Virus record (IMG/VR): IMGVR_UViG_3300035698_019600
Location: 1 to 52,252 of that record
DNA: 52,252 bases
Direction: 5' to 3' (one strand)
DNA from: a virus
Below the pieces are notes generated by a model, which saw only the letters and a list, made by a program, of their open reading frames with translations, was not told the origin of the DNA and did not search any database. This document shows, in pieces, positions 1 through 52,252 of the stretch (within the stretch, counting starts at the first letter, position 1; every line of letters begins with the position of its first letter). Made by a program: the position numbers and the translations under genes.

Positions 1-99
1 ATGCACCGCACCGACTGGGAGACCATCGTTAGAGCCCTACGCCAGGTAGCTGACCCAGACGCCAGCCGCCTTGCCGACACAGTATCAAGCCACCTCTAA
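1..99 (+). CDS. Small hypothetical protein, possibly 5' truncated
   Basis: This 32-codon frame opens with ATG at the first base of the window and ends with TAA at 97-99. The peptide is charged, with one helical-looking segment. Because the window begins exactly at the ATG, a longer upstream start cannot be excluded. No family recognised. Confidence 0.4.
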   Translation: MHRTDWETIVRALRQVADPDASRLADTVSSHL

Positions 100-187
100 C
101 AGCGATAGAATCTGTCGCTATGAAGTTAAGCCCATGAACAGCACTCCGCTTGTTGCGCCTATCGACCACCCAAGAAAAAAGGCTACC

Positions 188-760
188 ATGAAACAGAGCC
201 CACTCAGCACTCCCACCAATATTAGAGACATCCCGGTCGGCACTGTATTTTGCGCCACTCTCACGCTCACCAATCTTGAGAACAATGGACGCATCAGTGG
301 CGTCGTAGCATGCTCCGGCATCTACCTCCGCATCGGACACAACGAGCGCCCAGGAGCCGTGGAATGGAAACCTGAGGCAGTAATGCTGGAGGCGGCCGCA
401 CACTACGATGGTGACATTGGCGGAAGGTTTGTATGCGATGACTTCACCATCAGTGGATACAGTGAGATCCCTGGATACTTCGAGGACGACGAAATAGTAG
501 ACACTGTGCACTTCGATTGCATCGAACGCTGGGGCATGGTCAATGGCCTTAGGGTGCAACTTGACAGCGAGGAGCCGCAGGGTATAGAGTTCCCGAAGAA
601 GGAGTATGACTTGCTCATGATGGAGCAAAGAGCCGAGGATGTGAACGAGGATGCAGTCAGAGAAAACCTCGAGCTGTTCGCAGACTGCAGCAAAGATGAA
701 GCCGAGCGCGTCATAAACGCTATCATGAAGTCTCGAGGATACCACGATCCAGAATTTTAA
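188..760 (+). CDS. Hypothetical acidic protein
   Basis: A 190-aa acidic protein of unknown function. The frame is open from 71, but the ATG at 188 has the best-placed purine-rich stretch (AAAAAAGG a few bases upstream); ATG 134 would add 18 residues. The first half looks beta-rich. The C-terminus, from about residue 140, looks helical and ends with a short segment resembling a UBA-like or NAC-like helix pair (DEAERVINAIMKSRG). It is the first long gene of the small-protein arm. No conserved family identified. Confidence 0.75.
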   Translation: MKQSPLSTPTNIRDIPVGTVFCATLTLTNLENNGRISGVVACSGIYLRIGHNERPGAVEWKPEAVMLEAAAHYDGDIGGRFVCDDFTISGYSEIPGYFEDDEIVDTVHFDCIERWGMVNGLRVQLDSEEPQGIEFPKKEYDLLMMEQRAEDVNEDAVRENLELFADCSKDEAERVINAIMKSRGYHDPEF

Positions 761-789
761 CCCATTCCAGCACATGCCGAGGAGGCACC

Positions 790-1008
790 ATGGTGAGCGC
801 GCCAACCATGCTTACAGAGATAATACCTGACAACATTCAGAGAGGACGGCTCAGTGGTGGCAGGTGCCCATACTGTGCATCCCTCGCCATCCAGGGAGAC
901 TCCATGGGGGTGGACGGTGACACCATCATGCAGGAGTACTTCTGCCATGAATGCCACAAAGAGTTCGACGCCTTTTTCAGGCTGGACGGGATTGTTAGGA
1001 ATCGATAA
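790..1008 (+). CDS. Small zinc-ribbon protein
   Basis: A 72-aa protein preceded by a strong GAGGAGG ribosome-binding site. It has one CPYC pair (near residues 26-29) and one CHEC pair (near 52-55) about 22 residues apart, the classic spacing for a four-cysteine zinc ribbon. Such proteins often bind nucleic acid or act as adaptors, but the target cannot be read from sequence. Its stop overlaps the next start (TAATGG). Confidence 0.8.
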   Translation: MVSAPTMLTEIIPDNIQRGRLSGGRCPYCASLAIQGDSMGVDGDTIMQEYFCHECHKEFDAFFRLDGIVRNR

Positions 1009-1469
1009 TGGAACCAATTCAATACAAAGATTGGAGTCCAACCACAGACGACCTCAAGGGGTATATGCTGTATGACTACCAGGAATGGTATATTGTGCCA
1101 GCAATGCGCACCCGGGACAGCGAGGAACTGGATGTGTCGAATTTCGAGACCGCGAAGCGGCTGCTCTATGACTCTGGCCACGAATACTACGTTGCGCGGT
1201 TCAACCACTGGGGCCCCGGCTGGTTTGAGGTCATCCTCACGCCGACTCCCGAGCCTGCGGTCGACATCGCCAGTCGCCTCGAAGACTACCCAGTGCTGGA
1301 TGATGACGACTTCTACCGAAGGGAATACGAGGCAGCTGAAGAGCGATGGGTCGATCTCATGAGCATGTGGGACAGGATCGAGATGTGCGTGAAGAACGGT
1401 CTGTCCCGTTTCGCCGCCCGCCGCCTCACGCCGCCCACCGCTATTCTTGACGACCTACGAACCTGGTAA
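1008..1469 (+). CDS. Conserved phage protein with SRLEDYPVLDDDD motif
   Basis: A 153-aa acidic protein. Its centre (SRLEDYPVLDDDDFYRREYE, about residues 84-103) followed by a WDRIEMC...FAARR tail matches a small-protein pattern I recall from many phage genomes; its function is unknown. The start overlaps the stop of the upstream zinc-ribbon gene, so the two are probably translationally coupled. It is followed by the recurrent leader AAGGAGAATCCGCC and the next gene. Confidence 0.8.
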   Translation: MEPIQYKDWSPTTDDLKGYMLYDYQEWYIVPAMRTRDSEELDVSNFETAKRLLYDSGHEYYVARFNHWGPGWFEVILTPTPEPAVDIASRLEDYPVLDDDDFYRREYEAAEERWVDLMSMWDRIEMCVKNGLSRFAARRLTPPTAILDDLRTW

Positions 1470-1481
1470 GGAGAATCCGCC

Positions 1482-1640
1482 ATGAATGTGATGACCAGCA
1501 TCGAGGAACACACCGATCCACCAACACTGACGCACACCGCCTACATCAACCTATACCTCATTGACAGGGCCTACGGCGGGCCGAACGCTGGAGCCGTCCA
1601 CATCAAATACCTGGAAGATGGCGACTGGAGACTGCTATGA
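1482..1640 (+). CDS. Small hypothetical protein
   Basis: A 52-aa frame starting at ATG 1482, directly behind the recurrent leader AAGGAGAATCCGCC (1468-1481), a strong Shine-Dalgarno. It ends ATGA-overlapped with the next gene (ATG 1637). The spacing and coupling support it as a real gene. No domain recognised. Confidence 0.65.
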   Translation: MNVMTSIEEHTDPPTLTHTAYINLYLIDRAYGGPNAGAVHIKYLEDGDWRLL

Positions 1641-1942
1641 CGAGCGCGGCCACCGAGCCCCACATCCTCACCAAGGTCAGCCTGGCCGCCGCCTACCGGC
1701 GTGGCCCCTATGCCTGGCCTGGTGGGTATCCGCAATTCCTGTGGCTGCATCCCGATGAATTCCTCTGCTGGCCGTGCTTCCGCCAAGAATACAAGCTGAT
1801 ATGGACAGCCTTAGTCAGCGATGACCAGGAAAGCGACTGGTATCCCCTTTGCATCGAAGCAAACTGGGAGGATGACTGGCTCTACTGCTGCCACTGCAAC
1901 ACCCACCTGGAGAGCGCCTACGGAGCGCCGGAGGAGGATTGA
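1637..1942 (+). CDS. Small Cys/Trp-rich protein, duplicate copy 1
   Basis: A 101-aa protein with CWPC (about residues 46-49) and CCHC (about 84-87) pairs that could hold zinc, and several aromatics (GGYPQFLW, SDWYPL). It is a close paralogue of the gene at 2718-3014: the proteins align over nearly their full length and the DNA match continues into the downstream intergenic sequence. The start is in an ATGA overlap with the 52-aa gene. Function unknown; a zinc ribbon is inferred from the cysteine spacing. Confidence 0.8.
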   Translation: MTSAATEPHILTKVSLAAAYRRGPYAWPGGYPQFLWLHPDEFLCWPCFRQEYKLIWTALVSDDQESDWYPLCIEANWEDDWLYCCHCNTHLESAYGAPEED

Positions 1943-1955
1943 CAGAATGACAACC
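1662..1955 (+). repeat. Long direct repeat, copy 1 (gene plus intergenic tail)
   Basis: From ACATCCTCACCAAGGTCAGC to the GATTGACAGAATGACAACC tail, this segment matches 2734-3026 closely. It covers almost the whole small Cys/Trp gene and the start of the following gene. The matching junction outside the gene shows that DNA, not only protein, was duplicated. Confidence 0.75.
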
Positions 1956-2480
1956 ACGACACAGAAGCCATTCATCGCCAAGGACACAGGCAAGCCCCTG
2001 GTCGTCATGGGACATCCAGTAGCCGAGGATGGGTCACTGATCAGAACGCCGATCGACCTGTCCACATCAGGCCGCAATCCCGCCACCGCAAAAGACATAG
2101 GCCTGCTGAGAGACTACGGGTTCAGTGGCCTGCGCAGGATAGGCTTCCACGGGGTCGTCGACCGGCTGGAAGGCAGCAAGATTACTGAGGGACAAGTGAA
2201 CGCATTCGAGTTCCGCGACCATGGCGTAGAGCTACCAGACTACTTCCAAGGAGCCGGGGTGGCCTTCACCGACTGGACTGACTGCTGCACCGGCTTCGGG
2301 CATAGCGGCAGGGAGGCCGCGGACGATGCCATTGAGAATGCATGCGTGACCCATGGCAACCTGGCAGGCATTGGGGCCATGGAGATCGCGAAGGACGCCT
2401 TCTCCGGCACGGTGGACGCCTTCGGCGAGCAATACCACTACGTGACCCTGTTCCTGAAGCTCGAGCTCAAGCAGGATTGA
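1947..2480 (+). CDS. Hypothetical protein
   Basis: A 177-aa protein starting at ATG 1947, four bases after the previous stop; the preceding GAGGAGG lies inside the upstream gene's last codons. An open frame extends upstream to 1821, but that stretch is antiphase to the paralogous upstream gene and is rejected. The protein has glycine-rich and DW motifs but no recognised domain. It sits between the two copies of the duplicated Cys/Trp gene, so it may have been captured by the duplication. Confidence 0.75.
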   Translation: MTTTTQKPFIAKDTGKPLVVMGHPVAEDGSLIRTPIDLSTSGRNPATAKDIGLLRDYGFSGLRRIGFHGVVDRLEGSKITEGQVNAFEFRDHGVELPDYFQGAGVAFTDWTDCCTGFGHSGREAADDAIENACVTHGNLAGIGAMEIAKDAFSGTVDAFGEQYHYVTLFLKLELKQD

Positions 2481-2717
2481 CAGTAACGACTGTGCAAATC
2501 CACCCATGACATCGGGTGGTCGGCGCTGTATGCAAATGAGGCCCGATTCGCGGGTCAGGCTGGGGAAGCCCAGTGCCGTGGCAGCAGTTCGATGGGGGTT
2601 GAGCTGCTGTTGATGTAGGGTGACGGGGGGGGGCCGCTTTAACAGGCATTGGGTGGCACCCCCCCCTAACTCCCGCTCATCCCCCGACACTTAATCGCCA
2701 AGACAAAGGATCCTCTG
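2481..2717 (+). other. Non-coding, hairpin-rich gap between duplicated genes
   Basis: No supported gene lies in these 237 bases. Visible structures are CCACCC/GGGTGG at 2500-2519, CAGCAG/CTGCTG at 2582-2609, and a run of nine G at 2625-2633 facing eight C at 2659-2666. None is followed by a T tract, so classical termination is doubtful. A weak AAAGGA site precedes the next ATG at 2718. Confidence 0.5.
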
Positions 2718-3014
2718 ATGACCACATGCTGTGACATCCTCGACAAGGTCAGCCTGGCCGCCGCCTATCGGTGGGGCCCCTATATCTGGCCTGGTGGGTA
2801 TCCGCAATTCCTATGGATACACGAAGGTGACATCCTCTGCTGGAAGTGCTTCAAGGAGAACTACGCAGAGATCTGGAGGGCCCTGGTCGCCGACGACCAG
2901 GAAAGCGACTGGTATCCCCTTAGCATCGAAGCAAACTGGGAGGACGACGCCCTCTACTGCTCCCACTGCAATGCCCATCTGGAGAGCGCCTACGGGGCGC
3001 CGGAGGAGGATTGA
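2718..3014 (+). CDS. Small Cys/Trp-rich protein, duplicate copy 2
   Basis: A 98-aa paralogue of the 1637-1942 protein. It keeps the GGYPQFLW, SDWYPL and ESAYGAPEED segments and the C-terminal CSHC pair, while the first pair is CWKC. Differences cluster at the N-terminus and around residues 25-55. Function unknown. Retention of both cysteine pairs suggests both copies are under selection. Confidence 0.8.
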   Translation: MTTCCDILDKVSLAAAYRWGPYIWPGGYPQFLWIHEGDILCWKCFKENYAEIWRALVADDQESDWYPLSIEANWEDDALYCSHCNAHLESAYGAPEED

Positions 3015-3026
3015 CAGAATGACAAC
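2734..3026 (+). repeat. Long direct repeat, copy 2
   Basis: Second copy of the repeat at 1662-1955. It ends with the same GGAGGAGGATTGACAGAATGACAACC junction, so the ATG of the following frame (3019) is itself a duplicate of the 1947 start. Confidence 0.75.
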
Positions 3027-3100
3027 CGCATCAGTTCTACTTGAAGTCCGATCTACTGCGATAGCAAGATGGGAGACAATCATCTATCGCGCCACCATAA

Positions 3101-3412
3101 GTGAATGGGGGGGAGATCGCCAGCCAGTGGGATGGACTCGCAGGAAAACGGTGCTCATTCTGCCGCTTCTTCCAGGTTGAAGGAGAGCCATTCAACAAAT
3201 GCTGCCAGCTGTGCCCACTCTTTGGTGGGGGCGACCACGTGTGCGCCGTACCGTTCGACGCCATGAGCCAAATGGTTGGCGACAAGTTCTACCAAGGTGA
3301 AACTGGAGAGGTGGTCATCGACCATAAAGAGGATTTCCTCGCCCGCGCCAAAGAGATGCTGGAGATGATCAAAGCGGTTCCAGTGGACAACACCAACGGA
3401 GACCCGTCATGA
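3101..3412 (+). CDS. Cys-rich small protein, start uncertain (possible frameshift at G7)
   Basis: The readable frame codes for 103 aa with CSFC (about 18-21), CCQLC (about 34-38) and a further Cys, a likely zinc-binding fold, then a helical C-terminus. The first in-frame start is GTG 3101, right after a TAA and without a good ribosome-binding site. A second frame starting at ATG 3019, behind the duplicated GGAGGAGG junction, runs in phase up to a 7-G run (3107-3113). One added G would join it cleanly to this protein. The end is coupled by ATGA to the next gene, so the 3' part is real. Confidence 0.65.
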   Translation: MNGGEIASQWDGLAGKRCSFCRFFQVEGEPFNKCCQLCPLFGGGDHVCAVPFDAMSQMVGDKFYQGETGEVVIDHKEDFLARAKEMLEMIKAVPVDNTNGDPS

Positions 3413-3924
3413 ACCACACGCTCACCATCACAGTTGAGCCCGACATCGACCCGATGAATCCCCGGACAGACATGGACAACTTCGGCACCATGGCCTGCTG
3501 GCATGGCCACCACAATCTGGGCGACGAGATGCCCAGCATGGGGCCCGATGAGTTCGAAGGAGAATTCGCCCCCGGCACTGTGATCCTGCCCCTGTTCTTG
3601 TATGACCACAGTGGCCTATCGATGAGCACAACGCCCTACGCTTGCCCGTGGGATTCAGGGCAGGTGGGCATCATCTACGCCGAGCCGGAGAAGATCAGGA
3701 AGGAGTACGGCTCGCTGGACTCTGATGCACTCACCAAGGCTGAACAGGTGCTGCGCGGCGAGGTGGAGACCTACGACCAGTATCTGCAGGGCGACATCTG
3801 GCAGTGGGCCGTCGAGTCCGATGGAGAGGTGATCGAGGGCTGCTGTGACTGCTACGGCAATGACTACGCAGTCAATGAGGCCAAGGAAGCTCTGACCCGC
3901 CTCGTCATCAATCTCGCAGCGTAA
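3409..3924 (+). CDS. Conserved phage hypothetical protein (YDHSG / CPWDSGQVG type)
   Basis: A 171-aa protein with ordered motifs LYDHSGLSMST, CPWDSGQVGIIY, then EKIRKEYG, EVETYDQYLQGD and a final CCDCYG. I recall this motif order from conserved hypothetical proteins of many unrelated phages and some plasmids; no biochemical role is known to me. The start is ATGA-coupled to the preceding Cys-rich gene. The ETYDQYLQGDIW segment suggests a compact alpha/beta domain. Confidence 0.85.
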   Translation: MNHTLTITVEPDIDPMNPRTDMDNFGTMACWHGHHNLGDEMPSMGPDEFEGEFAPGTVILPLFLYDHSGLSMSTTPYACPWDSGQVGIIYAEPEKIRKEYGSLDSDALTKAEQVLRGEVETYDQYLQGDIWQWAVESDGEVIEGCCDCYGNDYAVNEAKEALTRLVINLAA

Positions 3925-3945
3925 ACAACCAACACGGAGAACCCA

Positions 3946-4199
3946 ATGATCACCCAGATGAAGTCAAACTGCCCCTTCACCTACTTCGGCCCCATCGACT
4001 CAGGTGTCGTCAAGCAGATGGAGTGCGTCATCAATACCACGAACTGTATCCGAGCGGCGGCGATGTGGACGAGGCGCCACAGTGCTACAAAGATCTGACG
4101 GATGTCCTCAGCCACCACAGAAGCTCCGTCTTCATCGCGGACAAGCTGGTGCCTCTGGGTGTAGTGATGGGCTCCGGCAACGGCCGCAGGAAGAAGTAG
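3946..4199 (+). pseudogene. RtcB C-terminus-like small protein split by a -1 shift
   Basis: The frame from ATG 3946 (ribosome-binding site CGGAGAACCCA) reads FTYFGPIDSGVVKQME and then stops at 4098. The continuation lies in another phase and ends at TAG 4197-4199: HQYHELYPSGGDVDEAPQC, then YKDLTDVLSHH, then LVPLGVVMG. The DEAPQxYKDL stretch resembles the C-terminal end of RtcB RNA ligases, which read EAPxAYKDIDxVM. Adding one base near 4028-4030 would join the halves into about 84 residues. It is too short to be a ligase. Decay, recoding or a sequencing error are all possible. Confidence 0.6.
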
Positions 4200-4223
4200 A
4201 CCCCAATCACAGGAGAATCTGCC

Positions 4224-4790
4224 ATGCGCAGAGAGATACTACCATTCGCCGCCATACTGTCCATGCTTGAGAACGGCATCGCCGATGTGTGTCCCATCTG
4301 CGGAGAGCAGGTAGAACTGATCGACGACAAGACCTACGACGACTACTCGTCCAGCGTCTATGCGTGCCACAACACCAGTGAATGCCCGTTCGCAGTCGAG
4401 GTGCTGTACTTCGGCGATGACATGGCACTCGACCTCCAGCACGCCCTGGTCGACGCGAGTGACTGTGGCGAGATGATCAGCGTCCAGAAGAACACGGTGC
4501 ATGCTCTGATCGCAAGGAAGGCCGATGAGGCGCTATGCAACATCTGCGCCCAGGAGGGGCCTGGCGCCCGCGACCGGTATGTCGACACCCTCTCGGATGA
4601 GGTGAGCGATGTCATGGGCAAGAAGGCGTCTGCCATCAACAATGGAGACGTGCCCGCACAGATAGCCTTCCTGTTGGACGAGGGGTATACGATGGAGGAT
4701 GTCCGCGAGCTGGCCACGAACGACGGCCTGCCGGCGCTGCCCAAGGTTGAGCAGGGGGGCGTAGCAGTTCTGAAAGGCGGGCAGGAGTAG
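4224..4790 (+). CDS. Zinc-ribbon domain protein, hypothetical
   Basis: A 188-aa protein behind the recurrent leader AGGAGAATCTGCC (4211-4223). The N-terminus has CPICG (about 23-27) and, 20 residues on, two spaced Cys, consistent with a zinc ribbon. A second CNIC pair lies near residue 105. The C-terminal third (DEGYTMEDVRELATNDGLP) looks helical. Function unknown. Confidence 0.8.
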   Translation: MRREILPFAAILSMLENGIADVCPICGEQVELIDDKTYDDYSSSVYACHNTSECPFAVEVLYFGDDMALDLQHALVDASDCGEMISVQKNTVHALIARKADEALCNICAQEGPGARDRYVDTLSDEVSDVMGKKASAINNGDVPAQIAFLLDEGYTMEDVRELATNDGLPALPKVEQGGVAVLKGGQE

Positions 4791-4792
4791 AT

Positions 4793-5023
4793 ATGGACAC
4801 CCACGATCTACTCAGAGATATCTGGGAGACGGCCGCCAGCGTCAAATTCCAGACCAAGAACATCGACCTGATGGTCAAAGGATTCCAGGCTGTCGGCCAG
4901 GAGAGCACCGCAAGGAAGCTCCGCACCATCCAGATCGGGCTTGAGGAAGACATGACAGCAATCGAGAAGTCCATATCGCGGTTCACTGACACCCAGCGTG
5001 CGCTACAGGCCCAAACAGCCTAA
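4793..5023 (+). CDS. Small helical protein
   Basis: A 76-aa, almost wholly alpha-helical, charged protein with coiled-coil character. It starts two bases after the preceding TAG; GCAGGAGTAG supplies the Shine-Dalgarno. It ends just ahead of another copy of the AAGGAGAATCCGCC leader. No family recognised. Confidence 0.7.
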   Translation: MDTHDLLRDIWETAASVKFQTKNIDLMVKGFQAVGQESTARKLRTIQIGLEEDMTAIEKSISRFTDTQRALQAQTA

Positions 5024-5037
5024 GGAGAATCCGCCAG

Positions 5038-5733
5038 ATGACCACATTGACGCAGGAACCCAAGATCACCAGCAACTTCGACCGGATCCGCCTCAGCGGC
5101 GAATACCAGGACGCCGTGGGCAAGATGGTGCGTGAGCATGTGCACTGCTGCGTAAGCTACCTGGTCAGCGAACTGCTCAAGGTAGGCGAGGACATCAGCG
5201 ACCGAGATGCCTACGATGAGCTGCAGGCAGTGTCGATCCAGTACCCCGAATTCGACACGGATGGCGACAACTACGGGGTCTGTGATGAGTGCGGAGAAGG
5301 GAATGCCCCCGAGTGTCCCGAGTGCGACGGCGAGGGGGTATTTGAGAGTGGTGTCACATGTGATACATGCCTGGGAACGGGCAGTGTGATAGTGTGGGAG
5401 TCAGATACGCAAATTGACCCCGAGACTGACTTGTGCGAAGAGTGCTTCGGGAAGAGCGACCGGGATCCCATCGAAGCCTACGAGCACTGGGTCATCTCCG
5501 ATTGGCTCAGGCGACAGCTGGGGCAGCGCGACGAAATGGTGGGTGAGGTGATGGGCGTCACCATCTGGGGGCGCTGCACGACCGGCCAGAGCATCTCGAT
5601 GGACGATGTCATGTGCCAGATCTACGACGCCACCTACGCCACCTGGAGTGATCCCGAGCCCCCGAAGCCGGGGAAGTGGGAGGCGTTATTCGACCAGGTG
5701 GTCACATGGATCAGGAAGGAGGTGTTCAAGTGA
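5038..5733 (+). CDS. DnaJ-type zinc-finger phage protein
   Basis: A 231-aa protein. Residues about 80-145 carry four CxxC pairs in a DnaJ-like series: CDECGEG, CPECDGEG, CDTCLGTG and CEECFGK, which should bind two zinc ions. The C-terminal region HWVISDWLRRQL...VMGVTIWGRCTTGQSI resembles a domain common in uncharacterised phage proteins, where HWxxSDWLA is followed by TIWxRTTTGQAI. There is no J domain, so a chaperone role is not implied. Its last codons contain GGAAGGAGGTG, which serves the next gene's GTG start. Confidence 0.85.
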   Translation: MTTLTQEPKITSNFDRIRLSGEYQDAVGKMVREHVHCCVSYLVSELLKVGEDISDRDAYDELQAVSIQYPEFDTDGDNYGVCDECGEGNAPECPECDGEGVFESGVTCDTCLGTGSVIVWESDTQIDPETDLCEECFGKSDRDPIEAYEHWVISDWLRRQLGQRDEMVGEVMGVTIWGRCTTGQSISMDDVMCQIYDATYATWSDPEPPKPGKWEALFDQVVTWIRKEVFK

Positions 5734-5972
5734 GTGACCCGATCATGAACCAGAACGACCAACCAGTCTGCATGCTGTGCCACACCTGCAAGCACAGGGG
5801 CTGCGCAGCCAAGATGGAGGACACCATCGACGCCTCGGACGCCATAAGAGCACTCTGGGCGGAGAGTGAGTGGTTCTACGACGAACACGAGGATGCCAAT
5901 GATGGCACCTCACCCAGCATGCCCAGCTTCGCCATCGTGGTGTGCTCCTGCGAAGCGTACGAGGCTACATGA
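5730..5972 (+). CDS. CxxC-x4-C mini-protein, family member 1
   Basis: An 80-aa protein started by GTG 5730 in a GTGA overlap and preceded by GGAAGGAGG. It has an N-terminal CHTCKHRGCAAKM motif and ends with VVCSCEAYEA. It is the first of three adjacent genes sharing this plan: an N-terminal CxxC, a third Cys five residues later, an acidic middle and a late single Cys before an aromatic. Function unknown; a small zinc or iron-sulphur knuckle is plausible. Confidence 0.75.
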   Translation: MSDPIMNQNDQPVCMLCHTCKHRGCAAKMEDTIDASDAIRALWAESEWFYDEHEDANDGTSPSMPSFAIVVCSCEAYEAT

Positions 5973-6217
5973 GCGACGAGGAGTGTGCCACCGACCTGTG
6001 CGCAATCTGCAAGCACCAGGACTGCGCAGACAGGATGGCAGAGGAAGTACAACGCATCATCTTCAAGGATGTATTCCAACGCATGAGTGCCGAACTCCAA
6101 CTGGTGACCAGCTGGCTTGGAGAACACCACGGGGACGCCGACAACGAGGCAGAAACCCCAGGGTTCACCCTGATCATCAGCGACTGTCACTACTTCGAGG
6201 AGAAGACCGATGGATGA
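5969..6217 (+). CDS. CxxC-x4-C mini-protein, family member 2
   Basis: An 82-aa paralogue of the preceding protein, starting at ATG 5969 in an ATGA overlap. The N-terminal motif is CAICKHQDCADRM and the late Cys is in ISDCHYFEE. The middle is helical and acidic. The open frame extends upstream, but the overlap start matches the spacing of member 1. Confidence 0.75.
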   Translation: MSDEECATDLCAICKHQDCADRMAEEVQRIIFKDVFQRMSAELQLVTSWLGEHHGDADNEAETPGFTLIISDCHYFEEKTDG

Positions 6218-6524
6218 CAACTGGATCAGCGTGGAGGAGCGACTGCCGGAGATGCACACCAGCAACGGCATATTCGGACACCTCGAGTCAGACAGGGTAC
6301 TGGTGATGAGTTATGGCCGCGCCACAGTGGCCAACCTGAGGCAATACCATGACGACGCGTTCCCAGCGCTGTGGATAGAGACTGGGAGTGATGGGTATGC
6401 CATGGAACACGTGACACACTGGCAGCCGCTACCAGCTATGCCGGGCGAAGAGCCAAAGAGTGGGATCCATCTGCGAGCGGTGCACCCACCACGAGTGTGC
6501 TGGCGACATGCTTGGCGCGATTGA
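6210..6524 (+). CDS. DUF551-like protein
   Basis: A 104-aa protein with the DUF551 signature: WISVEERLPEM at the N-terminus, SDRVLVMSYGR, and THWQPLPAMP near residue 71. DUF551 proteins are common in phage accessory regions and are of unknown function. The last 30 or so residues, after the THWxPLP motif, are basic, read antiphase to the next gene and are atypical for the family, so the natural end may have been displaced. It starts inside the end of the upstream gene. Confidence 0.75.
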   Translation: MDDNWISVEERLPEMHTSNGIFGHLESDRVLVMSYGRATVANLRQYHDDAFPALWIETGSDGYAMEHVTHWQPLPAMPGEEPKSGIHLRAVHPPRVCWRHAWRD

Positions 6525-6675
6525 AGGCACCCACCAGAGATCCATGAGGTACACCGACGACATACTGGTCAGCCATCACGAGGGGGCCGACGAAGAGGAG
6601 GGCGTTGGGATCGAGATCCACATCACAGCCTGCCCATTTCTACGAGAAGGAGAATCTGCCAATGCAGGTGATTGA
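6460..6675 (+). CDS. CxxC-x4-C mini-protein, family member 3
   Basis: A 71-aa protein with CERCTHHECAGDM at the N-terminus and ITACPFLRE near the end, the same plan as the genes at 5730 and 5969. The only in-frame start is GTG 6460, with a weak ribosome-binding site, and the gene overlaps the DUF551-like gene by 65 bases. The overlap is unusually long, so an indel around 6438-6460 is possible. Its 3' end carries the leader for thyX. Confidence 0.6.
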   Translation: MGSICERCTHHECAGDMLGAIEGTHQRSMRYTDDILVSHHEGADEEEGVGIEIHITACPFLREGESANAGD

Positions 6676-7330
6676 CCAGAGCCACGAGATCCTCAACTGG
6701 CCAACGAATCCACTCATCGACATCGAGGTGGCCGCTCGAACGTGCTACAAGTCGGAGGACAAGATCACCGACGGTTCCGCTGAGATCCTGGTGGCCAAGC
6801 TGATAGCCCGAGGTCACGGCGCCATGCTGGAATTCGCCGATGCCACCGTGCGCTTCATCACAAACAGAGGCGTTACTCATGAACTGGTGCGCCACCGGCT
6901 CTGCAGTTTCGCCCAATCCTCCACGCGTTACATCAACCACAGCAAGAAGGGGATGACTTTCATCCGGCCCTCGGAATTCACATCCCCCTGCGAGAACCTG
7001 AATGACAGGGGAGGGTCTCTCCCTGACGACGAGTATGAGTGGATGCTGAACATGGAACAAGAAGAACGGAGCTACAACCGGCGCATCAATGTCCACAAGT
7101 GGTCTCCACAGAGAGCCCGGGGGCCACTCCCCAACGATCTGAAGACGGAGATCGTGGTCAAGACCAATATGCGAGAGTGGTTGCAGGTCATCTTCAGCCT
7201 GCGATGTGCCGCCACCGCCCACCCCGACATGTGGGCACTGATGCGCCCAGTCCTACTGGAGTTCGCAGAGCGAAGTCCCGTGCTCTTCGGCGACCTAGCG
7301 GCTGAGTATCAGGACGAGGTGCCAGGGTGA
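6662..7330 (+). CDS. thyX: Flavin-dependent thymidylate synthase ThyX
   Basis: A 222-aa protein. ThyX makes dTMP from dUMP using methylene-tetrahydrofolate and FAD/NADPH. The diagnostic motif RHRxxSxxxxSxR is seen as RHRLCSFAQSSTR at residues 77-89, within the usual family length. ATG 6662 sits one base after the leader AAGGAGAATCTGCC (6647-6660). It forms a nucleotide-supply set with the dUTPase and MazG-like genes further on. The next gene starts by GTGA overlap. Confidence 0.96.
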   Translation: MQVIDQSHEILNWPTNPLIDIEVAARTCYKSEDKITDGSAEILVAKLIARGHGAMLEFADATVRFITNRGVTHELVRHRLCSFAQSSTRYINHSKKGMTFIRPSEFTSPCENLNDRGGSLPDDEYEWMLNMEQEERSYNRRINVHKWSPQRARGPLPNDLKTEIVVKTNMREWLQVIFSLRCAATAHPDMWALMRPVLLEFAERSPVLFGDLAAEYQDEVPG

Positions 7331-7722
7331 ATCCAGACGAAAAGGTTCCATTCGAATCTCTAACCGCTGGGCGTAAATGGCTCAGAGATATCTGCGGAGA
7401 CCTTGGCGTTGAGTGCCCGAAGCTACAGCTAATCACCCCAAACGGGAAGATCCTCGGGTTCTATCGTCCATACGTCAAGCGCATTGAACTAGTAGACCCA
7501 AACGGGATGCAGCTAACAACCCTATTCCACGAACTAGCCCACCACATCCAGTTCCTTGATGGAGGGACACGGAAGAGGTGGCACACCAAGGGGTTCTTCC
7601 GAAATGTAGACCGCATCCACGAACATGTCAGGGCCCGCTACGGACTCAGCGTCCCTGTAATCGAGAATCCAAAACATGGGTACAGGTCACGCCAGGTCGT
7701 TACCCAACAGCGAGGAGTGTAA
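7327..7722 (+). CDS. Small HExxH metalloprotease-like protein (SprT-like)
   Basis: A 131-aa protein with a zinc-peptidase helix HELAHH at residues 68-73 and a later HTKGF, the arrangement found in SprT-like/Wss1-like metalloproteases. SprT-family enzymes cleave DNA-bound proteins, so a role in protein removal during phage replication is possible but unproven. GTG 7327 overlaps the thyX stop. The C-terminus is basic, compatible with DNA contact. Confidence 0.75.
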   Translation: MNPDEKVPFESLTAGRKWLRDICGDLGVECPKLQLITPNGKILGFYRPYVKRIELVDPNGMQLTTLFHELAHHIQFLDGGTRKRWHTKGFFRNVDRIHEHVRARYGLSVPVIENPKHGYRSRQVVTQQRGV

Positions 7723-7790
7723 ACCAGCACTACATCCATGGGGCTCCGGTCTCCCTGGGGCTCCATGGCGATAGCCATAAACGCCGCCAC

Positions 7791-7819
7791 TTGACTATTA
7801 AACCTGGATTGACTATCTT
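7791..7819 (+). promoter_or_regulatory. Candidate sigma70-type promoter
   Basis: TTGACT (7791-7796), a 17-bp spacer and TATCTT (7814-7819) match the -35 and -10 layout, 5/6 and 4/6 bases. A start site near 7826 would leave a short leader with AAGGAGG (7831-7837) and GTG 7844. It falls in the first real gap after thyX. Confidence 0.5.
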
Positions 7820-7843
7820 AAAGCCACACCAAGGAGGCGCGAA

Positions 7844-8341
7844 GTGTCTACACTGCAGTTCAAAAACGATCCAAGCTTCGGACTTACACCACATATCAGA
7901 GTCAGAGTGCACCCACTACGTGCAAATTGGATCAACAGAAAATTCGGCAAGGCAAGCATCTCCTCATACCCGCCAAGGAGACCACTACAGCTACACACCG
8001 GAGCATTCCTCACCATGTCGCTTCGGCCCATCATAGGGGACACCTTCCACCTATCTGGGCATCCACTGTATGTGTGCCGGTCACTGCAGGGGCAGAGGCA
8101 GGTCTCTGACCAGTCTAATGCATGGAGGGACGTCATGCATATGTCCCGCGGTGGGCACAGTGAATTCCACCTGATCAAGGATGAATTGTCTTACGCTGAA
8201 GACATGCCGGAGGAGGGGGTTGATCACATCTTCTTCGACCCACGCATGAGAGCGATAGCAGCATCAATGAAAGCGCAAGACGAGGGCGGAGTCCGGAGCT
8301 ACATGCTCACCTACTCAAGCAACTGCGAGGATGACCAGTGA
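7844..8341 (+). CDS. Hypothetical basic protein
   Basis: A 165-aa protein started by GTG 7844, seven bases after AAGGAGG. The N-terminal 60 residues are basic (HIRVRVHPLRANWINRKFG), while the rest is mixed and ends acidic. Another frame is also open over 7578-8036, but it lacks a ribosome-binding site and is rejected. No family recognised. It is GTGA-coupled to the next gene. Confidence 0.65.
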   Translation: MSTLQFKNDPSFGLTPHIRVRVHPLRANWINRKFGKASISSYPPRRPLQLHTGAFLTMSLRPIIGDTFHLSGHPLYVCRSLQGQRQVSDQSNAWRDVMHMSRGGHSEFHLIKDELSYAEDMPEEGVDHIFFDPRMRAIAASMKAQDEGGVRSYMLTYSSNCEDDQ

Positions 8342-8754
8342 TCGAGGAATATGCACGGAGGAGGGCTGCTGTTGGAAGGATGTTCTGCATGATTGCCATC
8401 TCCGGGATTGAGGAGCTGGAGGTGAGGATCAAGGAGAAGGAGCGGTTCACAAAGGGCATCAAAATCCTCCTACTTGTGTCAAAGGCGCAGTTGGGGAGGT
8501 GCCAACTCGACGAGGCTCAGGCCAATATATCCATGGTGCGCAGGATCCTCACGAACCAAACCAACGCAGATCGAACCTCGAAGTGCGATGATGACGAGTT
8601 GATCGCACTGGAACTCTCCGCAACCTTCATAGCAATAGAGGACTGCTTCACAGCCCTCGCCCGATTCGACAACGAGTGGATCCACAGTCCTTCACGGCCA
8701 AACCCCTACGATGACAGATTCAGAGGTGGGGAGCCGGACATGGCACCATCATAA
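8338..8754 (+). CDS. Hypothetical helical protein
   Basis: A 138-aa mostly helical protein started by GTG 8338 in a GTGA overlap. An arginine-rich start is followed by long amphipathic helices and a proline-rich end. Function unknown. A non-coding gap with a strong hairpin follows. Confidence 0.7.
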   Translation: MIEEYARRRAAVGRMFCMIAISGIEELEVRIKEKERFTKGIKILLLVSKAQLGRCQLDEAQANISMVRRILTNQTNADRTSKCDDDELIALELSATFIAIEDCFTALARFDNEWIHSPSRPNPYDDRFRGGEPDMAPS

Positions 8755-8856
8755 GATGGCCAATCCCAAACACGCTTCCCACCGAAAGGAGGAAGGTCTT
8801 CCCTATGGTGTTTGCTGGTATGTAGTTCTACTGGGTAGGTAGAAAAGCCATGGCGC

Positions 8857-8884
8857 TGACGCGGGGCCGGGGGGCCTCGCGTCA
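8857..8884 (+). terminator. Strong GC hairpin, terminator or leader element
   Basis: TGACGCGGGGCC pairs with GGCCTCGCGTCA across a 4-nt loop (8857-8868 with 8873-8884, one G-U pair). It lies 25 bases before ATG 8909 and has no T tract, so it could be a weak terminator, an RNA-stabilising element or a translational control hairpin. Confidence 0.5.
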
Positions 8885-8908
8885 ACACCCACCCTCTGGA
8901 GACAGACA

Positions 8909-9178
8909 ATGAACAACCGCACAGCCAGCCGTCTCACTGGCCTCATAAAGAGACACGTCAAGTATTCAATGAACACCGACTACAATGTCATGCAAGTCTC
9001 GAACATAGACCAGCTGACAGAGATGATCGCAAACCACTTTGGAATCACCATAGATCCTGAGTCTATGATAGCTGGCAACCTCCAACAAGCCCTCCTGTTC
9101 CCAGTGTCAGGGACACCGAAGCAAGACTCCAGGAAGATACGAGACCGAGTCCTCGCGTGCATCTCACTTACAGCGTAA
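8909..9178 (+). CDS. Small hypothetical protein
   Basis: An 89-aa protein with a ribosome-binding site CTGGAGAC. The central stretch (QLTEMIANHFGITIDPESM) looks like a small helical/beta domain. The gene ends at TAA in the AAGGAG site that serves the next frame. Confidence 0.7.
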   Translation: MNNRTASRLTGLIKRHVKYSMNTDYNVMQVSNIDQLTEMIANHFGITIDPESMIAGNLQQALLFPVSGTPKQDSRKIRDRVLACISLTA

Positions 9179-9188
9179 GGAGTATCCA

Positions 9189-9248
9189 TTGTTATTCACA
9201 GGCAAACCAGCGCAGCGCATGCGCACACTACAGGCATATGCACAGTGA
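9189..9248 (+). CDS. Possible 19-aa leader peptide
   Basis: TTG 9189 follows AAGGAG by six bases and reads 19 codons to a TGA that overlaps GTG 9245 as GTGA, the same coupling used elsewhere here. The alternative is that the next gene itself starts at the in-phase ATT 9188. The two choices cannot be separated by eye. Confidence 0.3.
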   Translation: MLFTGKPAQRMRTLQAYAQ

Positions 9249-9823
9249 CGGCACTCGCAAGATCACCCACCGTAGAGGATGAGCACGCAGGGAAGCCCCA
9301 GCAAGGAAGGCAGCCAATCCGCAGAGTTCGGCTACTTCTCCCAGAAATCAAGATTACATCGCTGCCAACGAGCTGGAAGGCTGCTACAGTCCAAGGGTTT
9401 GGCCATGGGTACAAGATAGACGTGATGGGAAGAGACCTCGGAGGGTATGGGAAGAGGCGGATCGTCATAAGGGCGCAGACTGCATGGCAGCCTGACGATA
9501 TGGTTCAAGCCCGGGTTATGGAGACCACCCAGTTCTTCCCAGACAAGACCCTAACCTACCAGTACTTGATACTGGATCCACCCGGGAGAACCAGCTATAG
9601 GGGTAACATCCCCATGCTATCGTGGAACCTTGTATCATGCCCGCTCGAGCTCAAGACGAGAGGCTTGGTTGAGATTGAGGATGAATGCCACTGGCATCAA
9701 AGCATTGACTGCCTGAAGTATGATGACGAGGAATATGTCCTCGGAATCCTGGCAATCACCGACGAGGACAACCCTATTTCCGTCTACGCTGAAGACGACG
9801 GGGAACTCCTCTTTGTTGAATAG
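9245..9823 (+). CDS. Hypothetical protein
   Basis: A 192-aa protein counted from GTG 9245. The frame continues upstream to a well-placed ATT at 9188, so 19 more residues are possible. The body looks beta-rich with an acidic C-terminus (DEEYVLGIL...EDDGELLFVE). No family recognised. It precedes the Gam-like gene by 12 bases containing TAGGAGA. Confidence 0.75.
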   Translation: MTALARSPTVEDEHAGKPQQGRQPIRRVRLLLPEIKITSLPTSWKAATVQGFGHGYKIDVMGRDLGGYGKRRIVIRAQTAWQPDDMVQARVMETTQFFPDKTLTYQYLILDPPGRTSYRGNIPMLSWNLVSCPLELKTRGLVEIEDECHWHQSIDCLKYDDEEYVLGILAITDEDNPISVYAEDDGELLFVE

Positions 9824-9835
9824 GAGACATGCACC

Positions 9836-10522
9836 ATGAGCGAGAACCACATCACGCCGGAAGAAGAGGTGCTGGAGGAGGAGGAGTACGAGGTATACGA
9901 CCTGTTCGCCGAGAGTGAGGATGAGGGCACGCCTTCCTTCGAGCCAGAGGACGGCGACGACGAGGTCTGGGAGACCGCCCACGACCTGGCTGATGAACAT
10001 GAGATCGAGCTGACCCTCACCCGGCTCAAGAAGCTGAGAGCCACGGTGAAGACCCGCGATGATCATGCGGACGCCTACATCGCAGCCGCGAAAGCCAAGT
10101 ATGACGAAGCCGTGGAGGTGGCCAAGAAGTATCGCCGGACTTCCACCAAACGTCCGCTGAACCGGATCAACTGGCACCTGGGGAATCTGGAGGCCATTCT
10201 CCGACAGCAGCCGGACAAGGTGCGGTCGATGGCGTTCATCAACGGCAAGATCAGTCGTCGGGCGATGGGCATGACGTGCAAGGTTGCCAAGGGCAAGGCG
10301 GCGTTGCTTCTGATCGCACTGCGGAAGATAAAGCAGGATGAACTCATCCGCACGAAGGAGACCGAAGAGCCCAACGCCAGCGAGATCAAGAAGGCCATCC
10401 TCGCCGGGAAGGTGGGGCGCCATGACCTGGATGAATTCCTCGAGATCGTCGACCCGCATGACAAGTTCGCCATCTTCACGCCGGAATACGAGGCTCCGGT
10501 CGCACTGGCGGAAGCGACCTGA
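9836..10522 (+). CDS. Gam-like host-nuclease inhibitor (putative)
   Basis: A 228-aa protein. An acidic N-terminal tail (about 1-55) is followed by a long helical hairpin (about 65-105) and a compact domain ending LRKIKQDELIRTKE...KKAILAG. That order resembles the Mu Gam family, where a coiled coil is followed by an FIRxKE-type segment and a hydrophobic KxAI helix. Gam binds double-stranded DNA ends and blocks RecBCD-type exonuclease. Its location beside SSB-like and Rad50-like genes fits. The long acidic tail is unusual. Confidence 0.55.
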   Translation: MSENHITPEEEVLEEEEYEVYDLFAESEDEGTPSFEPEDGDDEVWETAHDLADEHEIELTLTRLKKLRATVKTRDDHADAYIAAAKAKYDEAVEVAKKYRRTSTKRPLNRINWHLGNLEAILRQQPDKVRSMAFINGKISRRAMGMTCKVAKGKAALLLIALRKIKQDELIRTKETEEPNASEIKKAILAGKVGRHDLDEFLEIVDPHDKFAIFTPEYEAPVALAEAT

Positions 10523-10523
10523 C

Positions 10524-10964
10524 GTGGAGGCAGGACAAGAGCATGCCACCATCGTCGCGATGGAGGCGCACCGAAAGCAGACCGACAGGGCAGGTGAGCC
10601 CTACATCAACCACCCCCTTCACGTGGCCGAAGCCATGGACGGCGCCGTAAAGCGAACAGTTGCCATCCTGCACGACGTTGTAGAAGATTCCGAATGGACA
10701 ATCGATGACTTGCGCCAGGAGGGGTTCTCAGTTGAGGTGGTGGAGGCTGTCGCGGCTCTAACAAGAAGCGAAGAGGAGTCATACCAAGGCTACATCACCA
10801 GGGTTAGCAAGAATAACCTTGCGGTAAAGGTTAAGATTGCCGACCTTATGCACAACCTCGACGCCTCCAGACTCACAAGGATCAGAGGCGGAGACGTCAC
10901 ACGCATGGAACGCTACATCATTGCCCTGAGAACGCTCAGGTCACTCGACGCTCCAGAAGTATAG
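10524..10964 (+). CDS. Small RelA/SpoT-type HD hydrolase (MESH1-like)
   Basis: A 146-aa protein counted from GTG 10524, one base after the previous stop. The HD-domain metal ligands of (p)ppGpp hydrolases are all in place: YINHP (H30), LHDVVED (H50, D51) and IADLMHN (D107). There is no synthetase, TGS or ACT domain, so it should be a single-domain hydrolase like MESH1 or the small alarmone hydrolases. Inferred role: removing (p)ppGpp or a related alarmone made by the host or by a toxic synthetase during infection. The frame is open further upstream, but that part is antiphase to the Gam-like gene. Confidence 0.85.
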   Translation: MEAGQEHATIVAMEAHRKQTDRAGEPYINHPLHVAEAMDGAVKRTVAILHDVVEDSEWTIDDLRQEGFSVEVVEAVAALTRSEEESYQGYITRVSKNNLAVKVKIADLMHNLDASRLTRIRGGDVTRMERYIIALRTLRSLDAPEV

Positions 10965-10994
10965 TCCCCCACACCAATCAGGAGAACATGCATA

Positions 10995-11780
10995 ATGGGT
11001 AAGCAGCGGACTGATAGCCCCAAGTTCATCCCCGGCGAAGAAGTCGTAAAGGTTGAATTTGAGCGCGTTGGCTCCAAGATGTTCGGCAAGGACGACAACA
11101 GGTACTACATCCACTCTGTCTGGGTTCCAAGCGAAGACGGCACCGAGCTGATCGAGCACATTTGGTTCATGTACACTCGAGAACAAATGGCCCTGTCCGA
11201 CTTGGGCGTAGCCAAGGGTGACACCGTCAGCATCCAAAAGGTGGCCAGCATTGGCACCTCAGGGAAGCCCATCAGCTCAACCCAGTTCACCAACGCGGCC
11301 GGAGACATGAAGGATTCCAGATACTACTCCGAGAAGAACGCCGAGGCTGAAGCCGGTGAAGGTGGTGGCGGTGGTGGCGGTGGTGGCGGTGGTGGTACCA
11401 AGACGAAGAGGCCGAGCATCACTCCGGCCCAGATTCGGAAGCGGTATGTGGGCTGCATGAAAATGGCCATGAAGATCCTCGCCGACGGAGACCTCGCTGC
11501 AGGATTCGAGCACTTCGGGGTTGACGCCGGCAACCTCGACACGTTCCAGATGCTGTCCATGATCAAGGACATCGCTACCCACCTCGCCATCACCTGCGAC
11601 TACTCCAGTATCACCGACCTGGAAGTCAAGGCAGCGGCAAAGGATGAGCCCGAGGATAGCGCCCCACGCAAGAAGAAGCGCGAGGCAACCGACGGCGGGG
11701 GCGAGGGTGAGTCGACAACACCGCCCAAAAAGAGACGGCAGGCGACCATCCCCGACGATGACGACGACCTGCCGTTCTAG
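10995..11780 (+). CDS. Single-stranded DNA-binding-like protein with polyglycine linker
   Basis: A 261-aa protein. The N-terminal ~115 residues are beta-rich, followed by a run of 12 glycines (residues 123-134) encoded by GGTGGC-type repeats. A helical domain (about 140-205) comes next, then a Lys/Arg/Glu-rich linker and the C-terminal tip DDDDDLPF. An acidic tail ending in LPF is the protein-docking tail of bacterial and phage SSBs. The body is not an obvious classical OB-fold SSB sequence, so the assignment rests on the tail, layout and neighbours. Confidence 0.7.
   Translation: MGKQRTDSPKFIPGEEVVKVEFERVGSKMFGKDDNRYYIHSVWVPSEDGTELIEHIWFMYTREQMALSDLGVAKGDTVSIQKVASIGTSGKPISSTQFTNAAGDMKDSRYYSEKNAEAEAGEGGGGGGGGGGGGTKTKRPSITPAQIRKRYVGCMKMAMKILADGDLAAGFEHFGVDAGNLDTFQMLSMIKDIATHLAITCDYSSITDLEVKAAAKDEPEDSAPRKKKREATDGGGEGESTTPPKKRRQATIPDDDDDLPF
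11360..11396 (+). repeat. GGTGGC micro-repeat encoding polyglycine
   Basis: GGTGGC-type units repeat in register inside the SSB-like gene and encode the glycine linker. Such tracts change length by slippage and can form two-layer G-quadruplexes in single strands. Confidence 0.7.
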
Positions 11781-11817
11781 CCTACCGGTGAAGTAGATCC
11801 TTCAGTCTGAATAATCC

Positions 11818-11847
11818 AGGGGTGGGGGAGTTCAAGCCCCCACCCCT
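11818..11847 (+). terminator. Perfect 11-bp hairpin after the SSB-like gene
   Basis: AGGGGTGGGGG (11818-11828) pairs perfectly with CCCCCACCCCT (11837-11847) around an 8-nt loop. It is followed by ACCTTGAC, not a T tract. Position after a stop and before a weak TTG start suggests termination, mRNA 3'-end protection, or both. Confidence 0.6.
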
Positions 11848-11869
11848 ACCTTGACAACGGAGACCGAAT

Positions 11870-12748
11870 TTGAGAGACCTACCAGTACACCCAACTCGCA
11901 CCACCTACCGCGTAATCACCAGCGACAACCCCAAGCTCATCAAGACCGAGAAGAAGAAGCACGTCATAGCGACCGTGCTGCACTTTGCGCCGGCCGATCT
12001 GTCTGGCGTGAACGTGTGCCCGTTCGCGGATGGCTGCAAGAAGGTGTGCTTGCACACCGCCGGCAACCCCGCCTTCCAGGAGGACAAGAACGCTGGACGC
12101 ATGGCCCGCACCAAGCGATTCCTGACAGATCGCGAGTCCTTTGAGGCCGACTTCGTGACCGACCTGGTCATCCAACAGGCGAAGGCTGATGCAGACGGAG
12201 TGGAGGCAACCCACCGTCCGAACGGCACGAGCGACATAGCATGGGAAGTGCATCGGTTCGATGCTTTCGGCGGCCAGACAATGTTTGAGCTGTTCCCCCG
12301 GATGCAGTTCATGGACTACACCAAATACCCCATGTCGCTGCGTGACACAACCATCCCCAACTACTACCTGATCTTCTCTCTGTCCAACACCAACGAGAAC
12401 GAGGCCAGGAAGGCGATACAGCGCGGGTTCAACGTAGCCGTGGTGATGGCCGTCCGGCCTGGCCAGCCCATGCCTGGGGAGTTCTGGGGTCACCCCGTCG
12501 TGGATGGGGACGAGCATGATCTGCGCTTCATGGATCCACAGCATTCCATCGTAGGACTACGGGCAAAGGGGTTAGCCGTGGGAGACACGTCTGGATTTGT
12601 GTGGAGCCCCAAGACTGGGGATCAAATCACGATGGTGAGCCAGTGGATAGACGCCGATCGCGGGTTCGCCAATCACCAGTTCGCCAAAGCCAATGACACA
12701 TCCGCCGCTCAGAACATCGACATGCCAGGCGTTGCCACGGCCTCATAA
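11870..12748 (+). CDS. GP88-family phage protein
   Basis: A 292-aa protein starting at TTG 11870, seven bases after CGGAGA. The N-terminal part has LSGVNVCPFADGCKKVCLHT, giving C50, C56 and C60, then RxxRT, NGTSDIAWE and the MDYTKYP motif, the ordered signature of the phage Gene product 88 family. The cysteine cluster suggests a metal or iron-sulphur site, but the family has no known activity to my knowledge. Good ATG alternatives are absent upstream. Confidence 0.85.
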   Translation: MRDLPVHPTRTTYRVITSDNPKLIKTEKKKHVIATVLHFAPADLSGVNVCPFADGCKKVCLHTAGNPAFQEDKNAGRMARTKRFLTDRESFEADFVTDLVIQQAKADADGVEATHRPNGTSDIAWEVHRFDAFGGQTMFELFPRMQFMDYTKYPMSLRDTTIPNYYLIFSLSNTNENEARKAIQRGFNVAVVMAVRPGQPMPGEFWGHPVVDGDEHDLRFMDPQHSIVGLRAKGLAVGDTSGFVWSPKTGDQITMVSQWIDADRGFANHQFAKANDTSAAQNIDMPGVATAS

Positions 12749-12757
12749 GGGGAATCA

Positions 12758-13168
12758 ATGGCACCAAAAGGTAAGAAGAATAAAAACCTCGCAGACGGAC
12801 AGGCAAAGACCGACGCAAAAGAGGCGGTGGACGCCAGCCTACTAAAACCCGCCCAGCAGAAGAAGCTGAAACGGCAGATCGAGGTCATGGCATGGCTCCC
12901 AGGGGAGCTGGCAAACGTAGTGACAAACTGCCGGAAGCACAGGGCTTCGTCCGGCCCCGCCATTGACAGTATCATGACCAGGCTGCTTGGCCCGTACGCC
13001 ACCAGGATCACGCTCAACGACCGAGTTAAGGAGGTTGTATCAGACACCGCACCAGATCTCCGGTCGTCTGCAAAGAAATCAGGATACCACCTGACCGGGC
13101 CACAGTCACACGAGATGCTTCTTGACTTCATAGACCGCATAGGGAGAGGCTCAGCATGCCTGATGTAG
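12758..13168 (+). CDS. Hypothetical basic protein
   Basis: A 136-aa protein with a Lys-rich N-terminus (MAPKGKKNKN) and helical body, behind AAGGGGAATCA. The basic tail suggests nucleic-acid contact. Its end overlaps the next start by 13 bases. No family recognised. Confidence 0.75.
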   Translation: MAPKGKKNKNLADGQAKTDAKEAVDASLLKPAQQKKLKRQIEVMAWLPGELANVVTNCRKHRASSGPAIDSIMTRLLGPYATRITLNDRVKEVVSDTAPDLRSSAKKSGYHLTGPQSHEMLLDFIDRIGRGSACLM

Positions 13169-13476
13169 ACCCATACGCCCCGACCAACGAAGAGCGCATC
13201 GCAGAAGAGACAGAAAGGAGTATGCTAAGCGAGGAAACATGGCGACTACTTGAAGAATCAAGATGGCGCCGGGGGGAGAAGGGGCGACGCGAACGCAGTC
13301 TGGACACACTCTACGTGAAAGTCCTGTGCTCGGGGTGTGGTGGCAGTGGGACTACGCGTCTACTTTTATGGCAGCGGAGTTGCGGGGTGTGTGGTGGGAA
13401 AGGATTCCTCTGGGCACCGCGATTCAGAAAGCTTGGGGAGATACACCATACAGGCTACTCCGAGATGTCAATATGA
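13156..13476 (+). CDS. Small protein with two CxxCxGxG zinc motifs
   Basis: A 106-aa protein with a charged helical N-terminus and two DnaJ-like pairs, CSGCGGSG (about 58-65) and CGVCGGKG (about 76-83), predicted to hold one zinc. It is coupled by ATGA to the next gene. Its role is unknown; it belongs to the zinc-knuckle set common in this arm. Confidence 0.75.
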   Translation: MPDVDPYAPTNEERIAEETERSMLSEETWRLLEESRWRRGEKGRRERSLDTLYVKVLCSGCGGSGTTRLLLWQRSCGVCGGKGFLWAPRFRKLGEIHHTGYSEMSI

Positions 13477-13802
13477 ACGGCCCTAAGCTCGGCTACAAGC
13501 TATTCAATAAGCGAAGAGATGGAACTATAGGGCCACTGTTCATCAATCGACGTCAACGCATCCCACTTGAGATCTGGATCCAAGCAGAAGACCACCCAAC
13601 CAAGGGGTACGCCCACCGCCCTGGATGGCATGTCCTGGAGGCACCCCACGCCCCCCACCTATCCAAGAAAGGTAGAGTGTGGATGAGGGTTTTCGTGATG
13701 GGATACGAAGAGTTCACACGGCCATCCAGCCAAGGAGGCCAGTGGCTACTAGCGAGTCACATGCGAGTCATTGACAACCTCCCAACATTGGAAGACGGGT
13801 GA
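13473..13802 (+). CDS. Conserved phage protein (GPLFINRRQRI type)
   Basis: A 109-aa protein with the motif series YKLF, GPLFINRRQRIP, AEDHPTKGYAHRPGWH, APHL and GGQWLLAS. I recall this series from small proteins found across many phage genomes, function unknown. ATG 13473 overlaps the upstream stop; the open frame further upstream is antiphase to the zinc gene. Confidence 0.85.
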   Translation: MNGPKLGYKLFNKRRDGTIGPLFINRRQRIPLEIWIQAEDHPTKGYAHRPGWHVLEAPHAPHLSKKGRVWMRVFVMGYEEFTRPSSQGGQWLLASHMRVIDNLPTLEDG

Positions 13803-14008
13803 TGAAGAAAAATATCTACGAGATGGACATCAACGAGCTGCGGGTGCTCTGCGAAAACCAGCGCACAGCCCACAAGAGACTAGAAACAGCGCACATAGAG
13901 CTGCGTTGCGCAATGTCCAACATCAACAAATCCCGCATGGCAACGATCGAAGAAGAGCTCAAGAGGATCGGGGAAACAGCAGACAGACTACAGTTCTGCA
14001 CAACATAA
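13802..14008 (+). CDS. Small coiled-coil protein
   Basis: A 68-aa helical protein started at ATG 13802 in a TGATG overlap (GTG 13799 is one codon earlier). Heptad-like spacing runs through most of its length. It precedes the ATPase gene, with AAAGGAGG between them, and might be its partner. Confidence 0.65.
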   Translation: MKKNIYEMDINELRVLCENQRTAHKRLETAHIELRCAMSNINKSRMATIEEELKRIGETADRLQFCTT

Positions 14009-14018
14009 AGGAGGGGCA

Positions 14019-15329
14019 ATGAGAGTCCTATACATACGACTTCACAACATCGGGCCCCATGCCGACACCAAAGTAGACCTGGCACACGGTCTGACCGGCC
14101 TATTTGGAGACATCAAGGGAGGAAAGACCACAGTCCTCAACGCTGGGCGATGGGTGTGGGGTGGGGCATTCCCAGATGACATCCTGAAACACGGCGAGGA
14201 TAGCGGGTTCATCGAGGCTGGAACCGACACCGGGTACGTCAGACGCGAGTTCTCCCGCAATGACGACGGCGTCGTGAAGGCGGGCAAGAAGGTCGAGTTC
14301 TTCCACAATGGTGAGCTCTTGGAACGCCCAGCAGAGGAGATCAAGCGCCTCATGAGCCCATTCCTCTCCACTCCAGACCACCTGGCGAAGATGAGCGACA
14401 CCAAACGGACGGAGTTCCTGGCCGACATCCTGGGTGTTGACACCGCGAAGATTGATGCCAATATCTCCGAGATGGAGGAAAGCGCAAAGACCCTCCGCAT
14501 CAAGATCAAGGCATATGGAGATATCAGCACAGCTGAGGTGAAACCGGTCAACGTTGCCGGCCTTGCCGCCAAGAAGCAGGAGACCCTGGACGCCTGGCAG
14601 GAAGAGCACGATGTAGGTGAAGCCGTCAACGCAAATAGCCGGGAGAGGAACTCCAAGCGGGCTAAGGTAACATCGAAGGTCGCAGACCTGAACAAGGAGA
14701 GGGCGGCGGCGTTGGGACGCCTGGAGGAGATCGCCGACCTGCTGGCAGACTGCGAGGATTGGATGGACACACACCCAGAGGGTGTAATATCAGAGGCGAC
14801 GCCGCAGCCAGACACATCGAAGGTGGACGCTCAACTCATTGAGGCGGCCGCCAACCAGGTGCGGTACGATGTGTATCTTTCCAACATAGACCGGGCCGCT
14901 GACCGCGAAGCAGACAGGGACACCCTCACCTTAATAGAAGCCTCCACCCGAGAGGCTCGACAGGAACGTAAGGAGACCCTGGCTAGCGCATCAGCTGGGT
15001 GCCCAGTAGATGGGCTCGGATTTAATGACAACGGCGACATCGTGTACGAGGACACAGCCGCCAGTATGTTATCAACATCACAGAGCATGCAGCTGGTGAG
15101 CCAGCTCCACGCCATCTGTCCAGACGGGATCCGGCTGGAGCTAGTCGACAAAGCCGAGTCATTGGGATCATCCATCTACAATCTGATCGCCCACGCAGAG
15201 GAGAATAAGCTGAGCGTTCTAGTTGCCAAGGTAGGAGAGGCCCCCGCCACGGTGCCATCACCTATGGGCGTCTACGTTGTCAAGGATGGGGAAGTGACTG
15301 AAGTCCACCCAACGGTGGTGCCAGATTGA
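14019..15329 (+). CDS. Rad50/RecF-like ABC-type ATPase
   Basis: A 436-aa protein. The N-terminus has the SMC/RecF start (RLHNIGPHADT) and Walker A GDIKGGKTT (residues 30-38). A coiled-coil region spans about 140-330 with a CPVDG element near 330. A signature-like SMLSTSQSMQLVSQL follows and a Walker B ELVDKAES (D377, E380). It is short for SbcC/Rad50, like other phage recombination ATPases. Expected role: ATP-driven DNA-end processing or repair with a nuclease; the DEDDh exonuclease two genes on is a candidate partner. Confidence 0.85.
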   Translation: MRVLYIRLHNIGPHADTKVDLAHGLTGLFGDIKGGKTTVLNAGRWVWGGAFPDDILKHGEDSGFIEAGTDTGYVRREFSRNDDGVVKAGKKVEFFHNGELLERPAEEIKRLMSPFLSTPDHLAKMSDTKRTEFLADILGVDTAKIDANISEMEESAKTLRIKIKAYGDISTAEVKPVNVAGLAAKKQETLDAWQEEHDVGEAVNANSRERNSKRAKVTSKVADLNKERAAALGRLEEIADLLADCEDWMDTHPEGVISEATPQPDTSKVDAQLIEAAANQVRYDVYLSNIDRAADREADRDTLTLIEASTREARQERKETLASASAGCPVDGLGFNDNGDIVYEDTAASMLSTSQSMQLVSQLHAICPDGIRLELVDKAESLGSSIYNLIAHAEENKLSVLVAKVGEAPATVPSPMGVYVVKDGEVTEVHPTVVPD

Positions 15330-15547
15330 CCATCAATGAGAAGATGGCCAGCTATACAATTTCAGAGCTGGCGCTCATGTATGGAGACCTGGAGACATTT
15401 GAACGTGACGGGTGCATCGGAGAATGCCGGCTTCGCCTACTGTTCGACTGGTATAACACCGAACACAGCACCACAGCCGCCTGGCCTCAGACCATCACCA
15501 TACTGTGCCGTGAAATAGCAAGCAGGCTCATGGGAGGGCTCACATGA
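15326..15547 (+). CDS. Small hypothetical protein
   Basis: A 73-aa protein placed between the ATPase and exonuclease genes. TTG 15326 overlaps the ATPase stop as TTGA; ATG 15344 is an in-frame alternative. It is mostly helical with no known domain, and the next gene is coupled by an ATGA overlap. Confidence 0.65.
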   Translation: MTINEKMASYTISELALMYGDLETFERDGCIGECRLRLLFDWYNTEHSTTAAWPQTITILCREIASRLMGGLT

Positions 15548-16257
15548 CAGAAATCGATGTGCGCAAGAGGACGTTCGTCGACACTGAAACCACTGGCCTT
15601 ATCCACTTCGTCAACGGAGTGCATTCCATCGCCATCTTCGCTGAGACTGAAGACGGCAGGACTGGCCAGTTCAGGAGTAAGGTTCGTCCGTTCACAGGCG
15701 AATTGCCGTGCCCTGTATGCAAGGGGAAGCTGGCCACAAACCCACCCCCAGAAGGGCATATATTCGGGTGCTACCTGTGCCGAGACTCAGGCATGCTCCT
15801 AGACCTTGTAAACCCAGAGGCTATGGAAATAAGCGGAACGACCAAGGAGGAGCTAGACACATTCCCATCCCCGCACGACGTAGTCGACCAGATCAAGAAG
15901 TTCCTAAGAGCGTACGTTAACCCATTCAACAAGGAGGACAAAGCATTCTGGTATGGGTTCAGCGCCAGGTTCGATCAGGACTTCCTCAGGAGCCTATTCG
16001 CGAAGTGCGGCGACGATTACTTCGGTTCCTGGTGGTGGACGCCACCCATCGACATCGCGTCACTGGCCGCCGAGGCTATGGAGAAGGTGCGGCCCTCCAT
16101 GCTAAACGCCAAGCTGGTCACAGTGTGCGGCCAGGCAGGACTAACCGTCGATCCGGGCGAGGCACATGACGCCATGTATGACACGAAGCTGTGCCGTCGC
16201 CTACACCGAGTGGTGCGGCCGGAGAGGGGAGCTGCGCAATGCCCGACGAGCGAGTAG
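15544..16257 (+). CDS. DEDDh 3'-5' exonuclease with zinc-ribbon insert
   Basis: A 237-aa DnaQ/RNase T-fold nuclease. Exo I is FVDTETTGL (D13, E15), Exo II is GFSARFDQDFL near D144, and Exo III is HDAMYD (H208, D213). Between Exo I and Exo II sit two Cys pairs, CPVC (56-59) and CYLC (76-79), forming a zinc ribbon inserted into the fold. Likely role: trimming 3' ends in repair, recombination or mismatch removal. The neighbouring ATPase suggests a complex. Confidence 0.88.
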   Translation: MTEIDVRKRTFVDTETTGLIHFVNGVHSIAIFAETEDGRTGQFRSKVRPFTGELPCPVCKGKLATNPPPEGHIFGCYLCRDSGMLLDLVNPEAMEISGTTKEELDTFPSPHDVVDQIKKFLRAYVNPFNKEDKAFWYGFSARFDQDFLRSLFAKCGDDYFGSWWWTPPIDIASLAAEAMEKVRPSMLNAKLVTVCGQAGLTVDPGEAHDAMYDTKLCRRLHRVVRPERGAAQCPTSE

Positions 16258-16325
16258 ACGGCATAAACCGGCGCATCAACCACCTGCAGATCCAGATGGA
16301 GGCACTGCAAACCATGGCGCGGTAG
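16239..16325 (+). CDS. Very small helical ORF
   Basis: A 28-aa frame from ATG 16239, behind GGAGAGGGGA, overlapping the exonuclease end. One helix (INRRINHLQIQMEALQ). The good ribosome-binding site is the main support. Confidence 0.4.
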   Translation: MPDERVDGINRRINHLQIQMEALQTMAR

Positions 16326-16328
16326 GCA

Positions 16329-16457
16329 ATGGACTACCCAAGGTACAGGAAGGTGAAGGAGTGTGGTATCCAAGAATTCCTATGCTCACTTACCTATGAC
16401 ATGGACGAACTGGTCGATAAGAGAATCTTATTGGAGGGAGAGGAATGGCAGGAATAA
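16329..16457 (+). CDS. Very small hypothetical ORF
   Basis: A 42-aa acidic frame from ATG 16329, three bases after the previous stop. It ends 13 bases into the next gene and contains that gene's GGAGGGAGAGG site. Supported mainly by packing. Confidence 0.4.
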   Translation: MDYPRYRKVKECGIQEFLCSLTYDMDELVDKRILLEGEEWQE

Positions 16458-16654
16458 AGAAGCCCAGGCTGGTGGTGTGCTGCCGGGCAAACGAAGAGTG
16501 GATGGAATGCCGCGGATGTTCAGAAGCGGTGCCACACGAGCCACACGACACGGCTGGGGTGCGCTGCACCATGTGGGGCGTGTGTGTCAACTCCGAAGGA
16601 TTACTCCGGAGAGTGCGCTGCACCACAGTGAAGGAGAGCCCTGATGCTACGTGA
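16445..16654 (+). CDS. Cys-rich small protein
   Basis: A 69-aa protein with about seven cysteines, including VVCCRA, ECRGC, RCTMWGVC and RRVRC, and a strong GGAGGGAGAGG site. The layout suggests one or two zinc knuckles. Function unknown. Confidence 0.65.
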   Translation: MAGIKKPRLVVCCRANEEWMECRGCSEAVPHEPHDTAGVRCTMWGVCVNSEGLLRRVRCTTVKESPDAT

Positions 16655-16904
16655 AGGAGATCGGGTTGCAGAAATCCGCACGCCAGGAGACAACATCATC
16701 GTAGTCACAGACTACGAGCACTATGGGACTAAGGTAGACCAGATGGTCGTCGTCTTCGAGTTTGGGCAGATAAGCCTTGTCCCCTGGATCATCGCCACGA
16801 GGGATGGCAAGCAGGTTGGCCGATACAACGTGGCCATGCTGGAATTCATCCGCATGAAGGAGGCGACCGCTGATGCCAGTGATTCGCAAAGAGTGCCGCA
16901 ATAA
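16644..16904 (+). CDS. Small beta-rich hypothetical protein
   Basis: An 86-aa protein starting at ATG 16644 behind AAGGAGAG, overlapping the previous gene. It looks like a small beta barrel (GDRVAEIRTPGDNIIVVTDY). The C-terminus overlaps the next gene by 32 bases. Confidence 0.65.
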   Translation: MLREGDRVAEIRTPGDNIIVVTDYEHYGTKVDQMVVVFEFGQISLVPWIIATRDGKQVGRYNVAMLEFIRMKEATADASDSQRVPQ

Positions 16905-17109
16905 AATCCACGGCGAGCTGCAGGCAAGGTTCGCAGCCCTCATAAGTCAGGTCGCCACACGCGAGCTGATCAACAACCGAGAGGGCGCCGGGAAGTATCA
17001 CTGGGTGAACCCAGACGAGAGGTGCTGCACCATCGGCGGTGCCATGGACGTCCGCCTGGCAGTAGACGACTTCAAGGCCATCCTGGCTGAGGTCAGGAAA
17101 CTCAAGTAA
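16873..17109 (+). CDS. Small hypothetical protein
   Basis: A 78-aa helical protein from ATG 16873, preceded by GAAGGAGGCGACC. It includes HWVNPDERCCTIGGAMD. The following gene begins 11 bases on, behind TAAGGAGA. No family recognised. Confidence 0.65.
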   Translation: MPVIRKECRNKIHGELQARFAALISQVATRELINNREGAGKYHWVNPDERCCTIGGAMDVRLAVDDFKAILAEVRKLK

Positions 17110-17120
17110 GGAGACCACAC

Positions 17121-17393
17121 ATGAGTGACAAGGTCGTATTCCCCCTACGCCGATCCGACCCGGCATACTTGCCCATGCTTGAACTGCGAGTGGAGGACGT
17201 GGAACGGCGCCTCCTGGCAGCCAGGGACATGCTCGGCACTGCGTTGGAGGTGCGGGGCATCGACTCTGATATCATCCTGCGCAGGACAATCCCCGATGTC
17301 TACGACGAGCTGGACGAGATCATGGCCGACGACAATGGCGACATCCACAGGTCATCACTTGAACCCCGAATCAAACTGGAGGTAGTAGCATGA
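17121..17393 (+). CDS. Small helical hypothetical protein
   Basis: A 90-aa helical protein with strong AAGGAGA. It ends in an ATGATG overlap with the next, larger gene, so the two are likely co-translated. Confidence 0.7.
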   Translation: MSDKVVFPLRRSDPAYLPMLELRVEDVERRLLAARDMLGTALEVRGIDSDIILRRTIPDVYDELDEIMADDNGDIHRSSLEPRIKLEVVA

Positions 17394-18406
17394 TGGTGTT
17401 CCACTGGCACGGCAACAGGGCAGGACTCGATTACCGCGGTGGCGCCCGGCCCCCAGCTACAGGCATTGGGGATCTCAAGGCTATGGGCGTGACTCATGTG
17501 GGGGTGCCGATGCACCACGAGGGTGGAAGCCACGACGGATACAACTACATCACCGGGCTGGTAAATGCGGGCTTCAAAATCGTCCGCTGTGTTGAGCTGG
17601 CCTGGAATGCCGGCGTCCGCGAGGGCTACTACAACGGAGCAATCGACCTCGGCCGAATCCTCAACGAATGGGATACAGCTGCCCACCCAGGCGAATTCTT
17701 CCAAGACTTCGCCAGAAACCTTGAGCTCCCCATGGATGGTATCGCCTGGAACCTCGAGCACGACATCCTGAACATCGACCGCTACCCAGTCACTGGGGAT
17801 GACCTGGCATTCTACGAGGAAGCCTATGGTAGAAGACTTGCGAGCGGACTCACCCCAACGAACGCTGATCTATCACAGATGAGGTGCCTCCAGTTCGCAT
17901 TGCTGATGCGCATGTATGCTGATATGGCGGAAAAGAAGGCCGGCAAGGTGCTGACGTCGATTGCCTACAGTGGCTACCCTGGTGCCGAGTATCGCGGGCT
18001 CCCCCTCGACCAAGCCTACGGCGTTGACTGGAGGCTACACACCGGGACGCTCCACTGGAATGGATCACACTTCCCCGGCATCCGCTATGCTATGTGCTCC
18101 TTCCCGAGCGAGAAGCTGATAGCGGAGTGCAAGCCCCCCTACCCGCAGATCCTCCACACGATGAACTCCATCCAGGAGACATCGCCATCAACCATCGATG
18201 AGCGCCGGATCAGGAAGCTCATGGTAAACCGACTAGAGCGAATGCGCCCAGAGGATGGGATGGGATTCGTGGCATCGCACTACTTCACGTGGACGGCGAG
18301 CGACGGACGACTCGCCATACTACTCAGCGAGGCCAAGGCCGAGCATGCGCTGAACCAGAGCACCTGGTGGCGCCGAGCCCTTCACTGGATACGGAGATGG
18401 CTATGA
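17390..18406 (+). CDS. Unknown 338-aa protein, possible TIM-barrel hydrolase fold
   Basis: Alternating strand/helix segments (VTHVGVPMH, FKIVRCVEL, GIAWNLEHDIL, LTSIAYSGYPG, GFVASHYFTW) spaced through the sequence look like a TIM barrel. The WNLEHD segment at a strand end resembles a glycosidase acid-residue loop. The C-terminus WWRRALHWIRRWL is a strongly amphipathic helix. No signal peptide is visible, and it is embedded among DNA-metabolism genes, which is odd for a carbohydrate enzyme. Function unassigned. Confidence 0.7.
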   Translation: MMVFHWHGNRAGLDYRGGARPPATGIGDLKAMGVTHVGVPMHHEGGSHDGYNYITGLVNAGFKIVRCVELAWNAGVREGYYNGAIDLGRILNEWDTAAHPGEFFQDFARNLELPMDGIAWNLEHDILNIDRYPVTGDDLAFYEEAYGRRLASGLTPTNADLSQMRCLQFALLMRMYADMAEKKAGKVLTSIAYSGYPGAEYRGLPLDQAYGVDWRLHTGTLHWNGSHFPGIRYAMCSFPSEKLIAECKPPYPQILHTMNSIQETSPSTIDERRIRKLMVNRLERMRPEDGMGFVASHYFTWTASDGRLAILLSEAKAEHALNQSTWWRRALHWIRRWL

Positions 18407-18960
18407 AGGTATCGTGCCCCAACTGCAAGAGGAACCACCTGCCGAGCGAACTGCTGGGGGTTTGGCGACGAGAGCGCAACCCTGAGCAGCGTATGTCGCT
18501 TCGCTGTCTGCGATGCGGTGAGAAGATCTACGTCATGGTGGTGCCGCAGGATCCGGAGTTCCACCTCGACGAAGACCAGAAGCCGCTCTGGCAGCAGGTT
18601 CCTACATACTGGAGTTGCTTCTCCGACGAAGGAGACGGCAATGAAAGGATCACAGAGATGGCCAGCAAACTGCAGGCGGACATCGCCTCAGGCCACTCCG
18701 ACGGCGATGCAATCCGCGACTTCATGAGAGCGTATCACCTGTATGCCATCACACCCGACGGGCACCATTGTGGGGCAAGTGACACTGAGCCACGCGAAGC
18801 AGTGATTGGATACGCGATTCTCACCCACTCCCGAGGTGGCGACATGTTCAGCCGGCACACATCCGAAGAGGTCGTGGTGAAGATCTACGACCAGGAGGAA
18901 CTCGCTATCATCAGAGAAGAGCGAGAAAAGAGGGAGGCCGCGGATGCCGTTCCCACCTGA
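18403..18960 (+). CDS. Zinc-ribbon hypothetical protein
   Basis: A 185-aa protein from ATG 18403 in an ATGA overlap. CPNC (5-8) and CLRC (about 35-38) form an N-terminal zinc ribbon; the rest is mixed alpha/beta with a charged helical end (IREEREKREA). The open frame upstream of 18403 is antiphase to the previous gene. Function unknown. Confidence 0.8.
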   Translation: MKVSCPNCKRNHLPSELLGVWRRERNPEQRMSLRCLRCGEKIYVMVVPQDPEFHLDEDQKPLWQQVPTYWSCFSDEGDGNERITEMASKLQADIASGHSDGDAIRDFMRAYHLYAITPDGHHCGASDTEPREAVIGYAILTHSRGGDMFSRHTSEEVVVKIYDQEELAIIREEREKREAADAVPT

Positions 18961-19181
18961 TCCACTGACGCCGGAGGAGATTCGACAGGCCACCCGGTGC
19001 GTGAAGGAGGCCAGGAGAAAGGCCGGCGGAGCCTGGCGCAACCTAACTCAACGCTGACGGCAAGCGGGCAATGGTCTGCCGTGAGCTGGTGAGTATGATC
19101 ATGTGTCAGTCAGACATGGGCCAGCCGCTCATGGTCATGGCCAGGGTCTGTAAAGGGGCCCTCGCGCAGGTCGAGGAGTAG
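18944..19181 (+). pseudogene. Small gene apparently split by a +1 shift
   Basis: ATG 18944 reads 37 codons (LTPEEIRQATRCVKEARRK then AWRNLTQ) to TGA 19055. A second frame, open from 19047 and with ATG 19071, reads LNADGKRAMVCRELVSMI onward to TAG 19179. The two fit end to end as one ~75-aa helical protein if the phase changes near 19041-19048. As annotated these are either two tiny genes (18944-19057, 19071-19181) or one disrupted gene. Confidence 0.5.
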
Positions 19182-19211
19182 ACAGAATGTCAACGCGGAG
19201 GTAATTTAGCG

Positions 19212-19436
19212 ATGGAGAAGGACACACTCAAAGAGGAGGAGGTTAATAGGCGCCTAAGACACAACGCATACTTCTATAGGTGCTTCACAGAACAGGCAGA
19301 TGGGATTGAACAGCATCCAGCCAGAACCGACAACCCGTTCGGCAACAAATTGATCAGACACCTACGCGAGCTAGCAGAAGAACACAGAAGCCGCGGTATG
19401 CCACAAACCAGTGGAGCAAAAGAGGATAGTCCATGA
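19212..19436 (+). CDS. Small charged hypothetical protein
   Basis: A 74-aa highly charged helical protein from ATG 19212; CGGAGG lies upstream at about 19196. It is ATGA-coupled to the next gene. No domain recognised. Confidence 0.6.
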   Translation: MEKDTLKEEEVNRRLRHNAYFYRCFTEQADGIEQHPARTDNPFGNKLIRHLRELAEEHRSRGMPQTSGAKEDSP

Positions 19437-20059
19437 TCGATACCCCTAGCGCAGTTATGGCGCACCCGGAACACATGCCATTCGAACCATTCCCAATCAG
19501 ACCAGTAATCCACGACAGCGAGATGATTCTCCCGATCAGTCGCCATATATTCCCAAGCATCCCCAGCTTCATAGAGGCTGCATTCACATCAGGGCTCACC
19601 ATAGCCTTGGAGAATATCCCACTGCCAAGGGATGACTGGGATGGATGGAGGGAGGCGGCCACGGTATGTATGTGCCACAGAAGCTGCTTCCCAGATCCAT
19701 TGAAGTACGTCACCAACACACCGTCGTCAGATGTGATAGTGCCAAAAACGTGGAGAACCACAGTACTGGCTTGCTACGAGGACAGGATATGCAAGCACTC
19801 AACCTTCGGCTTATGGTGCTATGACACGACGGTCAAGTCTTTCCACTTCAGGGTAGTCCAGGTCAGCGACTGCGCGGCGCTGGTATACACTAGGTATTGC
19901 ATGTATGAGGTTCCGATCCCAGTCCATCTGGCTAAGCCTCCGGATAGTTACCATCCTGGCATATTTTGGAGAATGCCAATAGGGCCTGTAAGGGCCGCAG
20001 CAAGGCACCAGCATGATCCAAGGTCTCATGGGTACCCCACCAACCTCCAAATGCCCTGA
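19433..20059 (+). CDS. Hypothetical protein ending in a repeat unit
   Basis: A 208-aa protein from ATG 19433 in an ATGA overlap. It contains several Cys (VCMCHRSCF and later single Cys) and aromatic segments. Its last ~26 codons (from about 19981) lie in the first copy of a 136-bp repeat whose other copies are non-coding, so the C-terminus may have been replaced by repeat DNA. Function unknown. Confidence 0.65.
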   Translation: MIDTPSAVMAHPEHMPFEPFPIRPVIHDSEMILPISRHIFPSIPSFIEAAFTSGLTIALENIPLPRDDWDGWREAATVCMCHRSCFPDPLKYVTNTPSSDVIVPKTWRTTVLACYEDRICKHSTFGLWCYDTTVKSFHFRVVQVSDCAALVYTRYCMYEVPIPVHLAKPPDSYHPGIFWRMPIGPVRAAARHQHDPRSHGYPTNLQMP

Positions 20060-20253
20060 CGGGCCGTCTCCGTGCTCCTCAGGCGATTGTGGGTGACACG
20101 TTACACCCCAAGATGTGGGGCCTGTAAGGGCAATAGCAGGGCACCAACATGCTCCAAGGGCTATCTGGTGCCCTGCACCCCTCCAAGCACCATAGCGGGC
20201 CATCTCCGTGCTCCTCAGGCGATTGCTGGGTCACCTGACCCTCCCAGATGCCC
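19981..20253 (+). repeat. Imperfect tandem repeat, 136-bp period
   Basis: GGGCCTGTAAGGGC occurs near 19982 and again at 20118. GGGCCRTCTCCGTGCTCCTC occurs at 20061 and again at 20197, both 136 bases apart, and GGCACCARCATG and CTCCAAG recur in register. A third, degraded copy begins near 20254 (GTGGGGCCCGG ... GTACCTCCAAG ... GGGCCGTTTACGG). Much of this array is non-coding. Confidence 0.75.
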
Positions 20254-20737
20254 TGTGGGGCCCGGAGAACCCCCAAGGTTGGACAAACGGGGGCTCAGAC
20301 TAGTCACGAGGCATCATGTACCTCCAAGCAGCCTGGTGGGCCGTTTACGGGGCTCTGGCTTGGTGCCTCAATCTACCCACCACCTCCTTGGGAGCCCAAG
20401 GCAACTGCTGCCGGGGGAAAGGCAAAAGAATAATGCATGGTGGTGGGAGGCTGTTGAGCATCCCAGCACACCGGAAGCACGGTGGCTATATCACCGTGAC
20501 CCGGGTTCCCTTGGGATCCCATGTGATTCCCCAAACCTCCCCCACAAGTCTCCCTCCCGGCCTTGGTTTGGTCTCCGGAGTCTCCCTAGAAGCTCTTCTA
20601 CCTATAGTAGGGCTCAACTTTGCCATCTCAGGGGGCTCGAAACCAAAAAGTCTTTCGTTGGGCGCGTGAGGATAACCTGAGGTTTTGTCAAGGGCTATAT
20701 GATGTGTTTTCTCACTTTCTTTCACAAATATTTCTGA
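20060..20737 (+). other. Long non-coding repeat-rich region, candidate origin or control region
   Basis: The longest gene-free stretch in the window. It holds the 136-bp repeats, a CACGGTG/CACCGTG dyad (20478-20498) and a short AT-rich segment (about 20690-20760) just before the helicase promoter. Open frames here are Pro/Arg-rich and lack ribosome-binding sites, so they are rejected. Repeats beside a helicase gene are compatible with a replication origin, but nothing proves it. Confidence 0.5.
20478..20498 (+). repeat. Inverted repeat CACGGTG-N7-CACCGTG
   Basis: Perfect 7-bp arms separated by 7 bases within the gene-free region. It could be a protein-binding dyad or a small hairpin. Confidence 0.5.
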
Positions 20738-20765
20738 GGGTTTTGCGGTTAAATAACCCTATAAC
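20738..20765 (+). promoter_or_regulatory. Phage promoter-like element A (before helicase)
   Basis: GGGTTTTGCGGTTAAATAAC followed by CCTATAAC. It shares GGG, the AAATAACC block and a TATAAC -10-like hexamer with elements B, C and D; the distance from the first G to the hexamer is 22 bases in all four. It lies 47 bases upstream of the helicase ATG. Confidence 0.7.
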
Positions 20766-20811
20766 TGAGGGCCGGCGAGATTGTCGCCGTAGCCCAGGAG
20801 ACCCCTGCAGT

Positions 20812-23800
20812 ATGAATGATCAACCCAACTTGTTCGCCTCCCCGGTAACCGGGCCGAAGTTTGAGATGCGCCCCTACCAGCAGGAGGCAGTGGACACAAG
20901 CATCAAGGCTTTTGGCGAGGGAGTACGGCGCCAAATCGTCCACGCCGCCACTGGCACTGGCAAGACGGTCTTGTTCACTGAACTAATAGACAAGCTCCCA
21001 CCACCGCGCCCCGAGGCCACTCGCGTCCTAATCATGGCCCACCGTGATGAGCTTATCCAGCAGACGGTGGAGGCGGTGCTTCAGAGCAACCCTAATCTAC
21101 GAGTAGGGGTAGAGCAAGGATCATCCAGCGCTAGCGATTCAGACGACGTCATCGTAGCATCAGTGGCGACACTGGGCCGCAAGGATCCCAACCACTCCGA
21201 GGGGTATGGGAGGCGCTTACGGCTCTTGCAACCAAAACAGTTCCGGCTCCTGGTTATTGATGAAGTCCACCATAGCCTGGCATCGACGTATCAGCGTGTC
21301 CTGGACTACTTCGACACGGCCAGCCCGGACAGCGATCTCCTGCTATGGGGGTGCACTGCAACCCCAAACAGGTCGGATGGCAAGGGGCTTGGGAAGCTAT
21401 TCGATGAGATTGTCCACTCCTATGGACTGGTGCCAGCGATTGAAGACAAGTACCTATCCCCAATCAAAGCAATGAAGGTATCAACCGACACATCGCTTGA
21501 GGGTGTGAGGACTCAGGCTGGTGACTGGGCAGCGGGACAGCTATCAGACCGAGTGAACAACGAGGATCGCAATGTTCAGATCGTGAAGGCATGGTACGAC
21601 CACTGTAAGGGCTTCAGGCATTCTACGATTGGATTTTGTGCTAGCGTGGAACACATCTACTCCCTACGTGACTGCTTCCGTGATAATGGGGTTGATGCAC
21701 GGGGACTCGACGGCACGACCGGCAGGGATTTGCGGAGGGAGATGATACAGGGGTTTCGGAACCGGGAGTTCCCGGTACTACTGAACGCAATGGTGCTGTG
21801 CCTCGATGCAGAGACTGAGATCCTGACATCGGACGGCTGGACTGGTATTGACGACATGACATACGGACACAAGGTCGCCAACTGGGACACGGATGGATCG
21901 ATGTTTTTCGATGAGCCCAAGTTCATCGTCCGCCGAGACCGCAAAGAAGGCGAACGGATGGTAGTGCTGGAGACGCGCAGTCGCTCGATCCGCGTGACCG
22001 AAGACCACCGAATGGTGTACAAACCATACGAGAACCGTGACTTCGGCATTGTCCATGCCGGAGACCTGGCTGGCCAGCCAGGGATTCTTCCGGTATGCGG
22101 CCATGCGGAGCCGGTGGTGTTTGACGACATCGAGCAGCCATATGAGTTCTCCGAGGAGGAGAGAACGCAGAAGATCTACGAATCACGCCACTACCTCCAC
22201 TACAATAAGGGCTTGCCGCTGGCTGATGCGGAGACTGCCGCGATAGAGAAAATGGAATACCGTGAGGGTGGGCTCAGGAGAAAACACCCACACGAGCTGA
22301 CATTAGCTGAGTGCGAATTCATCGGGTTCTTCGTTGGCGACGGCACGGTGACGAACCTCCAGAGCGGGGGGATAGAATACAAGGTAAACCAGTCATTCAA
22401 GTATGATGGGATCATTTCCTGGTTCGACAGCGTGATAGCAAAGGTGGGTTTGCACTGTGCGCGAAGAGAGAATCACACTAAGCCAAATGAAGTGATCTAC
22501 AATGGGTCACACTCAATCTCATGGAGTTTCAGTCGCGGCACTGGATCTGGCTCACAGGAAGTTGAAGGGGTGTTTCCAATTGAGCATTTCTTGGACAAGA
22601 GTGGATCGAAGTACCTATGGGGTCTGAACGAGCCCCAGTTCGATGCGTTCATCCGCGGGCTGTGGTTTGCCAACGGGAATCACGGCAAGGCTATTCCGAG
22701 TGACGACCCTGGCAGTCGGCCAAGTGGCGATCGGAAGAAGAGTATGCAGATCTGCTCGGCAAATGGGGAGCTACTTAGGGCGGTGCAGGCTGTGGCAACG
22801 TGCCGCGGCTGGAGAGTGAACATGTCTTCACTGGAGGCCCCAGGGAAACCTGGATTCAACCCCTCAACGATGCACTATATCACCCTCAATCAGAACCAAG
22901 AAACGCATATGATGGCCGCCAGCCACGCCCTCCAATTTGAGGACGGATGGAAATCAGAGAGAGTGTGGTGTGTCACATCAACCACTGGAAACATCGTGAC
23001 TCGCCGCAATGGAACGGTCACAGTGACAGGCAACACTGAAGGGAGCAACATTCCAGCCATCGACGCAATGCTGATGTGCCGTCCGACGAAGTCCCCGCTG
23101 CTGTTCACCCAGGTGGTTGGGCGTGGCACCCGCCTATTCGAGGGAAAGAGTGACTGCCTTGTAATCGACTTCGTAGATGCGTGCGCCGGCAAGAGTCTCA
23201 TGACGGTTCCGAGCCTTTTCGGGATGGACGCAGACTTTGATGCTGAGGGCGAGGATATCGTCCAGGTGCAGCGCCAGGTGGAGGAGCTGTTCGAGGAGAA
23301 CCCGTCAGTCATCAAGGCTACTAGCTTGGTAGACGCACAGAAGATGGTGTCCGAGCATGTCGATCTCCTTAGCTCTGGGGTTGAGGATGATGTGATCAGC
23401 GAGGCAAGTAGATTCATGTGGCGCAAAGTTGGAGATAGCTACATATTGAGGATGAAGGACGATAGGGTGATGACCATTGGTCAGGATGCAATTGGGAAAC
23501 ACTTGATCACACTGCATAGTGGCGGGGAGTCAAAGATTGTTAGGACTCGCCCGGACTTAATGGGCGCCATCAGTGCAGCTGACAACTATATAGCCGACCG
23601 ATTCCCAGACGCCCCAGTACTACTAAGCAGGGATGCGGTATGGAGAACACACCCAATGAGTCCCGGGCAGGTTACGCTGTTCAGAAAATTCAGGATGCAA
23701 ATACCAAGGGGTAGGGATGGGGCTATAACCATGACTAAGGGTGAGGCATCCGATTTGATCGATAAAAAGTTCCTGAGCATGAAGCGCGGTAAGGCAAAGA

Positions 23801-23871
23801 AGGAGAAGAAATCGGCTATCAAGGGTGGGGTGAAGACCAAGGTTGACAACGTCAAAGTTGGCAAGCTATAG
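20812..23871 (+). CDS. SF2 DNA helicase containing an intein
   Basis: A 1019-aa precursor. Helicase motifs: Q-like MRPYQQEAV (19-27), Walker A ATGTGKT (46-52), DEVH (150-153), TATP (182-185) and, after the intein, QVVGRGTR (767-774) with arginine fingers. The intein occupies residues 330-741; splicing rejoins NAMVL to TEGSNIPAID, exactly the conserved motif V region. The mature protein would be about 607 aa, resembling RadD/UvsW-type helicases. ATG 20812 is chosen because upstream in-frame sequence covers promoter element A. QPNLF at residues 4-8 resembles a sliding-clamp-binding motif (inference). Confidence 0.92.
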   Translation: MNDQPNLFASPVTGPKFEMRPYQQEAVDTSIKAFGEGVRRQIVHAATGTGKTVLFTELIDKLPPPRPEATRVLIMAHRDELIQQTVEAVLQSNPNLRVGVEQGSSSASDSDDVIVASVATLGRKDPNHSEGYGRRLRLLQPKQFRLLVIDEVHHSLASTYQRVLDYFDTASPDSDLLLWGCTATPNRSDGKGLGKLFDEIVHSYGLVPAIEDKYLSPIKAMKVSTDTSLEGVRTQAGDWAAGQLSDRVNNEDRNVQIVKAWYDHCKGFRHSTIGFCASVEHIYSLRDCFRDNGVDARGLDGTTGRDLRREMIQGFRNREFPVLLNAMVLCLDAETEILTSDGWTGIDDMTYGHKVANWDTDGSMFFDEPKFIVRRDRKEGERMVVLETRSRSIRVTEDHRMVYKPYENRDFGIVHAGDLAGQPGILPVCGHAEPVVFDDIEQPYEFSEEERTQKIYESRHYLHYNKGLPLADAETAAIEKMEYREGGLRRKHPHELTLAECEFIGFFVGDGTVTNLQSGGIEYKVNQSFKYDGIISWFDSVIAKVGLHCARRENHTKPNEVIYNGSHSISWSFSRGTGSGSQEVEGVFPIEHFLDKSGSKYLWGLNEPQFDAFIRGLWFANGNHGKAIPSDDPGSRPSGDRKKSMQICSANGELLRAVQAVATCRGWRVNMSSLEAPGKPGFNPSTMHYITLNQNQETHMMAASHALQFEDGWKSERVWCVTSTTGNIVTRRNGTVTVTGNTEGSNIPAIDAMLMCRPTKSPLLFTQVVGRGTRLFEGKSDCLVIDFVDACAGKSLMTVPSLFGMDADFDAEGEDIVQVQRQVEELFEENPSVIKATSLVDAQKMVSEHVDLLSSGVEDDVISEASRFMWRKVGDSYILRMKDDRVMTIGQDAIGKHLITLHSGGESKIVRTRPDLMGAISAADNYIADRFPDAPVLLSRDAVWRTHPMSPGQVTLFRKFRMQIPRGRDGAITMTKGEASDLIDKKFLSMKRGKAKKEKKSAIKGGVKTKVDNVKVGKL
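21799..23034 (+). other. Intein with LAGLIDADG-type endonuclease domain
   Basis: 412 in-frame codons from Cys330 (CLDAETEILTSDGW) to Asn741. Block B is RVTEDHR with the splicing His. The homing-endonuclease domain has FIGFFVGDG (GDG at 509-511) and a second helix LWFANGNH (619-624) where the expected acidic residue is Asn. Block F is VWCVTSTTGNIVTRRNG and the end is VTGN followed by Thr. The penultimate residue is Gly, not the usual His, as I recall from some phage inteins of this WCVT class. Confidence 0.9.
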
Positions 23872-23908
23872 TGATACAAAACATCAAGACGGGAGGGCTG
23901 TGGGGTAT

Positions 23909-24289
23909 ATGGAAGACAGGAGACCGGTAGTACGGTGGGAGTCGATGGGGACGTGTACAAGCTCGTCACTCGAGATTGTACAGGATCTGTTACGAGCAAG
24001 ATCACCTGATATGGTGCCGGCATTTGGTAAGGCATGCGTCGCTATGGCTGAGGAGATTGAAGACTACCTTAGACAGTCCGATGATAGGCTGGGGTGTGAT
24101 GTGGTGGATATCGACGGAGCGTGGTGCAGGCTTGGTGAGTGTAAGCTTCCAGCGGCCAGGCGACTGGCTGGGATACTCAGAAGTGTCACACCGAGGGGGG
24201 TCAGAATATTCGGTGAAGCTGGGCCAGCACTGTCAGCAGAGCTGCAAAACTACTGTGATGTGGTTGATGGGTATGCGGAGGTTTCTTAG
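23909..24289 (+). CDS. Replication-region protein with two copies of a ~35-aa module
   Basis: About 127 aa from ATG 23909 (GTG 23900 is an alternative; GGGAGGG lies upstream). Two segments align: IVQDLLRARSPDMVPAFGKA near the N-terminus and LAGILRSVTPRGVRIFGEAG near the C-terminus, each followed by an E-L-x2-Y-type helix end. The following gene has a third copy. Function unknown; its position between helicase and primase suggests a replisome accessory role. Confidence 0.7.
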   Translation: MEDRRPVVRWESMGTCTSSSLEIVQDLLRARSPDMVPAFGKACVAMAEEIEDYLRQSDDRLGCDVVDIDGAWCRLGECKLPAARRLAGILRSVTPRGVRIFGEAGPALSAELQNYCDVVDGYAEVS

Positions 24290-24316
24290 ACTATCAGTGT
24301 AAACCGGAGAGCGCAG

Positions 24317-24856
24317 ATGGATGATCCAGAGGTTGTCCCATGGGAGCACCTGAAGGGATATGAAACAACATCCATAATGAAGTTGGCCAGGATGCTTGGT
24401 AGCGTAACAAGTCAGGGTAAGCCAGCATTCGGGCTAGCCGGCACAGGGATCCAACAGGAGCTTACAAGCTACTGTGATTGGGCCGATAGCCAGAAGAGTC
24501 CAAAGAGGAAGAAGAAGAAGGATTCAGTTGACTCAAAGGGTAAGGAGGCTGATCCAAGGTACCGGGATGCCGTAGCAATCATCACAGCGTTCACGTCAGC
24601 ATGCGAGGACGCTGTTGGGTGCAAGCCTCCAAACATGAACTGGGGGCTTGCGATCAAGGATTGCTATAAGCTTATGGCCGACGGGTGGGAGCCGAGCGCA
24701 GTTATAACCCTTGCTCCAGTGTTCTTTGAGAGCCGGCATGAGCAGAAGTTCATCTTCAAGGATGGTAAGTTCAGACAATTCCTGGATGGACTACTTCGAC
24801 TGTCGGATATACAGGGAGGTGGGGCGCCAGCAAAAGACCACTACCCATCAACGTAA
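24317..24856 (+). CDS. Replication-region protein, module plus unknown C-terminal domain
   Basis: A 179-aa protein. Residues about 18-52 carry the third copy of the module (IMKLARMLGSVTSQGKPAFG, then ELTSYC), a Lys-rich linker follows (PKRKKKKDS), and then a helical domain (PPNMNWGLAIKDCYKLMADG, FFESRHEQKFIFKDGKFRQF). Phage genes directly upstream of a replicative helicase often encode a helicase loader or organiser; that is possible here but not shown by any motif. Confidence 0.75.
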   Translation: MDDPEVVPWEHLKGYETTSIMKLARMLGSVTSQGKPAFGLAGTGIQQELTSYCDWADSQKSPKRKKKKDSVDSKGKEADPRYRDAVAIITAFTSACEDAVGCKPPNMNWGLAIKDCYKLMADGWEPSAVITLAPVFFESRHEQKFIFKDGKFRQFLDGLLRLSDIQGGGAPAKDHYPST

Positions 24857-24878
24857 AACACAAGGAGGCCCCACCAGA

Positions 24879-26717
24879 ATGGGCAACAATGATACTGGAG
24901 AGTTTCCAGGGGGGACTCATCCAGAGCTTGAGCGGTATATGCAGGGAAAGGGCTGGGAGTTTGAGGTATACAAAACAGCAAAGAGGACTGAGCTGAAGGT
25001 AAACCCATGCCCGCTCTGTGGGAATACCAGCAAGAACTTCGAGATCAATGCCGCGACTGGGCTATATCGATGCTGGGCCTGCAATGCGCAGGGCACATTC
25101 GAAACACTGCAGCGGAATCTTGGCGATTCCAATGACGGCATTGCCCGCATTGAAAGGGCCGGCAAGCCTGGTGCTGGTGGTAAGCCAAAGAAGAACTACA
25201 AGACTATACCATTGGAGAAGTTCAGTAGTGCCGAGAAGAAGCTGATGGCTGGAGACCTGGGAGTCATGGAGTACTTGCACGACCGCGGTATAACCGATGA
25301 CACTATTGCCCACTTCCACCTAGGAGCATGCAGGACTAGATCGATGGAGCCAGCCCTCCTAATACCGCATTTACGTGGGGAGGATACAGTAGTGTTGGCC
25401 ATGTACCGCACTATCCCTCCGGCCGAAAAACAGTATCTTAGGGAGTCTGACATGGAGAGTGTGCTATTCAACGAGAATGCACTCCATGAGGCTAGTGGGG
25501 AGATAGTGGTGTGCGAGGGGCAGCTGGATGCGATGAGTGTCTGGCAGGCTGGGTGTGCACCAGTAGTCAGCGTGTCTACCGGTGCCACTACAGACTGGCC
25601 CAATGAATGGATCGAACTCATCTCAGCGTTTAACAAAATCACCATGGTATACGACGGCGACGAGGCTGGTAGGTCTGGGGCTAGAATCGTACGGCAGCGA
25701 GTCGGTGAGGATAAGGTCTGGATCGCAGACTTGCCGGATGGTAAGGATATGAACCAGATCCTGATAGACGATGGAGAGGAGGGCGTCTTACGCGCAATCA
25801 GCCTGGCAAGGCCAGCCCCAGTGTCCGGTATCAGCACTGTAGAGGATGGGATCATAGAGCTGCAAGAACAGATTGTTGACGGAGATGGTGAGGGTGAGGG
25901 ATTCCCGTGGTTCAGCGCTCAGATCAATACAGCGATCGGGAACGCAGAGTTTGGGGATCTTGTTGAGATTATGGGGGCGGCTGGGACTGGCAAGACTACC
26001 CTCATGTTGCAGCAGGCTAGGTTCCTGGCGACCGAGCTACACATACCAGTCCTAGTGACGTGCATGGAGATGCGCATGAGAAGGCTGGTAAGAAAGACAA
26101 TCCAGAGTCTCTACCAGATTACTAAAGAGGAGGTAGACCTCAACGTGCTTGGTGACGCAATCATGGCATTCGATGGTATACCACTATACTTCGCAACTCC
26201 ACCAAGAGACGCGAACGTGGGATACCTAGTAGACCAGGCAACGAGTGCATTCAAGCGCCTTGGAGTTCGTGCATGGATTGTTGACAACTTGATAATTTTG
26301 ACAGAGAGCGCGGCCGACCCACTACGAGAACAGGCTGTGGTAACCAGAGACCTGAAAGGGTGGGCTATGGATTTCAACAATGTCATTTACCTCCTGGCCC
26401 ACCCTCGCAAGGTCGACAATGGTGTAGTCGCTGGATCAAGCGACATGCGCGGCAATGGGGCTATAGTAGCCAATGCTGACATCTTGATGAACCTGCACCG
26501 CAAGTCACTGGCACCAACAAAAGAGGAGGGAATAACATCGTGGGATCGGAATAGCGATGGGCATCTACTTGAGCCAGTGACGTCGGTTCACCCACTCAAG
26601 GTCAGGGATAATGAGGCAAGGATAGGATGGGTATACTTTCATGGAGCCCAAAGCTTTTTCCGAGACGCGGAAGGCGATGACTTCGAGGCGGCCAAACAAC
26701 GCGCAGCAGCCGTATAG
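24879..26717 (+). CDS. Primase-helicase (T7 gp4 type)
   Basis: A 612-aa bifunctional replication protein. The N-terminal zinc ribbon has C44, C47, C65 and C68 (CPLC, CWAC). A TOPRIM primase domain follows with VVCEGQLDAM and VYDGDEAGRSG. The C-terminal RecA-fold hexameric helicase has Walker A GAAGTGKTT (366-374), a Walker B-like WIVDNL and a late LAHPRK/DMRGNGAI segment typical of DnaB-type helicases. It should unwind and prime the phage fork. ATG 24879 follows CAAGGAGG; the frame is open upstream only over the previous gene. No polymerase gene lies in this window. Confidence 0.95.
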   Translation: MGNNDTGEFPGGTHPELERYMQGKGWEFEVYKTAKRTELKVNPCPLCGNTSKNFEINAATGLYRCWACNAQGTFETLQRNLGDSNDGIARIERAGKPGAGGKPKKNYKTIPLEKFSSAEKKLMAGDLGVMEYLHDRGITDDTIAHFHLGACRTRSMEPALLIPHLRGEDTVVLAMYRTIPPAEKQYLRESDMESVLFNENALHEASGEIVVCEGQLDAMSVWQAGCAPVVSVSTGATTDWPNEWIELISAFNKITMVYDGDEAGRSGARIVRQRVGEDKVWIADLPDGKDMNQILIDDGEEGVLRAISLARPAPVSGISTVEDGIIELQEQIVDGDGEGEGFPWFSAQINTAIGNAEFGDLVEIMGAAGTGKTTLMLQQARFLATELHIPVLVTCMEMRMRRLVRKTIQSLYQITKEEVDLNVLGDAIMAFDGIPLYFATPPRDANVGYLVDQATSAFKRLGVRAWIVDNLIILTESAADPLREQAVVTRDLKGWAMDFNNVIYLLAHPRKVDNGVVAGSSDMRGNGAIVANADILMNLHRKSLAPTKEEGITSWDRNSDGHLLEPVTSVHPLKVRDNEARIGWVYFHGAQSFFRDAEGDDFEAAKQRAAAV

Positions 26718-26728
26718 AGAGGGAGAAC

Positions 26729-27112
26729 ATGGACGCAGTGGCAGAAATGGACATCATGGACAGAGCTGGAGAGATATTCTCACGTGCGGTTGACTTGTGG
26801 GGAGTGGACGCGCAGCTCAACCAGACAGTGGAAGAGCTTGCCGAGCTGATCGTGGCTATCAATCACTTCCGGCGGCGTAGGGCGAGTCCATGGCGCCTGG
26901 CAGAAGAGGTGGCAGATACCATGATCATGGTCGGACAGCTGGTGCACATCATGGATGAGGAGATTGGGAATGGCGAGATGTCGCGGTTGGTAGCGATGCA
27001 CGAACAGGCGAAGATGAAGTCTGTTCTGGAGCGAATCGAGCGCGGAGAGGTGAGCCGCCTGGCAGAGCTGGAGTCAGAGATACAGGACATCATGGCCGGG
27101 GAGGAGGAGTGA
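26729..27112 (+). CDS. MazG-like nucleotide pyrophosphohydrolase
   Basis: A 127-aa all-helical protein with the paired metal motifs of MazG: EELAEL (E36, E39) and EEVADT (E60, D63). MazG-like enzymes hydrolyse NTPs or dNTPs to monophosphates, and some phage versions have been proposed to act on alarmones. It fits with ThyX and dUTPase in nucleotide-pool control, and possibly with the HD hydrolase. It ends in a TGATG overlap. Confidence 0.85.
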   Translation: MDAVAEMDIMDRAGEIFSRAVDLWGVDAQLNQTVEELAELIVAINHFRRRRASPWRLAEEVADTMIMVGQLVHIMDEEIGNGEMSRLVAMHEQAKMKSVLERIERGEVSRLAELESEIQDIMAGEEE

Positions 27113-27210
27113 TGGATACGGATCGATGTCGAACCTGCACCTTGCGTGGCAGCATAGAGGGGTGCCTGGCGGAGCAGTGCCCTGAGCACAGTAGCTGGTG
27201 GGCTGAGTAG
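27112..27210 (+). CDS. Mini zinc-knuckle ORF ending in amber codon
   Basis: A 32-aa peptide with CRTC, then C18 and C23, an apparent zinc knuckle, started at ATG 27112 in a TGATG overlap. It ends in TAG. The frame continues without another stop into the next gene, so suppression of one amber codon would give a 108-aa fusion. Confidence 0.5.
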   Translation: MDTDRCRTCTLRGSIEGCLAEQCPEHSSWWAE

Positions 27211-27438
27211 TTGAAGGCCAAGGTCGCCGAACTGGAGACGAAGCTCGAGAAGCGTACCAACCAGCGTAACAAAGCCATCCTGGATGCCAATAATGCTGCT
27301 GATTCGGTGATGCATGGGAGTAGATTGATGGTGGACATAGTAACAGAATGGGCTGAATTCAACAGCCACCTCCGGGCGATCGGAGACCCGACGATTGACA
27401 AACTGCTAGCTGGCAGAGATGGGATACCTGTGGAATGA
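27211..27438 (+). CDS. Coiled-coil small protein, in frame after amber codon
   Basis: A 75-aa protein whose first possible start is TTG 27211, directly after the TAG. A coiled coil (VAELETKLEKRTNQ) leads into EWAEFNSHLRAIGDPTIDKLL, which matches a segment of the 27707 gene (AWIELKRKLKGLGDPKVNAI). No clear ribbon of Shine-Dalgarno precedes TTG, so it may be made by readthrough, coupling, or be the 3' part of a broken gene. Confidence 0.55.
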   Translation: MKAKVAELETKLEKRTNQRNKAILDANNAADSVMHGSRLMVDIVTEWAEFNSHLRAIGDPTIDKLLAGRDGIPVE

Positions 27439-27710
27439 ACGAGTATTGGTACGCAGTCGAGGATGATGATGACTATCGCCGAGGGCCCATGCTGTCTGTG
27501 TTTGGTGTAGACAGTCTGTGGATGATTGTAGATGACTGCGCGATGGACTACTACGATGATACTGGGTCTTGTGGTGATGGGTGGCCCATCAGGATCGCCA
27601 TCTACAATGCAGAGGAGGGCGGCGAGAGGCTTGCTCAGTTCAATGTATCGCTAGACTGGGAACCATCATTCTACTCAATGGAAGTCAAGAAAGAGGAGAC
27701 AGGGGTTTGA
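27435..27710 (+). CDS. Small acidic hypothetical protein
   Basis: A 91-aa very acidic protein (AVEDDDDYRRGP) with a beta-rich end, coupled by ATGA upstream and TTGA downstream. Function unknown; the charge distribution suggests a possible DNA-mimic, without direct evidence. Confidence 0.65.
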   Translation: MNEYWYAVEDDDDYRRGPMLSVFGVDSLWMIVDDCAMDYYDDTGSCGDGWPIRIAIYNAEEGGERLAQFNVSLDWEPSFYSMEVKKEETGV

Positions 27711-28429
27711 GCGACGCCGACGCAAGTAGCATGGAAAAGACAATAGCAATGCTGAAATCAGAGAACTGGAGACTATCTGAGCGCGCTCTCCTGGCAGAGA
27801 AGAGGGCAGATGATTGCTCCACTGACGTTATCCTCACTTCGTCTACGTCGTGCGACCTGGGCGATGCGTGGATTGAGCTGAAGAGGAAACTGAAAGGCTT
27901 GGGTGACCCAAAGGTCAACGCCATACTCAGCGTACCGGTGATAGAGCAAATAAAGGCCGTAGGAGAAGCGAGAAGTGTGATCTACGAGAATATGGTCTAC
28001 GACCTGAAGCAGATGCACAAGCTTGGTACAGAGATTGGTAACCAAGACTGCCGAGCCACACCACACCCGATATATGTTGTGCAGGAGTGCGTCCGCAGCT
28101 ATGGCATTGACCCAGAGTTCTCGGACAAGTCCGAATGGGTAGACTGGGAGGGCGCTGAGGGTGTGGCAGACGAGGAGAAGGCCAAGGAGTTGGATGGCCT
28201 CGACAGTCGGGGGCTAAGCACGGGAGACTGGGTGGAGTCGTGGTATATTGACAAGTGGGAATATGTGGCCCCATTCTTCACGAAGGTTGGTGCCGACTGC
28301 TACATCGAGAGGAATAAGTATGAACACAGGGGCCCACTCCGGGTGTATGTCGCCTCGGGCTACCGCAACCCTGAGTGGCGGATGATTCGGAACTCACTGC
28401 TGAAGATGGCCGGAAAGGAGACTGAGTAG
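27707..28429 (+). CDS. Hypothetical protein with coiled coil and WxEL...LGDP segment
   Basis: A 240-aa protein from TTG 27707 in a TTGA overlap (ATG 27731 is an alternative). An N-terminal coiled coil is followed by a segment paralogous to the 27211 gene (AWIELKRKLKGLGDPKVNAI), a helical middle and an aromatic-rich C-terminal region (WYIDKWEYVAPFF). Function unknown. Confidence 0.7.
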   Translation: MSDADASSMEKTIAMLKSENWRLSERALLAEKRADDCSTDVILTSSTSCDLGDAWIELKRKLKGLGDPKVNAILSVPVIEQIKAVGEARSVIYENMVYDLKQMHKLGTEIGNQDCRATPHPIYVVQECVRSYGIDPEFSDKSEWVDWEGAEGVADEEKAKELDGLDSRGLSTGDWVESWYIDKWEYVAPFFTKVGADCYIERNKYEHRGPLRVYVASGYRNPEWRMIRNSLLKMAGKETE

Positions 28430-29038
28430 ATGAAGGATCTTGACGGTAAGGAAGTGATCCTCCCCACATCAGACGAGGCTGCCACCTATCGGACAGACAT
28501 CGCCGGCTGGGTAAGCCGTGGTGGCAGATTCTATGGTGATGGCCCCAACGCAGAATATTCAGCTAGATGGGCCGGTGCCACCCACATCCTGTGCAAGAGG
28601 TGTGGCACCTACCTCAAGTCTGGCGGTCTAACCCTCTGCCCGAACTGCCGGAGCAAGAAGGAGGTGGCGAAACACGAGGCCCGGGAGACGGCGAAGTGGG
28701 ATGGAGCTGGAATGGTCTACAGCGAGCTGCTGGGCGAGTACTACGACCAGGAAGCTCTCTGTGACTGTATGGCAGACGACTACCATAATTCCGCCTCCGA
28801 ACTACAACTGGTGATCTGCAGGCCAGTCCATCTGCGTGAGGTGGATTACGACCACTGGTTCGATGAGCTGTCCACTGACGATGGCGGCGTCGACCTGCCA
28901 TTGGATGTAGAGGATGCGATCTATGTCCTGAACGCAGTGATCCGCGCCCAGGGGGCCGTGTCATACGAGGCGGGCGAGATTGCCGTGCAGCTGGACAAGT
29001 TTGGCCAGGTGGACTACGGGGAGGCGGCGCATGTCTGA
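28430..29038 (+). CDS. Conserved phage zinc-ribbon protein (GWVSRxGRFY type)
   Basis: A 202-aa protein starting directly after the previous stop. Ordered motifs are GWVSRGGRFYG, a zinc ribbon CKRC...CPNC (about 55-74), KWDGAGMVYSELLGEYYDQEA, LVICRPVHLREVD and a helical end. I recall this series from many temperate and lytic phages as a conserved protein of unknown function. Confidence 0.85.
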   Translation: MKDLDGKEVILPTSDEAATYRTDIAGWVSRGGRFYGDGPNAEYSARWAGATHILCKRCGTYLKSGGLTLCPNCRSKKEVAKHEARETAKWDGAGMVYSELLGEYYDQEALCDCMADDYHNSASELQLVICRPVHLREVDYDHWFDELSTDDGGVDLPLDVEDAIYVLNAVIRAQGAVSYEAGEIAVQLDKFGQVDYGEAAHV

Positions 29039-29174
29039 GTGCGAAGCGCTCCATTTCACAATCAGCGGGGAAGCTCTCACTGAGTGTTGCCGCAGTCTGG
29101 TCTTGGAGGGCGACTGGATAATAGGCTACCGGGCACTGGTGGACTCGATGGTTGGGCTCGGGCACGATGACTGA
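29031..29174 (+). CDS. Small protein with ISGEALTE...LVLEGDW motif
   Basis: A 47-aa frame from ATG 29031, overlapping the previous gene. ISGEALTECCRSLVLEGDW...LVDSMVGL resembles a small conserved phage domain I recall as usually longer (ITExARxLxxEGxWxxAxxxL). It ends early at TGA 29172, so it may be shortened. Confidence 0.55.
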   Translation: MSECEALHFTISGEALTECCRSLVLEGDWIIGYRALVDSMVGLGHDD

Positions 29175-29646
29175 GCTTACTGAGGAGGTGCGCGAGTGTG
29201 CGCATAAATACTACAGGCGAGGGCTGCAAACAGCCGACCGGCTATCGGCTGCAGTTGAGGATGGAACGGCGTCAGCACAAGACAAGCTTTCATACGAAAA
29301 AGCCATCGCAGGGATCAATAAGGTCTGGGAGCAATGCGGTGGAGCCAGGGCCACCGTTGAGGGGGAGGCTCCAAGCCAGAAGGAGCAGATAGATGCATTC
29401 AAATCGTTCAAGCGCACCGGGGCGGTGAAGCGGATAATGTCCAAGAAGCTTGGCAAGATGATTATCCTGTGCCCAACCAGTGCTGACCGCGATGATATCG
29501 AGAGACTTGACACAGTGGAAGAGGCGGTGTATACTTGTGATGAGATCATCGTGTTGATCAAGGCTGGGCTAGGTGTGGAAGCGCTACTTCAAGTCAACAA
29601 TGTGATGGAAGGATTCGACGGCGAGATCGCCATGGAGTTCGACTAA
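29167..29646 (+). CDS. Hypothetical helical protein
   Basis: A 159-aa helical protein from ATG 29167, overlapping the previous gene by 8 bases. No known domain. Its only company downstream is dUTPase. Confidence 0.7.
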   Translation: MTELTEEVRECAHKYYRRGLQTADRLSAAVEDGTASAQDKLSYEKAIAGINKVWEQCGGARATVEGEAPSQKEQIDAFKSFKRTGAVKRIMSKKLGKMIILCPTSADRDDIERLDTVEEAVYTCDEIIVLIKAGLGVEALLQVNNVMEGFDGEIAMEFD

Positions 29647-29662
29647 CAATAGGGGCGTATGA

Positions 29663-30124
29663 ATGGAGCAGAAAAAGGTAGTGACGGTGCACAGACTACA
29701 TAGTGAGGTGACACTGCCACGCTATGCGACCGACGGAGCGGCTGGGATGGACGTGAGGGCTGACATTCAAAACTCAATATGGCTTGAGCCTGGGATGAGG
29801 GTCTTGGTTCCTACTGGGCTACAGGTCATCATCCCCCCTGGGTATGAGATCCAGGTGCGTCCGCGTGGTGGCAATGCCCTGAAGCGCGGACTGACTGTTC
29901 TGAACACACCAAGGACTGTCGACTCGGATTACCGCGGTGAGATCGGGGTGATCATGGTGAACCATGGCCAGGCACCTGAGACGATTGAGCCTGGCGATCG
30001 AGTGGCCCAGCTGGTGTTATGCCCAGTAGCCAAGGCTATTTGGTATGAGATAAACGAAGACGTTGGTAAGGTGAGTGCCACCGGGCGTGGTGATGGAGCA
30101 TACAGTTCGACTGGAACCACCTGA
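29663..30124 (+). CDS. dut: dUTP diphosphatase (trimeric Dut)
   Basis: A 153-aa enzyme converting dUTP to dUMP and diphosphate, supplying ThyX's substrate and keeping uracil out of DNA. All family motifs are visible: GAAGMDVRA (motif 1), RPRGGNALKRGL (2, with Gly-Asn in place of the common Ser-Gly), VDSDYRGEIGV (3), GDRVAQLVL (4) and a glycine-rich C-terminal RGDGAYSSTG (5). Length is typical. It is the last gene before a strong terminator. Confidence 0.94.
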   Translation: MEQKKVVTVHRLHSEVTLPRYATDGAAGMDVRADIQNSIWLEPGMRVLVPTGLQVIIPPGYEIQVRPRGGNALKRGLTVLNTPRTVDSDYRGEIGVIMVNHGQAPETIEPGDRVAQLVLCPVAKAIWYEINEDVGKVSATGRGDGAYSSTGTT

Positions 30125-30151
30125 GTATCGCAGACGACATGGAACACACAT

Positions 30152-30187
30152 GGGGGCTGGGCTTTTTGCCTGGCCCCCCTTTTTTTT
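30152..30187 (+). terminator. Rho-independent terminator after dut
   Basis: GGGGGCTGGGC (30152-30162) pairs with GCCTGGCCCCC (30168-30178) with two G-U pairs, followed by T8 (30180-30187). This is the clearest intrinsic terminator in the window and closes the replication operon, with element B immediately downstream. Confidence 0.9.
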
Positions 30188-30189
30188 GT

Positions 30190-30217
30190 GGGTTTTAGGG
30201 TAAAATAACCTTAATAC
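30190..30217 (+). promoter_or_regulatory. Phage promoter-like element B (before HNH/terminase block)
   Basis: GGGTTTTAGGGTAAAATAAC followed by CTTAATAC, directly after the dut terminator and 43 bases before ATG 30260. It has the same order and 22-base spacing as elements A, C and D. A GGGGAGAG ribosome-binding site follows. Confidence 0.75.
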
Positions 30218-30259
30218 CTAGTATAGGAGCGTTCGGGCGGAAACACGAGGGGAGAGCAG

Positions 30260-31210
30260 ATGAGCGATGGGATGGTGTCAGCTGAGGATGTGACGGTACT
30301 GCCCCCGCGGCACGAGGTCGAGTGGGATGAGTACCGCGGGTATGTCAGGAAGATTCGCTGTGTTGTGTGCCAGCTTACAGACGGCAAGAACCTTTCCGGA
30401 GATATGGTCGAGAAGCTGGACTACGAGCCAGAGCTGGTAGACATCAGCGACCCACACCATGTTACGACCAGGGGCGCCGGGGGGGTGGATGCTGAGAATC
30501 TAGTCCCACTGTGTCGGAGCCATCATGACGAATTCGGGAGCGATGGTATATCCACGTTCGAGCTGCGATATGATATCAGCCTGAAGCTGGTAGCCAAGCA
30601 TATCTTCGACCTTTACATGGATAGCCTGGTTGGAACTGATCGATCTCAGATCGCATTCGCGTCACACCAGCAGATCGTGTCCAGAATCGAAGCCCTGCGC
30701 ATCTCCGGCATGGAGCTTGGCCAGCTGCTTGTTCGTTTCCGTGAGGCGGTAATCGATGGCAAGCACATGTATGAGATCTTGGGGTTCGAGTCGTTCAAGG
30801 ACTACCTGGGGTCTCCATTTGAGTCTGGCGGGCTAGACATGAGCCAAAGGACTGCCTACCGGTGTATTGGGTATGCGGAGGCTAAAAATGAGACAGACGG
30901 CGACGAACGGATAGAGAAGATCGGCTCAACCAAGGCCCAGATCATCCTGCCACTCCTCAAGCAGGCAAAGGATGATGCTGAGCGTGATGAGATCCTAGAT
31001 ACGGCACAAGCCCTGACCAGCACAGACCTGCATGACTGGAAAAACGACAGGCTTGGCCTGCCAGACCGTAGAGAAGAAATGGTCGGGCTTATGCAAGACG
31101 AAGTCACTGCGTTCCTTACTGACTGCGGGCTCCAGATGACGGAAAACATTCTAGGAGGCCTAACTCAACGTGTCCTGAAGGTGGCCCGAGAGTATAGGAG
31201 GCTACTATGA
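30260..31210 (+). CDS. HNH-domain protein with long helical C-terminus
   Basis: A 316-aa protein. The N-terminal HNH fold has CVVC (C34, C37), DPHHVTTRG (H66, H67), N80 and CRSHH (C85, H88, H89), complete for a zinc-bound beta-beta-alpha nuclease. The C-terminal ~200 residues are helical, with GFESFKDYL and a putative HTH (GLDMSQRTAYRCIGYAEA) that recalls DUF3102/ParB-like DNA-binding regions. HNH nucleases next to terminase genes support packaging in some phages. The fusion is unusual. Confidence 0.8.
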   Translation: MSDGMVSAEDVTVLPPRHEVEWDEYRGYVRKIRCVVCQLTDGKNLSGDMVEKLDYEPELVDISDPHHVTTRGAGGVDAENLVPLCRSHHDEFGSDGISTFELRYDISLKLVAKHIFDLYMDSLVGTDRSQIAFASHQQIVSRIEALRISGMELGQLLVRFREAVIDGKHMYEILGFESFKDYLGSPFESGGLDMSQRTAYRCIGYAEAKNETDGDERIEKIGSTKAQIILPLLKQAKDDAERDEILDTAQALTSTDLHDWKNDRLGLPDRREEMVGLMQDEVTAFLTDCGLQMTENILGGLTQRVLKVAREYRRLL

Positions 31211-31719
31211 CTGAATCAACCATGGTAACCGTGCTAGGCCCAGACGGAACCACTGAGGATGGATGCAACTGGGCCCTATCGTTCACCGTGCCAGGGCACC
31301 AGCCCAGGAAGAGCAATGATAGGGGGATCGTTCCCGGCAAAAAAGGGAAGAGCATCAGTATCAAATCAGCACCAGCCCAGGCGTACGTAAAGGCTGCTAT
31401 GATGTGGATCCTACAGCATCCCCGGCTAAGGCTTGACCTGCATGAGGCACTTGAGTTGGATGCCGTAATCTACTATGCGAACAAGATGTCAGACCTATCC
31501 GATGAACTACTATGTGACATCTTGGAGGACATGGAGATTATCAGAAACGACAATTTCATTAGGCGGAAGCATCTGGACTGGCAGTACGATCCAGACAATC
31601 CGCGGTGCGAGGTAACGCTTAGACCACTCCCAAACCACCCGGTTGAGTGGCTTGTGAAACACAAATCAAAGGGGGAGTTGGCCATTGCCAGACTCAAGCG
31701 AAAATCCAATGGTAGATGA
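31207..31719 (+). CDS. RusA-like Holliday junction resolvase
   Basis: A 170-aa protein coupled by ATGA. It begins with the VPGHQPRKS element and has the acidic core SDLSDELLCDILEDMEIIRN followed by DNF, with D96, D99, D104 and D115. It ends with the beta strand CEVTLRPL, the layout of RusA endodeoxyribonucleases that resolve branched DNA. The canonical DxDN is changed to DLSD, so activity is probable but not certain. Confidence 0.7.
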   Translation: MTESTMVTVLGPDGTTEDGCNWALSFTVPGHQPRKSNDRGIVPGKKGKSISIKSAPAQAYVKAAMMWILQHPRLRLDLHEALELDAVIYYANKMSDLSDELLCDILEDMEIIRNDNFIRRKHLDWQYDPDNPRCEVTLRPLPNHPVEWLVKHKSKGELAIARLKRKSNGR

Positions 31720-32005
31720 ATTCGACGCAGCGGCCTTGGTGGCTAGCCTGCGAAGTATGTGTGAGCACCCGCGCTTCAGGCGGTACCGGATGGGAGTGCG
31801 GTGCCTAGGAGACCGCACCGAGGTGTTCGAGGGGGTCAAGTCGAACATCAAGGCCGTGTTCATGGCCCCGCTTGGTGAACGCCATGGGCAGCTGTTTGTC
31901 CACGACTCAATCATTCGGACTATGATCCGTGTTGCCGGGGATGTGCACTCGAAGAGCTTTCTCTCCAAATACGGCCGAGTACCACGGCAATATGCCGACG
32001 CATAA
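31685..32005 (+). CDS. Small hypothetical protein
   Basis: A 106-aa protein. TTG 31685 has a good GGGGGAG seven bases upstream; ATG 31709 is an alternative. It overlaps the RusA-like gene by 35 bases. Basic and aromatic in the middle (HPRFRRYRMGVRCLG). No family recognised. Confidence 0.65.
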   Translation: MPDSSENPMVDEFDAAALVASLRSMCEHPRFRRYRMGVRCLGDRTEVFEGVKSNIKAVFMAPLGERHGQLFVHDSIIRTMIRVAGDVHSKSFLSKYGRVPRQYADA

Positions 32006-32908
32006 TTGCTCATCGAACTCAAGGGTCTCCGGAAGGAGTTCCCACGCGGGGGCAGGCTCCACAGGAGGTGTAGCTTGGAGGTGCTTGAACGCACACTCCG
32101 AAGAGAGCCACCGAACTTGGAGCGCGTTGATGAGCTCGAAAGCTACGTCGTAGATGGGGATGGCAATAGGATCCGTAGGGTGTGCGGGAATCGCCTACTC
32201 CGTGGGCTCCCATCTACCGTCCCCCAGGGGGTTGCGAACCCACATGGAGTCACCGACCCGTATGAGCAGTACCGATGTACTTCCGTGGCCGGCTATGGGG
32301 TTCCACACCTCGAGGGATTTGGGCCATGCCGAAGACATCTTCCGCCCTTCTTGCAGAGTAGAGAGGGCATGCAAGAGTATGTCATGGAGAAACTCGCGAA
32401 GAGGGGATACTCAGAAGGGAAGGACGCAGTGACGGGAGTAGGATCGCTCCAGAAACACATCACAGACGTTGAGATGAGGATGAAGGTCAGCGAGCTTCTC
32501 GACAGTACGAGGTTGCTGTTTGAGATGGAGGCCCTTCGTGCCATGGCTAAAGAAGCCATGGATACTGATGGTTACGATCAGGAGAGGGCAGATCACATCG
32601 CCTCGCTGATGGTAAAGCAGACCGATATGCACCTCAAGATGGCCAAGACTGATAACGAGCTGATCAAGAACCAGGCCTTGGCAGCCATTTTGCGGGTCGT
32701 ACTGAACGGAGTGGTGGCTATCGTAGAGGAGCAGCTAGGGCCAGAGGAGGCCGCTAATGTGCTTGTCCAATTCCGGGAGAGGCTTGTGATTCCAATCACG
32801 GAGCAAGGGTTCACTGAGGTGCTAATCAGGCAGCAGGCATCTGGGGTTGGAGATGCCATCACAGTGGCCGCCAACGACTTTTCCGTGGGTGATGTCACAG
32901 GTGAATAG
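32006..32908 (+). CDS. Putative terminase small subunit / Cys-His protein
   Basis: A 300-aa protein whose first start, TTG 32006, directly follows the previous TAA. The N-terminal third has a Cys/His cluster (RVCGNR, RCTSVAGYGV, GPCRRHL) likely to bind zinc. I recall a similar C..C..GxCxxH block in proteins next to phage large terminases. The rest is long helices, compatible with oligomerisation. The small-subunit role is inferred mainly from its position before the terminase ATPase. Confidence 0.6.
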   Translation: MLIELKGLRKEFPRGGRLHRRCSLEVLERTLRREPPNLERVDELESYVVDGDGNRIRRVCGNRLLRGLPSTVPQGVANPHGVTDPYEQYRCTSVAGYGVPHLEGFGPCRRHLPPFLQSREGMQEYVMEKLAKRGYSEGKDAVTGVGSLQKHITDVEMRMKVSELLDSTRLLFEMEALRAMAKEAMDTDGYDQERADHIASLMVKQTDMHLKMAKTDNELIKNQALAAILRVVLNGVVAIVEEQLGPEEAANVLVQFRERLVIPITEQGFTEVLIRQQASGVGDAITVAANDFSVGDVTGE

Positions 32909-34097
32909 GAAGAAGGCTGGAGACCCTTTCGAGGGGTTCCTAGGAGACCTCGACTCGAGCATAGAGAGGAACGAGGCTGCTGTTACTGGTGCCACTCAAT
33001 TTGCACGGGCGCGGCAAGAGTGGAATGACGCCATAGCCCAAGAGCAAATGTGTATTCCAATCGAACGGCTGCTATCAGAAAAGTACTTCTGGGGGACGGA
33101 GAACATCTGGCCAGCAGTTCGTGAGGAGATTGAAGAGATATGGCATGCGCGGTGCGACTTTGATGTGTGCTTGCTGCGTGGAGAAGAGATCCTCAAAAGA
33201 GAAACTATATACGCACTATCATATGACCACGCCGACCAGATTGCCAGAGAACGGTGGCCTAGGCTCGCCGAGGATTCCGACAAGATCTTCATCCGCAGAG
33301 ACCGAGACCTACACAGTGTCATCATTGAGACCCCAAAGGGGACTGGTAAGGATTACGAGGCAGCTATGATCGTAGCACTCATCGTGCGAGAATACCTAAT
33401 CCAGCCGAGGGAAGATCTTCGGCGCCTATACAACGTCGACCCAACTACGACTATCAGCATCAATCTGATGAACCGGTCAGAAGACCAGGCCAAGAAGGTA
33501 ACGTTCACAGAGGTATTGAAGCGGGTAAATAACGACTTCTTCCAGGACTACTTCCCGGCCCAGGTATCCCTTGCTGACATAGAGTCATCTGGACGTATGC
33601 CACAGGATCTTAAGTTCCCGAAAAACGTTGTCGTGTTCCCGGGTACTGGGTCAGCCAGCACTGGCCTTGGATACTCTCTGGGGGCAGAGATAATCGATGA
33701 GTGTAATTTTATGCAGATATCCGACACATCCTCGAAATCAATCTTCTCTGGCCAGGACTACGACGCAGCGGAAGAAGCATATGACGACGCGATTGTCCGC
33801 CACCGGAGCAGGTTTGGGACATTCCGCAATGGAGTCCCAGTATGTGCTGGCCTGATCGTGGCAATTAGCTCCACCAGGCTGACAACAGACTTCACTCAAA
33901 GAATGAGGGTAAGAGCACAGAACGACACAGGGATCTTCTATTCGTCTTCAGCTTTCTGGCATCGCAAGCCAGTTCCACTCTCAGGTCAGACGTTCCAGTT
34001 TGATCTTGGTAACCTGCAGATCATAGATCTGGAGGGGGCTAAGCTGAAGCATGCCTCGGTGAAGAAGTTGCCGACGGCAGACCTCGAAGCAGCATAG
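32892..34097 (+). CDS. Terminase large subunit, ATPase half only
   Basis: A 401-aa protein. Walker A is PKGTGKD (148-154), preceded by VIIET. Walker B is AEIIDE (265-270), and a coupling-motif-like AISSTRLTTDF lies near 330. It ends shortly after SGQTFQFDLGNL, where a full-length TerL would enter its nuclease domain. The nuclease is encoded 2.1 kb downstream (36237). It powers DNA translocation into the prohead at the portal. Start ATG 32892 is favoured; GTG 32901 is possible. Confidence 0.85.
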   Translation: MSQVNRKKAGDPFEGFLGDLDSSIERNEAAVTGATQFARARQEWNDAIAQEQMCIPIERLLSEKYFWGTENIWPAVREEIEEIWHARCDFDVCLLRGEEILKRETIYALSYDHADQIARERWPRLAEDSDKIFIRRDRDLHSVIIETPKGTGKDYEAAMIVALIVREYLIQPREDLRRLYNVDPTTTISINLMNRSEDQAKKVTFTEVLKRVNNDFFQDYFPAQVSLADIESSGRMPQDLKFPKNVVVFPGTGSASTGLGYSLGAEIIDECNFMQISDTSSKSIFSGQDYDAAEEAYDDAIVRHRSRFGTFRNGVPVCAGLIVAISSTRLTTDFTQRMRVRAQNDTGIFYSSSAFWHRKPVPLSGQTFQFDLGNLQIIDLEGAKLKHASVKKLPTADLEAA

Positions 34098-34105
34098 GGA
34101 GAATA

Positions 34106-35563
34106 ATGGCCATTCAGTGTGAATGCGGTGGATCAGCTCATGTAAACCGGCACAACAAGAACGGCTCAGTCTACTACCTGTGCCGACAGTGCAAGACCTC
34201 CTACACGCGCTCGGCAGAGGATCTAGGTGGAGAGGACAACGCCATGCTTACGGGGAAGCCTGAGGTGTTGGATCTCGTCGTGCAGGATGAAGCGGAGGAC
34301 GTCCACCTGTTCACAGTCAATGGTAAACCGCACGAGGGGCCGGTCGATGGATCTCTGAAGGCGAACAAGGCTGAGGTTAAAGCCCAGTTCAGCCAGAGCG
34401 ATCTGGGCGGTGTTCCAACTCTCAAGCGAATCATGAAGTGGCTCCAGATCGATGAGAGCGTGTGGTTTGTATCCCACTGGAAGCCGAAGCTGTGGCAGAT
34501 GGGGTACAAGGATTCAGATGGCGTGGCGCACCGGCTGCCGCTGCTAAGCGTTATTCTCAACATTGAGCGGATCGAGCGCATCGAGATTGATATACCGCCG
34601 CCCCCGGTTATCAGACTTGCCAACCCACCACAGGCACCTAGGGTGATTCATGGCCCATACGACGGCATAGGCAAGGCAATCTTCGCCTCCGACTTCCATA
34701 TCGGGTACAGGCGCGACATGAGATCAGGGCAGATACACCCATACCACGATCGTCCGGCTATCATGGCAATGCTGGAGCTAGCCAGTAGACGGAATATTGA
34801 CACGCTGATCTTGGGTGGGGATCTGCTTGACGTGCCCGAGTTCACGTCACGGTTCCCACGTAAACCAGAAGACTACTTCACTCTGCGCCCGGCTGTGATT
34901 GAGGCAAAGTGGCTCCTGACGCAAATGCGTATCATGCTACCAGACACCCGGATCGTGTGGATGGAGGGGAATCACGAGGTACGCCTCAGGACTTTCACCC
35001 GTGACCAGATGATCGCTGCGTACGACTTGACCGACTACAGAGATGACGATCCACTGCTGTCGGCGCCAAACCTGGTAGGACTCAGCGAAATAGACGTTGA
35101 GTGGCTACCAGGCTATCCCGACAATGAGATTTGGCTGAACCGCGGCCTCCGGGCTATCCATGGCGGTGTGGCCCGGGCGAAGGCTGGCCAGACTGCATCC
35201 TTCTACGCCAAGGAACTGCGTATCAATACAGTCTTTGGGCACATCCATCGGCGTGAGCAGATTTCTGACGCAGTATATGATCGGCCGGGGATGAGGCGTG
35301 TGACGGAGGGGATGAGCCCTGGCATGATGGGGATCCCAGAGATGGTGCCAGCAGCCAAGGAGCGTCACGACTGGCAGGTGGGCTTTGCTGGAATCGACTA
35401 CGTCGTGAATGGTCTTGGTTACAACTATAGCCCAGTGTCAGTCGAAGGTGGGAGCCTGCTAGACAGTGGCGAGTTGATCATCGGGGCAGACTACACCGAA
35501 AAACTACGGCATGACACCGGCTGGTCGATCTACGGCACAGCCCAACCAACCGTAGCAGTGTAG
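34106..35563 (+). CDS. Calcineurin-like metallophosphoesterase with N-terminal zinc ribbon
   Basis: A 485-aa protein. C5/C7 and C27/C30 form an N-terminal zinc ribbon, followed by an HTH-like segment (VPTLKRIMKWLQID), a linker with IPPPP, and a phosphoesterase domain: SDFHIGY (D196, H198), GGDLLD (D239, D242), GNHE (288-291), a later HGG and GHIH. Such enzymes are phosphodiesterases or nucleases (Mre11, SbcD) or phosphatases. It sits exactly between the two terminase halves, so a packaging or DNA-end role is attractive but inferred. Confidence 0.88.
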   Translation: MAIQCECGGSAHVNRHNKNGSVYYLCRQCKTSYTRSAEDLGGEDNAMLTGKPEVLDLVVQDEAEDVHLFTVNGKPHEGPVDGSLKANKAEVKAQFSQSDLGGVPTLKRIMKWLQIDESVWFVSHWKPKLWQMGYKDSDGVAHRLPLLSVILNIERIERIEIDIPPPPVIRLANPPQAPRVIHGPYDGIGKAIFASDFHIGYRRDMRSGQIHPYHDRPAIMAMLELASRRNIDTLILGGDLLDVPEFTSRFPRKPEDYFTLRPAVIEAKWLLTQMRIMLPDTRIVWMEGNHEVRLRTFTRDQMIAAYDLTDYRDDDPLLSAPNLVGLSEIDVEWLPGYPDNEIWLNRGLRAIHGGVARAKAGQTASFYAKELRINTVFGHIHRREQISDAVYDRPGMRRVTEGMSPGMMGIPEMVPAAKERHDWQVGFAGIDYVVNGLGYNYSPVSVEGGSLLDSGELIIGADYTEKLRHDTGWSIYGTAQPTVAV

Positions 35564-35577
35564 GGGGGATAGACAGA

Positions 35578-35751
35578 ATGTCAACGCAACTCGCAGAGCG
35601 CGTGAAGAAGATGAGCATGACCCACCTCCGGCATCGGTGTGGAGAGCTGAGCCACCTGAGCAATCCACACCCAGAGCTGGTTCTGGAGTACCAGATGATC
35701 ACGACCAGACTGAAGGAAAATGGAGAGATATACGGAAGGGTGAGGGGGTAA
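35578..35751 (+). CDS. Small helical protein
   Basis: A 57-aa basic helical protein from ATG 35578; GGGGGGATAGACAGA precedes it. The same TAGACAGAATGTCAACGC context occurs at 19180, suggesting a copied start region. No family recognised. Confidence 0.6.
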   Translation: MSTQLAERVKKMSMTHLRHRCGELSHLSNPHPELVLEYQMITTRLKENGEIYGRVRG

Positions 35752-35754
35752 CCC

Positions 35755-36237
35755 ATGGCTAACATCATTGTCCCCGAGTGGGATCGGAGAAAGCTGAATC
35801 CTGGATTCGTGTGGCAGGAATACCTGGTGTGTGCTACCCAGAAGATCACTACACCGGTCTACCGGCAACGGTTTAGCACATCCATGATAAGCGCCGACTA
35901 CGCTAGGAATCGATGGGAAGACCAAGTCATGGCCTACATGAAGAGTCGGTGTGAGGAGTTGGGCATGCATTGCACTAAGGTGGAAGCCAACTGTCAGAGT
36001 GAGCCAGACCCAGAGAAGCCGTTGGAGTCAGTAATCTGGGACAGTCTCAACCTCGCATTCGTATGGTCTATCTGGGCATATGTAGACGCCCCCATCGCAG
36101 AGGGAAGCGCCAAGCCGGGGTGCCAGCTACCACTCGAGGGCTTCTGGCCCGGTAGTGTTGGACTCCTGCCAGGCGGCATTGCTGAGATCCTTGATGCCGA
36201 GACAATGCTGAGGGTGGAGAGGGGGATTGAGGTATAG
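35755..36237 (+). CDS. Hypothetical protein inside terminase cluster
   Basis: A 160-aa protein from ATG 35755 behind AAGGGTGAGGGGG. It has a Trp-rich central segment (VIWDSLNLAFVWSIWAYVD) and a glycine-rich end. Its TAG overlaps the GTG of the nuclease gene, so the two are coupled and may act together. Function unknown. Confidence 0.7.
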   Translation: MANIIVPEWDRRKLNPGFVWQEYLVCATQKITTPVYRQRFSTSMISADYARNRWEDQVMAYMKSRCEELGMHCTKVEANCQSEPDPEKPLESVIWDSLNLAFVWSIWAYVDAPIAEGSAKPGCQLPLEGFWPGSVGLLPGGIAEILDAETMLRVERGIEV

Positions 36238-37370
36238 TGACCCAACAGGAGGGATTCATAGAGAATCCAAGGGAAAAGTTCCCCATTCTTGGCCACCTAG
36301 CAGTCATTCCGATCGAGTGGCTTCCATTTTTCGAGGAAGACCCAGTCAAGGCTGCAATGGAATATCTATCCTATCCGAGTGGGTCTGTAAACCCATTCTT
36401 CAGGGATAGCGGGAAGGTTCGCTTTGCCATCAAGGAAGACCGGCCCAATCCATTGAACTGGGAGACGTACACATTGGATCCACTTTTCCAGGCCGGTACG
36501 TCTGACAGGAGACCAAGATACATGCACGTTGACCTAGCCATCAACAATGATGGCGCTGGGATCGCAATGTCGCATTGCGCTGGGTTTAAGGCCATTGTAC
36601 AACGCAAGGATGATGGTGAGTTCGGTGAGGTTTTACTTCCAATTGTGGACATAGACTTCGCTGGAATCCTTAGGCCTCGCCTTGACCGCGGTGAGCGGGA
36701 GATAGACTACGACGCGATTCTTGAGCTCATATTTGACGCGGAAGACCGGGGCTTCAATCTGCGTAGTGGGGTGATCACTCTTGATAGATTCCAGTCACAC
36801 CAATTCAAGAAGACCCTATTCAAGCAGGGGTTTAATGTCGGGGCACTTTCAGTCGACCACACCACGAGTCAGCTTATAGTGGACTATGACAAGCCAGAGA
36901 GAGTCCGGAAAGAGTCAGTGTCAAGGCAGCCAGCTGCGGTACAGCTTGCACTGCGAGATGCATTATACCAGGATAGGTGTAATTGCTGCCAGATAGCCAT
37001 GCACCCAGTAAGGAAGATGTCGTGGCTAGAGAAAGAGGCTGGGGAGACCCAGGCAGACTACTCTGGCGCCCAGCGACTACTCAAAGCAGTGAAGGTGGAG
37101 GGTGGCTCAGATGACCTAATCCAGGCCATTGCTGGGGCTGTGTACAACTGCTCAAACAATGCCCAAATGTCAATACCAGAACCAGAACAAGACCAAGCGG
37201 CTGTGCACCTTGAGCAGAGTTTCTATGCGCAATTTGGTCGCGACTCTGGTGGGGTCATTCCGCAAGATGTGATCGACAATGCGGGGTATGAAAACCCGCG
37301 GATGCAGCGGCAGAGTGGGGGCGACCCATTCTACAACCGCATGAATCAAGACGCCGTACTGGGGCTATAA
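36237..37370 (+). CDS. Terminase large subunit, nuclease half
   Basis: A 377-aa protein from GTG 36237. The N-terminal IPIEWLPFFEEDPVKAAMEY matches the linker that normally follows the ATPase domain in TerL. An RNase H-like nuclease follows with YMHVDLA (D99), VITLDRFQS (D183) and GGSDDLIQA (D292, D293), the acidic triad used to cut concatemeric DNA. Together with the ATPase at 32892 it reconstitutes one TerL in two polypeptides. Confidence 0.85.
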   Translation: MTQQEGFIENPREKFPILGHLAVIPIEWLPFFEEDPVKAAMEYLSYPSGSVNPFFRDSGKVRFAIKEDRPNPLNWETYTLDPLFQAGTSDRRPRYMHVDLAINNDGAGIAMSHCAGFKAIVQRKDDGEFGEVLLPIVDIDFAGILRPRLDRGEREIDYDAILELIFDAEDRGFNLRSGVITLDRFQSHQFKKTLFKQGFNVGALSVDHTTSQLIVDYDKPERVRKESVSRQPAAVQLALRDALYQDRCNCCQIAMHPVRKMSWLEKEAGETQADYSGAQRLLKAVKVEGGSDDLIQAIAGAVYNCSNNAQMSIPEPEQDQAAVHLEQSFYAQFGRDSGGVIPQDVIDNAGYENPRMQRQSGGDPFYNRMNQDAVLGL

Positions 37371-37384
37371 GGGAGGTGGGTGGG

Positions 37385-39169
37385 GTGACTGAGACTACGA
37401 TCGATAGGGACGTTCCAGTAGCAGACGTTGAGGCGACGCTGGCGTCTCTCACACTGCAGGTCGATAGAGCGAACATGAAGAAAAACGCTGAATACACTGA
37501 CAAGAAGGTGGACGAGGCCCTTATACGATACCATGGTCGTCAGGCGGCCGGTGGTGGCACTGAGATGGGTGGGCGCATACAGCTAAGCGACCACACTGCA
37601 GCTGGAGCGGCACGCATGATGCTCGGCGAGTCATTCATGCCAGTTTCAGTGTCTCTTGGATCTGGGGAGGACGTCAACGATGGCACTGTGAGCAGGGCGA
37701 TAGAACGGCTCTTAGATGGGGTTCCAGTGGTGGAATCCAATGGGAACGCATTCAATGCCTCAGCATCACAGGAGCGCCTGTTCAGGGCTATGCAATCAGC
37801 GGATCAGAAGGCTACGATGGATCCCCATGGAACAGCTATATCCGGCATGCTCACCAACTACATCGTCGGCAAGGGTGTCAGGATCGGGTGCAACCACAGC
37901 TCGAAGATAGATGTCATTCTAAAGAACTTCTGGAAACGTAACACCATGGATCGCCGGATAAAGAACGCTGTCAAGCGTAGGGTTATCACTGGCGAGCACT
38001 ACTTCTTCAATTTTGTGGATCCAGTCACCGCCGACATTACGGTGCGAGACTCGGTGAAGCCATGGGCTATCAGGCAGATTGAATGCCACACAGACGACGC
38101 CGAGACGCGCCTGTCGTATGGGCGCATGAAAGACATGGAGATGCAGACCGGTGAATGTGACCGCTTCTACGCTGACGTCAACTACTACGAGCAGAGGAAA
38201 GGTCACTGGGGAGAGAAGAGCAAGCATCACAGTGAACTCGAACCTAATGTCTTACTGCAGATGACCCGGTATGGTGGCCTGTCTGACGTTCGCGGGGTGA
38301 CGCCCCTCTACCCCGTACTGCGCTACCTCAAGTACTACGAAGACTTTCTCACCGACAGGATCATCCTGAACCACGAGCGCTCCAAGGTCGTGTGGGTGAA
38401 GGTTGTCAAGGGCTCGGCCGCCGGCGAAAGCAGTAGGACTGACATCGGGCCCCAGGGCGGACAAACGCTGACGGAGACCCCATGGTTAGAGTGGAAGACG
38501 GTCTCCGCGAACATCAACGCAAGCGATGCCCAGGAGGACGGGCGCATCATCCGGTTGGCAATCTCTGCCGGGGTGGGGATGCCTGAGCACATCCTCTTCC
38601 AGGACGCGAGCCAGGCTGTATACAGCTCCATCAGGAACCATGACACGCCGTTTGCCCAGACGATCCGCGCACACCAGGACGAGTGGAAATGGGATCTACA
38701 GGTACAGGCTAGGATGATTTTGCGCGAAAAGATGCTCCTCGGGAAGCTGCCAAGCGAGAGCAAGCAGTTAGTGGTCACCCTCGAGGCCTGGAACCACATG
38801 CGCACCGAGCTCTCCAGTATGATCGAGGGTGGGGCCAAGGCTAGCGCAATCCGCAACTCCCTCAAAGCCCACATGGAGGAGGCTGCACCGCACACGAGGC
38901 TAGTGGATACGCCCGATATAGACGTAGACATAACATTCCCAGATCCAGTGCAAGAGGATCCACTCAAGCAAGCCCAGAGAGCGGAAGTGTTGCACCGAAT
39001 TCATGTAGCGTCATCGCCTGAGATAGCTGGGTGGGTTGGGTTGGACTGGTGGGAGCAGGACGTACTACAGAAGAAGGCTGGTGGGTGGCCCGTAGTGGCA
39101 GCCCCAGCTGGCAAGGCCACCGATAGCAAGCCCGGGGACGTGACCACCACAGACCCAGACGAGGGGTAG
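37385..39169 (+). CDS. Portal protein
   Basis: A 594-aa protein from GTG 37385, eight bases after GGGAGG (GTG 37376 overlaps the Shine-Dalgarno). The centre shows the portal-like order: MLTNYIVGKGVRIG, RVITGEHYFF, YGGLSDVRGVTPLYPVLRYL, then VVWVKVVKG, an EDGRIIRLAISAGVGMPEHI segment and a helical C-terminus rich in Pro/Asp. Size and position just after the terminase genes support it. It forms the dodecameric DNA gate. Confidence 0.85.
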   Translation: MTETTIDRDVPVADVEATLASLTLQVDRANMKKNAEYTDKKVDEALIRYHGRQAAGGGTEMGGRIQLSDHTAAGAARMMLGESFMPVSVSLGSGEDVNDGTVSRAIERLLDGVPVVESNGNAFNASASQERLFRAMQSADQKATMDPHGTAISGMLTNYIVGKGVRIGCNHSSKIDVILKNFWKRNTMDRRIKNAVKRRVITGEHYFFNFVDPVTADITVRDSVKPWAIRQIECHTDDAETRLSYGRMKDMEMQTGECDRFYADVNYYEQRKGHWGEKSKHHSELEPNVLLQMTRYGGLSDVRGVTPLYPVLRYLKYYEDFLTDRIILNHERSKVVWVKVVKGSAAGESSRTDIGPQGGQTLTETPWLEWKTVSANINASDAQEDGRIIRLAISAGVGMPEHILFQDASQAVYSSIRNHDTPFAQTIRAHQDEWKWDLQVQARMILREKMLLGKLPSESKQLVVTLEAWNHMRTELSSMIEGGAKASAIRNSLKAHMEEAAPHTRLVDTPDIDVDITFPDPVQEDPLKQAQRAEVLHRIHVASSPEIAGWVGLDWWEQDVLQKKAGGWPVVAAPAGKATDSKPGDVTTTDPDEG

Positions 39170-39192
39170 CAAAGATAAAGCTAAGTCACTGC

Positions 39193-39221
39193 TTGACATA
39201 GACTTACGGTATCTGTATACT
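39193..39221 (+). promoter_or_regulatory. Consensus sigma70 promoter before the sigma-factor operon
   Basis: TTGACA (39193-39198), a 17-bp spacer and TATACT (39216-39221) match the host consensus at 6/6 and 5/6. It is the best sigma70 match seen in the window. It lies in an 81-bp gap after the portal gene and drives 39251, 39441 and the sigma gene at 39717. Confidence 0.85.
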
Positions 39222-39250
39222 ATGTATGGAGAGGGGGGGGGTGATAGAAA

Positions 39251-39475
39251 ATGGATCCGATGGTGTGCCAGGATGAGGTGGAAGACCGCACCGAGCAGGT
39301 CGGCATAGTCCTCGTGTGGGGTGATGACGGGATTCCAGATGCGTACCCTATAGAGGGGTTGCGGCCTCCCACAGCACAGCAGCTGTTGGCCGGGATGTGG
39401 GGGATGATTGGGGAGACTCTATTCGAGGGGGTGGTCGGGGATGGTGAACTGGAGCCTGCAGCGGATACGAAATGA
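39251..39475 (+). CDS. Small acidic hypothetical protein
   Basis: A 74-aa acidic protein, first gene after the sigma70 promoter, preceded by a purine-rich GAGAGGGGGGGG run. No domain recognised. It overlaps the next gene by 35 bases. Confidence 0.6.
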   Translation: MDPMVCQDEVEDRTEQVGIVLVWGDDGIPDAYPIEGLRPPTAQQLLAGMWGMIGETLFEGVVGDGELEPAADTK

Positions 39476-39713
39476 GCTACATGAGTACCTAGACAAGATA
39501 CAGGTGGTCGACTCTACGGCGCCATACGACCACGCTGGTGGGCGCATACCAATTCTACTGGCGCTACTGGGGGCGGCGGAGTCATTCGCTAATGGGTCGT
39601 TCTATGGGTCTATCGAGATCCAGGTGAAGGGGAACTCTGCAATGAATCCGCGGGTAGTTGCCAAGACGTCCCACATGGGGTCTACGCATACCCACCTCCT
39701 TGAGCAGGGCTAA
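39441..39713 (+). CDS. Small hypothetical protein
   Basis: A 90-aa protein from ATG 39441 with GGGGGTGGTCGGGG upstream. The middle (GGRIPILLALLGAAESFANG) is hydrophobic but interrupted by charge, so it may be a membrane-associated or buried helix. Three bases separate it from the sigma gene. Function unknown. Confidence 0.6.
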   Translation: MVNWSLQRIRNELHEYLDKIQVVDSTAPYDHAGGRIPILLALLGAAESFANGSFYGSIEIQVKGNSAMNPRVVAKTSHMGSTHTHLLEQG

Positions 39714-39716
39714 CCA

Positions 39717-40559
39717 ATGAGTGATAGCGTAATTGAGTCGCACATCGAATCCTTCGTGCGGCACGATAGACTGTCTAAAGAGAAGGAGATGGAACTTCTG
39801 ACGGCAGTCCACAGTGATAGCCTGTGCCACGACGAGCGCGACCGAGCAAGGAATCTACTGATTTCCCACCACATACCATTCGCCGCACACATGGCTGGGC
39901 TCCATTCTGCCACATGCCGTGCCACCGCTAAGGAGCTACTTGGCGAGGCATTGATTGGAGTGGACACTGGGATCACTAAGTTTAGAATGGAGCTACTTGG
40001 CACTGTGCGGCTTATTTCGTGTCTTGGATACCATATCCACTGCACTCTGATGAAGTCAACCCACGGGGACTCAAACCTTCCGTATCCAGATGATTTCTGG
40101 AAGTACCGCAGGAAGGTTAATCGCGAGATCCTCAAGCTTGAGGAGGCCGGCGAGCACGTTGACGTCAACTCTATAATGGACGATCTGGGAGTACCGCACA
40201 TCCAGAGAAGAAGGTTCATAGCCTATGGGCGCCAATCGGTGCCCATGCATGGGCCAGTTGGGTTCGATGAGACAGGTGACGAGCTTACGCTTGAGGATGT
40301 CCTGCCGTCAGACTCGCTCGACCAGATGGAGGGGGCAGTTCAGTCCAACGATATCTGCAATCGCATCAGTAGAATCATGCCAAAAGTGCAGTCAGACATC
40401 TGCAAGCAAACAGCAGGTCTTGGAGGACTCCCGAAGCTTTCAAACAGGGAGGTGTCTGAAACAATCAATCGCTCTGAGGAGTGGGTGCGGAGGCGCAAGA
40501 ACAAGGGTATGAAGGCTATTTTAGCAGACAAAATACTGCGAGATGCATCTGGGGTGTAG
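39717..40559 (+). CDS. Diverged phage sigma70-family factor
   Basis: A 280-aa protein read as a sigma factor. Region 2-like residues 44-112 have RNLLISHHIPFAAHMAG, then AKELLGEALIGVDTGITKF, the counterpart of LxxEGxxGLxxAxxKF. Region 3-like residues 144-200 include SIMDDLGVPHIQRRR and ELTLEDVLPSD. Region 4-like residues 215-266 have LPKLSNREVSETINRSEEWV, then RRRKNKGMKAI, an HTH. Region 1 is absent. It would bind host core RNA polymerase and change promoter choice. Sequence divergence in region 2 is high, hence moderate confidence. Confidence 0.75.
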   Translation: MSDSVIESHIESFVRHDRLSKEKEMELLTAVHSDSLCHDERDRARNLLISHHIPFAAHMAGLHSATCRATAKELLGEALIGVDTGITKFRMELLGTVRLISCLGYHIHCTLMKSTHGDSNLPYPDDFWKYRRKVNREILKLEEAGEHVDVNSIMDDLGVPHIQRRRFIAYGRQSVPMHGPVGFDETGDELTLEDVLPSDSLDQMEGAVQSNDICNRISRIMPKVQSDICKQTAGLGGLPKLSNREVSETINRSEEWVRRRKNKGMKAILADKILRDASGV

Positions 40560-40600
40560 TCTGTTGTATTGATGTGCGGGCTCTGGTCGTGGGAATCGCT

Positions 40601-40625
40601 CCCCTCGGCTGGGGCCCATTTTTTT
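40601..40625 (+). terminator. Candidate terminator after the sigma gene
   Basis: CCCC (40601-40604) and GGGG (40611-40614) flank a 6-nt loop and are followed by CCCA and a T7 run at 40619-40625. The stem is short, so efficiency is doubtful alone. Confidence 0.45.
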
Positions 40626-40633
40626 GTGCTACA

Positions 40634-40670
40634 GTTGGGGGGGGCCACCACAACGGCAGCCCCCCCCAAC
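40634..40670. terminator. Perfect G8/C8 inverted repeat between convergent operons
   Basis: GTTGGGGGGGGC (40634-40645) is fully complementary to GCCCCCCCCAAC (40659-40670) with a 13-nt loop. It sits between the + strand sigma gene and the end of the - strand lysis block, a position suited to stop both. No T tract follows on either side. Confidence 0.65.
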
Positions 40671-40677
40671 CATCTCT

Positions 40678-41448
40678 CTACGCAAGCTCGTCCCTGAGCA
40701 TTGCCACCGCGTCATTGAACCACTTCACATACCGGCTGATGTGCTCTCCAGTGTTGATTGGATAGCAGCGCAGACCCCATGGATTGTGCGCGTTCCTGTT
40801 GGGGTACAGTCCACCGGCATTATAGCCAGCAGCCACCAGCGGTGGGTCATAGTTGGTGAGCTCGCTCTGGCGGGCAATATAGGCTACTCCTGCCTGGATG
40901 CTGTTGCCGGGATCCTCAAGCCACGCAGCATCTATCTCCGACATGTGCAAGGTCTCTTGGGCGGTAGACAATAGGGTCTGCATGAGACCAACGGAAACCC
41001 TATGCGGGGTTTCAAGATCACTGACATACCCAGGCTCCTCTCGGCGGGCGCCTGCGCCTCCAGATGACTCGGTGGCAATGGTGGCTATGACCAGCTCCTC
41101 TGGTACCTGGTAGAATGCGCACCACTTCTTGATGTCCTCGCCATACCGATTCCATATCACCCCCACTGTGACGGGATCACCAGCAGTCCGTGGCACCTGG
41201 ATCGGACAACTACCGCCATGGAAGGCCCATCGGGTAGCGACCCCACTGTCTATCAGTTTCCATGCGTGGGTGAATGGGTTGTCCGGGAATCGCCGATGGA
41301 ATGACTTCACGCTATCCGGGTAGGCATCCCGTACGTCGTATGGCCGGCGCTTCTGTGGCGCCACGCTAAACCCTTCATAAGTCTGGGATTGAGCAGCAAT
41401 TACCGCTCTGGCGATCGCCTTGACGAATCGTAACAGCAGCCCCCGCAT
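40678..41448 (-). CDS. Lytic transglycosylase-like endolysin
   Basis: A 256-aa protein. The lysozyme-like SLT domain (about 105-245) has catalytic Glu in IATIATESSGG (E127), then VGLMQTLLSTAQ, DPGNSIQAGVAYIARQ and PPLVAAGYNAGG, the ordered motifs of family 1 transglycosylases cleaving peptidoglycan. The N-terminus MRGLLLRFVKAIARAVIAA is an amphipathic or membrane-attaching helix, not a classical signal peptide. It is the last gene of the minus-strand operon. Confidence 0.9.
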   Translation of the reverse strand: MRGLLLRFVKAIARAVIAAQSQTYEGFSVAPQKRRPYDVRDAYPDSVKSFHRRFPDNPFTHAWKLIDSGVATRWAFHGGSCPIQVPRTAGDPVTVGVIWNRYGEDIKKWCAFYQVPEELVIATIATESSGGAGARREEPGYVSDLETPHRVSVGLMQTLLSTAQETLHMSEIDAAWLEDPGNSIQAGVAYIARQSELTNYDPPLVAAGYNAGGLYPNRNAHNPWGLRCYPINTGEHISRYVKWFNDAVAMLRDELA

Positions 41449-41450
41449 AC

Positions 41451-41774
41451 CTACTTACCCCCCTTCGGCTTGGGCCCGGGCTTCTTCTTGGGGACAATGG
41501 TGCACCGCACACCGGAGACCAATGCCACCGGAACGGACACTGCGAACGCCCAAGCATCGAAATATGGGAGTATCCCAATCACCCTGACATCGTGCTCCTT
41601 GGTGGCAAGTTTCGCCTTGATGGCGTACTTGACGAACTCGCGCCCGATCGCTGCCTGCTGTTCCTCTACCTCGCTGAGAGCTAGGGCGTCCTCGGACGTA
41701 TCCGCAACAATGCGCGAAATGAATCCAGTCTGCCGCTCCAGGTACACATTGTTGTCACTACCCCGCGTCGCCAT
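41451..41774 (-). CDS. Hypothetical protein of the lysis block, holin candidate
   Basis: About 107 aa counted from the ATG at 41774. A helical N-terminal half is followed by VIGILPYFDAWAFAVSVPVA, a mostly hydrophobic stretch of ~25 residues, then a Lys/Pro-rich basic tail (KKKPGPKPKGGK). One hydrophobic segment with a basic tail beside an endolysin gene suggests a holin, but the segment contains Asp and is marginal for a membrane helix. Confidence 0.6.
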   Translation of the reverse strand: MATRGSDNNVYLERQTGFISRIVADTSEDALALSEVEEQQAAIGREFVKYAIKAKLATKEHDVRVIGILPYFDAWAFAVSVPVALVSGVRCTIVPKKKPGPKPKGGK

Positions 41775-41982
41775 CCTCGACCTCCCGGCTAAGTTTCTCG
41801 TGCATAGCATCTCGCATGAAAGCGCTGAAGCTTTGGTACTGGCGATTGTCAGCATCCAGTATCAGGCCAGATTTGATCCGCCTCATCAGCTCGTCGACGA
41901 TAGCTTCATCTCCGTGCTGGAAATACATCGTCTGAGCGAACCCTCTCTTTGAGTTCCGCTTGCCCACCCCCTGTCCCATCAT
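41758..41982 (-). CDS. Small ribbon-helix-helix-like protein
   Basis: A 74-aa basic protein from the ATG at 41982 in an ATGA overlap with the RecA-like gene. FAQTMYFQHGDEAIVDELM followed by SFSAFMRDAMHEKL resembles the strand-helix-helix of RHH DNA-binding proteins. It could regulate this divergent region or be part of the recombination set. It overlaps the next gene by 17 bases. Confidence 0.6.
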   Translation of the reverse strand: MMGQGVGKRNSKRGFAQTMYFQHGDEAIVDELMRRIKSGLILDADNRQYQSFSAFMRDAMHEKLSREVEDGDAG

Positions 41983-42596
41983 GCTTCACCTCCATGAAAT
42001 GGAATGAATAACTGGCACCGGCCGCGAGCCGGGGCTATGGTAGTTTTTGTGCACATGCATGCCACATCCATACCTACTATTGTACCACTTTTCTTCACTT
42101 CCCGCAAGAACCTTACCTCGAACCTCTGGGCAGCATATCGAGAAAGGGCTGAATGCCCAGTAGATCGATACATCAGGTCGCAATGATTGATCACCAACAC
42201 CACCGCATTCAACCTCTTAGCCGCCCTCACCATTACTGATGTTAAGTCAATGGTGCCCCTCCCGCCAAGTACTGCAACTGGGTCGAATACAACAATGCCA
42301 ACTGAGCCGGGGGAGAACTCGTCTAGAGCCTTGGCGTACTCACCTGGCTCTCTCCTGCCCGGGAACACGTAGGTCTGGTTGGCTATTCCACGCTCCTCTG
42401 CTATATACTCCGGGAATGTGCGGTCGATGTCGAAGTACACAGCCGGTAGCTGTGTCTGTGCTATCATGCTCAGGGCTAGCGACGTCTTCCCGCCACCCTC
42501 ATCCCCATATAGCTCTGCAACGCGGCCGCGGATAATCCCGCCTCCGGCTATTTGGTCAATGTCTGGATTGCCAGATGACAGTAGATCGTATCTCAT
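41979..42596 (-). CDS. Short RecA-like recombinase ATPase
   Basis: A 205-aa RecA-fold core. SSGNPDIDQIAGGGIIRGRV leads to Walker A GDEGGGKTS (31-39), Walker B GIVVFD (D105), and an LVINH segment as in RecA/Sak4-type ATPases. It lacks the RecA N-terminal domain and large C-terminal domain, which matches Sak4/UvsX-like short phage recombinases. Its ATG is six bases after promoter element D and has no Shine-Dalgarno, so it may be translated from a leaderless mRNA. Confidence 0.88.
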   Translation of the reverse strand: MRYDLLSSGNPDIDQIAGGGIIRGRVAELYGDEGGGKTSLALSMIAQTQLPAVYFDIDRTFPEYIAEERGIANQTYVFPGRREPGEYAKALDEFSPGSVGIVVFDPVAVLGGRGTIDLTSVMVRAAKRLNAVVLVINHCDLMYRSTGHSALSRYAAQRFEVRFLREVKKSGTIVGMDVACMCTKTTIAPARGRCQLFIPFHGGEA

Positions 42597-42601
42597 ACTA
42601 C

Positions 42602-42629
42602 TTTATAAGGTTATTCGGGGTGATTTCCC
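42602..42629 (-). promoter_or_regulatory. Phage promoter-like element D (before RecA-like gene)
   Basis: On the minus strand: GGGAAATCACCCCGAATAAC followed by CTTATAAA. GGG to TATAAA spacing is 22 bases, as in A-C. A start six to seven bases downstream of TATAAA would fall on the ATG at 42596, predicting a leaderless transcript. Confidence 0.7.
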
Positions 42630-42669
42630 CACAAAAAGTTTGAGTCCAATAAAACATTACCAATTCCGA

Positions 42670-42697
42670 GGGTTTCATGCCAAAATAACCTTATTAC
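42670..42697 (+). promoter_or_regulatory. Phage promoter-like element C (before head operon)
   Basis: GGGTTTCATGCCAAAATAAC followed by CTTATTAC, then TTAGTAAG. It shares AAAATAACCTTA and the 22-base spacing with element B. It would give a leader of about 135 bases before the protease/scaffold gene. Confidence 0.75.
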
Positions 42698-42765
42698 TTA
42701 GTAAGAGCACAGCTATACCATATTCCCAATGAGCTGACTAGCGAATTAGCGGAAGAACCGCTATG

Positions 42766-42810
42766 ACCGCCCGGACGCGCACTCAATGCGCTTGTCTGTG
42801 GCGGTTTTTT
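42766..42810 (+). terminator. Terminator-like structure in the head-operon leader
   Basis: ACCGCC (42766-42771) pairs with GGCGGT (42800-42805) enclosing a second stem GCGC/GCGC, and T6 follows (42805-42810). It lies downstream of element C and upstream of ATG 42838, so it would stop part of the transcription into the head genes unless antiterminated, or end read-through from elsewhere. Confidence 0.7.
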
Positions 42811-42837
42811 AGTTCAGCGCCAACCCGCGGAGACACA

Positions 42838-44286
42838 ATGCCGAAGCCCATCATCGTGCAGCGCCAGGAAGGCGACATCAAGACCGTAGCTGCAATCAGC
42901 GCCACCGACGACAAGTTCGGGGTTGCTGAGATATGCTTCAACGGTGCCAGGCCTGCAGTGATGCTCGAAGCGAGTCATCGGTATGAGTGCATCGACGACC
43001 TTAACTACGCCCTGCAAGAGATGTACATGGGCATCGATGACAAACGGCTGCCGGCCGACATCCAGGCCCTGCCCATCGGCCGGCGCGAAGACTATGTCAG
43101 GATGTTCAATGAGGAAATCTACTGGTATTGGAAGAAGGGCGACCCCGATTACGATGAGAATCTCCCCCTCCATCAAAATGCAGTCCGCTATGCGTCTGGG
43201 AAAGCCCTGGCCTACATCACACCAGATGCGGAGGCATCCAAGTCTGAATCCGTTGAGCAGAAGACTGAGCAGGTGGATGCACCAACCCCACTGAAAGAAG
43301 ATGGTGTTGGGTTTGTCCAGGCGGGACAAATCACAGAGAACAGCTCTGGCGGATACGACGTACCACTCCAGATCATCGAAGCCGGCTGGTCTCTCAACGG
43401 CAACTACTACACCCAGGAAGCCGTAGCTGACATTGCCCGCCTCGTCTGCAATAAAACTCCAGGATACTTCAACCACGGCGACCACAACCGGAACCCGCGA
43501 GACTGGAATCTAGTCATCGAGTCCGGTGTTGTGGATGGGAATACAGTACAGGGCACTGCCCACATCTTCCAGTACCCAGACGGAGAGGCTCTTAAGGAGC
43601 GCATCGACTACGTCGTTGAGAACAACGCCCTACACCTATTCGGAGTCAGCATCGACGCGTGGGCAAAGGTAGAAGAGGGTGAAAGAGACGGCCGGGAAGG
43701 ATGCATCGTCACTGCAGTTGTGGCCATGAGTTCTGTCGACGTCGTAATGACCCCTGCGGCGAATGGTCGCTGGGCAAACACCACAGAGAGTGCCACGAGC
43801 GAAGCCGCCACCACCACCAGACAGGAGCAGACCACAATGGATCGCAAGACGCTGAAAGCAGAGCACCCAGACTTGACCGAGTCCCTGATCGACGAAGGCC
43901 GCAAGGAAGTCCGCAGCACTGAGCTGGCTGAGGCTACTGCAGCCGTCAAGACATTGACCGACGAGAAGGCTGCACTGGAGACGGTGAACGCCGAGCTGCA
44001 GGTCAAGGTCGACGCGCAGGAGAAACAGGAAGCCGCGGATGCGTTCCGGGCCAAGGTTGTGAATCTGACTGACACCGAGCTACCCGAGGCCCTGCGCACC
44101 GAGGCCTTCGTTGGCAGCCTGGTCGATCTTGGCGAGGACAAGTGGGTCGTCATCGAAGGTCTCGTGGCTGACCGCAAGACGCTGAACATCGCCGGGCCCA
44201 AGGATATGGGGAAGGATGAGGAAAAGACCAAGACCAAGGAATCTCTGACTGAGCAGGAGCGCAAGGATAAGTTCCTTCAGGGATAG
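42838..44286 (+). CDS. Prohead protease fused to scaffold
   Basis: A 482-aa protein from ATG 42838 behind CGGAGA. An N-terminal unknown region (1-160) is followed by a protease-like domain (about 170-310): GWSLNGNYYTQEA, YFNHGDH (H213), FGVSIDAWA and MSSVDVVMTPAANG with Ser-x-Asp, as in phage prohead proteases. Residues about 334-482 are a Glu/Lys-rich coiled coil typical of scaffolds. The protease should cleave the scaffold during maturation of the shell built by the capsid gene at 45264. Confidence 0.8.
   Translation: MPKPIIVQRQEGDIKTVAAISATDDKFGVAEICFNGARPAVMLEASHRYECIDDLNYALQEMYMGIDDKRLPADIQALPIGRREDYVRMFNEEIYWYWKKGDPDYDENLPLHQNAVRYASGKALAYITPDAEASKSESVEQKTEQVDAPTPLKEDGVGFVQAGQITENSSGGYDVPLQIIEAGWSLNGNYYTQEAVADIARLVCNKTPGYFNHGDHNRNPRDWNLVIESGVVDGNTVQGTAHIFQYPDGEALKERIDYVVENNALHLFGVSIDAWAKVEEGERDGREGCIVTAVVAMSSVDVVMTPAANGRWANTTESATSEAATTTRQEQTTMDRKTLKAEHPDLTESLIDEGRKEVRSTELAEATAAVKTLTDEKAALETVNAELQVKVDAQEKQEAADAFRAKVVNLTDTELPEALRTEAFVGSLVDLGEDKWVVIEGLVADRKTLNIAGPKDMGKDEEKTKTKESLTEQERKDKFLQG
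43837..44286 (+). CDS. Nested scaffold protein from internal start
   Basis: ATG 43837 (residue 334 of the longer protein) is preceded by AGGAG nine bases upstream and follows a low-complexity Ser/Thr/Ala linker. It would give a separate 149-aa scaffold identical to the C-terminus, as in lambda C/Nu3. Inference from the internal ribosome-binding site and domain boundary. Confidence 0.6.
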   Translation: MDRKTLKAEHPDLTESLIDEGRKEVRSTELAEATAAVKTLTDEKAALETVNAELQVKVDAQEKQEAADAFRAKVVNLTDTELPEALRTEAFVGSLVDLGEDKWVVIEGLVADRKTLNIAGPKDMGKDEEKTKTKESLTEQERKDKFLQG

Positions 44287-44342
44287 ATCGAGGGCAAGTA
44301 GGCAGAGGTAACATGCACCCCACAACTGAGGAGAACTGAACC

Positions 44343-44768
44343 ATGGTACAGCCAAGAATCCTGTTCGACACCAAGGCTATTTCCCCGGCCAACATCCTGA
44401 CCATCCCCGGTTCCACCGTGGATCTGAAGCGAGGCGATCTGCTGAGTTTCGAGTCCGCTGCCGCAGTCCTGATGGATGGCGCTGCAGAGGATGTCACGTT
44501 CTGCGGTGCCGCTCTCAATCAGTACACGAGCGGAAATCGTCAGCCACAGCAAGTGATGGCGGCCATGGTCTGCATGATTGAGATCGACGCCACATCGGCA
44601 GCGTATGCCCTGTTCGACGGGTTGACATACACGTCGAAGAACACCCTGGTCGATGACGGTGGCGCGAACACCATGGCATGGTGCGGTCGTAAGACTGGAA
44701 CAGCCACCCGCATCCAAGCATACATCAACGTCCCGGCGTTGGGTAAGCTGTTCGCAGTTAGCGCATAG
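44343..44768 (+). CDS. Putative capsid decoration/structural protein, copy 1
   Basis: A 141-aa beta-rich protein with GAGGAGAACTGAACC upstream. It is nearly identical in layout to the next gene. Its place between scaffold and major capsid genes is where siphophages encode head-decoration proteins. Motifs: STVDLKRGDLLSFESAAAV, then a conserved Cys (FCGAALNQYTSGN) and QQVMAAMV. The role is inferred from position. Confidence 0.8.
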   Translation: MVQPRILFDTKAISPANILTIPGSTVDLKRGDLLSFESAAAVLMDGAAEDVTFCGAALNQYTSGNRQPQQVMAAMVCMIEIDATSAAYALFDGLTYTSKNTLVDDGGANTMAWCGRKTGTATRIQAYINVPALGKLFAVSA

Positions 44769-44786
44769 GCTAAGGAGAACCGAACT

Positions 44787-45212
44787 ATGGCACAGCCAAG
44801 AATCCTGTTCGACACAAAGGCAATCTCCCCAGCCCATATCCTGACCATCCCCGGCTCCACTGTGGATTTGGAGAGGGGTGACCTGCTGAGCTTTGAGTCT
44901 GCCGCTGCAGTCAAGATGGATCTGGTCACCGAGGATGCCACATTCTGCGGAGCCGCTCTCAACCAGTACACGAGTGGCAACCGCCAGCCGCAGCAGGTGA
45001 TGGCAGCCATGGTCTGCGTGCTCGAGATCGACGCCACATCGGCAGCGTATGCCGTGTTTGAGGCGCTGAAGTGGGGTGCTGCGAACTCACTCGTCACCGA
45101 CGGTAGTGCGAACACTATCGCATGGTGCGCTCGCAAGACTGGCACCGCCACAAGTATCCAAGCATACGTCAACGTTCCGGCGTTGAAGAAGCTGTTTGCA
45201 GTCAGCGCCTAA
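44787..45212 (+). CDS. Putative capsid decoration/structural protein, copy 2
   Basis: A 141-aa tandem paralogue of the preceding protein, same length, with most residues unchanged; differences gather in DGAAEDV/DLVTEDA and around residues 90-112. GGAGAACCGAACT precedes both copies, so the duplication included the ribosome-binding site. Both copies are intact. Confidence 0.82.
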   Translation: MAQPRILFDTKAISPAHILTIPGSTVDLERGDLLSFESAAAVKMDLVTEDATFCGAALNQYTSGNRQPQQVMAAMVCVLEIDATSAAYAVFEALKWGAANSLVTDGSANTIAWCARKTGTATSIQAYVNVPALKKLFAVSA

Positions 45213-45263
45213 GCTGACGCCCACAAAACCGTAGCACGCACACACATAATGGAGGAGGATCGA

Positions 45264-46430
45264 ATGCCTATTTCTCTGGGTAACACCGGGCGGCCAGTCA
45301 AGGCTTTGCTGGAGGCCCACAAGAACACCTACACCGACCCGGGGACGGCGCAACGCGCCGTAGCCGAGGACGTGACAAAGTGGCTTGCTTCTGGTGAGCT
45401 GGCGCCTGAGAAGCTGAGTGTGAAGGAGGCATTCGAGGCATTGGTTCTCGAGTCGAATCCACACATCGATATCGCCATGTCGAGCGTGCAGGACATCCGG
45501 GAGGCCATGATGAGCTCCTCATTCCCGGTCATCACTCAGGAGTTGATCAACGGCACGTTCATGCGCGAGTATGAATTGGCGACGGCTGATGTCCGGAGAC
45601 TTGTCACCGAGCGCACCTCCAACCGGCCCGTCGAGACCTACGCCGGCACCACGCCAGGCGAGCGCGGATCGTACACCGAGGAAGGTGCTCCGTACAGCGA
45701 GATCAGTATCGGCGAGAAGTACATCACGATTCCCAATTTCAAGTTTGGCAAGGGTGTCTCGATGACTCGCGAGATGGTGATCTTCGATCAGACCGGCATG
45801 TTGGTTCAGCGTGCGAAGCAGAACGGGCAGTTCTTGGGCAACCAGCTGGCCAGCTTCATCTGCTACCGCCTGACCGACACGTCGTGGAGTGAGGTCGATC
45901 TGTCCGGTACCAGCCAGGCCCTCGTCATCAACGGCACCCGCCGGGCGATGTATGCCGCCGATCACTCCTCGTGGGACGGCTACGCCAACGACAACCTGGT
46001 CTCCGCTGCCCTGCCGAGTATCTCGGTGGTGAAGGGCATGCGTCAGCATGCGTTGGGCATGAAGGACGAGAAGGGCGAGTCGATTGTGACCAGCCTGCCC
46101 TACGCCTTTGCTCATGATCTGATGGGTGATGATCTCGAGCAGTTCTTCGTCGGCCAGGAGTACGACACCAACTCCGCCGAGCGGAACGTCAATATCTACC
46201 GGAACAAGATAGGCATCGTGACGAGCCCGTTCTTCCCGTCGACGACCGAGTGGTTCATGGGCAATCCAGCACAGCAGACCGTGCTGCAGTGGGTGTGGCA
46301 GCCGCGGACAGTTACTGATGACCTGGGCGACCCCCAGCGCGACATCATCGGTTCGTGGTGGAGTTCCATGATGCTTGGCATCGGCTCCGAGGACTATCGC
46401 TTCGTGATCAAAAACCCGTACGCCGGGTAA
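45264..46430 (+). CDS. Major capsid protein
   Basis: A 388-aa protein from ATG 45264 behind GGAGGAGG, the strongest site in the region, fitting a high-copy product. A helical N-terminal portion (about 1-90) is followed by a body with FMREYELATADVRRLV, a GAPYSEISIGEKYITIPNFKFG-like E-loop region, KGVSMTREMVIF, and a late GNPAQQTVLQWVWQP segment, consistent with an HK97-type fold. Upstream protease/scaffold and portal genes support it. Confidence 0.85.
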   Translation: MPISLGNTGRPVKALLEAHKNTYTDPGTAQRAVAEDVTKWLASGELAPEKLSVKEAFEALVLESNPHIDIAMSSVQDIREAMMSSSFPVITQELINGTFMREYELATADVRRLVTERTSNRPVETYAGTTPGERGSYTEEGAPYSEISIGEKYITIPNFKFGKGVSMTREMVIFDQTGMLVQRAKQNGQFLGNQLASFICYRLTDTSWSEVDLSGTSQALVINGTRRAMYAADHSSWDGYANDNLVSAALPSISVVKGMRQHALGMKDEKGESIVTSLPYAFAHDLMGDDLEQFFVGQEYDTNSAERNVNIYRNKIGIVTSPFFPSTTEWFMGNPAQQTVLQWVWQPRTVTDDLGDPQRDIIGSWWSSMMLGIGSEDYRFVIKNPYAG

Positions 46431-46440
46431 GCAGTGAGCA

Positions 46441-46464
46441 GGGGGGTGGGTTCGCCCATCCCCC
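46441..46464 (+). terminator. UUCG-capped hairpin after the major capsid gene
   Basis: GGGGGGTGGG-TTCG-CCCATCCCCC forms a 10-bp stem with one G-U pair and an extra-stable UUCG-type tetraloop. There is no T tract, so it may protect the capsid mRNA 3' end or attenuate downstream transcription. Confidence 0.7.
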
Positions 46465-46564
46465 AACTGATCATCTGGCTCCTGTCGTCCGCCTCTCTCT
46501 CCTGGTTGGTCTCGCTCGACCGCTGGTCGACGGGAGTCAGCCTTACCATTGGAGACACATCAGC

Positions 46565-46843
46565 ATGAAAGTGGCACATCCAGCAGCTACGGGCGTCATC
46601 ACAACTGGAAGTTACAAGGTGTACAGCGTGTACGTCACGCCGGCTGCCGCAGATGCCACGATCACCGTCGTGAACTCCGCAGATGGCACCGGAACCCCAG
46701 AAACAGTGGCAGTGGTGATCGCTAAGGCTAGCACTAACACCACTCAGGTTGTATTCCCAGGCGGTGTGACCGCAGGTCTCGGTATCTACATCAGCGCCCT
46801 TAGTGGAGCTGGTGCCAAGTTTGGCGTCCAGTACGACGGGTAG
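46565..46843 (+). CDS. Small beta-rich structural protein
   Basis: A 92-aa protein from ATG 46565, with GGAGA about ten bases upstream. Repeated Thr/Val/Ala beta strands (ATITVVNSADGTGTPETVAV ... GLGIYISALSG) resemble small virion decoration proteins. The longer open frame starting at 46355 is antiphase to the capsid gene. Confidence 0.75.
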   Translation: MKVAHPAATGVITTGSYKVYSVYVTPAAADATITVVNSADGTGTPETVAVVIAKASTNTTQVVFPGGVTAGLGIYISALSGAGAKFGVQYDG

Positions 46844-46846
46844 ACG

Positions 46847-47155
46847 ATGACTCAGGTTGATCAACCCATCGGTATCATGGACACAGGGGGCGTACTCCTC
46901 TCGATCTACGGCGTCGTGAATGAGGTAAAAGGACGTCTCGATGGAGTGCTGCAGCAAATCCAGAGCGTTGAAGACAGGCAAACCGGACTTGAGTCGCGAT
47001 GCGTTGCACACCGGGAGGCACAGGGGAAGGACATTGACACAATCAACCACCGACTCGACCAGTGGTCAGGGATGGCAAAGGGACTCTCGTTCATCCTCTT
47101 CATCCTCTCAACGGTTAGCATTTGCCTTGGTATCTGGAACATATTCGCAACGTAG
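46847..47155 (+). CDS. Coiled-coil protein with C-terminal membrane helix
   Basis: A 102-aa protein. Residues about 20-75 are a coiled coil (VNEVKGRLDGVLQQIQSVED), followed by a single strong membrane segment GLSFILFILSTVSICLGIWN. This coiled-coil plus C-terminal membrane-anchor layout occurs in small phage proteins of unknown role; holin, spanin-like or anchoring functions are all possible. Confidence 0.75.
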   Translation: MTQVDQPIGIMDTGGVLLSIYGVVNEVKGRLDGVLQQIQSVEDRQTGLESRCVAHREAQGKDIDTINHRLDQWSGMAKGLSFILFILSTVSICLGIWNIFAT

Positions 47156-47182
47156 CGCACACGACGAACAGGAGATCACACA

Positions 47183-48127
47183 ATGAGCACAAATATCCCA
47201 AATGGGATTGAGACCTCGACTGTCACAGCCACTGGAGCTGTCACTTGCGCGACGGTGGCCACAGGCGCTCGCGGGGTACCTGCAGCCTCACTGGGCATCT
47301 CGATTCCTATCACCCTGGCCATTCCAACCACCCTGGCTGTCCGTGGCGGTTCGGCCTCCGATGGAGTTCTGGTCGGATCCCTGACCCCGGCCGCTGTTGA
47401 CTACGCCCTACTGGACGACGGCGGCGCCTACACCGATGAAGCCACCGACATCAACGACGCAGGAGCGTCTGACGTGGGCCTGTTCCCGGCCACGGAGACC
47501 ATAGACGACGGCTTCCTGTTCGGCTGTGACAACAAATTCTGCGGTGTCAAGGTCACCGTCGGCACGGCCGGCGTGGTTGGAGGCACTGCAGCCGCGACGC
47601 TGACTTGGGAGTACTACAACGGCACCGTGTGGGGCACCATCGAGGCGTCCAGCTTCTTGGATGACTCCGCCAGCTTCACGACCGGTACCAGCACCTACTT
47701 CATCACCTTTGTGCCGCCCGCCGACTGGGCTGCATCGACCATCGACAGCCAGGAAGCATACTGGCTGAGGGCGAACGTGGACGTGGCAGATATTACCACT
47801 ACGCCGCTGGCTACCCAGGCCTGGCTCCTGGAGCTTGGCGCTGCATGTGGGACTGGTGTCAGAATGCCGATGGCTGGCACAATCAACGCCGCTCAGTGCC
47901 ATGCCACCGTGGCCAGTGGGAGTACTGCCGACACGGTGTTTCTGTTGGTCAATGTTACGCAGGGTACATTCGATACCGTCACATGGACTAAGGAGGTCGT
48001 TGCAGACCGCGATGCTACAGTGAGTTTGGCTGTGGCCGCAGGAGATGAGGTCGCGCTCATGCTGTTGCAGGAGGATGGATCCACAGAGTTTGCAGGTAGC
48101 TCCGTGATTCTCGAGCTGTACCTGTAG
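47183..48127 (+). CDS. Beta-rich structural protein
   Basis: A 314-aa protein behind CAGGAGA. Thr/Ala/Val-rich beta segments with TLTWEYYNGTVWGTIE and a late jelly-roll-like part resemble virion surface or adsorption domains. No enzyme motif. Its position among head genes suggests decoration or a head fibre. Confidence 0.75.
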   Translation: MSTNIPNGIETSTVTATGAVTCATVATGARGVPAASLGISIPITLAIPTTLAVRGGSASDGVLVGSLTPAAVDYALLDDGGAYTDEATDINDAGASDVGLFPATETIDDGFLFGCDNKFCGVKVTVGTAGVVGGTAAATLTWEYYNGTVWGTIEASSFLDDSASFTTGTSTYFITFVPPADWAASTIDSQEAYWLRANVDVADITTTPLATQAWLLELGAACGTGVRMPMAGTINAAQCHATVASGSTADTVFLLVNVTQGTFDTVTWTKEVVADRDATVSLAVAAGDEVALMLLQEDGSTEFAGSSVILELYL

Positions 48128-48148
48128 GCCGAACAGTATAATTGCCTA

Positions 48149-48186
48149 CCCGGGGGTGGGGAGGAAGTATGGTACCCGCCTCCGGG
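48149..48186 (+). terminator. GC hairpin after the beta-rich gene
   Basis: CCCGGGGGTGGG (48149-48160) pairs with CCCGCCTCCGGG (48175-48186) with two wobble pairs and a 14-nt loop. No T tract. It lies in a ~200-bp gene gap. Confidence 0.5.
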
Positions 48187-48331
48187 AGCAATCAAACAAG
48201 TAGCATCCAGATACCTGGCGCTTGACGTCGGGTTTCAAGCCAAGCCTTCCGATCTAAGCTGCTCAGGCGTCCTCGCTTGATGTGGCCATACGCAGACGCA
48301 AACACACACATAGCCGGAATGGTGGATACCG

Positions 48332-49147
48332 ATGGCGATCAGAGAGACCCTCTGTACGTCCCTAGACGTGCGCAACCTTAGTGAGTTCATCACTACACAG
48401 GTACGCGACAACGCTCGGATTGTGCAGTTCATGCACCGCGAGGATCCCGTGATCCTGTCAGCGCTTAAGGCTACCTACTCCGGTGGGGCTTCCGACCTTG
48501 AGAATGAAGACGGCCCATGGAATGGCCCAGTGCAGATCCCGTATCCCACCACGAATGAGACCACTGGCGTGCTTGTGGACAACTCTGGATCTGGTGCCCT
48601 CCGGGATATCACCCCAGCCACTACAGCAACCACAGAACTTTGGACTTTGACATTCTCAGACGCCACCAACTACAGCATCAGTGGATCATCGTCTGGCGCG
48701 CAGACTGCAGGGGCCACAGACGCCGACTATGATAATGGTGAGATCGCTATTGCATCAGCAGACTGGAGTGGAGCCCCAGCTGAGAATGACCAATTCTTGG
48801 TGGCGATCTATAAGTATGACCCGCTGGTGGTGGCGATCGCGGCAAAGATGGCCGCAGCTCTAACTGTGATGTCTGTATACCAGGGCGTCAGTGAGGAGAT
48901 GGCAGCCCAGGCACGGCGACTCCGGAGAGAGGCAGACGCCATCATAAAGGCACTGCAGACCCCGTTCAACGATAATGGCATGAGGCTGGGCACCTTCGCC
49001 TCACGTGATGTATCGCCTGAGGGGTCGGCGTACAAGATCAGCCAGTACGGCTCCGATTTGTCTGAGTACACCGACAACGCGAGAACGTCTTGGGACGACT
49101 CTTCGGCGGGGGGCTCTATGGAGTTCCTCTGCGGGTGCTGCTGGTAG
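48332..49147 (+). CDS. Putative head-completion/connector protein
   Basis: A 271-aa protein. The N-terminal LCTSLDVRNLSEFITTQ and the C-terminal KMAAALTVMSVYQGVSEEMA helix pair resemble gp6/DUF1320-like head-tail connectors, with a beta-rich insertion (about 70-165). It is placed between head genes and tail-completion genes, as expected. Start ATG 48332 lacks a strong Shine-Dalgarno; GCCGGAATGGTGG is the nearest. Confidence 0.65.
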   Translation: MAIRETLCTSLDVRNLSEFITTQVRDNARIVQFMHREDPVILSALKATYSGGASDLENEDGPWNGPVQIPYPTTNETTGVLVDNSGSGALRDITPATTATTELWTLTFSDATNYSISGSSSGAQTAGATDADYDNGEIAIASADWSGAPAENDQFLVAIYKYDPLVVAIAAKMAAALTVMSVYQGVSEEMAAQARRLRREADAIIKALQTPFNDNGMRLGTFASRDVSPEGSAYKISQYGSDLSEYTDNARTSWDDSSAGGSMEFLCGCCW

Positions 49148-49151
49148 ATAC

Positions 49152-49859
49152 ATGGCAGTCAGGAAGTACAACAAACATATCAAAGTCTCTGGCAACATGA
49201 TGGAATTCTTCGATGCACTGAGGAAGTCTTTGAAGCACCCCATGACCCGCGATGTTGGCACTCAGATAGCCTCCTATACCTCGAGTGTTATCCAGAAGAA
49301 CTTCGCAGACAAGCGCGACTCAAGGGGTAACCCGTGGAAAGAGTTGGCACCAAGGACTCTACGGGAACGCCGGAAACAACATGTTGATCACGACCAGCCA
49401 CTAGTGCGCACTGGAGAGCTTTTCGAGTCTGCCACCAAAGGCCTCAAATTGAGGATATCCATGGGTGGTAAGGGGCTGGCCCTGCGGGCAGGGTTCCGGT
49501 CTGCCCTTGGCCGCAAGAAGTTCGCAATGCATAACCGCCCAACCTCGGACGTGTTCGTCATGCGCAAGCGTGAGGGCAATGAGGATTTAGGCGGGTTCGA
49601 CAAGGGTGGTGGGATCGAGATCCCTGGGCGCGAGTTCTTCTACCTCACCAGGGAGGCGTGGGACATAATCGAAACCACTGTGATGATGTCCATCTTGGAA
49701 GGTGCTACTAGGATGTCACGGCAGAGCGCTGACAAGGCTGCGCACAAATACCACAAAGTGAAAAACTATAAGAGTTCAGCAGACGTACTGAAGAGGGCCA
49801 CCAACAAGTCTATGAGTTTCTCATTCAGGCGCGGTGAGGCCGGATCGATGCAGGGGTAA
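49152..49859 (+). CDS. Phage virion morphogenesis (Mu gpG-like) protein
   Basis: A 235-aa protein from ATG 49152. FADKRDSRGNPWKELAPRTL ... LVRTGELFESA is the diagnostic order of the PF05069 virion-morphogenesis/tail-completion family. The C-terminal ~100 residues are longer than usual and basic. It is probably a head-tail joining or tail-completion protein. The frame is open upstream over the previous gene. Confidence 0.8.
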   Translation: MAVRKYNKHIKVSGNMMEFFDALRKSLKHPMTRDVGTQIASYTSSVIQKNFADKRDSRGNPWKELAPRTLRERRKQHVDHDQPLVRTGELFESATKGLKLRISMGGKGLALRAGFRSALGRKKFAMHNRPTSDVFVMRKREGNEDLGGFDKGGGIEIPGREFFYLTREAWDIIETTVMMSILEGATRMSRQSADKAAHKYHKVKNYKSSADVLKRATNKSMSFSFRRGEAGSMQG

Positions 49860-49863
49860 CAGG

Positions 49864-50787
49864 ATGGCAGACAACGAGACCACAATGAAAGACCTATTGA
49901 TCGCCCTGCGATTCCACTTGGAGGCTGAGCGGAATGACACAGGGACTCTCAGGTCTGTCCGCCAGGTAAAGCGTGGAGTATTACCAGTGAAACCTGTATA
50001 CCCATGTGTCACGGTGGTTCCAATGAGCGAGCAAGTGGTTTCATACAGGAGCAGCCGGAGAGTTCTGGTGGAGCGCGAGGTGATGCTCCATGTGCTAGCA
50101 TTGGATCCTCGGGGCAAGGGGGGGCTGACAACGGCACAGGGGATCTGTGAGGCATGCCTCGACATCATCAGGGACAACGGCACCGCAGAGGGCTCCACAG
50201 GGGCTACAAACGCAATGGGCGTGACGCTGGGCGGCATGGAATTCAACGATGGGAAGCCGATCGATGGGGCGGGGCTCTACAATGTATCCCTCCCGGCCAC
50301 ATACTTGAGCCGCGACGCATTGGCACCCCTATCAGAAGTCTACCGCGATGGACAGAATGACAACGCAACCGCCACTGCCATAGTCAACGCTATCCATACT
50401 GGGATGGCTGCCAAAAGTGGCACTACACTCAACCAGTTTAGACGCTTCGACGCTGAGGAGTGGGGCCCAAACGCGTCATTCCCACGGCTACTGGTGAGCG
50501 CAAAGACGGAGCGCCAGGGCAAGAACATGGCTGGCATCGACATAGTCAGCGGCGGATACGAAGTATTGATAGAAAGCCTGGTTGGGACGGCCCGGGACAC
50601 AAGCATGGACTTCCATCTAGGTCTGCTGGAGCCAGTGAGGGACGCGCTAGAGGAGGAGGATCACTGGGGTGGGAAGACCTACTCCGCAAAAGTCGGAGTG
50701 ATAGGGTTCAACGCAGCACAGGTGGGCGGCAAGCCTGTCTATCAGACGAACATCAGCTACGAAACCGAGAGTATACACAAGGCATAG
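49864..50787 (+). CDS. Two-domain tail-terminator-like protein
   Basis: A 307-aa protein from ATG 49864. Two halves share a plan: a helix (LLIALRFHLEAE / IVNAIHTGMAA), then YPCVTVVPMSEQ / FPRLLVSAKTERQ, REVMLHVLAL / GGYEVLIESLV, and finally a GLYNVSLPATYLS / PVYQTNISYETES strand. A single half is like a tail-terminator or gp-U-like domain. It would cap the tail tube; the fused duplication is inferred by eye. Confidence 0.7.
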   Translation: MADNETTMKDLLIALRFHLEAERNDTGTLRSVRQVKRGVLPVKPVYPCVTVVPMSEQVVSYRSSRRVLVEREVMLHVLALDPRGKGGLTTAQGICEACLDIIRDNGTAEGSTGATNAMGVTLGGMEFNDGKPIDGAGLYNVSLPATYLSRDALAPLSEVYRDGQNDNATATAIVNAIHTGMAAKSGTTLNQFRRFDAEEWGPNASFPRLLVSAKTERQGKNMAGIDIVSGGYEVLIESLVGTARDTSMDFHLGLLEPVRDALEEEDHWGGKTYSAKVGVIGFNAAQVGGKPVYQTNISYETESIHKA

Positions 50788-50801
50788 CAGTCCACCACAC
50801 G

Positions 50802-50817
50802 CGCCCCAAGTGGGGCG
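50802..50817 (+). other. Small hairpin before the tail gene
   Basis: CGCCCC-AAGT-GGGGCG, a perfect 6-bp stem with a tetraloop, between the tail-terminator-like gene and the next start. It could modulate transcript ends or translation. Confidence 0.4.
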
Positions 50818-50838
50818 GTCAGGGAAGGATAGGAAATC

Positions 50839-52252
50839 ATGGCTGTAGTCGTACCGTGGCAGCAATTGTTCGGGGTGGCACTGCGATCGGGTGTGGACTT
50901 TAGCATCACCACCAACATTGCAGATGCTCCATCGATCCTTCCATCCACTGAGGCTCCCACAGATGAAGGCGAGAAGTTGTTCTTCCCTGGAGCCACTGCC
51001 ACTGGAAGCATAGGTATCCCCAGCGACGGGGGCACCGCGGCAGACGACTGGAAGCTTGCCAGTGAAGTATATGGCGTGCCGGTGACAAACCGGCCGACCT
51101 TTGAGTCCGGGCAGGAGATCAACGAGTACAACAAGGCTGTGGGCGAGTCTGTGGCCACAGCGGGTACGGGCTACAACTTCATGAAGTCGTACATGATGCC
51201 CACCACCACCGTTGAGTTTGACCTCGATCGCCGCACAGCATTGCCGTTCCTGTTTGCCTTCTTCCAGGCTGGATCATCTGAGGCGGTGATTCCCGTCGAC
51301 AATGAGTCAACGGCAGCTGGGGATCGTTGGGGCTTCCTATTCGAGCTACCTGACGCCGCCGACGGCCCGTCTCCAGACTACTTCATCTCGATGTTCAAGA
51401 CTCTGGACTTTCCATCCGGTGAGCTGATTACCGATGCAGTCTGTACGAGCATGACACTCTCTGGGTCTGCGAACGAGCCTCTGAAGGTGTCGTTCGAGCT
51501 GCTGGGTCACATGTTTACCACGCAGAACTTTCTGACTTGGACTAGTGAGGCTGATGGGTTTACCACCGGGATTGTCGATTCCGCTGGCGCTGTCCAGGTG
51601 AAGTTCGCTGAGCAGGATCCATATCACTGGAACAATGTTGATGTGGCAATCGGCAACGTTGTGAGCGATACGGGCGCTGTGACTAATCATCGTATTGTCG
51701 AGTGCTCTGGCTTCGAGCTCACCATTACGGCCGCAACAACCGCACGGCGCTACAACAGCCGCAACCCGATGCGCTTCGTGAACAACGGCTACTCGGTTGA
51801 GGGGTCGATCACAATCCCATACGGTACCACCTATGGTGCAACCAACGGCCTCAGCGGAGATGTTCTCAGTGACTTCCTCATCGAGAACACAACTTCAGTA
51901 TTCCCTGTTCCGATAGACCTGTGCTTCTTTGACGCAAGCATAGGAGCCCCGGGGTCTACACCGCTCAGCACGACTGCAATGGGCCTCATCCGCGACATGA
52001 CCACACTTGAGGGTTCTGGGGTCACAGAGACCACCTCGCACGTGGAAGGCGACCTCCATATAGGTGTGGGTGCGGTGCTAAAGTCAGTCCCATCGTCCAG
52101 TGATGACGAGACCATGGTCACCGTGAATTTCACTGGAGCCAACATCCGAGACGGGAACGCCATCTCACTCAAGGCGATGCGGATGGCCTTTATAGAGGGG
52201 GCTGGGGAGAGTACTGCCGCCGACGAGTCTTGCGATTACTTGACTCTTAGTA
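50839..52252 (+). CDS. Probable major tail protein, 3' end outside the window
   Basis: ATG 50839, behind AGGATAGGAAATC, opens a frame of 471 codons that reaches the window edge without a stop. The protein is beta-rich with Thr/Ser/Gly, few Lys, and repeated immunoglobulin-like strand patterns (VEFDLDRRTALPFLFAFFQA, FELLGHMFTTQNFLTW). Its position right after the tail-terminator-like gene matches tail-tube genes in siphophages. No motif proves it. Confidence 0.7.
   Translation, partial: MAVVVPWQQLFGVALRSGVDFSITTNIADAPSILPSTEAPTDEGEKLFFPGATATGSIGIPSDGGTAADDWKLASEVYGVPVTNRPTFESGQEINEYNKAVGESVATAGTGYNFMKSYMMPTTTVEFDLDRRTALPFLFAFFQAGSSEAVIPVDNESTAAGDRWGFLFELPDAADGPSPDYFISMFKTLDFPSGELITDAVCTSMTLSGSANEPLKVSFELLGHMFTTQNFLTWTSEADGFTTGIVDSAGAVQVKFAEQDPYHWNNVDVAIGNVVSDTGAVTNHRIVECSGFELTITAATTARRYNSRNPMRFVNNGYSVEGSITIPYGTTYGATNGLSGDVLSDFLIENTTSVFPVPIDLCFFDASIGAPGSTPLSTTAMGLIRDMTTLEGSGVTETTSHVEGDLHIGVGAVLKSVPSSSDDETMVTVNFTGANIRDGNAISLKAMRMAFIEGAGESTAADESCDYLTLS

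Follow-up and report, generated by a model that had tools for sequence, protein, structure and literature searches.

A probable stand-alone adenosine 3'-pyrophosphohydrolase of the Aph1 family in a phage genome record

The hydrolase gene and its surroundings

The window, by which the whole analysed stretch of 52,252 bases is meant, is a virus contig containing portal, head protease and capsid genes. The record is probably incomplete, as it terminates in an open ORF ahead of any recognised tail region and contains no tail genes that could be recognised. There are no tRNA genes in the window, and PADLOC gave only a weak, chance-like match on it. The search for a named phage near to the window yielded none, for which reason no host is claimed, and a search of viral contigs with the single hydrolase protein returned no close relative. 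The main features are the following.

9836..10522, plus strand: Mu Gam-like protein, the upstream neighbour, ending 1 nt ahead of the hydrolase start codon
10524..10964, plus strand: Aph1-like stand-alone HD hydrolase, probable adenosine 3'-pyrophosphohydrolase, 146 aa, GTG start
10584..10604, plus strand: base-recognition loop D-R-A-G-E-P-Y, codons 21-27, from alignments
10671..10688, plus strand: metal-binding and catalytic HD/ED motif H-D-V-V-E-D, codons 50-55, from the alignment
10842..10874, plus strand: D-L-M-H-N-L-D-A-S-R-L, codons 107-117, with the last metal ligand D107, N111 and the N-x-D-x-x-R-L stretch
10995..11780, plus strand: SSB-like protein, the downstream neighbour, with an acidic SSB-type C-terminal tip
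26729..27112, plus strand: MazG-like nucleotide pyrophosphohydrolase, distant from the hydrolase and with no demonstrated link to it

The hydrolase ORF is intact, with 146 codons and no internal stop in its translation. The GTG start codon lies 1 base past the upstream gene's stop and is preceded at 8 nt by GGAAG, and the GC content of the gene, 56%, is like that of the rest of the window. Pfam HD_4 is the sole domain above cut-off (34.3 bits, cut-off 27.2), and PHROG 990, 'metal-dependent phosphohydrolase', matches the protein with 1.8e-47. At E <= 1e-5, tblastn with the protein matched 525 phage records, with 46.8% identity at 93% query coverage for the top match (E 1e-29), which indicates a real gene and not a chance reading frame. 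The earlier note on this DNA, which proposed a single-domain phage alarmone hydrolase, is borne out by the HD-only ORF, its Pfam match and its numerous phage relatives.

The same note had placed the gene next to Gam-like and SSB-like genes. The Gam-like assignment stands, although the PF07352 score of 27.7 bits is just under the Pfam cut-off of 28.3 (PHROG 491, E 4e-4), and the SSB-like one is based on the C-terminal tip DDDDDLPF, with no domain match. The MazG-like gene mentioned there at 26.7 kb was recovered through PHROG 2245 (1.5e-19), its Pfam score of 19.4 bits being below the cut-off of 22. The absence of a synthetase domain also holds for the whole 52,252-base record, in which neither a RelA_SpoT synthetase (Pfam PF04607) nor, with a profile built from Apk2-type toxin domains, an Apk2-type toxin domain was found. 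The hydrolase was also sought in a related phage (record G001, capsid 72% identical) and was not found; the parts of G001 compared have almost no similarity to the early region of the window, and consequently no empty site can be read there.

Several other features of the window are worth describing. Residues 394-465 of the RadD/ResIII-like helicase ORF at 20620-23871 (1083 aa) resemble the N-terminal splicing region of an intein (NCBIfam TIGR01445, 25.4 bits with a cut-off of 24.5; Pfam Hint under cut-off); this region follows the first helicase part, the helicase match being picked up again near residue 804. Shortly ahead of the capsid gene, two neighbouring ORFs of 141 aa each, at 44343-44768 and 44787-45212, represent a tandem duplication, in that both match one and the same gene (L100 1407-1826) in a related phage, with 56% and 59% identity. 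The otherwise plus-strand structural genes are interrupted between portal and head protease by a minus-strand block at 40678-42596 comprising SLT transglycosylase and RecA-like ORFs. In the 485-aa ORF at 34106-35563 the C-terminal part resembles calcineurin-like metallophosphoesterases, and the N-terminal part, of ~185 aa, has no assignment.

Family placement and active-site residues

The closest solved protein is PDB 7SMG, '(p)ppApp hydrolase from Bacteroides caccae' (Aph1), with 39.6% identity to the window protein. In phmmer it was matched with an E value of 7e-27, the next one being 4e-12, and a 36-member profile comprising the window protein and 35 homologues matched it with 6.5e-56, followed by a Rel-type GTP pyrophosphokinase with 6.4e-19. 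The AlphaFold2 model of the hydrolase (mean pLDDT 95.5, pTM 0.90) superimposes on 7SMG with TM scores of 0.92/0.95 and an rmsd of 1.4 Å, compared with 0.76/0.64 and 3.0 Å for human MESH1, the next-best fold, and a TM score of about 0.7 for Rel/SpoT. In the maximum-likelihood tree a split with 98/97 support puts the window protein together with Aph1, the opposite side being occupied by RelSeq, SpoT, T. thermophilus Rel, human MESH1, fly Mesh1 and PaSpo of phage SSU5. It does not group with PaSpo, and MESH1 is not its closest relative by tree or by fold.

The metal and catalytic ligands of the H..HD..ED..D pattern, namely H30, H50-D51, E54-D55 and D107, are complete and invariant across the 36 aligned sequences, with H30, H50, D51 and D107 found exactly where the earlier note had put them, and N111 is conserved as well. 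The N-x-D-x-x-R-L stretch with D113 and R116 sets Aph1-like proteins apart from Rel/SpoT/MESH1, which have N-x-R. In the loop preceding the first ligand the alignment is ungapped, reading Q-V-R-K-S-G-E-P-Y in RelSeq versus Q-T-D-R-A-G-E-P-Y in the window protein, and Asp21 stands at the position of the guanine-stacking Arg (RelSeq R44, SpoT R45). In A. baumannii SpoT R45 stacks guanine and its substitution with Ala abolishes hydrolysis (PMC9974481), while the RelSeq residue, Arg44, is in contact with guanine and with Asn148, and activity is lost in R44Q (PMC13299517).

Asp at position 21 is common to 7SMG, to Aph1-type proteins of pneumococcal, Pasteurella and Mannheimia origin, to several phage proteins with no toxin linkage and to three alphaproteobacterial plasmid proteins which are 43-50% identical to the window protein. 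One set of viral homologues was fetched with a pattern requiring D21, so D21 is there by selection; the independent evidence comes from the phage and plasmid homologues derived by tblastn. D113, R116 and Y131, on which the pattern set no condition, provide further independent evidence. The equivalent of RelSeq R150 is Asp113 in the window protein, and Asp is also found there in most of these phage proteins, the exceptions being Cys in the Mannheimia prophage homologue with the toxin-linked gene order and Leu in Streptomyces phage Frankenweenie. D21 and D113 can be regarded as putative markers of base specificity derived from the alignment. Ahmad et al. in 2023 reportedly broadened Aph1 to ppGpp by mutating two signature residues.

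Taken together, the sequence, profile, tree, predicted fold and active-site residues place the hydrolase with Aph1, apart from Rel/SpoT, MESH1 and PaSpo. It is a divergent new phage member of a family that has already been described.

This placement bears on the substrate. The earlier note had named (p)ppGpp, which is probably wrong, and a (p)ppGpp hydrolase holding the stringent response off during infection is an improbable explanation here. The protein does carry Rel/SpoT-type HD motifs and matches NCBIfam spoT_relA with 1.3e-14, the score being far under cut-off, and ppGpp has been suggested as a target of alarmone hydrolases in phages (PMC12846349); however, the essential guanine-stacking Arg is Asp in the window protein, and the tree, profile and fold all favour a (p)ppApp hydrolase. 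Asp at this position together with the Aph1 placement also makes ppGpp removal to keep the host growing, as the earlier note suggested, a less likely role. It is very improbable that NADPH, PAPS or some other nucleotide is the main substrate: MESH1, solved in complex with NADPH and with PAPS, is the next-best fold, but it is clearly worse as a match than 7SMG, and its R/R residues correspond to D/D in the window protein.

The tree also grouped the window protein with Pakpunavirus-type proteins, to which no weight is given, these being long-branched and devoid of D21. A genome-contig scan with the single protein gave eight loci, of which seven belong to the D21 type and the eighth is a full-length Rel. 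Pseudomonas phages Pyxpy01 and JG004 (L012 and L014), Vibrio phage CoeS_P1 (L007) and Achelous (L013) have yet another kind of HD hydrolase, in which the loop is shortened or altered, D21 and the guanine-stacking Arg are both missing and the N-x-D-x-x-R-L stretch is absent; its substrate is hard to guess.

Toxin-linked and stand-alone relatives

The best phage tblastn matches are pneumococcal prophage hydrolases encoded in the order MuF protein, small gene, hydrolase, and in pneumococcal, Pasteurella and Mannheimia phages alike the hydrolase gene follows those for the portal, a MuF protein and a small protein. The published order apk2-iapK-aph1 represents a (p)ppApp-making toxin and two immunity proteins, and Aph1 proteins cross-protect E. 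coli against several (p)ppApp-making toxins (PMC12226406). Prophage Aph1 is often an immunity protein adjoining Apk2, a (p)ppApp-synthesising MuF toxin. In the window, apk2 and iapK genes are not found immediately upstream of the hydrolase, the Gam-like gene being there instead.

The gene context was surveyed in 80 viral loci representing 50 distinct hydrolases, a sample biased to close matches. An Apk2-like toxin domain is located within about 0.5 kb upstream in 24 of these proteins and is absent in the other 26, three of which are cut or have only a short flank upstream. The toxin-linked or stand-alone label switches at least five or six times on the tree. The window protein belongs to a supported set of 11 rows (96/81), eight of them toxin-linked and two unlabelled, in which it is the only labelled stand-alone member. 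This suggests that the window hydrolase may have descended from an immunity gene, its own end branch being long and the sample biased as noted.

The same tree set, and the upstream toxin domain in nearly half of the distinct viral proteins, would also suit an immunity partner of an Apk2-like toxin encoded in the genome part outside the record. This is nevertheless quite improbable, as in all 24 linked cases the toxin and hydrolase genes are within about 0.5 kb of each other, the gene upstream in the window is Gam-like, and no Apk2-like domain was detected anywhere in the record.

ORFs of ~290-400 aa located just upstream of Aph1-like genes in six loci (L018:5773-6678, L044:1211-2077, L086:5237-6412, L092:5452-6651, and also in L096 and L097) match the Apk2-type synthetase profile with E values of 1e-57 or better and have no Pfam family. 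They are shorter than the usual MuF toxin, several are in contigs of more than 100 kb, and those in L092, L096 and L097 adjoin a thyX-like gene. These ORFs are possible non-MuF carriers of the toxin domain.

Probable substrate and role

The best overall explanation, and quite a probable one, is an Aph1-family metal-dependent adenosine 3'-pyrophosphohydrolase which most likely acts on (p)ppApp and may work alone in infection. It is proposed to act in this way, and not as the immunity partner within a toxin pair, on the grounds that no (p)ppApp synthetase was found beside the gene. The enzyme would cleave the 3'-pyrophosphate off (p)ppApp in a Mn2+-dependent reaction, giving ATP/ADP back to the pool, and would prefer (p)ppApp over (p)ppGpp. 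With less confidence, it may be expressed early in infection and blunt (p)ppApp-type toxSAS, in which case the infected cell and its ATP pool would be shielded against toxic synthetases of the (p)ppApp type, whether encoded by the host, by prophages or by competing bacteria. The enzyme may plausibly serve as a counter-toxin or counter-defence protein directed at adenosine-type toxic alarmone synthetases. The other role suggested in the earlier note, the disarming of toxic small alarmone synthetases, is accordingly a plausible hypothesis.

Several points count against specificity for (p)ppApp. HD hydrolases can be lax in their choice of base, as MESH1 accepts both types of alarmone and Xanthomonas SAH cleaves both as well as NADPH. 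The identity to the solved enzyme 7SMG is only about 40%, and the Mannheimia homologue has Cys at position 113 despite its toxin-linked gene order. SAHMex is a (p)ppApp-only enzyme (PMC7644958). As for the stand-alone reading, the incompleteness of the record means that a toxin gene could sit elsewhere in the phage.

Removal of the 3'-pyrophosphate from tRNA CCA ends, which would undo CapRel/FaRel2-type phage defence, is possible but unlikely. The modified group is a 3'-pyrophosphorylated adenosine, which could suit an adenosine-specific enzyme, and this is a setting where a stand-alone copy would pay off; moreover, SAHs including PaSpo of Salmonella phage SSU5 neutralise FaRel2, CapRel was purified with PaSpo co-expressed (PMC11559606, PMC9712102), and tRNA depyrophosphorylation by SAH has been reported (PMC9765508). 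On the other hand, PaSpo and MESH1 are across the tree split and are not of the D21 type, and no report of an Aph1-type enzyme acting on tRNA was found. Somewhat more doubtful is a formerly toxin-immunity protein turned stand-alone early counter-defence protein that would reverse adenosine 3'-pyrophosphorylation on tRNA CCA ends as well as in (p)ppApp; if this were true, one enzyme would defeat both kinds of toxic small alarmone synthetase.

For the preferred (p)ppApp hydrolase, the change of the substrate call from ppGpp to ppApp alters the expected biology to ATP rescue from a toxin instead of stringent-response control, and the survey indicates that many phages encode this hydrolase type with no adjacent toxin (26 of the 50 distinct viral proteins sampled). 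If stand-alone copies block (p)ppApp- or tRNA-targeting toxSAS in infection, this would show how phages overcome such defences. HD alarmone hydrolases have already been proposed as counter-defence in jumbo phages (PMC7824862), and in Pseudomonas phage Adele an enzyme of this kind has been proposed to interfere with alarmones jointly with a MazG-like gene (PMC12846349). The counter-defence idea is in print for other phages, and what is added here is the corrected substrate call and the stand-alone evidence.

Among known systems, Aph1 (B. caccae, PDB 7SMG, and also Streptococcus, Mannheimia and Pasteurella prophages) shares with the window protein a single HD domain of ~140 aa with 40-46% identity, the same fold (rmsd 1.4 Å, predicted model), the same metal ligands and the D21/D113 type, and differs in context, having the Apk2 MuF toxin and IapK genes alongside, whereas the window copy adjoins Gam-like and SSB-like genes. 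Stand-alone phage hydrolases of the PHROG 990 type, such as those from Klebsiella phage KpS11, Aeromonas GomatiRiver_11, Sinorhizobium phiM12 and Agrobacterium Atu_ph07, are likewise of the D21/D113 type with no adjoining toxin gene where the flanks were read, but they are only 30-42% identical to the window protein, have other neighbours and belong to phages of 135-490 kb. PaSpo, too, is an HD hydrolase within the RSH superfamily that stands alone in a phage; unlike the window protein, it has 213 aa, lacks the D21 type, is on the opposite side of the tree and is known to neutralise tRNA-modifying toxSAS. The hydrolase domains of MESH1/Rel/SpoT share the superfamily and the catalytic ligands with the window protein and differ from it in the Arg at the guanine-stacking position and in lower fold similarity, with Rel/SpoT additionally having an extra insert between the ED and last D motifs.
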